From contig OX485807.1 of NCBI GenBank assembly GCA_950295325.1, positions 3,352,501 to 3,416,500 on the forward strand: a stretch of DNA of 64,000 bases. Reading direction: 5' to 3'. The notes under the pieces are model-generated. The model worked only from the letters and a program-made list of their open reading frames with translations, was not told the DNA's origin and made no database searches. Positions 1-64,000 of the stretch are shown here, one piece after another. The position numbers were made by a program, and so were the translations under genes. Numbering within the stretch: position 1 is the stretch's first letter; every line of letters begins with the position of its first letter. The stretch comes from Polytrichum commune. Lineage: Eukaryota > Streptophyta > Polytrichopsida > Polytrichales > Polytrichaceae.

Positions 1-2556
1 TTGCGGATCGGTGGCCCCTGAAGCTAATTGACAATAACGGTGATCATCTTCATGCGTTGAAGTGTCACTGACTTCATCATGATCAGTCTTATACCGTCCT
101 TGAGAAGGTGGAATTATCGCAGCTTCAGATGCGCATTTGCGGCTGGCTAGCTTTTAGGAAAGATATGCCTTAATCTCCTGAGTTAGACTTCCGCCGTGTG
201 TAGATGACAAAAGTGGAGTATCTGGTTCTACGAACGTAAGGGTTTGGGCAAATATCTATCGAGAGGTTTTTGTAGAATGTGCAATAGTCCATGAGCACTT
301 GTTTTATGCCTCTCGAGGTGTGTAGAAAATAGTCAAGTTTGGTTCTAGATGTGTCTTAATAAAGAAAACAGATAAGGAGAGTCATTAATTCGGTGGTGAC
401 GGAGAGCATCATGCCGTAGATCGGTGACTCTGATGGCAGGCAGATATGAAAACTACAAGTGTGTATGCAACTGTGTAACATCGTCATATTTGTGTAATAC
501 AAGTTATACTACTGTTTCATGATCATCTTTTTGCAGTGTACTTAGATTCTTTCATCTGCACCAGGCTTGACATAATTTCTTAAGTTGATCACGGTAGTAT
601 AATTCGGCGCTCCTGTAGTACAATTCTGAATGACATCACTGAACTATTTTTGGCTCTGTCGCTCTGATTCTAATTTCCCCTGACCCTCGAAACACCTAAG
701 CCTTACAGCTATGACATAACGATGGGATCGCTGGGTGACATAGCTACATTTTGATCATGTCAACCTGCATCCGAACTATTATGATGAGCAGGTTCCGTGT
801 CGCTGCCCTAAATCAAGTGCCCTAAATATATGTATTTCACGTTAAGTTGTGCAATTATGCTTCGACGTGTGAGGATGATAATGGTTTCTACTTTGTCAAC
901 ATGCGGATGCTTCCCGGCGCTCCCAAGTCTTGCTCCTTGCTGGTCATCATTACTTCGACTCTCATCTTTTCTTTTTTTCAAGTCATTATTTATTTATTTT
1001 TCTTTTCTTTGAGACAATTGAAATAAGTGTATTTCAATGCCACAAACATACAATGCTATCGGGGACCCAAAAAGAGACATTGGCATTACTTCGACTCTCA
1101 TGTGCTTGGTCTTCCCCTGGCCCCCACCTCAAGGGGACCTCAAGCCTGCTCTTGTGGGAACTACAACTTGAAGCTGCTGGGCTGAAGGATGACTGTGCAC
1201 TGAGCTGCTTCAATTCCCATTATTTCCTCGCCGATTATGTTCTATTCTCTTCAATGCTGCAATTTTAATTGTGTGAGCTGGACCATGCTTGATTCTGTAC
1301 CCAACGTGTACAGAAGTAGTAGTGTTTCCTTGTGTCACCAGGTTTTCTCCTTGGTCGATCGGATGCCTTACTCGATTATGTGTGATCGGTCTTGCTCCTC
1401 CCCAAAGATCTACTAAATTTTGGAGCTAGCTATAACATAAATTAGATGGCCGACGTCTGAAGGATGATGACTGCGTGAGAGAGATTTAATCTGATGTGTC
1501 GCGGCACTATCTGACCGGTTCTGTTTCAACATACACTTCCAACATATACTACAGCTCATCCTCTTCAAGAGATTCCCACTCACTGCTCTTCACGTAGAAA
1601 GATTCTCTTCTCTAATGCAGCTTCTATGGATGCAAGGGCTAGGATGACTACTTCATCCCAGTGACGCATCCAGAGGTACTATTTCCGTACATTGAACAGT
1701 TCTTGATAACTTCTTCTCCTGATTTATTCTTCGTCCGGCTCTTTTTTTGTGCTCGCTCACATGACTTGCCCGTCCTTAAGATGTACACGTGTTGGAGCTA
1801 TCTAGCTGCATCATGAACTCCGGATGGACTGAAGGATCACTGTGTCAGATGCTCCATGTGTTCCTTTTAGCACATATTAACGTCGTCTGCTCCATCTTTG
1901 AAACTTTTCAGCCTGGTCTTACTCTTCAACTTCTTTAATTTTTTCCTCGAGGAACACACACTTAAATTTTATTTTTATTTTTATTTTTATTTTAAAAACA
2001 ACTCTCTTCAACGTTGGTTTGTGTGCAGGCTCGTATGGTTGCTTCAGTGGAACACACCGACATAGCTCCTTAGCAACTCTCTGGGTTTCTATGCATCTCG
2101 TTGCTGCAAAACTCTGCGTGACTTTGATCTGTAAGTGCTCCTACCAGTCCTGTGGTGCACTACATATATATAGCTATATAGCTTGCAGTGAGTCGCCGAG
2201 TGGTCGATCCTGGTACTCCTACTCGTTAATTCTGTTGTGACTCGACACTCTGTTTCACGTCTCCATGCTTCCCCTGTTCTCAGGAACTCCTCAATTAGTG
2301 ATTCATGAAAGTGAAAGTGTGCAACTCTTGTTGAAATGTTCACAGAAAAATTCTAAACTTCATCCAAGAGGTGGTTTGATCCAATTAACTACCATCTCAG
2401 TTTGTGCATCTCCAGATAGTGATCGGCAGCACTTAATTTCTCTTATTTGTTCTCGAAGTACTGAAAGAAAAAATTAGATCAACCCTTCTTGTGGACGCCG
2501 TGCAGGACCACCATCACATAATTTGCATCAACAATTTCAACGCAATCTCTGTGAGC
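1..2556. other. Intergenic / possible 5' region of the F-box gene
   Basis: I see no convincing gene here. Open frames are short and do not resemble a known family. Pyrimidine-rich stretches followed by AG (for example near 1619 and 2029) could be splice acceptors of non-coding leader exons of the F-box gene at 2557, but nothing proves it. A short T-rich microsatellite of ATTTTT-like units lies at about 1966-1995. Confidence 0.4.
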
Positions 2557-3075
2557 ATGGCATCGTCGTTTTTGTGCTGGGACCTGCCCGAAGACCTGAT
2601 CGTGCAGATTATCTTCCCAGCTGTGTTGGCGAAATGTCAGATGGTGTGCGCCGGGGAATGCTTCTCCGTGGCAGAGTCCGTGAAGATGCTGGAGACGCTG
2701 TTAGTGCTCCGGAGCGTGAACAAAGTTTGGAAGGAGCTCGTGGACGGGTCGGTGGAGTACCAAGCTCTGCGTCTCGCCAATGCCTGCGTCTCCAAGCTCA
2801 CCGCCGAGGACTACGCCTGGATGGGTTATGGCTCCCAAGAGTTTCTGGTGAAGCAGTTTACCCAAATTGTGCACTTCTTCTCAACCTCAGGTTATATCTC
2901 CACGCATGTTGATGATCCGCGCCTCATGTCGGAGCCGCTCCAGAAACTCTCCCTGTGCGAGTTGGGGAAGCTCCGGGACATGCTATCCGTGAGTTTCCAT
3001 GAGATCTGGATTGGCAGGGTGCCGAATCCTTCTGGCCTTCCCTACTGGATTGCACCTGCCGAAAGAATTCAGTGA
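2557..3075 (+). CDS. F-box-like domain protein (172 aa)
   Basis: Single uninterrupted frame from an ATG at 2557 to TGA at 3073-3075. The frame stays open upstream to 2491 but has no other ATG. Residues 8-63 read like an F-box: a WDLPEDLIVQIIFP start and, after an insertion of about 20 residues, LLVLRSVNKVWKELV. F-box proteins usually recruit substrates to SCF ubiquitin ligases through SKP1; that role is assumed from the family. The remaining 110 residues have no recognised repeat (no kelch or LRR) and end with FHEIWIGRVPNPSGLPYWIAP. The protein is short for the family, so it may be one exon of a longer gene or an F-box-only protein. The final 48 codons and the 3' flank are repeated three times downstream (3361-4840), which is unusual. 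Confidence 0.6.
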   Translation: MASSFLCWDLPEDLIVQIIFPAVLAKCQMVCAGECFSVAESVKMLETLLVLRSVNKVWKELVDGSVEYQALRLANACVSKLTAEDYAWMGYGSQEFLVKQFTQIVHFFSTSGYISTHVDDPRLMSEPLQKLSLCELGKLRDMLSVSFHEIWIGRVPNPSGLPYWIAPAERIQ

Positions 3076-3360
3076 TTCGGAGTACTCGAGCTCAAAAAAA
3101 TTCTCATAATTTACTCCGACCGAAACATGTCAACCTGCAGCTCATTGCAATGTTTGTTCTACCTATAGGAGACTACTGAGGCAGTATTTTTGTAGTTGCA
3201 TCTGAACCTTCGATTTTGCAACATAAATAGTTCCGGAAGTACATTAATTGCAGGTGACTGTAGCACCAGCAGGGGTCAGCGACTTGAGAACCGAGATTGC
3301 TAAAACATTTTTAGGAAGCAAATTTTGGAGCTACTTTAGTGCTATTTCTGTGAATTCTGA
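2931..3360 (+). repeat. Tandem 3'-end repeat, unit 1 (contains the F-box gene's C-terminus)
   Basis: First of four direct repeats of about 430-450 bp. It starts at the GGAGCCGCTCCAG segment inside the F-box CDS, runs through the stop codon, and includes about 285 bp of 3' flank with the landmarks TAGCACCAGCAGGGGTCAG and GCTAAAACATTTTTAGGAAG. The other units repeat these landmarks in the same order. Confidence 0.8.
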
Positions 3361-3806
3361 AGGAGCTCCAGGAATCTCTCGTTGTGCGAGTTTGGGAAGC
3401 GCCGGGACTTGCTTTCCTTGAGTTTCCATGAGATCTGGATTGGCAGGGTGCCGAATCTTTCCAGCCTTCCCTACTGGATTGCACCTCCCGACAGAAATCA
3501 GTGATTCGGAGTACTGAAGCTCAAAAAAATCTCATTATTTGCTCCGACCGAATTATGTCAACTTGCAGCTCATGGCAATGTTGTTCTATCTATAGGAGAC
3601 TACCGAGGCAGTTTTCTGTAATGGCACCCGAACCTTCAATTTTGCAACATACATAGTTCCGGATGTACATGCACATGTACTTGTACAAGTGTTAACAGGT
3701 ATCTGTAGCACCAACAGGGGTCAGCGACTTTGGAACCGAGACTGCTAAAACATGTTTAGGAAGTAAAGTTTTGGAGCTCCTTTCGTGCTATTTCTGTGAA
3801 TTTTGA
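3361..3806 (+). pseudogene. Tandem copy 2 of the F-box 3' end, reading frame still open
   Basis: Second repeat unit. About 40 codons homologous to the F-box C-terminus (SLCEFGKRRDLLSLSFHEIW...PYWIAPPDRNQ) remain open from about 3379 and end in TGA at the corresponding position. No F-box precedes it. Copies of the 3'-flank landmarks follow. It could be a dead duplication or an alternative last exon reached by splicing to the AG in GGAGCTCCAG at its start. The sequence does not decide between these. Confidence 0.7.
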
Positions 3807-4442
3807 AGGAGCTCCAAGAATCTCTCGTTGTGCGAGTTGGGGAAGCGCCGGGACATGCTATCCGTGAGTTTTCATGAGACCTGGATGGGCATGGATCCTT
3901 CTGGCCTTCCCTACTGGATTGCACCTGCTGAAAGAAAGTAGTGATGAGCCTAACAATTTCTCATCGTTTGCTCCGATCAAGCCCGCCGGGCTAAAAATGA
4001 CACCAGATCATTATGGCAATGTTTCTTCTGTCAATGTGGGATTGTAACCGAGGCAATATTTTGGCACTTCATGTATCATTACCTCCTGCAGTTGTGTTTA
4101 TGGCGTTGCCCTTCGCAACATAATATATACTTCCGGTACTACAATTTATTGGAAACTATCTGTAGCACCAGCAGCAGGTCAACTTCTTTAGAGCTTAGCT
4201 CGGAGCTGCTAAAACATTTTTAAGATGCGCTGGTTTGGATCTCCATCGTCTTATGAACATTCTATCATGTCGCTAGATCGCCATGGCAATGTCTGTCCTG
4301 TCTATGTGAGATCAATACAATTATTATAGTTTCACCAAGCTAGGTAATTGCTACTATCAGCTTCTTTAGAACCTAGCTTGATGAAATATTTTTAAAAGGC
4401 ACTATATTGGAGCTCCTTTCGTATTATAAATATACCATTTTG
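3807..4442 (+). pseudogene. Tandem copy 3 of the F-box 3' end, reading frame still open
   Basis: Third unit. The C-terminal frame (SLCELGKRRDMLSVSFHETW...GLPYWIAPAERK) is open to a TAG near 3940. It has lost about four codons in frame relative to copy 1. The 3'-flank landmarks are present but more diverged, and about 180 bp of extra sequence (roughly 4250-4430) follows before unit 4. Confidence 0.65.
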
Positions 4443-4840
4443 TTGCCTCTCCAGGCCAATCACTCACCCTGTTGCAAGTTGGGAGAATTCCGGGACATGA
4501 TGAGTTTCCATGAGATCTGGAACCATGGATTGGGAGGGTTCCGGATCCTTTTGGCCTTCTCCACTGAATTGCACCTCCTGAAAGAAAATTAGTGACGAGT
4601 ATTAATTCGAGCCCAAAAATATTTCACCATTCGGTCCGATGGAGCCTGCCGGGACTAAACGTGTCACCAGTTGTATCATAGCAATATCCTGTTCTTTAAA
4701 TGCGAGATCACTACTGATTCAATGTTTCTGCAGTTGCATCACAACCAGCTCCATTTGTAGTTATGGCATTGCCCTTCGCAACATACATGCTTACGGCATG
4801 ACAGTTGTACCAGTTGTGGGTAGCACCAGCCATGGGGTAT
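4443..4840 (+). pseudogene. Tandem copy 4 of the F-box 3' end, frameshifted
   Basis: Most diverged unit. CKLGEFRDMMSFHEIW is recognisable, then a small insertion shifts the frame so the conserved PYWIAP tail is read out of phase and ends at another TAG. The 3'-flank landmark GGGTAGCACCAGCC near 4821 marks the end of similarity. This is the clearly dead member of the series. Confidence 0.65.
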
Positions 4841-7512
4841 GCTCTCTCTTGTCAAATTTCACAACTGCATTAATTTGTTGCATTCCTCAATCTCAACAGA
4901 ATCTTGTGCGAAATACAATAGTCAGGCAACAGTGCCGCAAGCACTCCTTGGGAGTATATCACTAAACATCTGATTTAGTGTGGCGCACACTATTCATCCT
5001 CGACCCACATCAATTAATTGTCTTGCAATCTCTGGGTGGCATAAGAGAAGGTGTTATATGACACTTGGTGCTATACAACAAGTCAAGAAGACCACTCTGG
5101 TAACCACGGCACCACAATTTTAAAACCCGCGGTGGCATGCAGCTCCTATCCTATAATAAGCAGAGGTCACCGTCGGGTCACCGTCTCAAGAAGTCCATCA
5201 GACCTGAGGTTCAAGTTATTTAAACTTCTAGTAAGAAGAATATTCTCTCATTACCAGGAAATCTTTTAATATGAAACTGAAGGAAATTTCCTCGTAATGA
5301 ATTCTTTTAAAATAATTTGGAGAACTAGGGGACCTAGACACTAACCCCTAGATAAAAATAAAAAATAAGTTTATTATAAGTTCTCAAATTAACTTTTAGA
5401 AGTCCAAAACTCTTCTGATTTAGACACTTGTGTGTCTGAATTGGATTCCTCTCAGCGTCCTCTTTCTACAGATGTTGCAGGTCTTTACGTAACAAATTGT
5501 AAACTCTAAGATGTAGTATTAGAAGGGTATGATAAGGAGCCAGTCCAGAAAGAAGAGTTGCAACCCAGGTTTTAATGGCACACATTAAATCAGATTCTAA
5601 GTGTCCTTACATTGCGCCACCAGGGTGGGGCTGTGACATGGCGAACTGTTAGGTATACTAGCACAATATTATTAGCCTCACTGCGCTTTGCAAACATCTC
5701 TTGTGGGGTAGGTCACAAATTAGTGGCAAACCATTCAGTAAGCTACTACTACCCATCAGTTTGGAACTCCAATCTCTAAATGACGCCTCTCTGAAATTAT
5801 CTGGGTGCTGATTATTCCCCAGAAATTCTGTTAATAATCCCAAAAGCATGACGAGAAGTTGTAATCCAACTCATTCCAGATATCGATGTGCACTTGCAAG
5901 ACAAACTCGTTAGTTTTAGGCATTAGTGGTCCATTGTAGAAAGCTTCCTGAAACTTTCTTAGAGCCACCAAAATGTCACCATCCAATTCATTTATATCTT
6001 GAGAACCGTCGCCAAGCTTTGATTGATCTGTGGTGGAAATAGTAATTCCAGGGTCCTACATCGCCAAAAGGACCTTCAAAGCTTCAACCTCCTATTCATT
6101 AACCTAACCTTATGAGCTTTGAGAAACAGATTATGCACAACCAGAAAAAAAAATTACATTTCTGAGATCATCAAATCAAAGATCAAGGCTTAGATTTCAG
6201 CTCAGCCATTGAGCCCTTACATAACCATAATCGGTTACTCGAGGGCACCTCCAACAACTCCCTTACGCTTTTCTATCCACATATGTCATCTATAACTTAT
6301 AGTGTATTCCATGAGCAGATCAATGATGTCTCATGACAAGCAAAAGTTAATGGATTCTCACTCCTATCACAACTTGTCATCCACTGTTTTCTTGTATGCT
6401 ATGTAGTCCATAATTGAAGCAAGTTGAATTAGAATGTCATTCACTTTCTCTCAAATCCATTTTATTGAATTGGTTTTTTTGTATGTAGAAAGTGTTAAAA
6501 CATGACAACAACATTTTATACAGGGGGGTTCTTAAATTTTTATGTGCAATTGTTGAGTAGATAGAAGCTACATTGATATGTGCAATTAGGTTGCCTCATG
6601 CTAATTTATTGACAATTTACACTCTTTTGAATATTTACTACTAGAATATAAAAATAAATAGAAATAATATAGTGGTTGCTACACAAGTGAATAAACAAAG
6701 TTATTAGTTTTAGTGATATAGTTTTGACCCAAGGTAATTTGCATTGGTAAAGAGGCAACCTATTCACAAAGGCAACGGTCCTAATTGCACATATTAGTGC
6801 ACAACTTCTTCACTACACAAGCTCATGAAAAAAAAAACATCCCAATAAAATAAAATAAAATAATCATCAGTGTGTTTGTACACCGGCATGAGTGGGTGAC
6901 TATTCTACCTCATTCTAATCATGCTTTACCAAGCTTCATAATAAGAATATTGCCGTCCTTTCAGAAGGTGATCACCATAGTGGAAGCCAAGGGGGGTAAC
7001 AATAGGTTAGTGTGGTGGGGATCTACCGGAATTACACCATTTAGGGTATTTAGGGTTAGTTTCCATGTAGGTTGCTCACCCGCTGTATTTCTAAGAGTGT
7101 AGTTTGTTGTCTAATTTGCATTAGATTTCATGTGGTGGTACAAGTATGTTTTTGGAACACTTCAATGGAGTGCTTGTGTATTGCTCCTCTCACCCCTACC
7201 ACACCCAACATCCCATTGATAACTCATAGCATTACAGTTTGCATTTATTATTTATACTTTTTAAAAGAGAAACATGAGTTTTCTCTTTGTCATGTCTCAT
7301 TAATAGCCATCCCTACCACAAGGTTGGGGCGAAACAACCCGTACATCGGTTCCTTATATAAATTGGTTTGCCCTCCCCCCTGCCAAGTGAGTTGGCTTTA
7401 TTTAAGAAAATCAAAGTTAAATCCTTGGAACTAAAGCTTCAAAAAAATCTTGAAACATATTACATATTGATATATACCATCGATCAAGTATGTATCTTTA
7501 ATCCACATTTAT
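4841..7512. other. Intergenic, no gene recognised
   Basis: AT-rich sequence without a credible coding region. A repeat shared with 12050-12125 and, inverted, with 31290-31390 occurs at about 6725-6800 (CCCAAGGTAATTTGCA ... TTGCACATATTAGTG). An inverted partner of its end lies at about 6573-6597, so 6573-6797 may be a small foldback element. Confidence 0.4.
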
Positions 7513-7887
7513 TACATTCAATATTGTATTTAGTGTCACCAATTCTATTTGTCTTGCTCAATACTAATTGTAAACCGCCCGTATATTGTCACCTACACTA
7601 GACGTTAACTTGACATTAATTGTCATTCCTTGTAAACAAATTTGGGCATTAAAAATGTACAATGTTGCAATTACCGTCACTTACTAAGTGATTTTTCATC
7701 CAAGTTTCAATCATCCATGCCAATATTTCATTACAAGATGTTAGGATGCAAAATATACCAAAAGCGGAGGAACTAATAGTAAGTTGGGATGACAGTACTT
7801 GTATACTTATTCATAAAATGCGTCCCATGGAAAAGTTACCACAGTGACATGGAACACCATATGACACTAAATACAATATTGAGTGTA
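7513..7887 (-). mobile_element. Palindromic-end MITE (family P), copy 1
   Basis: About 375 bp, bounded on both sides by a self-palindromic motif of the form CACTAAATAYNATATTTAGTG, each followed inward by TGTCA. It has the same ends and internal motifs (CTTGCTCAATACTAATTGTA, CACTTACTAAGTGA) as copies at 21174, 40975, 48417 and 59739, in reverse orientation. It has no coding capacity. Flanking TA on both sides fits a Tc1/mariner (Stowaway-like) MITE, but that assignment is tentative. Confidence 0.65.
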
Positions 7888-8220
7888 GCTTCAATCCAAC
7901 TTTATTTTATTAATTTCAATGTTACTACTTTGATCTAGATACATATTTGCCAATAATGAGAATGAAGCATCTTCTGACACATGGTTTAGTGATGTGCAGT
8001 GAATTATCAGCCTCTGGCTCTTTGCTTCGGGTTCTGGCCAGTTATGATTCTTGTGGCTTTGTGTGTTTCTTGGCAACGGATTGAAGCTTTGCATGTGTCA
8101 AAAAAAAAAAATTTGAGGATATAGAAGCCTACATTCAACGAGGGACCCTTGAAGGTCTCACACGTATTTGTGGAAGCACAATGTCAAGTTCGTTATTCAA
8201 ATTCCCAGGGTTTGCAAGTA

Positions 8221-8787
8221 CATCTACACATCCTCCAACATAACTCTCGTCTCAACATAAATCTGATGAAGTTACTTCATGTAACTTCCAACTGTTTTTC
8301 TCAGAAAAGTGATGTGTTTATGCAATTAGCAGATCCATGCAGATAGAACTTGCTTGGATATATTTACCTGCACAGTTTTCGGGTAAACTTGAAGATTCGA
8401 GACTAACCACATTTACACATCCTCCAACATAACTCTCGTCTTAACATAACTCTGATGAAATTACATCACGTAACATCCGACTGTTTTTCTTAGAGAAGTG
8501 ATGCATTTATGCAATTAGCAGATCCATGCACATAGAACTTGCTTGGATATATTTACCTTCACAGTTTTCGGGTAAACTTGAAGATTCGAGACTAACCACA
8601 TCTACACATCCTCCAACATAACTCTTGTCTCAACATAAATCTGGTGAAGTTACATCACGTAACATCCAACTGTTTTTCTAAGAGAAGTGATGCGTTTACT
8701 CAATTAACAGATCCGTGCAGATAGAACTTGCTTGGATATATTTACCTGCACAGTTTTCGGGTAAAGTTGATGATTTGAGACTAGCCT
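8221..8787. repeat. Tandem repeat, 3 units of 189 bp
   Basis: Three head-to-tail copies starting at 8221, 8410 and 8599. Landmarks shared by all are ACACATCCTCCAACATAACT, CAACTGTTTTTC (one variant) and TTTTCGGGTAAA. The period is exactly 189 both times (63 codons), but no frame stays open through the array, so a coding function is not supported. Confidence 0.85.
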
Positions 8788-8936
8788 CTCAACATAGTGT
8801 CATACAAGTGGTTTCTGCGTGCAGCTGTCGAATTTGTACACTTTTTGGACACGTGAAGTTTAGGCTCACTTTGAGGTGTGTTCTCGTGTTGTATTATTGA
8901 GGGGGGCAGAGTGATCGAGGTGGCTTGGATTCGTGG

Positions 8937-10011
8937 TGTCTAAGTATGTATAGTAGAGGTGCCTATTTCCGATCCGGACCCCATAAGCAATCTAGAGGGT
9001 ACTAGAACTTCGATCAGGTTAGGACTAACTTTTGATCAGATCATAACTAATAGTGTCATGCACATGTCTTAGATTTTGAACAATGCTAAAGTGAGGAGGA
9101 ACGAGTGGTTAAAATGAGTAGTTATGGCAAACTCTAGACATTTGTAATATGTTTGGGCCAACTTCTGGTTTCAAAAATTCATAGTAATTTCAATTCAAGG
9201 AATAAAATTATTACAAAAAATTGTAGTCCTCCTACTTTTTATCTTCCTACACGGGAAAATTTTACACTGTTGTATATTTTACATGTATGCCGCAGAATCT
9301 CTTAAGTGATCGGTTATGGACGCCTCTACTCTAAACTCATCAAGTGTCCTTGAAGATTTTTGGACATGATCAATCAAAATCCTAATATTTCCAAGTCCAA
9401 ATGATAACATATTGTGATCTTCTCGTTTTTCTTTATTAAATTGAGGTCTATTCCATACATTCAGCTAAAATGATCGGCAATTTTCCTGAAGTCTTGAACT
9501 TCAACCAGTTCATCTATAACTAGTAGTTGGTTCTTCCCGTTCATTGAAATCAACCATCATCATGGATGGACCAACTCTAGGGTACACTAAATATTGAATT
9601 AAGTGTCACCAAATCTATTTATCTTGCCTGATACTAATTGTAACCACAAATCCTTCAAGGTGGCCAGTCGAGGTGAGGTTAACTTAGTATAGAGTAGAGG
9701 CACCCATAACCGATCGCTTAAGAGATTTTGTGCCACTTCTAGAGAAGGATTGGCTGTGCAAATTTTTCGGTAATTTTATTACTTTGAAGTCAAAAATTGA
9801 CCCAAACACATTACCAATACCTAGACTATTCATTCCTCCTCACTTTAGCAATCAAATACGGGAACATGTGTCATGACATTATTGATTCTAACCCGATCGA
9901 AAATGAATTCCGGCTTGGTTAAAATTGAGTCCCGGCCTAGTTGAAATCGAGGTACCCTGTGAATTGCCGATGGGTCCTGATCGAGAATAGGAACCTTTAG
10001 TGTAGATGCTA
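8937..10011. repeat. Long inverted repeat (arms of about 330-400 bp) with a MITE in the spacer
   Basis: The left arm (about 8937-9338) is the reverse complement of the right arm (about 9679-10011), with substitutions and small gaps. Clear matches: CTTAAGTGATCGGTTATGG (9302 on) against the complement around 9700-9722, GCTAAAGTGAGGAGGAA (left, about 9086) against TTCCTCCTCACTTTAGC (about 9835), and the outer TAGAGGTGCCTATTTCCGAT against its counterpart near 9990. The spacer holds an hAT-type MITE (9341-9546, minus) and a fragment of a palindromic-end MITE (about 9585-9644). It could be a foldback or Mutator-like long-TIR element, or an inverted duplication. Confidence 0.75.
9341..9546 (-). mobile_element. 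hAT-type MITE (family H), copy 1
   Basis: 206 bp, reverse orientation, sitting between the arms of the long inverted repeat. It starts CAAGTGTCC and ends CCCGTTCATTG, the two TIRs of the family best defined at 10251-10474. Internal landmarks CCTGAAGTCTTGAACTTCAA and GATCGG are shared with the other copies. No clear TSD is left. Confidence 0.7.
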
Positions 10012-10250
10012 CGGTGGTGTATTGAAGGTCGCCCACTTGCCAAAAATATGCGATTTTCCTCACATGTCTGTGTGCAGGGGGTCAATTATTTGTGCAGCAT
10101 AATTATTAGGGTAGCCTAGCCTAGGTTAGCCTCTCTCTCCTCCTATGGAACAAGAGGGACTAGTTCCACTTCCTATCCACTGCCTGCTCTGATGAAGGAC
10201 TTAATCATTGGCCTCACGAGACTTTTCTCATGCTCTCCCTCCTTCAAGGC

Positions 10251-10474
10251 CAATGACCGGGGAGCACCAACCACAAGTTTCCCGATGAACCGGTTGAGTT
10301 TGCAACAACAATCAGTTGAAGTTCAAGACTCTTGGAAAATTACCGATCTTTTGAAGAAAAATATGTGGAATATTCCCCAAGAATTAACGGGAATATCACA
10401 ACATGTAACCCGTTGGACTTGGAAAACACTAGGATTTTGGCCGATTAACGCCCAAAAATTCTCCCCGGATGCTG
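10251..10474 (+). mobile_element. hAT-type MITE (family H), copy 2, with perfect 8 bp TSD
   Basis: 224 bp element starting CAATGACCGGGGAG and ending CTCCCCGGATGCTG; the ends are imperfect inverted repeats of consensus CARTGWCCGGGGAGA. It is flanked by the identical 8 bp TTCAAGGC at 10243-10250 and 10475-10482. An 8 bp duplication and CA-R-TG ends are hallmarks of hAT transposons. The open frame across it (10192-10590) is accidental. This copy anchors the definition of a family with about ten members in the window. Confidence 0.85.
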
Positions 10475-10482
10475 TTCAAGGC

Positions 10483-11869
10483 CACCCCTTCATCCAACCC
10501 CATGAGCTAGGAAGGTGGGGATATCCCTACCTACAAAATCAAGAGGAAGGGACACTTGACGCAATTCAAGCCATCGTGTTCTATAATTAAGGATAAGGGT
10601 TAGCCCTTAACCCACATACTTAGGGTTAAACCAAACGACCTCCACTTGTCCACGTGACTAAGTGAGAGAGGCCCCTTGAGTGTGGTAACCGGAGCTTATA
10701 TGTTGCAATGTGTTCCAAAGTAACATCATTAGAACCTCATATGTACCATGGCTAACAAGGTTGAGAGGAATTACCAAGCTCGTAGAAATCGATGCATAAA
10801 ATTGAGCGTGTTTATTTTATACTATTTGATTTTTTAATCTTCACACTTGTGATCTCCATAACAAGTGGAACACTAATGTGGGCATCTGGTGTACATAACT
10901 AACCTCACTTTGTGATGAATGGTTGTATGCGCACAAGTGAGGCAGTTCCTTAAAGTTCGGTGTGCTACGGAGGGTGCAAACAAAAGAAATGAGCTTATGT
11001 TTTTTGTTTGTGTTCAAGTTGATTGCATACTTGACCGTTCGGATACATGTAAAACAATTGTTTTGTTGCACTAAAACTTAAGGTGGATACTCACTTGGTT
11101 TTGTTGTGGCTATGAAATGAGGAAGTTTATATCTATCTACGGTTATGACTACAAGCGTTGAACCCATGATCTTTGTGTTGAAATTGTATGGTTTTATGGT
11201 TGTGATATGAAACAAACTTAAGTAGGGCCTTGGTGGTTATTGCTTATTGTTTGAAGTTGTTTGCAAGTGCATGACGAATTGCGTATATAGATGTGTGGTG
11301 TAAGAAATGTTCTTGAAAAGTTTGAAGGAAACATTATAAAATTTGGCAAAATAGTAGTGCCTTGAAAGAGGGACCTCATCCACCATCCCAGGTAGCTCTC
11401 TATATAATATTGAGTCTAGAATAGATTGTGTCTATGTCTTGTGCATATACCTATTCCAATCTCATCATAATACGTGCCTTTCTAGTATCAACTCTTAACT
11501 ACAAGCCTTGCCATTAGCTAAGTATACCTAAAACCACACAATAAGTGTTGCGCAAAGTTTGTATTACTAGAATTAAGTTGAACTTAATTCTTTTTCTTTT
11601 TACAAGATCAAGAGGATTCTAACGCATTCATTTGGACATTGTATGCAAAATTCCGCTTAGATGACCAACACCTATATCAAATCTTCAAATGGTGTACATC
11701 CTCATAATTCATATGTACCTATTGTACAACCTTTCTAAGTGTTGGTTTTGAGTGTACTAACCTTATATCAATACAATCAAAATTTTCAAATAAAAACCAT
11801 ATAAGGCCCATATACCTTACATGGTTTTAATTTCATGCTTATGTGGGTTATGTATTCACAAAAGACTTT
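10483..11869. other. Intergenic, no feature recognised
   Basis: AT-rich sequence. Frames are short and carry no family signature, and I found no repeats shared with the rest of the window. Confidence 0.4.
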
Positions 11870-12026
11870 CATAACATTATTCAGATCCATAACAATGTTT
11901 TATGGGATTGACAATATTTAGTAGAATATTCATCACATATTCTCCACATTCACAATGAAAGTAGGAATATTTTATAGAATATTGTCGGTCCCACATAACA
12001 TTGTTATGGATTTGAACAATGTTATG
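11870..12026. mobile_element. Small foldback element / hairpin MITE (157 bp)
   Basis: Two arms of about 60 bp form a near-perfect inverted repeat: CATAACATTATTCAGATCC at 11870 pairs with GGATTTGAACAATGTTATG ending at 12026, and inward CATAACAATGTT and GAATATTC also pair. The loop is about 35 nt. Transcribed, it would fold into one long stem. No clear TSD and no coding potential. Confidence 0.7.
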
Positions 12027-12216
12027 TTAAACTCTTCCAAAGCATTTTGTAATACTTGAATCATACCCAAGGTAATTTGCAACTTGTTCTCAAAGGCAAC
12101 CTGATTGCACATATTAGTGTGCATAGTTGTGTGAATGGAGCACAAATCCACACTAAGAGAGATGTCACTATACCTTTTTCATCCACAATGGATGAGTTTA
12201 TGCAACTACATTATTT

Positions 12217-12717
12217 ATGGTATATATTGTGGGTGGTGCCCCCTTCTCAATCACGAACATCCACAAAATGGACAAACTAATTATGAAACTCACAAAAGAA
12301 ATTTGCAAACTACCACTAAGAACTCTAAACATCCTCACACAACTACGTAGGGAAACATTTGGCATCGAAGTCTATTCCTTCTTGCCAAGATATGCAACCT
12401 CATTAAGCAAACAACTCACACAAACGTTGAATGACCTAGGACAATTGGGACAAATTCACCAAGGTCGACTAGTCAAATCCATAGCCTCCAAATATGGATG
12501 TGTCAAACAACTTCCCCTTCTTAAACACCAAGCTTGTGCTAGGTCGCCCACATCCAGCGCATTATTCATCCTTATTCCAGACCCATATAGACCTAGTGGA
12601 CACAACCTTCATGCTCAAGAACCCACTCCTCAAAGAGGAATGGTACAAAAACCCATTCTACCCCTCCTTCACCCCCCTCACAAAAATCTAACACAAAAAC
12701 ATTCATCAACAAACTAG
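12217..12717 (+). pseudogene. LINE reverse transcriptase remnant (thumb region)
   Basis: Open frame whose first 85 residues resemble the region just after the catalytic domain of non-LTR retrotransposon reverse transcriptases: GAPFSITNIHKMDKLIMKLT, KEICKLPLRTLN, then FGIEVYSFLPRYA, the decayed counterpart of the usual GGLG-x-SL segment. The YxDD active site and everything upstream are missing, so this is a 5'-truncated dead copy. The sense strand is strikingly poor in G and rich in C and A through 13.2 kb. The family call rests on pattern memory, not a search. Confidence 0.6.
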
Positions 12718-13156
12718 TGATACCTAACATCACAACCCTCCCCTAGTTGCATGATACCATGTGCACCCACATTCTAAGCCCCCGAAAATTTAATGCAAAA
12801 TACCACACCAAATCCAAAATCATAAAAAGTGCACTCCTCCAAGCAACAACACACCCAATACACTACACGATATTCCCCCCATATCACAACCCCTACCACC
12901 ATGACCGCCACCACGACCACCACCCACCTCCCCCTACACAAAAACCCCCATGCACACACCCCCCCCCCCAGGCATACCTCTCTCAAACATAACCGCATTC
13001 AAAACAACCAAGTATAAAGACAAATAGGGTTCCCAAAATATTCCTATTGCTTCAAAAGCCAATGGAACACACATGATGCTCAAATGAATACCTCAAAGTG
13101 TATTACTAAACCATGAAAACATCCTATATGAATGCAACCTCCTCCTCATCACAAAA

Positions 13157-13363
13157 CTATCGCAACACATGAGACACAAATACATAACTATAAAATTCCT
13201 CGTCACACCAAAAAACCACACAATCACGAAATATTGTAGTTTCATAGCAAGTGGAAGTGGAGAGTAGGTGTGGCCACGTGTTAATTTTATGGTTTGGGCA
13301 AAGTCTGTAGTTGGGGTTGGGATATGTTAGTGGCCAAAAGATGTTCTTTTGGTGGTTTCCCAT
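13157..13363 (-). pseudogene. LINE fragment in opposite orientation (zinc-knuckle-like region)
   Basis: Minus-strand frame with WPLTYPNPNYRLCP-N-H and TWPHLLSTSTC, resembling the CPxC...TxxHLL..C motif that follows the reverse transcriptase in some plant and algal LINEs. It belongs to a block (about 13230-13870) in which the C-rich strand switches to the minus strand, whereas both flanking LINE pieces are C-rich on the plus strand. Confidence 0.5.
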
Positions 13364-14151
13364 GTATTGGGCATATCGGAATTTTAAGATTTATGTAATT
13401 TGTGCATCAGATGGACGAGGCTTCCCAAAAGTGGTTTGAGAGTTTTTTATTGATTTGCTCGCTAGATACCCATTTGTCAACGTATGTGAATTTGGATTTT
13501 GCAATTCATAGTTCTTGTTTGTGGTGGTATTTGTTTATGTATGTTTGGAGGTTGCAGTTTTCTACATGATGTTCGCTTATTGGGATTTTGTTGAGCCAAC
13601 AACCTATGGTGTGTGCGATGTGTATGTGGGGTGTGGGGGTTTGTTGCAAGTGGTTCCTTCATTTGCTAGTTGGCTTGCGATTTCATTGCCCGATGTGTGC
13701 TTTAACTTTGTGTATTGTTATGATGTGTTTGGTCCATAGAATATGGTGAACTATTGATGAGATAAGTGGTTTGTCAGGGTGGTGGATGTGTTTGTTAATT
13801 AATGAGATATATCTTGTTGATGTTGTCAATAAATATGTAGGTGTTTTGTGATTGGCCTTTTGTGGCAGTTAGGGCAATGAAGAAAGCATAGAGTTTTGCA
13901 TGTAGCATCCTCCTACTCCCACCACAAGACTTTGCCACCAAAACAACTTTGGCTTATACAAGCAGTATGTAACCATACTACACAAGAATAAACCAAAAAA
14001 CATCCAACCCATCAATCAACACCACACCCTAACCGAAAAATTACAAAACTACTAATAGACTCATTCACAATCACATATTCCTACTACTCATCCCCCTTTC
14101 ACATGCCACGTAGACACCTAGCAAATTAAACCTACCCCCACACAACATAGC

Positions 14152-14637
14152 ATGAAAGTCTCAAAAAATGGAGAACCGCTCCCAATACCAATAATCCCGG
14201 AATGGATACTCAACTGCACCTACATGCAACCGCCATGCCAATGCCTAGCAAAGCTACGATTGGGTATCATATGTATATTAGGAGCCTCCAATCAAAGCCA
14301 ACCACCATTAACCCCCTACCCTACCCACACATTCCAGTTTGTTGAATTCACATATTGCCACGACAAATTCCATGTACAAGCCCTTGAACACAAACACACT
14401 AAATATGACCCACTAATCAATACAATACAAAACCATGGATGGACAATAAATCCTCTCGTAGCCATCACGGCCGGAGTAAGGGGAGCCATACACGAACACT
14501 CTATGCCAAAACTCAACAACCTCACCCCCCCCCCTTGGAACCCACCTCCCAAAATAGGCATAACGCCTTATATTGCATCATGTGCAAACATGATCAATCT
14601 AAAGCTAACATGCTCGTATTCACAACAATGCCACTAA
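14152..14637 (+). pseudogene. LINE ORF2 C-terminal remnant
   Basis: Open frame of 161 codons. The segment FQFVEFTYCHDKFH ... KYDPLINTIQNHGWTINPLVAITAGVRGAIHE matches the pattern of the extreme C-terminus of LINE proteins that carry the CPxC/HLL motif (VEVGYC...H..L...L...GW.V....I.LG..G.I). It is in the same orientation as the 12.2 kb fragment. It has the same C/A-rich, G-poor composition. It is not part of a functional gene. Confidence 0.55.
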
Positions 14638-15008
14638 CACATGTGTTATTTTTTCTTTTGTGAGTGTGGGAAATTAGTAAAGCTAATATTAAGTTTCTTT
14701 ACACTATGAAATCAATGCCACCAAAAGATATATGAAGCATTAATCATCCTGACACTATTCACTGACAAGCCCGTGGCATTCATTTACCATAATTTTCTTG
14801 AAATGTATGGTAAATGAGCATGTATTCATGAATTCAATGTCACTTGGTGAAAAGTTCAGCTGTCATTAATTTTGAGATTTAGTGCATGCTTTGGCAATTA
14901 GTACCACCCTCACTAATTGGGATAATTAGTGAAGTGGTGATGAAATGTGTTTCAACTTTCAACCAATCATGACACCATTTGAAATTAGAAAACATTGATG
15001 TGATTAAG

Positions 15009-15290
15009 GTAGATAACCCTAATTCAGTTACCTTCTTCCAAGGACACCTATATTTGAGTGGGATGTGCTTTGGTGTGGCTCCAACAAAACATAGATATGT
15101 TTAGATGAGATGAGATTGCATGCTCAAAAAATGATAACCATTCTAAGCTCAATTGGAAGGATCTATCTATGGTCATTTCATAAGCACCTTGATCTTCACT
15201 TTAACAATGAGTTAAGATATTCATGAGCTCTGAAAATTATGAGGAAAACAGTTGTGGCCTCAATTTGGATTTCTGAACCATCTACCTCAA
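15009..15290 (+). repeat. Dispersed repeat (family D), copy 1
   Basis: About 280 bp resembling 44987-45330 and 58045-58430. Shared landmarks in order: GTAGATAACCCTAATTCAGTTA, ATGATAACCATTCTAA, GATCTTCACTTTAA and CATGAGCTCTGAAAATTATGAGG. No terminal repeats found; it may be part of a larger unrecognised element. Confidence 0.55.
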
Positions 15291-15341
15291 AGAGTAAAAC
15301 CGGGGCTGAAGAATCTGTCTCGGAATGTGCATGATTGCCCA

Positions 15342-15555
15342 CAATGAACGGGGAGAACCGACCACTACTTACAAATGGACCAGTTGAATTTAAGACATAA
15401 CCAGTCAAAGTTCGAGACCTCAGAAAACTTACTGATCGTTATAGACGAACCTATGGAGTATACCTCGATTTCGTAAAAAAAAAACGAAAGATCACAACAT
15501 GTAACCAATTTGACTTGGAAACACTAGGATTTTGACCAATGATGCCCGGACACTG
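15342..15555 (+). mobile_element. hAT-type MITE (family H), copy 3
   Basis: 214 bp starting CAATGAACGGGGAG and ending CCCGGACACTG. The flanking 8-mers ATTGCCCA and GTTGCCAA match at six of eight positions, consistent with an aged hAT TSD. It lies directly upstream of copy 4. Confidence 0.75.
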
Positions 15556-15564
15556 GTTGCCAAC

Positions 15565-15770
15565 CGATGAACAGGAGAACTAAACTGCTAGTTACAAATG
15601 AACATGTTGAAGTTCAAGACTTCCAGCAAATTACCAGTCAATTTGGAGGAATCTATGGAATATGTCTCAAATTATTGAAGAAAAAACAATAGATCACAAC
15701 ATGTAACCGGGTGGATTTGGAAACTCTATGACTTTGATCAATTATGCCCAAAAATCCTCCCAAGCATTAC
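15565..15770 (+). mobile_element. hAT-type MITE (family H), copy 4
   Basis: About 206 bp, only about 10 bp downstream of copy 3 and in the same orientation. It contains GAAGTTCAAGACTTCCAG, GATCACAACATGTAACCGG and ATTATGCCCAAAAATCC as in other copies. The 3' terminus is degraded. Confidence 0.65.
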
Positions 15771-16229
15771 ATTGTTTTGTCTAATTAGTGTGGGCTGCAC
15801 AAACTCCCCATTAGCCACACCATGTTTTTTTCTTTTTTTTAATAATTTGAAGTGGTCCACTATGATTTTAAGTGTGAAAAACTAGTGTGGATTTTTGCAT
15901 TTTTGGATGAGAATTCAAGGCAAGGCAATATTATAAAATTACTAATGTTAACCAAGGCAAGTACTGTAAAATTTAGTGGGGGCCACACTAAATTCCAACA
16001 CACATGAATTTCCTACCTGATTAATTAAAAAAAATGTAGTTGCCAACCAAATAATTGTTGAGTTTGACTTCCCCTAGTACTAAGCCTAAAAATCCCATGT
16101 TATATTCAGATACATGAAGCTTAGGGTGAGTTTCCATGTACGTTGCTTGCCCACCATAATTTAGTGTGAATAAGGACAAACCCACCCAAGAGTAGAGGAA
16201 ATCTAGTGGGGTAGGGTACTAGACCTTGT

Positions 16230-17000
16230 ACAACCCTCGGTACAACCATGGACTTTTTGGGCTAGTGGCTAACCCAATAGCTAAGAGTTATGGATGAAAA
16301 CAATACCTAAAAAAAATTGGGCTAGCCCATCTAAAGCTAGATTGAGGCCTAAAAAATATGGGCTAGCCCAACTAGTTATTAGTTAGCTAAAGATAGGTCA
16401 GGTAGCTCAATCGGCTCAAGCTAAGGCCCAACCACACCTGACTTTAGGGTGTTGTGGTTTTAAATGCTAACACCTAGAATGCCCTACTTGGCGGAAGTAG
16501 CCGCTGCTTTGCTAGCATCCAAACTAGGATCAAGTGGGTTAGAACGTGATTTCGGCAGTCTAAATGATATCATCACCCCCAAAAAGATCATCGCTTGGGG
16601 GAGGATTTGCAGAGGCATCGATGATGTTGAATTTGAACAAACATCTAATGCCATACAATCCTGAAAAACTGACCTTGGTGGACAATTCCGATTGGAAGAA
16701 TCACATTCCAAAACACCCTATTTTTTTTATGAGGAGTTGCAAATAGAAGATGATGACGGTTCGTTGGTAGAGAATGCCGAGCAACAAGAATTAGACATTG
16801 ATGACAATGAGTGATTTCGACTGATATGAAATATGATTGTATTGATGAAACAACGCCTCCTTGAATTCAACATATTGAGCTAGTTGAGCTAGCTTTTTAG
16901 GTAAGCTAGCCCAACTATATGGTCGGAAACAGTACCTGAAAAAATGGGCTAGCCCAACTATGGCTAGATCGAGCTAGCTAATGGGCTATAAAACATATGC
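16230..17000 (+). mobile_element. Decayed hAT transposon remnant with GGGCTAGCCCA palindromes
   Basis: The segment encloses the hAT transposase pseudogene. It carries repeated subterminal motifs built on the palindrome GGGCTAGCCCA (16318, 16359 and 16945 approx.) and many AGCTAG motifs. Similar segments lie before (16294-16346) and after (16923-16980) the coding remnant in direct, not inverted, orientation: AAACARTACCTRAAAAA then GGGCTAGCCCA then GGCTAGAT. Clustered short subterminal repeats are typical of hAT transposase binding regions. I could not locate outer TIRs or a TSD, so the edges are approximate. Confidence 0.5.
16464..16814 (+). pseudogene. hAT transposase C-terminal pseudogene
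   Basis: The remnant covers the hAT dimerisation region and acidic tail in two interleaved frames. Frame one gives MPYLAEVAAALLASKLG and SSGLERDFGSLNDIITPKK, the counterpart of the family's LA..LL..P.SS...ER.FS motif. The following segment (LNLNKHLMPYNPEK ... DWKNHIPKHPIFF) is read in another frame after 16564. The frame returns within a run of T at about 16721-16728 to an acidic end (EDDDGSLVENAEQQELDIDD, TGA at 16812-16814). At least two frameshifts plus an in-frame TGA at 16662 show it is dead. The N-terminal BED finger and catalytic core are absent. Confidence 0.65.
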
Positions 17001-17693
17001 AGGGTTCGTATGTGCCAACTAACCACTTCCATCTTCTCACATCTAGGTCCACCCACTAACCAGGTTAAAACCTCCTGCTCCTTCTAAAACTGGTCTTCAA
17101 AACCGGCACTTGTAGGTTAAAAATTCTTTAGTGAACGCATGGAAGTCTAGCGACCCGTGTCCACGACCCTCCACGTTCTAGTGGACCAGCACAGTGTGGT
17201 CGGATATAACAGCTTGCACTCAAGTACATGTGAACACCTCCGACCCACTATCATCTAGAATCTAGTGGGCGAGGGGCTTAATACATGGAAAAACTCACCC
17301 TTATTATTCCAGTGTGCAGCTTCCCCTGGAGTTGACCAATGGTGGGAGAGAATGTGGGTTATTTGGGGAACTGCAGTCTCCAGCCCCCAGCCCACCAAGA
17401 GCTGGCTGTCACGCGGCTTCCCCTTTTTACTGTGCATGCCCATATCCCTGCCAAATTCCACCAAGTTCAAACTGATACTCTCCTTATATTTTTAAACGTG
17501 GAATATGCCGCTCCTACACAAAACAATACAACAATAAGTTACCATCTGTCAGAAAGGCTGTTTGCTGCGAGGTTTCTTTTGTAATTAAGCCGCTTTGCTT
17601 GGAGTGGTGTCAGGGCAGGGTTTCTCACGTGGGTGCAAGTTTATGAGGTTCAGGAAGCTGCTTTGTTGCATTCTCCTGCCACCAAATAACTTA
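17001..17693. other. Intergenic, no gene recognised
   Basis: Overlapping short frames on both strands at 17255-17584 overlap each other and show no family signature. No repeat was recognised. Confidence 0.4.
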
Positions 17694-18192
17694 GGGCCGC
17701 TTCACACATGAGCCAAGAGCCGTGACCATGAAATTGTGAGAACCCAAAACACAGTGTCCAAAGGCCGTCCCAACACGCCTTCAACATCATGTAGTGTGGT
17801 CACGGACCCTCAAGTGTAGTGTGAAGTCATATGTGACGGGGTCCTCAACCAAATGTTGCTTCAATGAATTTCTATTCATGCGGGTTCTATACCGTGATAA
17901 AGTAGAATAAATCAACGGTTGTGAGCATTCGGAGTGCCATGGTCTCCCGGTTTTGTGTTAGGCCTACCTCCATGAGGTGGTTTTTGAAAATAGTCCAAGT
18001 GACCATGGAACATGATCCATACGATGCCATGTACGAATCCATGTAGACTCTACTTCCACTTTGCATTCACATACTCCGTTGGTCCCTCAAGTGTAGTGTG
18101 AAGCGAACTTGGACCGGCTCCGCCTTTTCCACCAATGAGAGTGCTTGAAGTGTAATGGTCAAGGGCTGTCAGTCTCGTGTGTGAAGTGGCCC
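17694..18192 (+). mobile_element. Tourist-like MITE (family T1), copy 1, TSD TTA
   Basis: 499 bp, starting GGGCCGCTTCACACATGAG and ending CTCGTGTGTGAAGTGGCCC (near-perfect TIRs), flanked by TTA at 17691-17693 and 18193-18195. Three-base TWA duplications and GGGCC ends are characteristic of PIF/Harbinger-derived Tourist MITEs. A subterminal CTCAAGTGTAGTGTGAAG occurs twice inside. No coding capacity. Confidence 0.88.
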
Positions 18193-18381
18193 TTATTAGG
18201 TTCTAGCTCACCTTGTGTTGTAGTATTGATAATAGTTCTTGTACACCTTGAAGGGCAGATGGGAGATTGTTTTAAAAAAGGTGTGCAAAGATAGTGGTAC
18301 TTGGTAAGCTGGTATATATCTACTTGGCTACCCGTTATGCGCTTTCGACTTTATGTTATTTGCATCTATCTCTCATGTTAG

Positions 18382-18766
18382 CCGTGTTCAAGATTGAAGT
18401 CTTCGATGCATGCAATTTGGCCCTTCAAAATATACCTCTCAAAACAGCCCTTAAAAACACAACCCCAAACTGAAAATGAAGACATCACTTGAAGTCTTCA
18501 ATATGATCTACCCGTCACAAAAACCAACAAGTGTAGGGCATTGTCACTGCAAGAAGTGGAGTCAGATGGTTGATTCTTAATTCTTCACATTGTACTAGAA
18601 ACATGTACCATAGAATTCAAGCACACGTTTAGTATGAGTTTTGTATTTTATTTCTACATTCTTGGATTGACGTCTAGGATTTGAACCAACCCTTGAACTG
18701 AAGGATTGAAATTTGAGAACCCTTCAAAATGAAACTCATATACGAGGGCTTCAATCTTGAACATTG
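18382..18766 (+). mobile_element. hAT-type MITE (second family), 8 bp TSD CATGTTAG
   Basis: 385 bp with inverted ends: TGTTCAAGATTGAAG near 18385 and its complement CTTCAATCTTGAACA near 18750-18764. Perfect 8 bp direct repeats CATGTTAG flank it at 18374-18381 and 18767-18774, which fits hAT insertion. It has no coding capacity and is immediately followed by a family H copy. Confidence 0.8.
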
Positions 18767-18776
18767 CATGTTAGGT

Positions 18777-18994
18777 TAGTGTCTGGAAGATTTTTGAACA
18801 TAATTGGTCGAGATCCTCATGTTTCCAAGTCCAACTGATTGTATATTGACATCCTTCAGGTTTTCTTTATTAATTCGAGGTATATTCTGTAAATTCCTCG
18901 ATGGGTGATTTTCCTGAAGTCTTGAACTTCAACTGGTTATTCCTCAAACTCAACCGGCTCATCTGTAACTAGCGGTCGCTTCTCCCTGTTCTTA
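18777..18994 (-). mobile_element. hAT-type MITE (family H), copy 5
   Basis: About 218 bp in reverse orientation, beginning TAGTGTCTGGAAGATTTTTG and ending CTCCCTGTTCTTA, with internal CCTGAAGTCTTGAACTTCAA as in other copies. It abuts the 18382-18766 element within 10 bp, a serial insertion hotspot. Confidence 0.7.
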
Positions 18995-20399
18995 GTCTCA
19001 TGTACCGCAAGGTTGACTTCTATTTTTATAGTAGGTAAAGTTGGATGAGCTATTAACTTCCAATGGTACATTTGTCTGGCCCACTTGGCCATGGTGGGTG
19101 CCACCAAGGATTTGAGTATCTTCATTGCCTGATAAAAGGCGGAATAACTAGGACACATGGATTACATTTACTGGTTGACACCACCAAAATGAAATGAAAA
19201 TTTAGAGTAAACTAAATACACCAAATAAAACTATACTGGAAGGCATCTTTAATATTCAATAGGAAATCAGTTGTATCATGTTGTAAACTTGTATAGAAAA
19301 TTTGCATGACTTGCATGACTTGTGTAGATACTAATTTAGGGTCTTTAAAGTTACATTGAGTAGTCCTATTACTGTGAACCCCAATAATTCAAGACCCGTG
19401 TTAATTCTTATACTAAATATGAATGTTAGCCACATTAATTTTCAACCACTCTAAGTTTAAAGTAGAAAATTAACATGGGCCACATTATTTGTTTATCCTA
19501 GAAATTCAATGTGGTTGATTAGCCCGGGGAGATCACAAGCTATATACTTTTGCAAATCATGTGCAGTTAGGGGTTAATTAAAGGTGGGCTATTTCTCTAA
19601 ATTTCTTGAATAATTGGCACCATGTTAGTAGATAAAATGGTACTTCGAGGCAATTTTGGGACCCTATAGGTAAATATAGTTTACGCCATTAATTTTATTT
19701 TATTGACTTTATTATTGTTTGTAAATTGTACCATTTATCAAAATATTGGAATTTTGACATAAATTAACATATATTTATAACAAAAAGACAAAAATAAATC
19801 AACGCTACATGTGAATAAAATTGAATGGTATGTACATGCAACACAATCTAAAAATAATCCAAGACTATCTTGAAACTCTCAATGACCACCCCAAGCTTGC
19901 TAGCATCTAAATTCAATGGCTTTTAGTCAATCGAAGTAACTTCTCATCCAATCCAAAGACATTCATCGAACCTCACAAATATTTTTTGTTCCCCCAAATA
20001 TGACAAATCCTACTTTATTAATAAAAATGAAATACTCACCTACCCTATCTTTGATAAAAATATCATATGTTTCAATTCATCCAAGCTATAGTAATTCCAA
20101 AATTTGTATTTTTTTTTCTCTCTTGAAATTAAAGTACCCTATAGTTTTTTTTCACATGGTTTAATAAAATTTTGACATTGACCTTCTCATGATGATTAGT
20201 TATGTAAAGGCTACTTTTGATGTAAAGTGACAATTTGTTTTTTAATGTACGGTGTTCATTGGAAGTCTTCATGAAGACTTAGGAGAAGACTTGGGGTCTT
20301 CAACCCACATTAATTCCACCTTGACTAGAAACTAATGTGACCCACACTCAGTTTTTTACCATATTAATTTTCCACCCACACTAATAGGACTATATGTTG
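18995..20399. other. Intergenic, AT-rich, no gene recognised
   Basis: AT-rich sequence with short inverted repeats (for example a CCACATTAATTTT stem near 19425-19480). No open frame of interest. Confidence 0.4.
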
Positions 20400-20404
20400 T
20401 AATA

Positions 20405-20511
20405 GCGGTGTCAAATCAACAAAAGAAAGTAGCCTAAAGGCTACATGCTATTTCAAGGATTTTATTTTGGATGATTGAGAGGTACACTCGTATGCGATAA
20501 TTCCCTCTCTT
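20405..20511 (+). mobile_element. Mutator-type MITE (family M), truncated right half
   Basis: Only the right half of the element is present: a GTGTCAAATCAAC internal motif followed by the right TIR (TTGGATGATTGAGAGGTAC, CTCGTATGCGATAATTCCC, TCTCT). The left TIR is missing, so this is a truncated copy. Confidence 0.55.
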
Positions 20512-21173
20512 TGTGTTTCATCATGAGTTTCATGGCATCGTGGATTACTCAAATATCAAGTTAGAGTATCAAGGACTTGGTCCATGCAATGTTCATGCAG
20601 TTTAGTCATCGATCAATTTAAGAACCTTTGTAGTCTTATGGGGTCAAAGTAGTTATTGTTGAGCATATGCCTCATGACTTTGGGTGAGCCAATGAAATAC
20701 ATTATGCTCTATTGTTGCTAATAAAAACAACACCACAAAGTGCCCGTTTTGTATTCATTATTGCCCAATGTTGGTTGCAAAATAGCAAGTCATAGGAGGG
20801 CTCCATGTGATAATGTTGGATAACACCACATGTGACCAAGGACTGGATTTTCACAATCCATTTTTATGGATAGAACAAATGATTTTTAAGGTCTCATGTT
20901 AGTGAATTTGTCCTTATGGATGGAGTATTATCTCCAAGCTCGGACTCCAAACATACCTGCGATTTGTGCAAAAACGTGTGTGAATCAATGCCACGCACAA
21001 AAAGGATGTATTTGATGCCCTTCCACTCGCCAAGTCATCCCTCTATGATGTTGGTTGGAATGTTGAATCAATCACTCAATAGATTGCGAACTTGAACCCT
21101 ATATAATGATTCTATGTTGCCAACAAGAACACATGACAATAGTTGAAAGCCATATGCTTCCGTACATGCACTT

Positions 21174-21532
21174 CACTAAATATGATATTTAGTGTCATAT
21201 GGTATTTAATGTATGGTATCTTTTGGATGAGACTTCTTGTGGATAAGTGAACAAATATTGTTGTCATGGATGAGTTCATCCATTGGTCAAAAACCCTACC
21301 TTCTCTTGTTAGCAACTTGTGATGTGATATTGTCATGGATGATTGAATTTTGGATGAAAAACCACTTGGTCAGTGACAATAATTGCAACACCATTATGAT
21401 CCTCAATAAAAATTACAAGGAATGACAAATAGTGTTGGGTTAAAATTTAGTGTTGATGATACTATACCACGGTTTACAATTAGTATTGAGCAAGACAATC
21501 AAAATTGGTGACACTAAATATCATATTTAGTG
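21174..21532 (+). mobile_element. Palindromic-end MITE (family P), copy 2
   Basis: 359 bp beginning CACTAAATATGATATTTAGT and ending CACTAAATATCATATTTAGT plus G. Each end is itself almost a palindrome, and the two ends are inverted copies extended inward by TGTCA. Internal CATCCATTGG and AACTTGTGATG motifs are shared with the 59739 copy. No coding capacity. Confidence 0.75.
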
Positions 21533-22023
21533 TAGTACAAAACATGGCTCTTTTGGACGTTTGTTTCAACACACGAAGAGTCAAAAAGGGTCCATTTGAC
21601 ACATGCTTGAATGTTGGTCCATGGTTCCTAAGGTGGTCCAAAGAGTGTCATGCAAGTTGTGTGCTAAGGGTCATGCCCCTTTTGACACAAACCAAAATTA
21701 TTTAAGCCTTAACAACTTCTTTGTTATGACATGGTAAATTTTAATCCTTGGTAATTTTATGTAGAGAATTTTGTTAGCAATTTATATGGGTATCTTTAAG
21801 AAAATGAATAATCATATTTATATCATTAAAAAACTTGTCTGACACAGTGAAGTAGCCTAAGATATACTGCCAAGGGTGGTGGTCAAGGGATTCAAGCTTT
21901 GGACCTCATAGCCCCCACTTTATTATCTTAACCACCAACTCATTGCATATCACATTTTGTAAATAAAGGACTCTGAAGCACTCTATATGTTAAGCTGACT
22001 TTTATCTTGTAATGAAAGGATGT
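21533..22023. other. Intergenic, no feature recognised
   Basis: No coding signal or shared repeat seen. Confidence 0.35.
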
Positions 22024-22244
22024 GGAAAGTAAAATATCTCGCATCCATCCAACATAAAAATGTGTCCCTTATAGATTTTTGGCGGATTCATCTCAAATGA
22101 CTTGGACTATAATAATTTGGGGTCTTTGAACCTAAATCCGGCATCTACGTGACTAAAAATAGTATCACATAGACCATATACTATTTTAGTGCTTCTATGT
22201 TGGATGAATGGAAGACACACTTGCATCAAGTAATTCCCTCTCTT
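22024..22244 (+). mobile_element. Mutator-type MITE (family M), copy 2 (degenerate)
   Basis: About 220 bp. The left TIR is eroded (CATCCATCCAACATAAAAA near 22041). The right TIR is clear (GTTGGATGAATGGAAGACAC, TAATTCCCTCTCT). Internal CTCAAATGACTTGGACTA and TTTGGGGTCTTTGAA match the copies at 40079, 45862 and 57717. No TSD is recognisable. Confidence 0.6.
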
Positions 22245-23545
22245 TACATTAGTAATTACTTCGGAAGGTGACTCACATCTAGAAGTGCATCTAGACAAAA
22301 CATTCCCTCATGGACATTCAATAATAAACATGAAATCTAGTGTGTAAGCTTGAATGAGTAGCCAAAAATGTAACAATTTGGAGGAGGAGAAATAAATGAC
22401 TATAAGAAGATCTCTAAATTAAACAAAGAGAGAGCATAAGTTCCTTTATATTTTACATTCAATAATATACAAGGTATCTAGATATTATGATTAAGCTTGA
22501 ATGAAATATAATAAAATAAGTAGCCATAAATATAACAAAAACTTCACGGACCTTTGCATGGGCAACAAAATAGCAAAACGGCATCATGGCCCACAAAATT
22601 TGACTATAATCTAGAAGATTAATAGCACAAAATTAATGGTGGTCCAAATGACAAAATTACTCCAACGGTGATCCAAAAAAACATATATTTTGACACAAAA
22701 AATCCGTGTGGAAGCCAAGTGTTTTAAAAGACCCATGTTTTATACTAGTGATGGCTTAAAAAACATTCAACTCTCACAATACTGAAGTATCTTATTTTTC
22801 TTCACAACCCAAAGTATATATCTTATGAGAACAAATGCCAACCAGTGGAATCATTAGAAACATTTGAAGTTGAAGGATTAACATAAAAATCCAATTATAA
22901 CGATTTTAATTGAAGCACCAAGGGAAGCAACATTTGTACTAAGTATCGTTGGTCGTTGTCATAGAGCCCACAACCAATAGGTGACAATAACACTATTATT
23001 GAAGATCACATCACATTCTACATCAGTGTACCATTCATTCATTGCTACAAATATCATGGGGACCACACACACTACATATAACTTAAGCGTGTGTTTTTAG
23101 TGGGTGATAAGGAGGTTTGGAGGGCACATGCAATAACCTCAAACTGTCACCTCCCTCCTCAAACATTCGATTAAATCATGAAGAAACAAACACACCAAAA
23201 ATAAACTCAAGTTGACAATCGGTACTATATATACATGACATTGTTAGGGTTCGAGTAAGCAATGACATTTCAGTGAAGAATGCTTGATTTTCTTTATCTC
23301 ATAGTCCTCCATAATATCAGAATTTAGTTGATGAGTTGTGTTCAACTGCCCTAACTTCATGTTTAGTATAAAGCACTAGGATTCCGCCATCTAGGGTTTT
23401 TATTCTCAAATCTACTATTGGGCCCATGAACACAACTCAACAACTAAGTAATGTTGTGTCAATCCATGAAATAATATGAATTTGAATTGCACATCTATGA
23501 TGTCAAAAGGCCAATGGCCCAACTTTATTTTATACAAAAAGTTGC
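22245..23545. other. Intergenic, no gene recognised
   Basis: AT-rich sequence without credible coding or recognised repeats. Confidence 0.35.
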
Positions 23546-23795
23546 TTAATAGGGAGAATGCACGGGATCACTTTAGTGTGATAGCTTGTTTGGGATATGT
23601 GACAAATTCATATTTCTTGCACCTTGCCATCTATGGTCCACCCAATCATAGTGGTATATGTATATGGGCGAACCAACATTATCTCAACCAACCATGTGGG
23701 AACTTAGGGGCTCACCCTCGTAGGAAATAAGTGTGGGGTGATTTGTCCGTGTCCGTTCAAGGTGTTCACCTTTAAAAGGAGGCATTGGTCTTCAT
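23546..23795 (+). mobile_element. 5S-rRNA-derived retroposon, copy 2 (diverged)
   Basis: The 3' two thirds (CTATGGTCCACCCAATCATAG, CCATGTGGGAACTTAGGGG, TTCACCTTTAAAAGGAGGCA) align in order with the element in the GDPD intron at 37184. The head is badly eroded but keeps pieces that fit 5S rRNA (AATGCACGGGATC, GCTTGTTTGGGA). It could be a 5S-headed SINE or a solo Cassandra-type LTR. Confidence 0.55.
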
Positions 23796-24990
23796 AATTT
23801 TCTATGATAGTTGACTATCCCAACCCCTACATATTAGAAATTTGTCACAATTGTTGCTCTTACAAAGTAGTTCAAATAAGACACGTTTTGTGTTGGAGTG
23901 TCCCTTCTACAACATAGACATTTAAACTTCCGTTTTTATTTCAATATATAGTACTAGGCAATCTCAAGTCTTACGTCTAATTGAACCATCAAGTTGACAT
24001 TAGTCTCTATCTCATGGAGGCCATTACACTTTGTTACTCTAGGGACTTGGTTTTCTTAAAACAAAGAAGAATCGAAGTGTTTATTTCATAAAGGAATTGA
24101 AGTGAATCATAAAGCCCAAAAAAGTCCACGTTACCTTGTTTGGCTTCTTGGGTTGGGAATCATAAGGGCTAGTAGCAACCGCTGGGGGTGGGGGATATAA
24201 TTCCAATGAAAATGAGAAAAAGCATGCTTGTACAAAGCACCTCGTTGGTGCACCACATCCTAAGAGATTAAACCTCAAGTGCTATTTGATTTTCATGGCT
24301 TTTGAGTTTTGCAAATTCCATAGCGTGACATAATGTGAATTAGTCTTTTTGACGCCATCTTGATATACGTTTTAGTCCCACTAGCCTTTGGCTTTTCAAG
24401 CTTTTCAAGCTTTTCAAGCTTTTACCCCGGTTTCACTTCATTCACGAGTAACAATCTACACCAATTATCCTAAATATTGGGTGTTACTATTCGAAATTAT
24501 ACAATGCAATAATATCATACTCAAGAGTTCAATTTTCACTAACAAAAAGTTCAATTGGTTGTTCGGGCATTATCGAACATAAATGGGTTAACTTGGTAGA
24601 GTACCACATTCTCATCAAATGGTCAGAGCACTGCATGATTCTGAACAGTTACTTGCACTAATTGGGAATACCAGTGTAGTATCGAGTTAAGCTTGTCGGG
24701 GGAATGGCACGCTTCTGCTCGAGGGCAATTGCAAGGAATTCCATCACATTGGTGGACCTGAGCCAAGAGGTACGGTTCGATCTCAGAGTTAAATTCTCAA
24801 AAGAACTCGTGACTCGAGGGCAATCACGAGGAATTCTATGATATTGGCGGATCTGAGCCAAGAGGTACATTCACGCAAGTGCAATGCATAACTTACACTA
24901 CCACGAATTCAACCACGCCCCCAGCATGGTGGCCAGGAGAATGCAGCTGACAGGTTGAAACCGAGTCTGCAACTTGACAGAAGAATACCA
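23796..24990. other. Intergenic upstream of the methyltransferase gene
   Basis: No gene recognised. A short 10 bp tandem repeat (CTTTTCAAGC, about three units) lies at about 24392-24422. A 56 bp block (CTCGAGGGCAAT ... GAGCCAAGAGGTAC) is directly repeated at 24718-24773 and 24813-24868, with a 95 bp period. Confidence 0.45.
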
Positions 24991-26788
24991 AATAGAACTC
25001 ACAAGTTACTGCTGCCACGCGGAGGAGGAGTTTGCAGGGCGAGGGAGGGAGGAAAGTTCACCTGTCTGTCTGTCTACTGTAGTGGTCAGGCAGCACCAAT
25101 GGCCTGGTCCCCTAGAATTCCGAATCTACCTACCACGCCCACTGGAACTACCACGCCCACACCGAAGGAAGGAAGGAAGTGGAGCTTGCCTTGCCCCATT
25201 CAGATCACAACTCCCCCTGCTCGCTCCAAGTCTTCCCTCTTCTGCCGCTCTCTCTTTGCAGCCTCTTCCAGGCTCCTCCGTGTCGGAAGAGCGCTCTCTG
25301 CACCGCTCTGCAAGGTTGGTTGGTACCTTTCAACTCATCATCGTGCATATCAGCTTGCATTCCTGCTCCATACCTGACGTTTGAGAGAGACGCGTTACAG
25401 GTTCTGTTAGTGCCCGGACTGTCTAGCTCAGATTCTGTGTTTGTCAGTGCTTCACTAGATTCGGAAAAGTACCTGGTTTCGTTGAATCTATACTCTGTGT
25501 GTTTCTGGGTGAGAGAAAGAGAAAGAGAGGCATTACAAGCCTATCTAGCTCAGCTTCTGTGTTTCTGAGTGCTTCACTAGATTCGGAAAAGTACCTAGTT
25601 TTGTTGAATCTATACTTTGTGTGTTTCTGGGTGAGAGAGAGAGAAAGAGAGGCATTACAAGTCTATCTAGCTCAGATTCAGTGTTTCTGAGTGCTTCACT
25701 AGATTTGGAAGTTTCTTGAGTACCTGGCTTTGTTGGAGAATCTAGTTTTTGTGTGTGTTTTTGGGCTAGGTGGTACGTTTGAGTATTTTGGGCTTTTCGT
25801 GCTGGATTTTTGATTGAGGTAAGTAGATTTGGAATGTTGAGTACCTGGTTCTGTTGAATCTAGTCTTTGTGTGTTGTTGGGCTAGGTGATACTTCGATCA
25901 GGTTTTTGAGCATTCTGGGCCTGTGGCTGCTGGACCTTTGGTTTGGGTAAGTCTCTCTGCAATGGCGAGTCTGTTTAGCTCAGGTTTTGTGCCTGAATAG
26001 ATTTGCAAGTTAAGTGTCTGGTTTGTGCGTTTGGCCAGGGGGTTATTTTTAGAGGATTGTGGGGTTTTGGTGCTGCACTGCCTTTGAGTAGATCGGATTC
26101 ACTGTCTGCGATTGTTTGACTAGATTGGAGTGTTTGTTCCTTTTTGTAGTTGTTGGATCTAGGCTTTGGGACTTGCTTGCTTGTTCGGTCTGGGTAAATT
26201 TGTCTGTAATGGCTCTGTCTAGCTCATACTTTGTGTCTGAGTGCTTGAGTACCTCTGGAATTTGGAGGTGCGGGGATTTGGGCAGGGCGGTTCTTGGATC
26301 ATGTTTTCGAAGATTTTGGGCTTTGCCTTCCGGTTTGAACTGGATGAGAGTGTCATGGCTTAGTGTAGTTCACATTTCATTCATGATGGGTGCTTGAGAA
26401 GTTGGAGTGGGTTTCTAATTCTGTTTTTCTCGCCTTGTCTCTAGTTGGATGAGGTTGTTGGGGTTTTGGATGTGGTGACGCTGAAAGCTTGTGTTCTTGC
26501 GCATCCAATACTCCGGATCGCCAAATGCCAAAATTGTTTACATTCGCCAGTTTTCTCTGACCCAGGAGCTTGATTGTGCGCAGAATATTTATTAATCAGG
26601 AGGGCTGAAACTTCAAGACTAGCCGGCTCTGACTTCTCTTGAGGGTATGATTATCACCACCTACTAAACGAGTCTATTTGCAGATTTTGTGTAGAGATCT
26701 ATGATTTTAGTTGCTCAACTCTTAGGACAGGTTTACTGAAACATTAATGTTCTTAACCAGAGTAAGCAGGCCACAGGAGAGTGTCAGG
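24991..26788 (+). other. Inferred 5' leader and leader intron of the methyltransferase gene
   Basis: A GC- and CT-rich stretch (about 25000-25313) ending CTCTGCAAG followed by GTTGGT looks like a non-coding first exon with a splice donor. The next 1.4 kb is T/G-rich, intron-like sequence up to the coding start at 26789, with candidate acceptors at 26759 (AACCAG), 26775 (CCACAG) and 26787 (TGTCAG). It contains the 122 bp tandem repeat. Long leader introns are common in plant genes and often boost expression; that is inference. The small overlapping ORFs in the CT-rich exon are not credible proteins. Confidence 0.45.
25423..25740. repeat. Tandem repeat, 3 units of 122 bp, in the leader intron
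   Basis: Units begin at 25423, 25545 and 25667 with CTAGCTCAGMTTC. Each contains GTGCTTCACTAGATTYGG, and the first two contain GTGTGTTTCTGGGTGAGAGA. The period is exactly 122 both times. More degenerate relatives (TGTGTGTTGTTGGGCTAGGT) continue to about 25900. Confidence 0.85.
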
Positions 26789-29700
26789 ATGAAGGAAAAC
26801 ACAACCAGGCCTGGTGCCTTTGGCACGGGCAGGAGCATTTGGTCCTTGGCGCTCATGGTGCTCGGTCTGTGCGCCGTTTCCTTCTACCTTGGGGGCGCCT
26901 TCTATAGCACTCAGGAGAAGATGCTGGAGGATAATGCGGGTGGATCAGCTGTCGCAGAGCGAACGGGGTGTATCCCCATAATGAAAGTAGAGGCTTTCCC
27001 AGTATGCAACATCACTCTTCAGGATTCCACACCTTGCCAGGATCCCAAGGTAGGCCACCTCGTCCTATTGGCTCCAAGGATTTCTCCCAATTCCTTTCAA
27101 AATGGATACAAATTCCTGTCTTAGTTCTGAAACAAGCGGTGAACTACACTTCCAACTCTGGTTTGATGTTCTTCGCAGATGAGGTATCAGCATAATAGAT
27201 AATTTGTGTTTAGCGGTGGGCCTGTTTGGAGCATGAACTTCTAATGGCAGTCAAGTTCCTATGGTTAATGCAATGTTTTGTTTTCTTGTGTTCAGAGATG
27301 GTCAAGGTACTCCAAGCAGCGAATGGCTTTCAGAGAACGACATTGCCCTCCCCGCACCGACCGTCCTCAGTGTTTGATTCCTCCGCCCACAGGTTATAAG
27401 CAACCCATTTCATGGCCAAAGAGCCGTGACGAATGCTGGTACAAGTAAGTTTCTCTTGAAAATAAAATTTGCAGTCGTCAGTCTGATAGTTAGATCTTTG
27501 ATTCGGGGGTCATGTCAAAGCTTTCTCAATTAGATCGTGACATGCAAAATGAATTTTACGAAGTTCTGGATCCAACTCGGACCAGGAGGTGCAGCCATGG
27601 CCTTTGGCCTAATTAGAGTTTATGTTTGTGAATGGAATTGTAGGAATGTGCCATATGAGTGGATCAACAGTCAGAAGGCCAATCAGAACTGGCTCAAGAA
27701 GCAGGGTGAGAAGTTCATCTTCCCCGGAGGAGGCACCATGTTTCCCAACGGTGTGGGAGAGTACATTGACCAAATGGAGGAGCTCATCCCAGGGATGAAG
27801 GATGGAACCGTCCGAACTGCACTCGACACCGGTTGTGGGGTGGGTTATCATTTCAAAGCATGAGGTTTTCTCAAAGAAGACATATGTCACAATTTAAACT
27901 ATATTATTTTGGTAATCATTGAATATAGATGCTTTCATATCTCATAACTGAGAGTATGTACTCCGGGTGTTGCATAGGTTGCAAGTTGGGGAGGTTACTT
28001 GCTCGAGAGGGGTATCTTGACAATGTCACTTGCACCAAGGGACAACCACGAAGCTCAAGTGCAATTCGCGTTGGAGCGAGGAGTGCCTGCCATGTTGGGA
28101 ATCATCTCCACTCAGCGCATGCCTTACCCTGCCAACTCCTTCGACATGGCTCACTGCTCCAGATGCCTCATTCCATGGACCGAATTCGGTGAGTCTTTGT
28201 TTGGTGTCTTAAGGTCTTGTTGTTTTACAGTGAGGAGTAGTTTCGTTTGTAACCAATTGAACCAATTCTGATGATACAATCTGTATCAAATTTTCAGGTG
28301 GAATTTTCCTTCTCGAGGTCGATCGTGTCCTAAGGCCAGGTGGTTTCTGGGTGTTATCCGGACCACCTATCAACTACGAGATTCACTGGAAGGGATGGGA
28401 GTCTAGCGAGGAGGCGGAGAAGAACTTGCTAGACAAGATCGAGGGTTTGTTGAGCAACATGTGCTATAAGAGATACGCCATGAAGGATGACATTGCAGTG
28501 TGGCAAAAGCCTTTGGACAATTCTTGCTACGAGGAGCGTGCCGAGGATGTCTACCCACCAGTCTGTGATGATGCCATTGAAGCTGATGCCGCATGGTGAG
28601 CTAATTTTTTTGTATCCTGAATCAATTTCTATTTTGTGAGTTGGCTCACGGGATCGAGGACATTTTTCGAACAGTAATTGTCTCTGCTCGTTACTTCACA
28701 AGTTCATCACCTCAGTTCCACGAATGTATGGCATTTTGGTAGATTTGACACTTTCACCCGTGGTATTATCTACCTTTCTTATAGATACTGGACTGAAGTA
28801 ATGTAGTTCAGGCCCATTGTGCTTCAAATTCAGCAAAGAAGATTTGCAAATTGGCAACATTGTTCTCTCCTAAAGCCGAAAGTTTTTGATGAGTTTTTTC
28901 ATATTCTTCTACCAGGTATGTGCCAATGAGGCCTTGCGTTGTTCCCCAACACTCTGGCATGAAGACGCTAGGTGTGGGTCAAACTCCCAAGTGGCCAGAG
29001 AGGCTGACAACTCCACCAGAGAGGCTAACGATCATCCAAGCTTCCGGAGGATCCCACAAGTTCAACTCCGACACACGGGCGTGGAGGGAGAGTGTGAAGT
29101 ATTACAAGCAGTTGGTCCCAGAGTTCAAGAACAAGGTTATCCGTAATGTGATGGACATGTACACTTCCTTCGGAGGTTTCGCTGCTGCTCTCAAGGACGA
29201 CCCTGTGTGGGTTATGAATGTCGTTTCTTCTTATGCTACCAACACTCTTGGTGTCGTCTACGATCGTGGATTAATTGGTACTTACAACGATTGGTGAGTG
29301 ACACTAACCATATGTGTGCAATTTTGCTCAATGGCCAATCTCATCAAGACTACTAAGTTGAACTAATCTGAAATGAAAGGACCTCAGTCAGGAGGTTTGA
29401 TTGTTTTGGTTTGACGCAGCTGCTGTACAAAGTAAATATATTCTATTTTAAATTGTTTCTTATTGTTAGATATTTTGCTCATTGCAGGTGTGAGGCTTTC
29501 TCTACATACCCCAGAACTTACGATCTCCTTCATGTTGCTGGTCTCTTCTCAGCTGAGGGTCACAGGTATTTCAAAAACGTATTAGATTTCATGAGTTGTT
29601 AGCAGTAATCTGGTATTGATGCGACACGCATCATAATCCTCAAATGATATTTCATTACTGATTTCACCTCAAATTACAACATTGAAGCCTTGCCTGTCAA

Positions 29701-30079
29701 ACAAAGGGTTGAATTATGAAATGTTTGAATGTTGAATGAATGCAAAGCTAAATGTCGAGCTAGTACTGAACATCAACATCAATTGTCAGAGATGGTCTGT
29801 ACTAAGTATGCATCAAATACTCATAAAAATTCATTGGATGGCAGATGTGAAATGATGGATGTGATGTTGGAGATGGATCGAATTCTTCGACCAGGCGGTC
29901 TTGTTATCATTCGTGATGGTTACTCCTACTTGGAACAAAGTGAGACCCTGGCCAAGGCCATGAGGTGGAAGTGCACACGATACGACAGTGAGCTTGGTCC
30001 AGAGGATTCCAATGGTCTGTCCATATGCCGAAAGGAGTTCTGGCAATCAAAGGAGGTCATGGTCACCGAGGAAGTCTAA
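26789..30079 (+). CDS. Probable pectin methyltransferase (DUF248 / QUA2-PMT family), 601 aa
   Basis: Inferred coding exons: 26789-27049, 27296-27444, 27644-27839, 27978-28188, 28298-28595, 28916-29293, 29488-29565 and 29845-30079. All junctions are GT-AG and phases agree, giving 1806 nt. The start is placed at MKENTTRPG; an in-frame ATG 14 codons upstream is possible. Residues 17-38 form a single membrane anchor, as in Golgi type II proteins, followed by a lumenal domain. Motifs along the protein: [46 protein letters not shown], the S-adenosylmethionine site [16 protein letters not shown] (about 196-211), [47 protein letters not shown] and, near the C-terminus, [15 protein letters not shown] and [12 protein letters not shown]. 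Length and order match Arabidopsis PMT proteins. The family is thought to methyl-esterify homogalacturonan in the Golgi; the substrate here is inferred. No break was seen. Confidence 0.93.
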
Positions 30080-31681
30080 GAGGGGAATTCAGCACATCTC
30101 CAGCTTTCCTTGCAATCATTGTGGCAATCCAGGCATCCCAGACGGACGAGACACAACTTCAGGAAAAACTGCCTGTGCAACTGCCAATTAGTTTACCGTT
30201 TCTGGCAGGAGTGAAGATTAGTTTAGTTGCTAAGAAAAGGGAAAGGATGAGAAGCAGCAAATTGCACGTGCCTCTCTTTTTCATGGCACATGTAGTATTA
30301 TATGGAAGGACTAAGGCATGGAGAAGAAGAGATAAACAGCATCGAGTTGTTAGGAGAGAGCTATTTCTAATCCTTTCATCAGAGCTACGGCTAATCAGAT
30401 TCTTTGTTGGCAGTTTGTAACCACCGCAACTAGTCTACCACGACAAAGTGGCAGCAAAAGCTGCTCAAAGCTAGCAGTTTCTAATTAATGTAACTGTGAG
30501 GTTCCAGGCAAAGTCAATATCATTCGAGTTGCCCATTCCACATTAATTGTTCATGTGATTTCGATTGTTCAATTTGTTCAACTATGGATCTGGTGTTCAT
30601 AGGCTTATTTCTGGCCATGGAGCGCTTCCTTTGGCAGTAGATCTGGCTTTGGAAACGTATGCTACCAAAGATTGCGAATTTGGCAGAAGGGTTTCCCGAA
30701 ATTCTCTGTCTTGGTACAAATTGGTTGGGAATTCGGTCTACAAATGGCAGGCAATGGACAAAATCCAGCATTCAACATTGGGAAAGGAAGTGAAATTGAT
30801 TCTAAGTCCGTGAATCGTAGATGCTCATGGAACTCTTGGAAGCACATCAAGATGGTATCAAAAAGGACCTTTCCCTAGGGTAATGGAGTGTAGTGGCCTC
30901 CGTAAGATAAAGTCTAATAACAACTTGATGGTGCAATTGGAAGGAATTATGAGACTGCCTAGTACTGCATTCTGAAATAGGGAATAAAATTTATCTCCAA
31001 CAAAGTTGTGTCTTATTTTCAAAAACATTGTAAGAGTGACATAATCTTTTGAGATTGGGATAGTGGACCTTTGGTCACCTACACTGGCGAGTATATGGTT
31101 CGAGGTGCGGTTACTAAGCAGCAACAATTTTGTGTTGAGATGGTGTTAGTGGTGGCGTCATGTACATGTCACATTCATAGTTGAGAAGGTCCTTGAGGTG
31201 AAAAATAATCTGAGTTGTAACTTATCATCGTCTCCTTTGTTGGTTTAGCTCCTGGCACCCACCAAGGAGACCCACCAAGGAGAGGAGTGAATGAACTCTA
31301 CATGGATATGTGTGATTAGGTTCCCTTCACAAATAGGTTCCCCTTTTACCCATGCAAATGACCTTGGGACAAAACCAGATGAAGAACAACTTATATCATT
31401 ATTTCTTCATCCATGAGCAATCCCAGTAGGAAATAATTAGTGTATTTTGTTACGGCAATGATGAATATTCAAAATTATAGTGTGGAATGTCAATAAATTA
31501 TCCTGGGACAACTTATTTGCACAAACCAGTGTAGCTCCTTTTCACAAGCGAAAGGTTCCTAAAGCAAGCCCTGCACCAAACTCCAAATATGTGCTCTTCT
31601 TTTTAGAATTTGCATGCAGCCTCCACTCAACTTGCTTGCTCATCATCTCAAGCCTACTCGGAACTAGGTGTGCTATAGATT
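30080..31681. other. 3' flank of the methyltransferase gene and intergenic sequence
   Basis: The first several hundred bases probably hold the 3' UTR, but no poly(A) signal can be chosen with confidence. The minor ORFs at 30520-31130 overlap on both strands and have no family signature. About 31290-31390 is an inverted relative of the repeat at 6725 and 12050. Confidence 0.4.
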
Positions 31682-31880
31682 CCTCTAAAATGATCGGTAA
31701 TCTCCTGAAGTCTGAAACTTCAACCAGTTCATCTGTAACTAACCACTGGTGCTCCCTGAGCCCTGTACCACAAACCTCAAATGAATAAAGCAAAACTGGA
31801 AGATGTCAACATGTAACCGGTTGGATTTTGAATCACCAGGATCTTTACCAACTATGCCCAAAAATTTCCCGGGCATTGGT
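31682..31880. mobile_element. hAT-type MITE (family H), copy 6, internally rearranged
   Basis: The left part (31682-31760: ATTCCTCTAAAATGATCGG, CTTCAACCAGTTCATCTGTA) is in reverse orientation. The right part (31806-31880: ATGTAACCGGTTGGATTTT, ACTATGCCCAAAAATTTCCC) is in forward orientation. About 45 bp of unrelated sequence separates them. The element has therefore been split by an inversion or built from two truncated copies. Confidence 0.6.
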
Positions 31881-33750
31881 GTGGTGTCCCTACTCATGGT
31901 ATGGCATAACATGCCTTCATAAATTACACCTATGTTGGGTTGCGTGAAGTGTTACCCCAAGATTTCTTGTTGGTGTCTTTAAGGCTCTCAAACTCATCAA
32001 TTTTGTGAGGTTCAAATGATTATAAGATAGATATGCCTTATTCTAACACCTGATTTAGGGTGCAAAAAAGTTCAATATTCTTCTAGAACTAACATTTGTT
32101 GTATTATTCTAAGCTTTAATACAATGGTGCATTATTTGGAATAGCCAAAAAGTTGATGCTCAATATCCATTCAACACTAACCAGTTTAGCCACACCTAAC
32201 TCTATAGCCACATTAGAAGATTGCATATATGCTCTTTGAATTTTTTTTTCAAATTGAGGTTTAGTCACCCTTAAAATCTCATCCTCATGGCATTTGATTT
32301 GTGCAACATTTGTTAATCAACCATGTTCTTTTTCTAGATTTATTGCTAATCATAGGAGGCTAAACCTTATGGAAGTAACTATGATAAACTCGACTACTTT
32401 AGTAAGAACAACCTATGAAGTGGGGATATTCTTTGCAAGCACCACATGTCAAAACTTTAAAAAAAAAAACTTCCAACCTAACTAGTGGGTGTTGGGCAAT
32501 TTGATCTACACTCTTGAACCCAATTGTAACTAGAACAAGAACAATACACTCCTAAAGCTCACATACCAAACATTCACATTTGTTCAAAATCTCTTGAGAT
32601 GCAGTTTGATAAAGCTTGCATTCTATAATATGTTGGAGATGGCAAACTTCATTATCATATGAATAAACGTGTTAGCTTCCAAATAATATTTTTGATTAAG
32701 AAAAGACCATTTTTGATGTTTAAGCACTTCAGAATCCATATAGAAAGTTTGGTAGATAGTAGATTTTTACAATAAAAACAACTAAAAATGAATCAAGAAA
32801 ACATTATCAAACTCATAAATTCATTTATACACCTTATAGAGTGACATAAAAATAGCCACAACCCGCTTTGAATTGTTAGGCTCTTAAAGTTAAAGCACAT
32901 AAAAAAAAGTCTATTTAAAATAGAAAAAAGGCTTACTTTTCCATTTCCTTTCTATATTTAAGTTTTTGGGTTCTGTGATACTGCACTCATTGTGTAGTAC
33001 AAGTGATGTTGATTCTTGGCATTCCTATGCATCTGTAATACCTATTCAACCCTAAAGAACTAATCTCGAGTGAAATCGTGACATGGAAGTGGGTGATTCC
33101 CTGTTTTTTAGAGACGAAACCTTCAATACATAGGTTAAATTTTTGTGTGTATGAAGTTGCAACTTCAAGTTTTTATAAAAATATGAAATGGAATCTACAC
33201 AGTACAGGAGAATGAAGAATCCATATGCCTTAGGGACAAAAACAGCCAGCAGAGTTGAGTAACTTAGAGAGATCTCAAGCAGTCCGGCAATACCAACTGA
33301 AGGAAACTCAAACACTTGGTAAGCATGTGGCATCCCAATCAATCAAAGAGCCAGTCAGTCCTTGAGTCTGACTTGAACAGGATATAATAAGCAATCTTAG
33401 TTATGACTGTCAGATACGGCATCGCCTGTGCACGGAACCAAAGAGAATGGGACAACAAATCGGATCGGTCTCTTTGCAACAAAAGAAAGAATAAGGATTC
33501 GATTCGGTGTGCACGGAGGCCACCCGCAGATGAAGTCCAGCAATTTCTAGAGCTCAAGAAATGCATTGTAGCATGTGAAATGACTCATTTTGCAGCTTGT
33601 TGATGTGGCCAGCGTACTTAGATGTTGAGCAACATTTTGGTCTCGCAGTATCGGAGAAGATTAGGGTAACATAAAATTCTTTGAGCAGGAATCTGAGCAT
33701 TGGGACAAGTCTCGGAGACTGGGTGTACTCGAACATCATAGCATAGCATG
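31881..33750. other. Intergenic upstream of the GDPD gene
   Basis: AT-rich to about 33000. No gene recognised; the ORFs at 33052-33760 overlap on both strands without family signatures. The promoter and leader of the GDPD gene should lie in the last few hundred bases, but no element stands out. Confidence 0.4.
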
Positions 33751-36700
33751 ATGGCTTCACCGAACCCGGGGGTTGGTTATTGTGAGTTTTCTAATCTACG
33801 CTTTGCGTGTTCTGTTTATACTGTCTTTTGGGTTGGGTTAATTCAAGTGATCGTGCAGACAGTCTTGGTTGCATCATCAGATGTATACTTCATGTTTAAA
33901 TTGGTATGTGTAGGTGTTTGTTTATAATTATTTCAAAGTGGGTTGATTTAGAAGTTAATCAGTGGCCCATGAAGATTGCTATGCTAAGTTTTGGTTTAGG
34001 ATTTTAGGGTTCACTGGCCTAACAAGGGCGATTGGAGTTGGGTTTTGGAGTGGAAGGTGTATATGCTGTTTTGTTGCTGTTGCTGTTATGGGCATCTGCG
34101 CCTGAGGTTGCAAATGCGTCAAGGCGGTATCCTTACTTCCCATTGTCAAGTGAAGAGGAGGGCCCTGCTCGGCAGCCCTTGCAAAGCCAGCGCCCTTTCA
34201 ACATTGCCCACCGAGGCTCCAATGGTGAATTTCCAGAGGCCACCGCCGGAGCTTACCTTGTAAGTGACTTGGTCATCTTCTCAATCTCTTTGCCACACGA
34301 TCTCTCCACGTACTCAATAAAGCCTAAATGATTGTTTTGGCATCGCTGCTTCATTGGCCTTCCTCCACATAGCCCATCAAGTGCTTGATGACACAAAATT
34401 ATAGGTTTACACATGAAATACAAATGTTGTCAATTCCAACAGAAATGACATACTTGAGAAATAGTCGTTGTACCTTCCAAAATATCATTTTCTCCCAACA
34501 CATTGATATGATAAGATGCCATTTGCAACAACCCTGCCATGTTGATGTGATGAAAATCCATTTGCAGCAGCTCTGCTATAGCTCAATTAATCCTTTGACA
34601 TTTGCTTGACACTTCATATATTATTGAACACAAAGAGCTGATAGTCGTTAGCTTTTCCTCAAGCAAACAGACGTCTAAATTCCTATAGTGAATAAGTCAG
34701 GGTCCAGGTTATGGGCTTCTGCTGAAGTCCTCAAAGGCTCCTTGATAATCCCTCATGATGACTTTGACAGCAACTCTCGTGGTTGACACCATGTTCAAGT
34801 CTTGGAAAGAACCTTCAAAGTTGTGCAACAAGTGTTTCATAATTGCTCGTGCTTTGAAAGTGTCAGTATGATATTCTGTCCCAAGCTTGGACATCTTGAC
34901 CAAATCTTCTAGCGCACCACAGTAGACTAAGAGATAATGGCCTCCGGTACTTTTCATTTCTAGGTTGTGAAGCATGATCTAAGTCCTCTCTACACACTCC
35001 TGCGACAAACATACGTATATGATTAGGACGATCACTCTTTGGGGAAAGCATGTGGTACTTCCATTGCAAGTAGAAATTCAACAAGCTATGGGTGCAACTG
35101 CAGAGAGCTATTGTTGAAGGAGCGGACTTTATAGAGACAGACATCACTGCCACTAAGGATGGCAAGCTTATATGCTTTCATGACTTGATTTTGGATGTTG
35201 TCACCGATGTTGCCAACCACACTGAATTTGCGGATCGAATTCGCACTTACGAAGTTGAGGGGGAGACAGTGACTGGCTATTTTACAGGTAAAGACTCATC
35301 ACATGGATCATAATTTGTGAGCCAATCTATTGTGGATGGTTGTTTTTGATAAATTGAATACCACTTGAAGCTAATTGTCTGAAAGTCTCTGCTTGCCTGT
35401 TGATTTTTGCAGTGGACTTCACATTGGAAGAGATCAAGACTCTCAGAGCCCGCCAACGCTTTCCATTTCGGGACCAGTCCTACAATGGTGAGGCTTCTCT
35501 TGCATCCTAGTCAGAGTTTGGGGACACCCCTGATGTTTGAGGAAAATATTTATGGAGCCCTTTCCGAATGAGGATGTGTACGTGCTTCTGGCAAGCGCAT
35601 GCAATTTTTTGGTCCAAATCTGGCAGAATGCTTTTGAACTAGGTAATGCATGTGAGGACCCCTGCCACAGGCTGTAGTTTTCACCCAGCCCAATCTACCA
35701 AGCCGCAGTTAAGGGCAAAGGTAGATAATGGTTGCCTATTACAGCCTGTGGCAGGATGACAAGTGTCCATTACTGGATGTAGTGGTCATGTCATGCTAGG
35801 GTCATCAATTATGGGTGATAATGTGCTTTCTCATATCCAACAAGGAATTGACCAATGTTGGTCTGGTATATGGGTGAATACATAGTTTAGATAATCAACA
35901 TCGGTGATGGTATCAAAGGACGTACCCATGGGTATCAATATTGTAATACCAGTCAAATATTGATATTTGGTGGATGTTCAAGGTGAGATAATCTTCAAGA
36001 TCCATTCTATACCATCCTAAACCATATTGATACTAGGGCAATTTTACCTAGGTATGTAGGTCCTTGCATGACATAGATCCGAATGGTATTGAAAACAAAA
36101 ATACCGTCAAAATATGATATCCTCATTATTGATACCCAAAGGGTATTAAAATAGATGATACCAGTCCAGCATTGGAATAGACACGTGAGCAAAATTGCTT
36201 GGCATGACCACTATGTATCCATGAGTGTTGGATTTTAAACAAGGATTTTTAGGTTTTTATGTGCCTCCATGTTTTGCTCCTTTGTGGATCCAAAGAGAGC
36301 AAAAAGGTGACAAGAGCATGACGATAACCTGGGGTCTCCTTTGCAGGTAAATACCAGGTCCTTACATTTGAGGAATACATTGCAATTGCTTTAAATGCCG
36401 ATCGAGTGGTCGGAATATATCCTGAAATCAAAAGCCCTGTGTTTGTGAACAGACATGTGAGTTTACTTGCCACTCACATGAATTTTACTTCTCTCATTGG
36501 TGTGGTGATGCATCCTGTGTTTTTTCCTCTACAGCCATTTAACCATAACCAAGCATTGATTGTCCTTCCCTAATGGCAGGTCAAATGGCCCGGGGGCAAA
36601 ACACATGAAGACATTTTTGTTGAGACACTGTTGAAGCATGGTTACAAGGGGAAGTATTTATCAAAGGAGTGGAAAGAGCAGCCTTTATTTATACAATCTT

Positions 36701-37987
36701 TTGCACCCACTTCTCTCATCCAGGCCTCCAAGCTCACGGACTCGCCATTGATCTTACTGATCGATGGCATCGACAAATTCACTCAAGATACTAATCAGGT
36801 GAGTGACCCCTTTCATGCCTTGCTTTCATAATTGTACCACATATTTGAAACTTGCCAGGATTTGGAGTGAAGAGTGCTCTTCATGTTGATCTGGTGGCAA
36901 AATTCGCAGACTTTCAGCGAGATTACGTCTGATGAATACTTTCAATTCATCAGCAAGTATGTGGTGGGCTTGGGCCCTTGGAAGGACACAATTGCGCCCC
37001 CTGATACCCACAACTATATTACCAAACCAACTGATTTCGTAACAAGGGCCCATGCTCATGATCTTCAGGTGAGCTTCCTGGCTCTCTTCTCAGGTGCGTG
37101 TGTGTAAATGTAAATACTGTCATAATCTGCAAGATCTCTTTCTAATATTGATGAGCCTCCTATGCCTTTCATTGCACAGTCTAGGGTGGCTTAAACCTGA
37201 GCCTTTACTTGGATCCCATAGGAACTGCAAGATTAAGCCACCTAAGGCCGGAATAGTGCTAGGATGGGAGACCTTCCTCGCACTTGATTTCCGGTGTGTC
37301 CTACCACCTATGGTCAACCCAATCGTAGTGGGGGTATCTGGGTGAACTATATATTTTCAATCAACCATGTGGGAACCTAGGGGTTTGCCCTAGGGGGAGA
37401 TAGGTGCATGCCTGTGCATGCCTGCTTGTCCACCCCCGTCCAAGGCTTTCACCTTTGAATGGAGGCAATAGACTTCAGGGACCCTCTAATTCTCATAATG
37501 CCCGTTTCAGGATTACACATAGACTTAGACCAACTCGAAAATGAAGCAACACCTTAATTCACGCCAGTGACAACATGAGAGTCTTTTTGTTTTTGTTTTT
37601 TTTTTCATTTAAATTTTTTTTGATAAATTTTGCGCAGTCTACGAGAGCATGATTTTTTTTGCTTATCTGTTTTGTGAGTTTAGCTACTGTTAAATACACA
37701 ATGGCACAGACAGATTTGCTGCAGTTTTCCACAATCATCACCTGTCTTCTCACTTTGTCACTTTCAGAAGAAGCTACCTTGATTCCTGCACTTTGAGATT
37801 TAATGCAATGATACTGCAGGTGCATCCCTACACATTTCGCAATGAATTTCAATATGTGCATTTTGACTTCCACCAAGATCCATATCAGGAATATGAGTAC
37901 TGGATGCACAAGATCTGCGTGGATGGTCTGTTCACAGATTTTGCTGGAACGCTCCACTTGTATCAAGAGTGGACATATCCCCATTGA
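33751..37987 (+). CDS. Glycerophosphodiester phosphodiesterase (GDPD), secreted, about 392 aa
   Basis: Inferred exons: 33751-33781, 34027-34259, 35104-35287, 35413-35487, 36347-36456, 36580-36798, 36910-37068 and 37820-37987 (TGA). Exons 2-8 are well supported by GT-AG signals, phase and similarity to plant GDPD5/GDPD6-type proteins. Exon 1 is a prediction: exon 2 has no in-frame ATG and a stop lies just upstream, while ATG 33751 followed by a GTGAGT donor joins in phase. A hydrophobic stretch (about 22-33) gives a signal peptide or anchor. The catalytic histidine lies in [16 protein letters not shown] (about 69-84), metal ligands in GADFIETD (about 94-101) and the second histidine in LICFHD (about 110-115). 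Conserved downstream blocks: [40 protein letters not shown] and [14 protein letters not shown]. The enzymes hydrolyse glycerophosphodiesters to glycerol-3-phosphate and an alcohol, often during phosphate starvation or at the cell wall. The MITE-like hairpin (intron 4) and 5S retroposon (intron 7) do not disturb coding. Confidence 0.9.
35661..35755. repeat. Hairpin (16 bp perfect stem) in GDPD intron 4
   Basis: CCTGCCACAGGCTGTA at 35661-35676 is the exact reverse complement of TACAGCCTGTGGCAGG at 35740-35755. The 63 nt between them includes a second short stem (CTACC / GGTAG). It may be a tiny MITE or a structured intronic RNA. No TSD seen. Confidence 0.65.
37184..37510 (+). mobile_element. 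5S-rRNA-derived retroposon, copy 1, in GDPD intron 7
   Basis: The head (37184 to about 37306) is a clear relative of 5S rRNA from its first nucleotide. It opens GGGTGGCTTAAACCTGAGCC, keeps GGATCCCATAGGAACT, AAGATTAAGCC (box A region) and GTGCTAGGATGGGAGACCT (box C region), and ends GGTGTGTCCTACC. A non-5S body follows (CTATGGTCAACCCAATCGTA, ACCATGTGGGAACCTAGGGG, TTCACCTTTGAATGGAGGCA) and is shared with 23546-23795. A head starting at the RNA 5' end favours a 5S-headed SINE. The main alternative is a solo LTR of a Cassandra-type TRIM, whose LTRs also carry 5S sequence. It is in the same orientation as the host gene. No TSD was identified. Confidence 0.75.
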
Positions 37988-40078
37988 GCCTATGACATTG
38001 TAATTCCAACCCACTGCAAATTTTACTCTACACGACATTTCTGTCAGAAGGCTGCCCAATCTTACAGTAGTCAGAAGAAACTTATGAAATTGGATCGCTC
38101 CTATCAAGCAAGGTATCCACTATTTCTAATACCTGGTTTGAGGAGTTGAGATACCTAAAGGTTCAATTGTACAACATCCAAATGTATCAAACATCAGAGA
38201 GCACTTGAATATGAAGGCTCTCCTGTATCATTTGAAGGACGTGAAGGTTATGAGGTTAGCAAACAGGTGGGATTTTTCAATCCGGTACTCTGTTTGTAGT
38301 GTTTAGGAATTGCAGGAGTACAAAAAAGCTGCCAGAGCCCTGAATGAAGTCAGGTTGCTCAGTGAGTTGTTCTAGTTGCTGATTCGTTTACCTAAGTTGC
38401 AGTTGATTTCTGTAGGATAGCACAGAAACCACATCGGGGCACAACATCAATCACTTCACTTAATTTGATTTTGGAGATTCATGCTTAAATTAGTAGAAAG
38501 GGCTCCACTGTGTAGCAAATTTTGCACAAATTTTTCACTTACATGTTGTAAGCATGGGAACATCCAGGACATACAAGCAGAACAAAGTGATAATCTCACC
38601 ACAAAATAACTCAAAACATAAGCTCAACTTATGATGCACCCACTGGTCCTAAAATTTGCAAGGCTCTTATCTTTGCAAAATAATGTAAAGTAATATGAAT
38701 ATATAAAATGGAGCTGTTTGAGAATTTCGGATCAAACTTGGGAGTTGTGATGGTGATCATAAAGTTCCAGGAGGTGGGACTGATGTACATCACCTTTACA
38801 ATAAAAGAAATTGCATGGCATGCAAGATCTTCTCAGTTGAAAAAAAATGGTTTCATAGCTTCAAGGTGAATGAGTCATCTCATGGGCTACTGTGGTGAGT
38901 GCCAGCTAAAGTATTTTGAACAGTAAAACGACAGAAATCTGAATCAACAACGCCACTGTCCTTGTTTCTTCAGCATCAATTAACTGTGCATTGCATGGTT
39001 TCAGTTATTCCTCATAGAAGCACCTATGGCAGACACTTTGAGCACTACAGTCCCTTATCTAACCCACAAAGTTATGGTGTGAGCACAACAACATTGGGAT
39101 CGCATGAATCAAAGCAAACCGAATTTATGTAGAAATGGTTTGACCCATGTTACACTAGTATTGCCTATAAGTCTAGGTTACCATTTGGAGTTACACGTCA
39201 CTATAACTTTTGACTAAGAGGATGGTTCTTTACCAAGTTATATCATGCTCCTTGATGTGCACACTACATTGTTTATGATAAATATTGTGGACTACACTAT
39301 ACATGAGGAAATCAACACTAAAAACACTCGAGATAATACTCGTGGTGGCACACTGTATTTCAATGCACAATATATAACATCGGAGGCCTATGTTGCAAGT
39401 CACATAATTCAATTGGATGGGAAATAATGTGCATTTCATAAATCCAATAAAGTGAGATCCAATTCATGCCATCCTACCTTGACGATTAAATTGAATCTAA
39501 AACTATAATATTTATTTTATTTTCCAAAATGGAGCTTAACTCTGTTGAAGTAATCATTTCCCCGAATCTTTCTTGTTAAGTGTCATTTTATAAAATAGAA
39601 TTTCCATGGGGTTTCCATGAAATTTGGGTATGCAGAGGGATTCATGCAAAGCAATTCCCTCAAGTATAAGGCTCCACGTTATTTTAATGTGTGATGGTAT
39701 ATATTGTGGGGCACACTATAGTGCACTAAAGGGTAAGTCATACTATAGGTATGCCCACATCATTTATTGTAAATAATGTAGCTATTTATGTTATATGGGC
39801 AAACAATGATATTGTCATTATAAAGCCATAGCAACATGGAACTCCAAATAATAACCTACACTAATGGGTGAAATCTATGTAGGTTGATAGGGGGGGTAAA
39901 AGTTGGGATTGGGTTTTGTTCTTAGGTGCGATGATGCAACATTGTGCCCTTCATAGTTAGCCATGTCACGGCTCCAAGTTTTTCTTAAAGTGCTTCCTCT
40001 CACTACCCTCCTTTGTACTTAATGTCGTCACTTTGCATCTGCCAACATTGTAGTTGTAATAATATTGAGTTTACATAT
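37988..40078. other. Intergenic downstream of the GDPD gene
   Basis: The 3' UTR presumably occupies the first few hundred bases. The rest is AT-rich without recognisable genes. A short motif around TATATTGTGG...CACACTATA recurs at about 39280 and 39695, perhaps parts of a foldback element. Confidence 0.4.
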
Positions 40079-40318
40079 GGGAGAGACAAAATTATCACAT
40101 ACAAGCATACCTCTCATTAATCCAACATAAAACCTTGAAATAATAGGCATCTTGGAGGTTATTTTCTTAAGGTAGTTTCACATTAGAATTAACTTCAAAG
40201 ACCCCAAATTAGTTTAGTCCAAGTCATTTAAGATGAATCAACCACAAACCTATAAGAAATCAAAATTACGTTGGATGGACGAGAAATACACTCGTATGCA
40301 ATAATTCCCTCTCTCCTC
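40079..40318 (+). mobile_element. Mutator-type MITE (family M), copy 3
   Basis: About 240 bp. Left TIR GGGAGAGACAAAATTATCAC then CATACAAGCATACCTCTCAT; right TIR GTTGGATGGACGAGAAATAC then CTCGTATGCAATAATTCCC. Internal CCAAGTCATTTAAGATGAAT is shared in inverted form with the other copies. No convincing TSD remains. Confidence 0.65.
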
Positions 40319-40354
40319 ACATTATATGCATCCGATTACCCAAATCTACTGTGA

Positions 40355-40357
40355 TGT

Positions 40358-40393
<36 letters not shown>
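40355..40393. repeat. (GT)n-(AT)n microsatellite
   Basis: About 10 GT dinucleotides followed directly by about 10 AT dinucleotides. Confidence 0.9.
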
Positions 40394-40721
40394 CTGCGAT
40401 AATTTGGACTGAGGAACAGTTTGGGTGGTTGAGAACACAATAACTCATGCTGAGTTTGTTAATTCAAGCACCCACTTGCCCACATGATAGACCACCAACT
40501 CATCATAAATTGGGGCTGAATCCCTTTAAATAGTTGGAAGCAACATTAACTAGAAATATTGAAATCCATATACTCAACTTTCCTAGATCTACATTATAAC
40601 CAATACGGTGGCTAACAATGGAGTCTCTTTTCAAGCATGACAAACTCCAACAAGACTATAATGATCCCATGGGAGTGAGCCTACCTGATTAAGGGATGCT
40701 AGCAGCATGTAAAGGGACCAG

Positions 40722-40903
40722 AATAGGTGTCAAAATTGGGTCTCTTACGAAACGAGACACTTTCTACCTCAAGTTTTATTTTTCTTATGAAATACCAAAT
40801 GATGACTTGCCTACAACTTTGATTTTGAACTACCACTCTAGGAAAATGAACCGGCTCATTGGTAACTAGCTTGTTGGATCTCCCCGTTGATTGGTTTTTA
40901 AAT
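40722..40903 (-). mobile_element. hAT-type MITE (family H), copy 7 (diverged)
   Basis: Reverse-orientation, diverged copy. It is recognisable from GAACCGGCTCATTGGTAACTA and TCTCCCCGTTGATTGG at its right end and from GTTTTATTTTTCTTATGAAA in the middle. Borders are approximate. Confidence 0.45.
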
Positions 40904-40974
40904 CCATGCAAGATGTCCAAACTCTAAAATCCAATAGACACTAATCAGGTGGAGTACAAGACATCAAAATAGTA

Positions 40975-41598
40975 CACTAAATATGATAGTTAGGGCCACT
41001 TCACACATGAGCCAAAAGCCGTGACCGGGCCCTCAGCGAAATGCTATTTCAATGAATTTCTATTCATAAGGGTCCTCACGCATGATAAAATAGAATAAAT
41101 TAACGGTTGTGAGTGTTGAGAGTCATGGTCTCCTGGTTTTGTGTTAGACCTATCTCCAAGAGGTGGTTTTTGGAGGTAGTCTAAGTGACCGTGAAACATG
41201 ATCCATTCGGTGTCGTGTAGGAATCCATGTACACTTTACATACATCTTGCATTCACATACTCTGTTGGTCCCTCAAACGTAGTGTGGGGCGAACTTGGAC
41301 CGGCTCCGCCTTTTCCGCCGATGGGGGTGCTTGAAGTGTAATATCACAGGCTCTCAGTCTCGTGTTCAGTCTCGTGTGTGAAGTGGCACATAGTGTCACT
41401 TACTACTTGGAGTTACTATGCTATATCATTTTACCATTAATGTAATGTTTTACCAAGTAAAGATGTTCATGTTCATTAATGTTCAAACAACCGATACAAC
41501 CTTTGTTGGAAAAAAAGAGAAGAAAAAGATATACACAATAAATAGTTACAGCATTGCGGAGTTCTATATAGGAAGTGATACCAAATACAATATTAGTG
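40975..41598 (+). mobile_element. Palindromic-end MITE (family P), copy 5, interrupted by a Tourist MITE
   Basis: The left end CACTAAATATGATAGT at 40975 is cut by the Tourist element at 40993-41389. The sequence resumes with TAGTGTCACTTACTACTTGG and ends with the family's right terminus CCAAATACAATATTAGTG at 41598. Without the insert the element is about 225 bp, shorter than its relatives, so it also carries an internal deletion. Confidence 0.65.
40993..41389 (+). mobile_element. Tourist-like MITE (family T1), copy 2, nested
   Basis: 397 bp starting GGGCCACTTCACACATGAG and ending CTCGTGTGTGAAGTGGCAC (one TIR substitution). Flanks are TTA on the left and ATA on the right, an eroded TWA duplication. 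About 100 bp near the left end is deleted compared with the 499 bp copies, and TCAGTCTCGTGT is duplicated near the right end. It is inserted in the left palindrome of a family P element. Confidence 0.82.
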
Positions 41599-42376
41599 TA
41601 GTGTATGAATTTCTTTATTATATTGTATGCCACGGTGGGTGACTGTGCCCTATGGATGAGCCCTATCCAACAAACACATAGACGAGGATGATGTGGATAT
41701 TCTGTCAAAAGCCAGGAATTTTCCGATGCTTTCTAGAGTGAGATTTTACCCTCCCAACACAATCTTATCTCCTTATTGGAAACTTGAGTTGGCAGGAACA
41801 AATAATGTTCCCCATATGTAGCCTCAACACATGTGAAGATTGCTGTAAACCCTGGCTCCTGCAGCTCTAGACTTTTCAAGTTTTGTTTCAAACTGAACGA
41901 TGTTTTAAACTTCTCTTGACTTTGCACTAACCTTCATTAAAGACATTAAGAGATTCCATTCACCATGTACCGTAGTGCGTCTCCAGTGCTCTAATCTCCA
42001 ATGTTAAAACACTCTACCTTGACACATGTTGTGGGAGACTTCAGTCAGGTAGTAATTAACAAAGAGATTTTAAACCCTCCCACCCATGTGAAGAATGTTG
42101 CAAGCCATGGATTTTGTAGCCATGTCTCAAATTGAATGAAAATTTCAACATGTCATGGCTTTACATGGAACTTTTTCAAAGACGTTAAAAGTATGTATTC
42201 ACCTCATAGATTCCAATCATTGGGTAATGAGTCCCTTGTGCTATCTCTAGTGTCAATGCACTCTACCTTGATACTTGAGTTGGGCATAAAACACATAAAT
42301 TTTAAACCCTCCCCCCCCCCCTCCCATGTAAACAATATTGTAAATCACAAAAGCATCCCTCATTATGTCGACATGA

Positions 42377-42379
<3 letters not shown>

Positions 42380-42429
<50 letters not shown>
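42380..42429. repeat. (CT)n microsatellite, about 25 units
   Basis: Uninterrupted CT dinucleotides over 50 bp inside the tandem array. The serine/leucine and arginine/glutamate runs in ORFs crossing it are artefacts. Confidence 0.95.
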
Positions 42430-42433
<4 letters not shown>

Positions 42434-42702
42434 GCCACATTAAATTATGGTGGAGGCTTGTAGCAATATTGACGTGCAGATTGTTTGTCAAATTTGGATA
42501 TAATAATAAAAAGTGAAACTCTTGACAAATTGAGTAAACCTCTTACAAAGTTTGGAATGATTAATAGGCTCTACACCAATGTTAGACACCACATGGTACT
42601 GAACCATGAGTTAACTAATCATGGTCAAGGAAGTTATCACACTCCACGATTTAGGGTTTCCATGACCTAAGGCAGCTACTGCACCTTGCTAACAACTACT
42701 TA

Positions 42703-43235
42703 GGGCCGCTTTACACTTAGAGGCCGGGCCAATTCGTTGTGTAAGAGGCTTGAAATCCTCATTTGTGATTGGTCAAAAGGCTCAAATCGGCCCCAACCCC
42801 TTTACATCTAGAGGCTGGGCCGATTTGGTGGTATGATTTTTTAAATTAAAAAATGTATGTTATGACACGGCCCGAGCTCGTTGAATTGGGTGCACCCAAA
42901 ATGGAAGGCCAATTCTTGGCCTAGAGGCCAATGTCATATTCCACTAAAAAAATCTTCTTAAATAAAGTATAATTTTTTTAAGTGAACTAGATCCATTGGA
43001 TTATGTGGAATCTAAAGGCTCTATCTTAGATTATGCTACATCCGTTGGATTAGGCTAATTTTTTTGAATCAGCTTGGCTTCTTGGCCCGAGGGCCTTTAC
43101 ATATGGGAAAATTGGCCCCCGGTATAATCTTATTATAATGTGTAGTAGAGGCCAGCCTCCAACCCAAAAAAGGCTGAAATTTTGTGCAATCGGCCTCAAG
43201 GGAAATTGGCCTGGCCTCTAGGTGTAAAGCGGCCC
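42703..43235 (+). mobile_element. Tourist-like MITE (family T2), TSD TTA
   Basis: 533 bp with TIRs of about 32 bp: GGGCCGCTTTACACTTAGAG at the left and CTCTAGGTGTAAAGCGGCCC at the right, one mismatch in the first 20. TTA flanks both sides (42700-42702, 43236-43238). A further direct copy of the left TIR (CCCTTTACATCTAGAGGCTG) lies inside at about 42799. TIR and TSD fit PIF/Harbinger. The first seven bases match family T1, but the interior differs. Confidence 0.88.
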
Positions 43236-43238
43236 TTA

Positions 43239-44160
43239 AACCCTAAACACCTCCATGTGAAGACTCTTTTACATGCTTGAAGGAGAGCCTGCTTGGCTTA
43301 GTTTATTCATTGAGGCTCAGTAGATACATACTAAGTGTGGAAGCGCGTGGTGTTTGGTGTACAAGAGGTTCTTACCATTCATGGAAGTTACATGATATGG
43401 CAAAAGAGCACATTTGTATACTCAATATTTATTGTTGAGTGTAATTGTTTGTAACCTCTCAATGAACTTGATAGGTCAAATAAATGTGTGACATGGATTG
43501 CAATTAAGCTTAGCTCAAGACATATGACGCACACCTTTCTAACACAAAATGGTGTGTTTGGGTTGGCATAGGTGTAAATGAGGTTGGCTCTTCACATTTT
43601 GAACACCAACAATAGTGCATTGCTCATATTTGAATGATCTTTTACTCTTGAAATATTACATTAGTGAAATTTATGACATTGCTTTGACTAGTGATTTGAT
43701 GTATACATAAATTCTAGAATAGTTGTTGAGACATTGATATCTTCTAGCAAATAGCATGTATGTAAGCCTACATATCATATCATTGCTTTACTACTCGGTT
43801 GTAACAATAATCATTGAGCATAGTATAGTCATGTGTTGGATTATCTTTTAAACATAGTTGCCATAAGAGATGGACATTTGATACCAAGGTATGTATCATA
43901 ACATTATAGTACTTTATTTTATACCTTTATGCCAACCCTTGCCACTAAAATTTGATTTGACAGCAAAAGAAATATAGCAGGGTATTGAACTACTTCCTTG
44001 TTGAAATTCCAATCAACTTTTAGTTGTATTCATAATTACAATATTGGATGCTATGTTTAGTGATGCAATAGACTTGTGATGAAAGAAAATCCCACCCACC
44101 CACCCTTGCTTCATTTGATGAAGAATAAAAAGGAAAAGGCTTCTAAAAAAAGGAGGATCA
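43239..44160. other. Intergenic within the tandem-array region
   Basis: No gene or shared repeat recognised. Confidence 0.35.
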
Positions 44161-44986
44161 AGCTTCGAGTTTGAAAAGCTTTGAAAAAATCCCTCTCTAT
44201 GTGTGCATGTTTCATAATCCCAAACCTTCCACCCATTTGATGTATGCCACAAACCATGAATTATGCAACTTTGAACATCCATGTTTCAAAGATGATGGTT
44301 CCAACTTCTCATGCGTTTCTATGAAATTTTACTGTGACATTAAAATTTTCTATTCACCTCACAGATTACATCATCATATTGTGGGTCATTGGTGCTATGA
44401 TCTTTAGTGCCAAATGCAGTCTACCTTGACATCCACTATTGGAGGCTTGCCATCGGGGAAACACATTATCCATATACCATAGACCCACATGAAGAATGTT
44501 GTAATTTAAGGATCATGTAACTTTGGGCATCCATGTTTCAAATTGAATGAGGGTTTCAACTTCAAGTTTTCATGAGTTTTCACAATACTTTACAAAAGGC
44601 CTTAAGAGATTTCATCCACCTCGTAGATTCCATCCACCAAGTTATGCATCTTTGGTGCTATCTCCAGTGTCAATGCACTCTACCTTGACATTCAAATGTT
44701 GGAGATTTGAGGTGGGCAAAAACACATAAACCCTAAACCTCCGCCCATGTGAAGGATGTTGCAAACCATGGATCATGCAACTCTAGACATCCATGTTTCA
44801 AAAGTGGATGAAGGCTTCAAATTCTCATATGTTTCCATGGAACTTCATCAAAAGTTTTAAAAGATGTCATCCACCTCAAAGACTCCATCCATTAGATTGT
44901 GGGGCTCTAGTGACGTGTCAAGTGTCAACTACGCTCTACATTGGCACCCACTATTGAAGACTTGAGTTGGGCAAAAACACATAAGG

Positions 44987-45330
44987 TAGACAACCCATAT
45001 TCAGTTAAGTTTCCTTATTGAGACACATATATTTGAGTGATACGTGGGTTAAGTGTGTCTCCAAGAACGTATACTAAAAAGACATGTGTTTTAAAAAAAT
45101 CAAATTACATGGTACGATAACCATTCTAGACACAGTAGTCCGCATAAGTGGAGGGACTTATATGACCTTTATTAAGCACGAGAATATTCACTTTAATATG
45201 GAATAAGATATTCATACAAGTTCCCAAAACTCACTAGGAAAGCGGCTACAGCCTTGATCTGTAATCCTCACTGTGTTTCATAACCTAGGTGGTGTGGCCT
45301 AGTTGGAAAATGTAACCATTTAAGGATCAT
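44987..45330 (+). repeat. Dispersed repeat (family D), copy 2
   Basis: Shares GGTAGACAACCCATATTCAG, ACGATAACCATTCTAGAC, AAGCACGAGAATATTCACTT and GCGGCTACAGCCTTGATCTG with the copies at 15009 and 58045. It is inserted between units of the 250 bp array. Confidence 0.6.
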
Positions 45331-45601
45331 CTACTTTAAACCCTAAAACCTCCAATCATGTGAAGAATGCTGCAACCCATGGATCCTGCATCTCTGGAGA
45401 CTGGACACCCATGTTTTAAAAGTGAACAAGTGTTTCAACTTCTCATGGCTTTCCATGGAACTTTATCATGAAAGACATTAAGTTACCATCACATAAAGGC
45501 ATGTTAGATGCCTGTTTTTAGTAGCCGGACAAAGGCGGGGTGGATTGCTAATTAGCACACAAGTTGCTCATGCCAGGGTCGAAGACATGTGAGGCAATTG
45601 G

Positions 45602-45829
45602 CAATGAATGGGGAGAACCAACTGCTAGTTACACATGAACCGGTTGCGTTCGAGAAATAACCAGTTGGAAGCTCGAGACTTCAGGAAAATTACCCATCAT
45701 TTTAGAGGAATCTATGGAATCTACCTCACATTAATAAAGAAAAAATTGAAAGATCACAACATGTAACTGGTTGGTCATGGAAACACTAGGATTTTGACCT
45801 ATTATGTCCAAAATCTTCCCGGACAATGG
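45602..45829 (+). mobile_element. hAT-type MITE (family H), copy 8
   Basis: 228 bp starting CAATGAATGGGGAGAACC and ending TCCCGGACAATG. The flanking 8-mers GCAATTGG and GTTGTTGG agree at five positions, a weak remnant of a TSD. All internal landmarks are present. It lies 30 bp from a Mutator-type MITE. Confidence 0.75.
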
Positions 45830-45861
45830 TTGTTGGCATGCTTGTCGATCCCAAATGGCAA

Positions 45862-46109
45862 GGAGAGAGGGAATTATGGTACACGAGCATACCATCTCTC
45901 ATCCATATGACATAAAAACTTGAAACCTCGTATATTTGTTACCAATTCATCTCAAGTGACGTCAAGTACTAGACTTGTTTGGGGTCTTTGAAGCTGATTC
46001 CGATGTCAAATCAACTTTAGAAATTAATCCCATACTATTTCAAGACTTTTATGTTCAATGAATGAGAGGTATGCTACTACTCTCACTTATACACGATGAT
46101 TCTCTCTCC
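45862..46109 (+). mobile_element. Mutator-type MITE (family M), copy 4, with 11 bp direct flanks
   Basis: 248 bp beginning GGAGAGAGGGAATTATGG and ending GATTCTCTCTCC, with a longer TIR containing GAGCATACCATCTCTCATCC and its inverse. The flanks CCAAATGGCAA (45851-45861) and CCAAGTGGCAA (46110-46120) match at 10 of 11 positions. Long TIRs starting with G and duplications of about 9-11 bp point to Mutator-like elements. Internal CTCAAGTGACGTCAAG and TTTGGGGTCTTTGAAG are shared with the other copies. Confidence 0.75.
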
Positions 46110-46481
46110 CCAAGTGGCAAGACCCATTTCTTTCACATTTGTTTCACTTTATAAGTAATGAACCTACCGGCAGCCGCGGCAGCTATAATGTAGTTCATTA
46201 CATTCCAAAGGATCCTTTTATAAGGCCACCCAAGCCCATCTTGCTGCTAATTAAGAGTCAAAGTGGCCAGTATTTCTGGGCCGAGATCAAGAGAGGCAAC
46301 CAAGTTTTTTGAAATCGGCTAAGAAAAGCGTCGAATTTCCAAATCAGCTTATGCAAACCATGGCCCATGTCTATATATTCATGGGGCTATATAGAACATT
46401 CAAAGCCACATGATGATATATTTTTGTCTCTCATTGACAAGTACTAAATTGCAAACAACACTGAGGTTTTATCCACTGATT

Positions 46482-46612
46482 CAGTGTCAGAGGAGATTTT
46501 TGGGCATAATCGGTTGAGATCATAGTGCCTCCAAGATCAACTGTTACAATTTTGACATCTTTCGTTTTCCTTTATGAAATTGGAGGAATATTCTGTAAAT
46601 TCCTTGAAATGG
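46482..46612 (-). mobile_element. hAT-type MITE (family H), copy 9 (truncated)
   Basis: Starts CAGTGTCAGAGGAGATTTTT with TGGGCATAATCGGTTGAGAT, then continues to ATTCTGTAAATTCCTTG where similarity stops. The far half is missing. Confidence 0.6.
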
Positions 46613-46659
46613 ATACAAGGATGTCAAGAATGGGATGAAATGGCTCGGGTTTAAGGTAA

Positions 46660-47158
46660 GGGCCACTTCACACACGAGCCAAGAGCCGTGACCGTGAAAT
46701 TGTGAGAGCCCAAAAGAAAGTGTCTAAAGGCCGTCCCACGACACCTTCAAAATCATCTAGTGTGGTCACAAATCCTCAAGTGTAGTGTGAAGTCATATGT
46801 GATCGGGCCCTCAACCAAATGTTATTTCAATAAATTTCTATTCATGTGGGTCTTCGCACATGATAAAGTAGAATAAATTAATGGTTGTGAGCCTTCGGAG
46901 TGCCATGGTCGCCCGGTTTTGTGTTAGACCTACCTCCAAGAGGTGGTTTTTGAAAATAGTCCAAGTGACCACGAAACATGATCCATTTGATGCCATGTAA
47001 GAATCCATTTAGACTTTACATCCATCTTGCATTCACCTACTCTATTGGTCCCTCAAGGGTAGTGTGAAGCGAACTTGGACCAGCTCCGCCTTTTTCACCA
47101 ATGGGAGTGCTTGAAGTGTAATAGTCACGGGCTCTTAGTCTTGTGTGTAAGGTGACCC
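46660..47158 (+). mobile_element. Tourist-like MITE (family T1), copy 3, TSD TAA
   Basis: 499 bp, starting GGGCCACTTCACACACGAGC and ending CTTGTGTGTAAGGTGACCC, flanked by TAA at 46657-46659 and 47159-47161. Same length as copy 1 and highly similar throughout. Confidence 0.88.
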
Positions 47159-47161
47159 TAA

Positions 47162-48416
47162 GTATACCCAAATATATGACCTGAAAGTGACATCTAGAAA
47201 TCTTGTACAATATGTACATATCGATTATGAAGAAGTATGCCTTTTGAACATCTAATATAGGTGTTGGTTTAGGTCGCTTACCGTTGAAACTTTTAACCAT
47301 AATTTTTTTGCATACAATATGCAAATGATGCGTTGGAAACCAAATTGATTTTGCAAATATATAAAGATCATATAAAATTGACACATCAAATTAATCTAGG
47401 AATATTCCTGATACAAAATTAGATTGCCTAAAATAAGCATCATTGGCCAAACACTTGACTACATCAAGTATATCAAAAAAAATACCCATAAGTATATTAA
47501 AAAAATTATGAAAATCACTGAGGTTGAGCAAGGTTCACACAATGTTCTCACAACTTTGAATGAAGGGTGTCATTACAATACGGGGGGGGGGGGGGTCTTA
47601 TGGTCTCAACACTAAATGAATTTCCCGGATATAAATCCATATAGTGAATTTGGTTATAATTGAGCTATACTCTCTCTTGGTGTTTACCAACGTACCTTAC
47701 CAGTTTCGATATGAAAATAAACTTATTCTCTTTAGTGATGATGTTATGTGTCATTCCTTCATTGGTTAGTGCCGTAAACTTCGATGTGCCATGAAACGAT
47801 ATTCAATCTTAGCAAGTAAAGTGCCTCAATTGATAACGTCCTATGGTAGAATGTAGAGCAATGTTTTCATAAACCATGTGGGACCCTATATTTGACAAGT
47901 GACTTACTTTCAGGATGACCTTTGACTAGTGTAGTCTCTCTCTCTCTCCGTCCTTTCATGATTCCATCTTTTTGTTTTATTTTTTTTGGTAGTGTAAATG
48001 TATAAGTTGTCCCTAAGCATATAAGCGTCCCAAATTGCCTCTCTAACAAGAAGAAAAAAAGCATATTTGAACTACATATATTCAATTTTAGTTAATTATG
48101 TCAAAAGGAACCTTATTCAATATCAAATTATGTTTCAAGTGCATTCGAATTTGAATAAGTTAAACACTTTCATGTTTTTGAAAACTCAAGTTCAAATTTG
48201 CACCTCGGACGCCCTTACATGTAAATAGACACATTATACTTTGATCATCAATGTCTAGTATGAATATGTTTTGATTTTCTCCTTGACATAAGATAATGTA
48301 TAATAAGGTTTCAAACACATGACTATATAAAAACATGATGTATGACTTTGATGAAGCTCGTATACATTGTGTATATGGCTATATATCAAGACCCCACATC
48401 CTTTAAGGATTAAGTA
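47162..48416. other. Intergenic, no gene recognised
   Basis: AT-rich sequence with a G homopolymer of about 14 at 47581-47594. ORFs are short and unsupported. Confidence 0.35.
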
Positions 48417-48791
48417 CACAAAATATTGTATTTAGTGTCATGGTATTTTATACCACTTTGATATATAACTTTTCTATTGACACTCTTCACGAAGAAGTTT
48501 ACAAGTACCGTCATCCCAACGTACTTTTAGTTTATCCAAGTGCCAAATACTGAAAAAAAGTTTGGTATAATTTTCAACCTAACATTCATGTAATGAAATG
48601 TTGTCATGGATTATTGAAATTTGGTTAGAAAATCACCTAATAAGTGACAATAGTACCCAAATATTGTTACAAAGGAATGACAATTGATGTTATTTTACAT
48701 TTAGTGTTGGTGACACTACACAGATGGTTTACCATTAGTATTGAGCAAAGACAAATAGAATTGATGACACTAAATACAATAATTTTTAGTG
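48417..48791 (+). mobile_element. Palindromic-end MITE (family P), copy 3
   Basis: 375 bp starting CACAAAATATTGTATTTAGT and ending CACTAAATACAATAATTTTT then AGTG, with TA on both sides. It contains ATTAGTATTGAGCAAAGACA and CTAATAAGTGACAATAG like the other members. Confidence 0.68.
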
Positions 48792-50009
48792 TAGTTCCGG
48801 GGTTTTTTTTGCAGCATGTTTTTCCCATGGAGGTGCAAATCTTGGACCACCCAAGGGGTCTATTGTCATACCAGTCTTTGCCTTGCGTGTTGGTCATACA
48901 TATTGACCTTTGCACTCTCTTCAATACTAATGTTGCATTGGTGGCCGGTCTAAGATGACTCTTAACCACTGGATGATAGTGGAGAGGAGCCCAAGATCAA
49001 ACAGAGTAGTTGGCAGTTCAATTCCCGGCTGTGGAATCTTCTCTCTACTTGATGGAAAATCTAGTCACATGGTTCCAAAAAAATGAAATAAAATGTTGCA
49101 ATGATGATGTCATTGATTTTGGAAGCTCGGAGTAAAAGCATTGAAGCGGAAGGGACGAAAAGAGAGGGTAACTTAATTACTAAGAGTGGGTCCAAGGACA
49201 AAACATTCAAGCATTTGTCTCATGAATGAATACCTTCTAGAGTCGTATGCACCTGCCAAAATGAATGCAAATCGAGTGCCTATTTTATTCTTCTTTCTTT
49301 ATTTTTGAAACACAAGAGGTGTGTGACCACTTCACTAATTTTTCCGTCAAGTATGTAGATAGAAGATTTCATAAATGGGAATTGATCCGCCAACCACTCC
49401 ATTCAGTTTTGGGTACCTCTCCACTATCATCCGGTAGTTTAAGATCATCTCGGACCTTAAATTGAGTGCCTATTATCACACATGACTAATAAGGTGAATG
49501 TGGTTATAAAGACTGCAAGTATTTGTTTTTCTCCTTTGGTAATTATTTTCTCATTCACGCAACCCCATAATGTAGAGAGTTGAGGCCAAGATATGAAGTT
49601 CATCAAGTGTTCATCACCGAGGTGAATATGTACCCATTAACATGTATGACTCACTCATGAATATGATGTTGAAGGGGGGGGGGGGTGGAGGATGATATAG
49701 AATCAAGGTTGTAGTAGTACAATACTTGGGCTATATTTGTTAGCCCTCTTACTTCTATTGTTATTTCTATGAGGACGGCTCGAATTGCCCCTTGAATTTT
49801 TGTGTGGTCTATGAGTGAATTATATTCTCAGTTGGTTTAAATGACGCTTACAAATTATGTTTCCATCGTGTTAAGAAGGTTAACCCATGCATTTAAGAAG
49901 GTTAAATTACCATTGGCTCTTAAGAATACTATATTGTCATGTTAGATATCCCATACTACCTACTGTTTTGGATTGTAAATGAAATATGTTACAGTCCTTC
50001 AACATGGTC
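48792..50009. other. Intergenic, no gene recognised
   Basis: No coding signal. A tRNA-like T-arm string (GGCAGTTCAATTCCCG) at about 49012 stands alone, without a cloverleaf. There is a G homopolymer of about 13 at 49674-49686. Confidence 0.35.
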
Positions 50010-50157
50010 CACTTTCGCTTCACACTAATAACCTCAAAGGCCCATCAATTGAAATAATATATTTCTATTTCCCACACTACGGCCTTTAGATGATTTTCAA
50101 AGGCCCTTGTATTTTCACGATCACGATTCACAACTTTTGGACCATGTGTAAAGTGGC
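50010..50157 (-). mobile_element. Tourist-like MITE (family T1), degenerate truncated copy
   Basis: Reverse-orientation remnant: CTTCACACTA at the inner end, ACGGCCTTTAGATGATTTTC in the middle and ACCATGTGTAAAGTGGCT at the terminus match the complement of the T1 left half. The 952 bp element is inserted right at its outer end. Confidence 0.55.
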
Positions 50158-50160
50158 TCA

Positions 50161-51112
50161 TGGGGCATTCCCACCTGACATTAGTTAGAAGTAGTTTTAG
50201 TCTAAAAGGGGTTTTAGTTATCTAGGGTTCACACATACGGCTCTTTTTAGTGCCGAGCCTAGGTGGCAAATGATGTGGCATGGCTTAAAAGTGGAGGTTT
50301 TAAGCCTCAACCACCAACCCTCCCATCGGTACCTAAACATGAGGCAAGAATATAGGAACTTTAAAAAGTGTCGCCTCCCACCCTTGTGATTGGTTGCTTT
50401 TTAGTCTTAGCTATGAGGGCACGAGGAGCTTCATTAACAAGAAAACGGTAGAACCGTGAGGCTCTGTCATTTATTATGAAAGACTACAATTGTAGTCGTC
50501 CACTTTGCTCATGCCAATTCATGGCTATTCACTATACCAAACCTCTCTTAGATTTTGTGCACCTTCTTCTCAAATACAGGTCAAGGATTGAAGCTACTCA
50601 TTTATCACCCAAAATTTTTAAAATAAATAATCAAGAACTACCGAAATAACTATAGTTAACTAGATTTCTTTCAATGCATTTTAGGGAGCACTTATATATA
50701 TATATATATATAACTATAGTTAACATCCACATTACATAAAGTGGACCAAAAATAACAAGAACAAGTAACGTCCAAGTGTGAACACAAAGTGGTTAGGAAA
50801 TTTGCTCTTGAAACGAAGAAGTTGATGCATAGTCTCTGTCCTGTAGACAGAGCCAACAAAAACCGATGGTAAGATATGGTGAGTAGTAAGGCATTTGGGG
50901 ATGGGACAAAAACTACCCAACATTCATTGCTTGGTAGATAAAACCATGAACATGTGTGAAAGCTACTTAACTAAAACCTACTTGAAAATCTCCGGAGCAA
51001 GTTCTTGTAGGTGCATTGGGATAGTCGGATGCCTCCGCTATAACCGAGGGAGCTTTACCCGGTTTTTAGGAAATACTTTGGGTCTTAACTAAAGTCAGGT
51101 GGGAATGCCCCA
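50161..51112 (+). mobile_element. Non-autonomous DNA transposon, 952 bp, 3 bp TSD TCA
   Basis: Left end TGGGGCATTCCCACCTGAC, right end GTCAGGTGGGAATGCCCCA: a perfect 19 bp TIR that continues imperfectly for about 7 bp. TCA flanks both sides (50158-50160, 51113-51115). A 3 bp duplication with GGGGC-type ends suggests PIF/Harbinger or a relative. The interior has no transposase. It contains an AT microsatellite (about 50693-50712) between two copies of AACTATAGTTAAC. Confidence 0.85.
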
Positions 51113-51115
51113 TCA

Positions 51116-51545
51116 GAGATGTTTCTACTACTGTACATAAAGAGCTGTGGACTCATGAGGTTGATAAAATAAGTCTTGTATTGAACTTGAACATGGGTTA
51201 GATCTCATCGTCAATCAGGCCATCTATGCGTCAAGCATAATTTGAGAGAATATTCATTGTGTATCGTAGTGCAGTGAAAACAAGTGGCAAGGACATGTCA
51301 CTCGTACACACGCAATTGCAAAAGTGCCAAGCTTTTGGTTTGTTTTCCTTACACGACTTGGGATCAAATGTCAAAATTCTACATCTACAGCTGTGAGATT
51401 TTCAGTATCATGGTCCATGCATATCTGAAAAAGAGATGGTGAAGAAAGGTATGTGACTTGGAAACTGGGAAAAACATTATCTATTTTGACCATGCAGGAT
51501 TCCAAGTAGACTTCTCATCCGTATAGAATGACATGGGCCTCGGCT
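51116..51545. other. Spacer between two transposons
   Basis: No feature recognised. Confidence 0.4.
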
Positions 51546-51944
51546 TAAGAGCATCCGCACCCTTGCACTCTATCCACCACTCACCAAAGGGCCAGTAGAG
51601 GGCTCCACAAGGGTTGAGCGACTCGGCAAAAACGAAGACCCACACCCTCGCTCCACAAACCTGCAGTTATGTCCCGAGAATCTGGGCCGGGTGAAGCGGT
51701 CCGCAGGCGGAGGCTAGGGGATTCGAGGACGCCCATGTAGGCTGCCCACGTGGTCAACGCCACAGCAGCAAGGAGGGGGTCGTGGGAGCCGAGATGGCAG
51801 GTGAGGTGGCGGGGTGAACAGGGAGCTGCGAGCTTGCTTGCAGCCACAGTCCCAGGCTTCTCGTCGACTCTCTGCTCTGCAGCTGCTGCACAGTTCCGGC
51901 TTGTTTTTTTCAATTTTTCACATGTGCTTTTGCTAGCTGCTAGT

Positions 51945-53225
51945 ATGGATCAATGGTGTGAACGGCTTCTTGCCAATCGGGAGCTCATTTTGGAGGACGA
52001 TGATGAAGATGATTTCAATGTCAATTGGATTATGGGTTTAGGGTTTAATGCACCGCGCGTTGTCCGAGGCTCACGTCCAGGGAAATCGCCCAACATTGAC
52101 AGGCATAGACACGAGATGCATGCCCGCATGATGTTTGATTATTTTGCAGATGAACCTACGTATGGCCCAAATTTTTTCCGCCGTCGATACCGTATGCGGA
52201 GGTTATTATTTTTGACCATATTGGATAGGGTTTGTGCTAGAGACGATTACTTTGTTCAGAAACAAGATGCATGTGGTTTTTGGGGGTTGTCCCCGCATCA
52301 GAAGATCACCTCCGCTTTGAGGATGTTGTGTTACGGTTTGTGTGCCGATGCTACAGATGAATATTGCAGGACTAGTGAAACCACCGCGATGACATCTATG
52401 AAGCGATTTTGCATTGCAATTAGGTGTGAGTTTGAGGCATACCATATGAGACAACCTATTCGTGCCGATTTTGAAAAACAGTTGGCAATTAATGCTGATC
52501 GTGGATTTCCAGGCATGTTTGCCTCACTTGATTGTATGTATTACGAGTGGAAGAATTGCCTGGTTGTTTGGCAAGGGGACTTCGGTGACAAAGATGGGAA
52601 GAAGTCGATCATATTGGAGGCCGTGGCGGATGGTGGTTTGCACATATGGCATGCGTTCTTTGGGTTACCCGGTTCCAACAACGATTTGAACGTGTTGGAT
52701 CGTTCACCGCTCATCCACAACATGTTGACTAGCGAAGCTCGTGACATGCAATTCGAGGTTAACGGGTGTCAGTATGATCGATATTATCTTCTCACGGATG
52801 GTATATATCCCGAGTGGTCTTGCTTCGTGCAAAGCATCCATCAACCACAAGATGAGAAGTGCAGCTATTTTGCGGAAAGACAAGAGGCCGTGCGCAAGGA
52901 TGTTGAGAGATGTTTCGGGGTGTTGCAGGCCCGTTTTGCGATAATTCACAACCCTTGCCGGCATTGGAGCATGGAAGTGATATCGAACATCATGTTCACG
53001 TGTTGTATCTTGCACAATATGATAATTGATGACGAAGAAGGTGTTGAAGGACTAGATGATATTATTGGTGAGTTGTATGAGGGAAATGTCCCAATGCAAA
53101 GAGGTTTGTCCTTTGATGAGTATATGGCAAGTACCGTGGACATTACCAATGCGGACACTCATTTTGGTCTCCGTGGTGATCTAATTGAGCACTTGTGGAT
53201 GTTGAAAGGCACCAATTTGGCCTAA
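51945..53225 (+). CDS. PIF/Harbinger DDE transposase (HARBI1-like), 426 aa
   Basis: Intact ORF starting at the first in-frame ATG (MDQWCERLLANRE) and ending TAA at 53225. The frame is open 65 codons upstream but without ATG. Helix-rich N-terminal part with FFRRRYRMRRLLFLTILDRV, a helix-turn-helix-like LSPHQKITSALRMLCYG (about 115-131), then the nuclease domain with all three acidic residues in conserved settings: SLDCMYYEWKNC (D196), YYLLTDGIYPEW (D285) and KDVERCFGVLQARFAII (E321). The SNNDLNVLDRSPL segment is also typical. Length is normal for plant Harbinger transposases. It cuts and joins the element ends, normally together with the Myb-like partner encoded at 54532-56034. Confidence 0.93.
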   Translation: MDQWCERLLANRELILEDDDEDDFNVNWIMGLGFNAPRVVRGSRPGKSPNIDRHRHEMHARMMFDYFADEPTYGPNFFRRRYRMRRLLFLTILDRVCARDDYFVQKQDACGFWGLSPHQKITSALRMLCYGLCADATDEYCRTSETTAMTSMKRFCIAIRCEFEAYHMRQPIRADFEKQLAINADRGFPGMFASLDCMYYEWKNCLVVWQGDFGDKDGKKSIILEAVADGGLHIWHAFFGLPGSNNDLNVLDRSPLIHNMLTSEARDMQFEVNGCQYDRYYLLTDGIYPEWSCFVQSIHQPQDEKCSYFAERQEAVRKDVERCFGVLQARFAIIHNPCRHWSMEVISNIMFTCCILHNMIIDDEEGVEGLDDIIGELYEGNVPMQRGLSFDEYMASTVDITNADTHFGLRGDLIEHLWMLKGTNLA

Positions 53226-54531
53226 TATATAAAGGGGTGACTTGTATCCATAAGTTTGGCCATATCAATAGCAATACATGTGAGTTTCGGAGAAAGAATG
53301 TATGCTGAAATTTTTAAATAATATGCAAATGTGTGACTAATATCACATTTATTGGTAAAAACTATGTCCATTCAATGCTAAACCAAGTCCAATGTCATCC
53401 TCGGCGCACATGTTTTGTGAATTGTCATGATCTATCACGACATCCCATGTGGTGGGCATCCCCAGTCCAACATGCTCAATGTCATCCCACTGACCACTAT
53501 CACCACGGCTATCTACATATCTACCGGGTGCAATCCCACCATCTTCTCGGAATCGCCGGCTACAAGGATCATGCTCTTCATTCGCATGTTGTGCCTGCAA
53601 TCAAAAACAACAAAACAGGGCTTAGGCACATTCAAGGCTTAGACACATTCAAACTCATACACATTCAAGCACGGGCGTAATGCCACATTCGACCACAAAT
53701 TGTCCATAATTGAAACATCCACACAGAATGCATGCAGAACAGAAACATCCACACACACAAACATGCCAATGCTTGGACTCAGCTTGCCCTGCAAATCACA
53801 GTCGGCAGCAATGCTGCATTCCATCAACCAAACTCGTTGACTGTAGACCACACAGACTGTCTGCAGAACAAAAAATTACAAAAAAACCTACATTCACACT
53901 CAGCCCTCACAAACTGCCTGCAGATAACCGAGAACTAAATAACCCCCTAAACCCCTAAACCCAAAACCTACATTCACACTCAGCCCTCATAGACTGCTCT
54001 CTTTTGTGCCTGCAATCAAACCAGAGCCTATAATGCCACATACAGGGCCTGCAGAAAAAGAAAAAAAGAAAAAAAACCTACACTAACACTTACAGACCCT
54101 CCCCCTGTCAAAAAGAAGCATTCAGACTGCTCTCTTTTGTGCCTGCAATCAAATCAGAGCCTAAAAATCCACATACAGGGCCTGCAGAAAAAAAAAACAA
54201 AAAAAACCTTCCCTAAACCCTTACAGACCCTCCCCCTGTCAAAAAGAAGCATTCAGACTAATCTCTTTTGTGCCTGCAATCAAATCAGAGCCTAAAAATC
54301 CACATACAGGGCCTGCGGAAAGAAAACAAGAAAACAAAAAAAACCTACATTATCCCTCACAGACTGCCTGCAGATAACCGAGAACTAAATAACTCACACA
54401 GACTGCCTGCAGGAAATTAAAAATATAAAAAATAATCACATTCAAAGTCGGCCACAGTCTGCCCTGGAAGAGAATTAGAATTTGGACAGGGTCACAGTCG
54501 GCTCACAGAAAGTGAATCCAGCATTCACATT
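53226..54531. other. Region between the convergent Harbinger ORFs
   Basis: Contains both predicted 3' ends and a C/A-rich repetitive stretch. No third ORF. Besides the 131 bp array, the block CTGCCTGCAGATAACCGAGA occurs at about 53916 and again at about 54365. Confidence 0.6.
53991..54345. repeat. Tandem repeat, 3 units of about 131 bp, inside the Harbinger element
   Basis: Units start at 53991, 54124 and 54255 with AGACTGCTCTCTTTTGTGCC (third unit AGACTAATC). Each contains GCAATCAAAYCAGAGCCT and CACATACAGGGCCTGC followed by an A-rich run. It lies midway between the two ORFs, where it may separate convergent transcripts; this role is speculative. Confidence 0.8.
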
Positions 54532-56034
54532 TCAAATTTTATCAAGCAGGATCACAGGCTCACAGTCAAACAAAGTGGTTGGTTTAGTACGAGAAATTGA
54601 ATTCACCTCAGAATCGAGATTGTCTTCCTCGTCGGATTCTTGCAAATCCCCAATTTCTCTATGACCCGGATGCTCGTAATTTGATCTCATAGAGTCGAAT
54701 TCCACTCGTGCATCCCGCAATTGCCTGAGTGTTTCCTCATCTTCTTGAGATCTCTTATCCGCTTCTTCTCGTTCGCGTGCCGCCTCGGACATTTCAAAAA
54801 CCTCTCGCTCTTGTTGTTCACGCAACTCAAATGCCGCGGATTCCGCCCTTCGACATCGTAATTTGAGCAGCTCCTCCTCACGAAGCAAACGAATAAATTC
54901 TTGAGCCTCCGGCGTGGTAACTTGGTCCATCGGTGCGGTGAAAAGGAGTAGCATGTTGTGGTACTCCAAACTTGCCGCCTTGCGAAGTGTTGCTTCCGCC
55001 ATCTTCTCGGCGGCCTTGGCTTGAGTCAAAGCCGCTCTCTCGTGCACCTTGTCAGCACGTTGGGCATCTTTTGCTGCTTTTGTGCCTCCGGGCCTCTCTC
55101 TGAATGTCATGCTTGTAGTTGCCTCACCTGTAGTATCCACAACACTCACACCATTTTGGGTGTCCATTTGGGAACCCGATTGCGACTCGTGGTCAGAAGA
55201 ACCAGACACCCTCCTAGAAGGAGTTGTTTGACGCGATGGACTAACACCATCAGCCCAACGCGGAAAATCTTTCACCAATTCCCAACAGTGTTCAAACATG
55301 AACTCAGTGTTCTTAGCAGTTTTAGTACGATACAAATCTTTAGCCATGCGAATAATGTCAGATTCTTTACTACCACTTTTGTTTAATCTTTTGATTTGAT
55401 TATAGGCTCCGATGAATTTTCCCACATCGTGTTTAATCATGCCCCATTTTGATTCCAATGATCGCGCCCCCCTATGTCCACCTGGTCTACATTGATCATA
55501 ATGCAAATAAATTCGTTCCCAGAAAGCATTACCCTTTTGTTGATTCCCGCAAATTGGGTCCTGAGAGATTGCGAGAACACTCCTAGTCAACTGGCGCTCT
55601 TCCTCAGGAACAAAATTCTTACCTTTCGCAGGCCGCACAGACCCTCCCCCACGACCCCTGCCTCGGCTTCGACCAAAATCAACAGAGGGTTGAGTATGCA
55701 GGGAGAATGCTGGGTCACTCACCTGGGCTTGATGGCCTGCTCCAGTAGTCACATCCGGCACCGAGGCCGTCGGTGCTTCGTGTTCGCCGAAACTAGTTGA
55801 ATGCTGCAAGTGAATCCCCGCATGTTGGTTGCGATCGAGCCCAGTTCGCCGAGATTGCAAACCATTCGCTTCACCCACTCGCGGCGACGGCCTCCCCCGC
55901 ATCAAACCCTCAAATTCGACGTCGTCGAATCCCCGCTCACCAACCCCGAAATCAGTTGCCGCAGGCGCTCCTCGCTGCAAGCCACCGCGTCCACGGCCTC
56001 GAAGCACCGACTGCCCACGGCCACGTCCTGCCAT
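54532..56034 (-). CDS. Harbinger ORF1: SANT/Myb-like DNA-binding protein, 500 aa
   Basis: Intact minus-strand ORF from ATG at 56034-56032 (MAGRGRGQSV) to TGA at 54532. The N-terminus is rich in Arg-Gly (RGRGRGG, repeated near residue 122-130). Residues about 135-260 form a Myb/SANT or trihelix-like domain (FVPEEERQLTRSVLAISQDP, GNAFWERIYLHYD, RSLESKWGMIKHDVGKFIGA), as in plant Harbinger ORF1 proteins often annotated as NAM-associated or glutathione S-transferase T3-like. The C-terminal third is charged and predicted coiled coil (AALTQAKAAEKMAEATLRKA, EEADKRSQEDEETLRQLRDA). In the superfamily this partner binds the element ends and brings the transposase into the nucleus; that is family knowledge. 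The gene faces the transposase gene. Confidence 0.88.
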   Translation of the reverse strand: MAGRGRGQSVLRGRGRGGLQRGAPAATDFGVGERGFDDVEFEGLMRGRPSPRVGEANGLQSRRTGLDRNQHAGIHLQHSTSFGEHEAPTASVPDVTTGAGHQAQVSDPAFSLHTQPSVDFGRSRGRGRGGGSVRPAKGKNFVPEEERQLTRSVLAISQDPICGNQQKGNAFWERIYLHYDQCRPGGHRGARSLESKWGMIKHDVGKFIGAYNQIKRLNKSGSKESDIIRMAKDLYRTKTAKNTEFMFEHCWELVKDFPRWADGVSPSRQTTPSRRVSGSSDHESQSGSQMDTQNGVSVVDTTGEATTSMTFRERPGGTKAAKDAQRADKVHERAALTQAKAAEKMAEATLRKAASLEYHNMLLLFTAPMDQVTTPEAQEFIRLLREEELLKLRCRRAESAAFELREQQEREVFEMSEAAREREEADKRSQEDEETLRQLRDARVEFDSMRSNYEHPGHREIGDLQESDEEDNLDSEVNSISRTKPTTLFDCEPVILLDKI

Positions 56035-56281
56035 CCCGCCAAAAATTCTCCAAACAACGGTGCACACAAAAAATTAGAACAAAATCTTCCCTAAATCACC
56101 CGGCTTTTGGGCGCGCGCAGAGAACTCGAAGACTCTGGAAAATGGCGCGACAGGGGAGGTTTTTCACGAGCCCGCTCTTGAAAGAGCCGTTGCCCGGGTT
56201 GCGGTGGGGTGGTCATTCCTACCCGGGCCCGCCAAAAGCCATTGAGGCCGGGTATAGCGAGCATGGGTGCGGATGCTCTAA

Positions 56282-57716
56282 GTGCACACTCAACTTCGAA
56301 GACCACACCATGTTTCTCACGCAAGTGGTCTTTGCTCCGGCCTTGGTGTAAACCATCGCCTTTTAACTTACCTATGCAACTCGATTGGGAAGAGGCGAAT
56401 GTGTACCTCAACACGTCTGTTATTATGTGTATGTGTTGACAACACCAAAAATTGAGAACTCCAAGCTCACCATTGAGCGTGGAGACGGATATGAAAATAA
56501 GGTTATTGCTGCCAAAAAGCTCATGCGTAGGATGGAAGACATCATTTTGCAATAAGGTCCAACATGGTTTCTTAAGAAAATTAATATCAATTTACAAAAA
56601 AGTTTTTGACGTGTCATGATCCAACAAAGAAAGGAAAAGAAAAGAAGCTTCGATTTTTTTTTCTAACCAATGCAAATGCAAGCCCATCGGCCTTATATTG
56701 ATCATGGTTGACCTCATCATTCAACAACAAGTTACTCATGACGAAACTCCTCGCATGTCTATTTGGAACCTTCTTGGAATTTCATGCTTAGTTGAGAACA
56801 AAAGAGGCAAAAAGAGCAACCAAGCCGTGGGTTTGATCCTTCTTTGAGAATATTTTTCATTAAGAGTTCCTTAGCTTGTCATGTATTGAAGCTTATTTTG
56901 AAAGTTGGGTGAAACTTTTGGAGCTTCCTCTTTTCACCTCTCAGATTTCGAGAGAATTGTAGGATCTAAACTAGGGTACACGCAACTGATCCGCTAACCT
57001 AAATCTTGGATTGGTCTATGTAGGGCTAGCTTGGCACACCCATCCTAGTAAAACAAACTAGAGAGACGGTTTTTGATGGCTCGACACCACTCTTTGTGTA
57101 GGGTAATTTAAGCATCAAGAAAACTTGGGCGACTTTGTGTTAATTCTCATAAACGCATGGTTTGGGACTAAACCTATGGTTTCATTTGCTTTTACTTTAC
57201 AAAATAACTCTAATGTCTTCAATCACATGGACCTCCCTCCCTCATTTCAGAAGCCCGAATTGATGGGAAGCAAGAGGTGGCACTCGAAGGCTGACAAAAA
57301 ATGCCTCTTACACATGGCCATGTTTGAAATTCCTAAAGAGGCTGACATTCTCCGGCTATCATATTAACCTAACTTGATATTACCACCGAGGTGTTCAGCA
57401 TGTGTGTTTAATAGAGTGCATTCGTAAATGACCATGAAGTGTTTTGAAAACATCCAATATGTAGTATCATTATTTATCCGAATGACCATGTTGGGTGGGG
57501 CCAATAATATGTCATGTAAGGTGTTAGAATTATACCTTATGAATGCTTGTTTAAGCTAATATAGCCTGATAAACTCGAGTGAATCAATGTCGATGAATAT
57601 TATTAGAATGAAATGGGTGATAGCGGTTGAGTAATGTTATAGCATATATGCAATTGCAACATTATAATTTGAGAACCATGTGCTTGTAAATTAGGGTAAA
57701 AAATGCCTCTAACATA
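56282..57716. other. Intergenic, no gene recognised
   Basis: A frame at 57125-57367 is the longest but lacks an ATG start and a family signature. Confidence 0.35.
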
Positions 57717-57930
57717 GGGAAAGAGGGAATTATTGCATATGAGCATACCTCTCATCCATCCAACGTATAAAACTCGACTCCCTATAGACTTGTGGCCGAT
57801 ACATCTCAAATAAGTTGGACTAGACTAATTTGGGGTCTATAAAACGTAACCTCCATGATGCGTATTATTTCATAACTTTTGTGTTGGATGGATGAGATGT
57901 ATGCTCGTCTGCATGACACTTCCCTCTCGC
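57717..57930 (+). mobile_element. Mutator-type MITE (family M), copy 5, 9 bp TSD
   Basis: 214 bp. TIR of about 45 bp: left GGGAAAGAGGGAATTATTG then GAGCATACCTCTCATCCATC, right GATGGATGAGATGTATGCTC then GACACTTCCCTCTCGC. Flanks TCTAACATA (57708-57716) and CCTAACATA (57931-57939) match at 8 of 9 positions. The long TIR and 9 bp duplication identify a Mutator-like origin. No coding capacity. Confidence 0.8.
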
Positions 57931-58044
57931 CCTAACATAAGACCATGTTTAGAAATTACTAACATGCATGGATTTTTTTGACTATCACCCTAAACCCAAG
58001 ATTTAGTGCTTTCGCACATAGTGTTTTGTAGAGTTTCATTTTCA

Positions 58045-58430
58045 TATCAATGTAGACAACCCTCATTCGGTTACTTTTCTTAATCGAACACCTATATAGT
58101 GGAATGTGGTTGGGGGTGCTCTTAAGAAAGGGTACCAAACATACACGTGTTCAAAACATATTGGACTACGTGTTGAAAATATGATAATCATTCTAAACTC
58201 AATAGGCAACATACAGGGGGGGTATATGACCACTTAATTAGCACGAGCGTCTTCACTTTGATAATGAATAGGACATTTGCATGAGCTTCAAAAATTATGA
58301 GGAAAGTGGCTACAACCTTGATTTGGATTTGCTAGCCATCTCATACCAATCATGTGTTTCACATCTTACGAGAAGTGGGCTAGGTGGGAAAAAGTTAACC
58401 ATTTTTAGACCTACCTGTCTACCTTTACAA
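58045..58430 (+). repeat. Dispersed repeat (family D), copy 3
   Basis: Landmarks GTAGACAACCCTCATTCGG, ATGATAATCATTCTAAACTC, GCACGAGCGTCTTCACTTTG and CATGAGCTTCAAAAATTATG align with the copies at 15009 and 44987. Similarity continues to about 58420 with TTAACCATTTTTAGACC against the 45.3 kb copy. Confidence 0.6.
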
Positions 58431-59289
58431 CATGTGTTGAAATCAATGCATCTTGTATATGTGTGTGTATATTGGTAGCATCAAAATATAGGCCAATGAG
58501 AAAGCGAGTAGAGAGTGATACATCATTAACTATTAGATAACTGGTTAAGCTGTAGAGCGGCAAGTTGGTTATTGGACATAACCTCTCTTCCAAACTAGAT
58601 CAAGATCATTTAAGGTGTGTGGGTTACATTTTGGTTCGATTTTCACGTTCTACAACTTCTACCAACTAGATTTACACAACAAAGCTTTGTGTTGCATTAG
58701 CAAATACACAATGTAACAAATGCAAAAAGCGGGATCAAAAGTCGGACCTCCAAGGGCTTAGGCACGGTTATAGGAAGTGCATGTTTGTTAATCTCTTCAC
58801 TCGATACACATGTCCTCCCGACCGTGTTCACTATCGAGTGTCTAATAGTTATTAATATTTGAAGACGTCGTTGAATCTCTCTTTTGAACACATGTCTTCG
58901 TGATGTTTGCTCTTCGATCTTCACTGGACCACATACCAATCACCATCTAAGAGGTCCGATCAAGAAAACAAGCCACTTAAGACCCATCTACCTTACATTG
59001 TGGAGATTTGCGGCTCTCTTAAAGAGCAAGTGTTGGAGAAAGTTGTGACACTTTAAAGTTACCCTCGATCTTTCCAATTACCTTGCGCCATGTGGCAATG
59101 AAAGTGACAAGAGCGGGTAATGTGGACGTAACAAGTGGTAGAATTCAAGGGGAGGAGGGCACACACTCCCACAATGCCATTTTATTAGGGCCCAGGCAGC
59201 TAGGGAGGGGGGTTGACCTGGGGGAGGAGGAGGGGCCCAGAAGGAAAGTGAAAGCCCAACACCAAAAGGCCCACTCCAGATCAGCTGCT
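58431..59289. other. Intergenic, no gene recognised
   Basis: Composition changes to GC-rich after about 59080. ORFs there overlap on both strands (59078-59368) and read as low-complexity proline or glycine, so they are not credible. Confidence 0.4.
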
Positions 59290-60760
59290 CATGATGACCG
59301 GGGCTTGTTAAAAAGTGGGTAGGGCCGGGGCTGCTTGGGCTTTGCAGCTGTGATGAAAGGCATGGCAACAGTTTGGAGCGGCCGTTGCGTTTCGAGCAAA
59401 GAAGAAGGGACGGGATATATTATGGGGTTATGGGGTGTGTATGTTTACACACTAGGGTCCAAGACCAAGGGAAGTCCACAATCAAGTGATCTTATTGCTC
59501 GAGAGTGAAAATTTTGGACCAAAGAAACTCCAAAATTAAGCGACCTTATGGGTCGTCAATGAGAAATTGGACCCTATGAGATTACACTAGGGTCCAAGTC
59601 CAAAGGTACGGGAAAATGAAGTGGTGTTCATGTGGCATTGCTTTCATGTCAATTCTCGACGAACCTCACTTGAGAAAACACTCAGGCGTGGGAAAAAAAT
59701 AAAAAATAAAATAGAGAATTTGGGTTGTATATCATCTACACTAAATATCATATTTAGTGTCACGTGGTAGGTTATGTCACTACGATGACTATTTGAATGA
59801 CACTTCTTATGAATAAGTGGATGATGGATGAGTACATCCATTGGCAAAAACCTTACCTTCTCTTGTCAGCAACTTGTGATGAATATATTGTCATGGATGA
59901 AAAATCACTTGGTAAGTGACAATAATTGCAACCCTGTAAATCTACAATCCCCCAAAAAATTACAAGGAATGACAAGTAATGTTGGGTTAACTTTTAGTGT
60001 CGGTGGCACTACACTGCGGTATACAATTAGCATGGAGCAAAGCAAGGCAATTAGAATTGGTGACACTAAATACCATATTTAGTGTAGTAATGATGACGTG
60101 GCCTGCCAAACGTGAAGGGTTCTTTTTGGGTTAAAATTGTGAACCAAGGCATGGCAATTGTATGGTTGTTGGGATTGGAACTCTCAATTGGTAGTGGAGG
60201 ATAGGTCCGAGGAGTTTACACTAGGGTCCACGCCCGAGTTATGAAAATAATGAAGTGGCGCAAATGTGGCATCACTTTCCCACCAAATCTCAATAGTCCT
60301 CATACAAGAGGACACTTTGGCTACTAATGACGACACAACTTTCCATAATCAAGGGGTTTGGGATTGTAATTACGAAGCAAGGCATGCTGGTTTCATGTGT
60401 TGTGGGGGTTGTCGGGATCGAAACTCTCACCGGTAGTAGGGGAGGGGCTCAAGGAGTGTACACTAGGGTCCGAATCCAAGGTTGAAAGAAACAAAATGGC
60501 ACTAACGTGACATCACTTTCCCACCAAATCTTAACGGTCCTCACTCAAGAAAACGGTCCGAATGGAAAGCAATACAAAGCAAAGCTACAAATCAACTGCT
60601 AATGATGGCACGGCTTGTCAAAAGTCGTCCGCGGGGGTGGGGGGGGGGGTTGCAACTGTAAATCTAGGCATGGCAGCAGTTTGGTGCTTGTGAGGTTGCT
60701 GGGATTGGACTCATTCTCAACTGGTAGTAGGGGAGGGGCGTTGCTTTTCAAGGCTGCTGT
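59290..60760. repeat. Degenerate tandem array, unit about 245-290 bp
   Basis: Repeated landmarks: GGGATTGGAACTCTCAAYTG (60171, 60414, 60701), ACTAGGGTCC (59451, 59587, 60220, 60462), GGCATCACTTTCCCACCAAA, CTAATGATG-CACGGCTTGTCAA and AGGCATGGCA. One unit is split by the palindromic-end MITE at 59739-60084. Non-coding. Confidence 0.7.
59739..60084 (+). mobile_element. Palindromic-end MITE (family P), copy 4, in the tandem array
   Basis: 346 bp beginning CACTAAATATCATATTTAGT and ending CACTAAATACCATATTTAGT plus G, with TA on both sides (59737-59738 and 60085-60086). It cuts a unit of the surrounding tandem array between TTGAGAAAACACTCAGG and TAATGATGACGTGGCC, so the host unit shows where the element begins and ends. 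Confidence 0.78.
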
Positions 60761-60850
60761 TCGGGGGCAGTCTCCAGAGGGTAGAAAGGGCAAGCTGGGA
60801 GTTGAGGGGGGAAGGGAAGGGAAGGGAAGGGAAGGGGGAGCGGAGACATG

Positions 60851-61055
60851 CAATGAACGGGGAGAAGCGGCTGAGTTGGAGAGGTAACCGGCTGAAGTTG
60901 ACGACTTGAGGAAAAAGCACCCATCATTTTAGAGGAATCTGGAGAACATAGCTCAGATTAGTAAAGCGAGACCGAAACAGATGTGACATGTAACCGGTGG
61001 GGCTTGGAAACAGCAGGAGCTCAACCGATTCTGCCCAAAATGTCCCCGGACACTG
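60851..61055 (+). mobile_element. hAT-type MITE (family H), copy 10
   Basis: 205 bp starting CAATGAACGGGGAGAAGC and ending CCCCGGACACTG. It is more GC-rich than other copies, like the surrounding promoter region of the kinase gene. No 8 bp TSD is visible. Confidence 0.72.
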
Positions 61056-62208
61056 GAGCCCGGGGGGGGGGGGGGACGATGGGCTGGCGAGGGAGCTAGC
61101 TGCGGACCGAGATTAGCAAAGGGGGAGAAGTGACAGCGGAGGGGAGGGTGGAGGTAACAAGCCTGGCAATGGGGTGGAATGAAGAGGCAACGCGGCCGGC
61201 AGCCCAGTGCGAGAATGGTGGCCGCCCCTCCCGCATCAGCGCGCTTCGCACCTAGGCACTCAGGCCAGGCTCCCCTCCCCTCCCCCCCCGCCCCCCGGGT
61301 GGGTGGGTTGGGCTGTACTCGTTTGCCATCTATCACGCGTTGCGCTGCCACTACAGGAGGACAGGGGGGGCTGCTCCTCCTGGCATCATCACCATCACCA
61401 TCACCATTGTCCATATCAGCGTCCCTCCTGGGCCCGGATCTCACACCACGGACTGCTGCTTTCTTCCTTCCTCGCACCATACACACAACACAGGGCATTG
61501 TAGTAGCAGCGTCCGCACAACCACCACCAGGGGAACAGGCTCGCCCTCATCGTGGTATCCCACAGGCGGGCATTAGGGACCATGTTAGGTGCGTCGTAGT
61601 TGCAACCAGGCGTGTGGGTTTAGGAGTGCAGGTGGAGGAGGATTGTTTAGTTGGGTTGGGGGTTTAAGGGAGGAGGGGCGGCGGCGGCGGCTGCTGCTGG
61701 TGGGGTTAAGGAAATTGATGTGGCTTCGGTGCCGGGAAGCTTAAACCTTGGGGGAGGTTTACGGGGGGATTGAAAATCCAGGTGTTCCGCGAGTTTCCAG
61801 ATCTCAAACTTGAGGGGTTTAGTCTCCGGCGTGGATCAATGAATTGATTCTTATTCGTTCATCAACGAGGTCGCGATTTGAGGTTGCATATTATATTATT
61901 GCGAGGATTTTGGAGGTGGGTGGGTTTCTCGATCTCGGAGTCGGAGCCGTGGGATTTAGAGGATTCAAGTGGGGTGGTTCTCCATGTAGTCAGGTTGTGT
62001 CCGAGTTGCGGTGAGAGCCAAAGCTCCGAGCAATGCACAGGGTGGGAGGAGCAGTATGATTGATCCTGCCGCCCGTGCGCTAGCTAGGCTACTACAACAA
62101 CAAAATCTTCAGCAACTCAACGCGTGCCAGCGATTCTAGGAGGAAGGGGGAGTGGGAGGCGGGGGTGGTGGACCGAATTGTATCATCATTTAGAGGTTGT
62201 GGTTCTGG
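61056..62208. other. GC-rich 5' region of the kinase gene
   Basis: GC-rich sequence with a G homopolymer at about 61062-61074, a run of CAT/CAC triplets (about 61382-61408) and GGC triplets (about 61678-61692). Multiple overlapping ORFs on both strands reflect the lack of AT-rich stops. This probably holds the promoter and leader of the kinase gene. No lectin domain or other conserved domain is encoded here. Confidence 0.45.
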
Positions 62209-63558
62209 ATGACTTTCTCCTGGCGTTCGCTGTGTTGTGGGTCAGCATGTGTAGGCAAGTCATCATCCGCAGCGGGAGGGCCCGGGTCAGATCCCGCAAC
62301 AGCGAAGAAGAAGGTGGTGAAGGGGAAGAAGGGGCAAGTGGTGCAGAAGCCAGTGGACAACACATTCTATGGCCCCCGAATCTTCACATACAAGGAGCTT
62401 ACAGCTGCCACCAAGGAGTTTAGTAGCGAGGAACTTCTAGGCCGTGGCGCCTTCGGAAGCGTGTACAAGGGCACCCTGAGTGACGGCTCCGTGGTGGCAG
62501 TGAAGCAGATCGCACACGATTCCAATCAAGGGGAGCGCGAGTTTCTGGCCGAGGTTTCCATCATCAGCCGCATCCGCCACCGCAACTTGGTGCAGCTGCA
62601 GGGATGGTGTCACGAGAAAGGTAACTTGCTCCTTGTCTATGACTTTATGCCCAACGGAAGCCTTGACAAGCTCCTGGAAAACAACAACAACAATGCTAAT
62701 AACAATGTTGCTAATGGCGATGATTCAATCCCCAAGACCACCTCTGCCCTTGGGTGGGATGTGCGACATAGCGTCTTGCGGGGTGTGGCATGTGCCTTGT
62801 CTTACTTGCATGAAGAGTGCCAGCAATGTGTGCTTCACCGGGACGTGAAACCAAGCAATGTGCTTCTGGACGAGAATTTCAGCCCACATTTGGCAGACTT
62901 CGGGTTAGCGAGGTTGATTCATCATACCACCGAGAATGTGCAGACCACCATCATTGCGGGCACCCGAGGGTACCTAGCCCCGGAGCTAATTCAAGTGGGG
63001 AAAGCTTCCACGAAATCGGATGTGTTCAGTTTCGGGGTGTTGGCTTTGGAGGTTGCCACGGGGCGCAGGCCGTTGGAGAAGAACAAGCCTGAGAATGTGA
63101 ACTTGGGGTTAGTGGACACGGTGTGGAAGGCACATGAGGCTAATGACTTGTTGAGCATGTCTGATCCGAAGCTGCAAGGTGCACATGAGCCTGAGAAGAT
63201 GCGAACGTTGCTGCAAATGGGTTTGTTCTGTTGCCATCCTGATCCAGAGGCTAGGCCACCCATGAGCTTTGTTCGCCAGTGGTTTATTCAAGAAGTTCCT
63301 CTCCCTGCTCTCCCCCCTGTGAAACCCCGCGTGACTTATGCCCTTGGCCCGCCATCGCCAGCCAAGCTTGCCTTGCCTGCGCCGGAGCCCAAGCTTGCAA
63401 TCGAAGGGCCTCCTCCGAAAGCTTTAGCCATTGAAGGTCCTCCTCAAAAGCAGCAGCAGCAGAGCAACAATAACACGACAACCGCCAATGGCACTAGCCC
63501 TAGCCCTAGCCCTCGGTCACCTAACCCCCGGTCCAGCCCAACGTCGGCGAGCCCTTAG
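62209..63558 (+). CDS. Receptor-like protein kinase, L-type LecRK (clade VIII-like) kinase domain without lectin domain
   Basis: Uninterrupted frame to TAG at 63558; from the first in-frame ATG (62209) it codes for 449 residues. The kinase domain (about 60-360) is complete: glycine loop GRGAFGSVY (78-86), AVKQ lysine (99), VLHRDVKPSN catalytic loop (209-217, RD type), DFG (230-232), AGTRGYLAPE (about 250-259), SDVFSFGVLALEVATGRRP. GWCHEKGNLLLVYDFMPNGS resembles LecRK clade VIII. A poly-Asn insertion (about 157-170) lies in the N-lobe/C-lobe linker, and the C-terminus is Pro/Ser-rich with two LAIEGPP motifs. No lectin domain, signal peptide or clear membrane segment precedes the kinase in this frame. 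Another frame over 62190-62265 reads hydrophobic (VVVLDDFLLAFAVLWVSMCR), so the true N-terminus may be spliced or shifted. As written it is a cytoplasmic kinase; substrate unknown. Confidence 0.85.
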   Translation: MTFSWRSLCCGSACVGKSSSAAGGPGSDPATAKKKVVKGKKGQVVQKPVDNTFYGPRIFTYKELTAATKEFSSEELLGRGAFGSVYKGTLSDGSVVAVKQIAHDSNQGEREFLAEVSIISRIRHRNLVQLQGWCHEKGNLLLVYDFMPNGSLDKLLENNNNNANNNVANGDDSIPKTTSALGWDVRHSVLRGVACALSYLHEECQQCVLHRDVKPSNVLLDENFSPHLADFGLARLIHHTTENVQTTIIAGTRGYLAPELIQVGKASTKSDVFSFGVLALEVATGRRPLEKNKPENVNLGLVDTVWKAHEANDLLSMSDPKLQGAHEPEKMRTLLQMGLFCCHPDPEARPPMSFVRQWFIQEVPLPALPPVKPRVTYALGPPSPAKLALPAPEPKLAIEGPPPKALAIEGPPQKQQQQSNNNTTTANGTSPSPSPRSPNPRSSPTSASP

Positions 63559-64000
63559 CAAGATGCTTCAATAAACTCAACGTGGCAATCCATGGCCGGT
63601 AAATAGCAGCAGCAGGCATCTCGCTCTGCACCGAATTGGCGTGCAGAATTTGGCCCAAGCTTAGAGTAGAGGATGATTTATATAGGCACTAGAAATTTGT
63701 ATCTACAGAGGAAATAGCGTACATACTTGATTGGAAGTGGATGATTCACTGCTTCGGTACTTGTAGCAGCAACAGCAGCTTGGATCTGAACGAATTTTCT
63801 TTCAGACAGGTCTGACGAGTTGGAGGGGGGGGGGAGGGAGGAGGCCCATGAATGTGGTGCTACATTTTGTCATATAGTTTCTCTTTAAGCGCTGGCAAAC
63901 CTGATGAATGTCTAGCCGACGCATTGCAATTCAGAGAAGATTCACTGCAATAAAATCCCTATTCAATGTCAAGTGTGGCTTGGACCAAAAGCATACTTCC
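63559..64000. other. 3' flank of the kinase gene
   Basis: Probably 3' UTR and start of the next spacer. An AATAAA-like string (TTCAATAAACTC near 63568, GCAATAAAATCC near 63947) could serve polyadenylation, but neither is certain. Confidence 0.4.

Follow-up and report, generated by a model that had tools for sequence, protein, structure and literature searches.

A probable 5S rRNA-headed SINE family in the moss Polytrichum commune and its candidate partner LINE

The window analyzed here is a 64-kb stretch of DNA (C5:3352501-3416500) from a moss genome of 408 Mb in 64 contigs, seven of which are large. On contig C8, full-length PsaA and PsaB genes lie next to each other, and the best PDB matches of this plastid PsaA are chains 6l35 (with 7ksq, 7kux, 7xqp) and 8htu (1634 bits, followed by 1609 and 1569), entries of the moss Physcomitrium patens, in agreement with a moss host. 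It contains a retroposed element of about 446 bp (37184-37629, plus strand), which is very probably a copy of a 5S rRNA-headed (SINE3-type) SINE family of this moss. The element has a 5S-like head and belongs to a family with sharp ends, target-site duplications and a T-rich tail, and the same genome contains a LINE with a similar 3' end as well as two fusions of 5S rRNA with LINE sequence. The following features were identified in the window:

37172-37183, plus strand: 5' target-site duplication TTGCACAGTCTA, adjoining the first element base, identical in 11 of 12 positions to 37630-37641
37184-37307, plus strand: degraded 5S rRNA-derived head, 124 nt (alignment to the host 5S gene with shuffles; family consensus; full-model RF00001 match in copy L013)
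37231-37273, plus strand: remnant of the 5S internal promoter, from box A-like GATTAAGC to box C-like GGATGGGAGACC (window letters and consensus compared with host 5S)
37308-37560, plus strand: family-specific body (30-copy alignment; profile match)
37561-37586, plus strand: 3' hairpin region, matching in position the 3' hairpin that a LINE from the same genome carries
37587-37629, plus strand: T-rich 3' tail (TTTC repeats in other copies)
37630-37641, plus strand: 3' target-site duplication TTGCGCAGTCTA, identical in 11 of 12 positions to the 5' duplication
23607-23794, plus strand: second, older copy, a body fragment covering profile positions 102-285 (profile of 30 copies)
37069-37819, plus strand: host intron (GT...AG, 751 nt) with the element in sense orientation; the flanking exon stretches translate in frame

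The core of the element ends at about 37586 and its T-rich tail reaches 37629, so that the end set at 37510 in the initial annotation has to be moved downstream, and the length of about 446 bp is above the earlier figure. The alignment score of the duplication flanking the element was equalled by 8 of 2000 shuffles. The joined exon stretches on both sides of the intron match PF03009 (GDPD, E = 1.7e-9), pointing to a glycerophosphodiester phosphodiesterase gene as the host. A profile of 30 family copies, applied with E-values up to 1e-3, matches only two places in the 64-kb window, 37184-37585 (profile positions 1-393, E = 3e-126) and 23607-23794 (profile positions 102-285, E = 3.2e-42). The latter match is in line with the initial annotation, according to which the body recurs upstream behind an eroded head; in this copy nearly the whole head is gone, and the last 109 profile positions are missing as well.

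Genome searches with the window copy and with the family consensus as queries yielded matches at all scored places (40 of 40 in both cases, with rough first-look counts of 1560 and 2726 candidates, respectively). The 39 other places scored with the window copy are 76-79% identical to it, and the 40 places scored with the consensus are 86-90% identical to the consensus. The copies are dispersed over all seven large contigs (C1-C7), and the alignment of 30 of them demonstrates a constant head-body-tail structure present in multiple copies, in which the core measures about 394 nt and the tail is of the TTTC type. In the 30 oriented copies the similarity starts at GGGTGGCTTAAA, while the preceding DNA is unrelated. 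The start falls on profile position 1 in 22 copies, on position 2 in five and later in three, that is, on position 1 or 2 in 27 of 30, as would be expected for a 5' end fixed at the 5S start. The 30 copies are the best matches to a query starting near the 5' edge, hence this selection favors full length, but not the edge itself.

At the 3' end the SINE terminates with GAGTCGTC, followed by TTTC repeats or their decayed form. The exact tail motif with TTTCTTTC is found at 50 genome places, and the reversed pattern at none. Three of these places are among the copies already collected; 20 of the other 47 were fetched, and all 20 proved to be family copies, some of them truncated or with internal deletions. 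Three places with tail matches lacking upstream SINE letters were considered as LINEs and rejected: they are decayed copies of the SINE, and two of the three belong to a duplicated segment.

The mean distance from the consensus is 0.136 substitutions per site for the 30 copies and 0.177 for ten copies chosen by their tails, with 0.096 for the closest copy. Given this divergence, the family looks old, and at the distance of the closest copy no active copy is demonstrated. Two SINE fragments are present in the 64-kb window and two in 36 kb of flanks of loci chosen without regard to the SINE (L031-L042), which scales, as a rough estimate, to a genome total of the order of ten thousand fragments. 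Two segments (L064, C1:52951464, and L065, C7:41485094) are 94-96% identical and have SINE copies in the same places; therefore, these insertions predate the segment duplication.

Target-site duplications were scored by their length minus three per mismatch, with mis-paired flanks serving as the control. Of 53 copies entered (30 and 23), both ends were recognizable in 42, and 11 were dropped. A score of at least 9 was observed for 9/42 copies vs 0/420 mis-paired flanks, at least 8 for 11/42 vs 3/420, at least 7 for 15/42 vs 11/420, and at least 6 for 20/42 vs 36/420; the test with 30 copies gave 8/30 vs 1/90 controls at score 8. The duplications with scores of at least 9 are 9-13 bp long and end at most 3 nt from the first element base, which corresponds to the variable length anticipated for a SINE. 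The absence of a duplication of score 9 in the remaining 33 of 42 copies is expected for copies so decayed, but proves nothing. Moreover, in locus L021 a SINE copy is inserted in another SINE copy, and profile positions 254-264 of the host copy are present on both sides of the insertion, forming an 11-bp duplication.

The resemblance of the head to 5S rRNA, noted in the initial annotation, holds against shuffled sequences. The window head (124 nt) aligns locally with the host 5S gene with a score of 56, compared with a mean of 15.0 (sd 2.3) and a maximum of 25 for 1000 dinucleotide shuffles, and the family consensus scores 83 with a shuffle maximum of 33 (1000 shuffles). The additional claim that the head starts at base 1 of 5S is not carried by the strong local match, which covers approximately 5S positions 14-96 and stops short of base 1. 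It is, however, upheld by the global alignment to host 5S, in which the head begins at base 1, and by the terminal helix, retained with a paired change (GGATG/CATCC in the host gene, GGGTG/CACCC in the SINE, compared by eye). The Rfam model 5S_rRNA covers copy L013 over the full model (1-120) from the first base of the element with 25.8 bits, which falls short of the gathering score (38), with E = 0.0053 in the 701-nt scan and E = 0.5 in the 20-locus scan. L013 is the sole Rfam 5S match among the 20 copies scanned, and the scan of the window produced no 5S match for the window copy and none at gathering thresholds. Taken together, the global alignments, the terminal helix and copy L013 support base 1 of 5S as the probable start of the head.

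In addition, a search with the SINE profile recovers the four host 5S genes that were fetched, all of them with E-values between 1.1e-15 and 6.1e-15. The consensus is identical to host 5S in 34/49 positions of the segment 1-49, 2/2 of 65-66, 7/7 of 73-79 and 13/22 of 98-119. In the promoter boxes the agreement is 9/15 positions in box A, 6/6 in IE and 15/18 in box C. The head and the host 5S gene have GGCCGGAATAGTACT in common, whereas an angiosperm 5S sequence used for comparison differs there; the overall score of the head is 93 against host 5S and 78 against this angiosperm sequence. At ACTCCGA the SINE agrees with the latter and not with the host gene. The Cassandra box A motif, as given in a passage of PMC7215508, is absent both from the SINE consensus and from the host 5S gene, while the box C motif from the same passage is present in the host 5S gene and absent from the SINE consensus.

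Some other features were observed around 5S-related sequences. A snoRNA match (RF00353, 47.8 bits, gathering score 45) lies on the minus strand of L031 (1993-2085), about 370 nt from a host 5S gene. Four dispersed stretches closely resembling one another (L128, C2:59433593; L131, C7:14288127; L134, C4:54347759; L135, C1:23658934) contain a divergent 5S-like unit, which in three of them forms a tandem pair with the units 183-186 nt apart; these loci differ from the SINE, possibly representing another 5S-derived element.

The candidate partner of the SINE is a class of LINEs (L097-L102, L123) comprising an endonuclease, a reverse transcriptase (RT) and RNase H. The long reading frame matches an apurinic-type endonuclease (PF14529, E = 1.6e-7; the match to PF03372 is below the cut-off) and RT (PF00078, E = 6.5e-33), and a sub-threshold PCIF1-like stretch and then RNase H (PF00075, E = 3.9e-15) are found downstream of RT. 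The closest PDB proteins of this RT are R2 and LINE-1. Three LINE RT elements align with each other up to a pyrimidine (CTTTT-type) tail, and 20 further 3' ends were fetched from the 40 places listed (890 candidates). The consensus of the resulting 23 ends finishes in GAATTCACGCCGGTATTTAAATACGGGCGTTA followed by T/C runs, and its hairpin shows, by eye, compensatory changes in L107, L108 and L110. The SINE finishes in TAATTCACGCCGGTGGCAACATCGGAGTCGTC followed by TTTC repeats, and a hairpin can form there: in the 40 parsable copies out of 50, standard pairs occupy 300/360 pair cells.

The SINE and LINE consensuses have a 13-nt word, AATTCACGCCGGT, in common, located 18 nt before the tail in each, and a match of this length was obtained in 0/5000 shuffles. 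One letter of the word is the majority in only 12 of the 23 LINE ends. The gapped scores of the SINE against single LINE 3' ends are 34, 32 and 30, none above the 95% shuffle level of 35, and among 1000 shuffles at least one reached the ungapped score of 13 obtained with mismatches. The shared end is based on the 13-nt word standing in the same register in both consensuses, on the position of the hairpin and on the tail. In these respects the 3' end appears LINE-like, a feature that the initial annotation had named as a mark of a SINE.

Two other groups of RT loci were rejected as partners. The eight zf-RVT loci (L035-L042) resemble the SINE 3' end in nothing more than short words; the single profile match among them, located in L041, represents a separate head copy, and a run of ten A occurs downstream in 2/8. 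The class L094-L096, which we take to be L1-like, has a poly(A) end in 3/3, with a pyrimidine run about 60 nt before the poly(A) end in L096.

The genome contains 29 places matching RF00001. The 14 weakest, situated in 12 stretches, were fetched, and in two of these stretches, L124 and L126, 5S rRNA is fused to the 3' end of a LINE. In L124 (C5:46184588), 5S nucleotides 1-116 are followed by about 120 nt that belong to a LINE 3' end, with a score of 73 as compared with at most 40 in shuffles. L126 (C1:70893029) starts with a nearly complete 5S and, after a few bases, continues into a hairpin end resembling that of the LINE and into TTTTTC repeats (score 36, at most 32 in shuffles). The scores of their target-site duplications were equalled by 1/2000 and 9/2000 shuffles, respectively. 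In the search with L124, 39 of the 40 scored matches (out of 280 candidates) are confined to one of the two parts, 5S or LINE, and in the search with L126, 20 of 21 matches extend no further than query position 130, which lies within or slightly beyond the 5S part; among the scored matches only the own locus of each spans both parts. Each of the two loci looks like a one-off outcome of the process from which the SINE arose, in other words, a failed birth of the same kind.

Apart from a 5S-headed SINE, the element could be a solo LTR of a Cassandra-type TRIM, with the 5S promoter belonging to the LTR. Cassandra occurs in plants and has 5S boxes in its LTR (as described in a passage of PMC7215508), and its primer-site word TGGTATCAGAGC is found at 1127 genome places vs 21 for the reversed pattern, due to which LTR elements using this primer probably exist in the genome. 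Nevertheless, a primer-like site with at most two mismatches was observed in 0/30 loci between -50 and +250 nt of the 3' end. A single fragment is present at 28/30 loci; the two loci with a further same-strand fragment are the nested insertion L021 and adjacent fragments in L022. No common sequence precedes the 5S start in the 30 copies, only two of them start with TG, and the best-supported duplications are of 9-13 bp, not 5. Besides, no TRIMs were found in Physcomitrella, according to a passage of PMC4717578. On the basis of the 30 copies, with single fragments and no primer site, we reject the solo LTR, whose probability appears very small. The preference of the initial annotation for a 5S-headed SINE is thereby strengthened, given the fixed 5' end (27/30), the variable duplications, the LINE-like tail and the primer site in 0/30. 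It is likewise very unlikely that the copies are 5S rRNA pseudogenes and the body is mere flanking DNA. Although dispersed 5S genes and 5S-like pseudogenes do exist in this genome, copies on all seven large contigs have one and the same body (about 270 nt) and tail behind the head. By contrast, the DNA downstream of the four fetched 5S genes and of the 5S-like pseudogenes is different; the common body and tail refute this explanation.

With the element taken as a 5S-headed SINE, the identity of its mobilizer has to be considered. The SINE may have been moved by another LINE, in which case the 3' ends, being short hairpins, would resemble each other through convergence. In favor of this, the word in common has a length of only 13 nt and is present as a whole in only 3/23 single LINE copies, the gapped alignment is not significant, and the SINE and LINE hairpins are unlike in the loop and the 3' arm. 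On the other hand, the distance to the tail is identical, the hairpins are in the same place, and the pyrimidine tails are similar; the other RT class whose ends were viewed finishes in poly(A) (3/3), and two fusions of 5S with LINE tails are present in the same genome. We consider mobilization by another LINE rather unlikely, and, judging from the sequences, the LINE with the endonuclease, RT and RNase H is the likely mobilizer of the SINE.

From these observations we infer Pol III transcription, dependence on the LINE and birth by template jump. The internal promoter, resembling that of 5S, would direct RNA polymerase III to begin at the head's first base, and an RNA of about 400 nt would be made, with the 3' hairpin and the pyrimidine tail at its end. 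The reverse transcriptase of the same-genome LINE, whose own RNA ends alike (with the hairpin in the same place and a T/C tail), would recognize this end. The apurinic-type endonuclease would nick the DNA, and target-primed reverse transcription of the RNA would insert the copy, with duplications of about 9-13 bp as the result. The family itself was probably born by a template jump, in which a reverse transcriptase of this kind would have passed from a LINE 3' end onto 5S rRNA; the two 5S/LINE fusions in the genome suggest that such jumps happen.

SINEs of the SINE3 type, headed by 5S rRNA, have been described in vertebrates and some insects (passages of PMC7245038 and PMC10886601), including the lepidopteran families HaSE3 and PxSE4 (PMC10886601, same passage), and 5S rRNA-related SINEs have been reported in Aspergillus fumigatus (passage of PMC5063351). 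The moss SINE resembles SINE3 in the 5S head, an unrelated body, the LINE-like 3' end, variable duplications, short length and dispersal, the likeness of the 3' end to a LINE being apparent rather than firm, and differs in its host, a land plant. The partners reported from animals are CR1, I and RTE (passage of PMC7245038), whereas the likely partner here is a plant LINE with an apurinic-type endonuclease, RNase H and a pyrimidine tail. HaSE3, PxSE4 and the Aspergillus fumigatus SINEs, likened by description, have a 5S head and are separate lineages; they come from other kingdoms.

p-SINE1 and Au, which have tRNA heads, are similar to the moss SINE, again by description, in being plant SINEs whose 3' end is T-rich and lacks poly(A). 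The partner LINE of these T-tailed plant SINEs is called unidentified in a passage of PMC3747384. Plant SINEs are nearly all tRNA-derived (passage of PMC10741241), a search for 5S-derived SINEs in maize is described as "without success" (passage of PMC2774510), and SINEs with 5S promoters are cited as an animal matter in a passage of PMC10853983. Cassandra TRIMs of ferns and seed plants likewise have a 5S-derived internal promoter (passages of PMC7215508 and PMC10853983); in Cassandra, however, the 5S is situated inside an LTR and accompanied by a tRNA primer site, while LTR pairs, the primer site and an upstream LTR were not seen in the 30 SINE copies. No plant 5S-headed SINE was found in the literature searched, which consisted of open-license PMC papers. 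The element kind is thus already known from animals and one report on a fungus, and what is new, with respect to the papers searched, is the plant host.

We find it somewhat probable that this is the first 5S-headed SINE family of a land plant, produced when the reverse transcriptase of a LINE with an apurinic-type endonuclease, RNase H and a pyrimidine tail jumped onto 5S rRNA, and that at least three such fusions have formed in this moss, one of which was amplified. On that reading, the family would show that the proposed donor type of the Cassandra promoter can exist in plants, and would provide an example of a T-tailed plant SINE together with its partner LINE. A passage of PMC10886601 speculates that the 5S promoter of Cassandra came from a SINE3 inserted in an LTR, and a plant 5S-headed SINE makes this origin testable. 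The same applies to the question which LINEs move plant SINEs with T tracts. Finally, the fusions found once each open the birth of a SINE to study before amplification.
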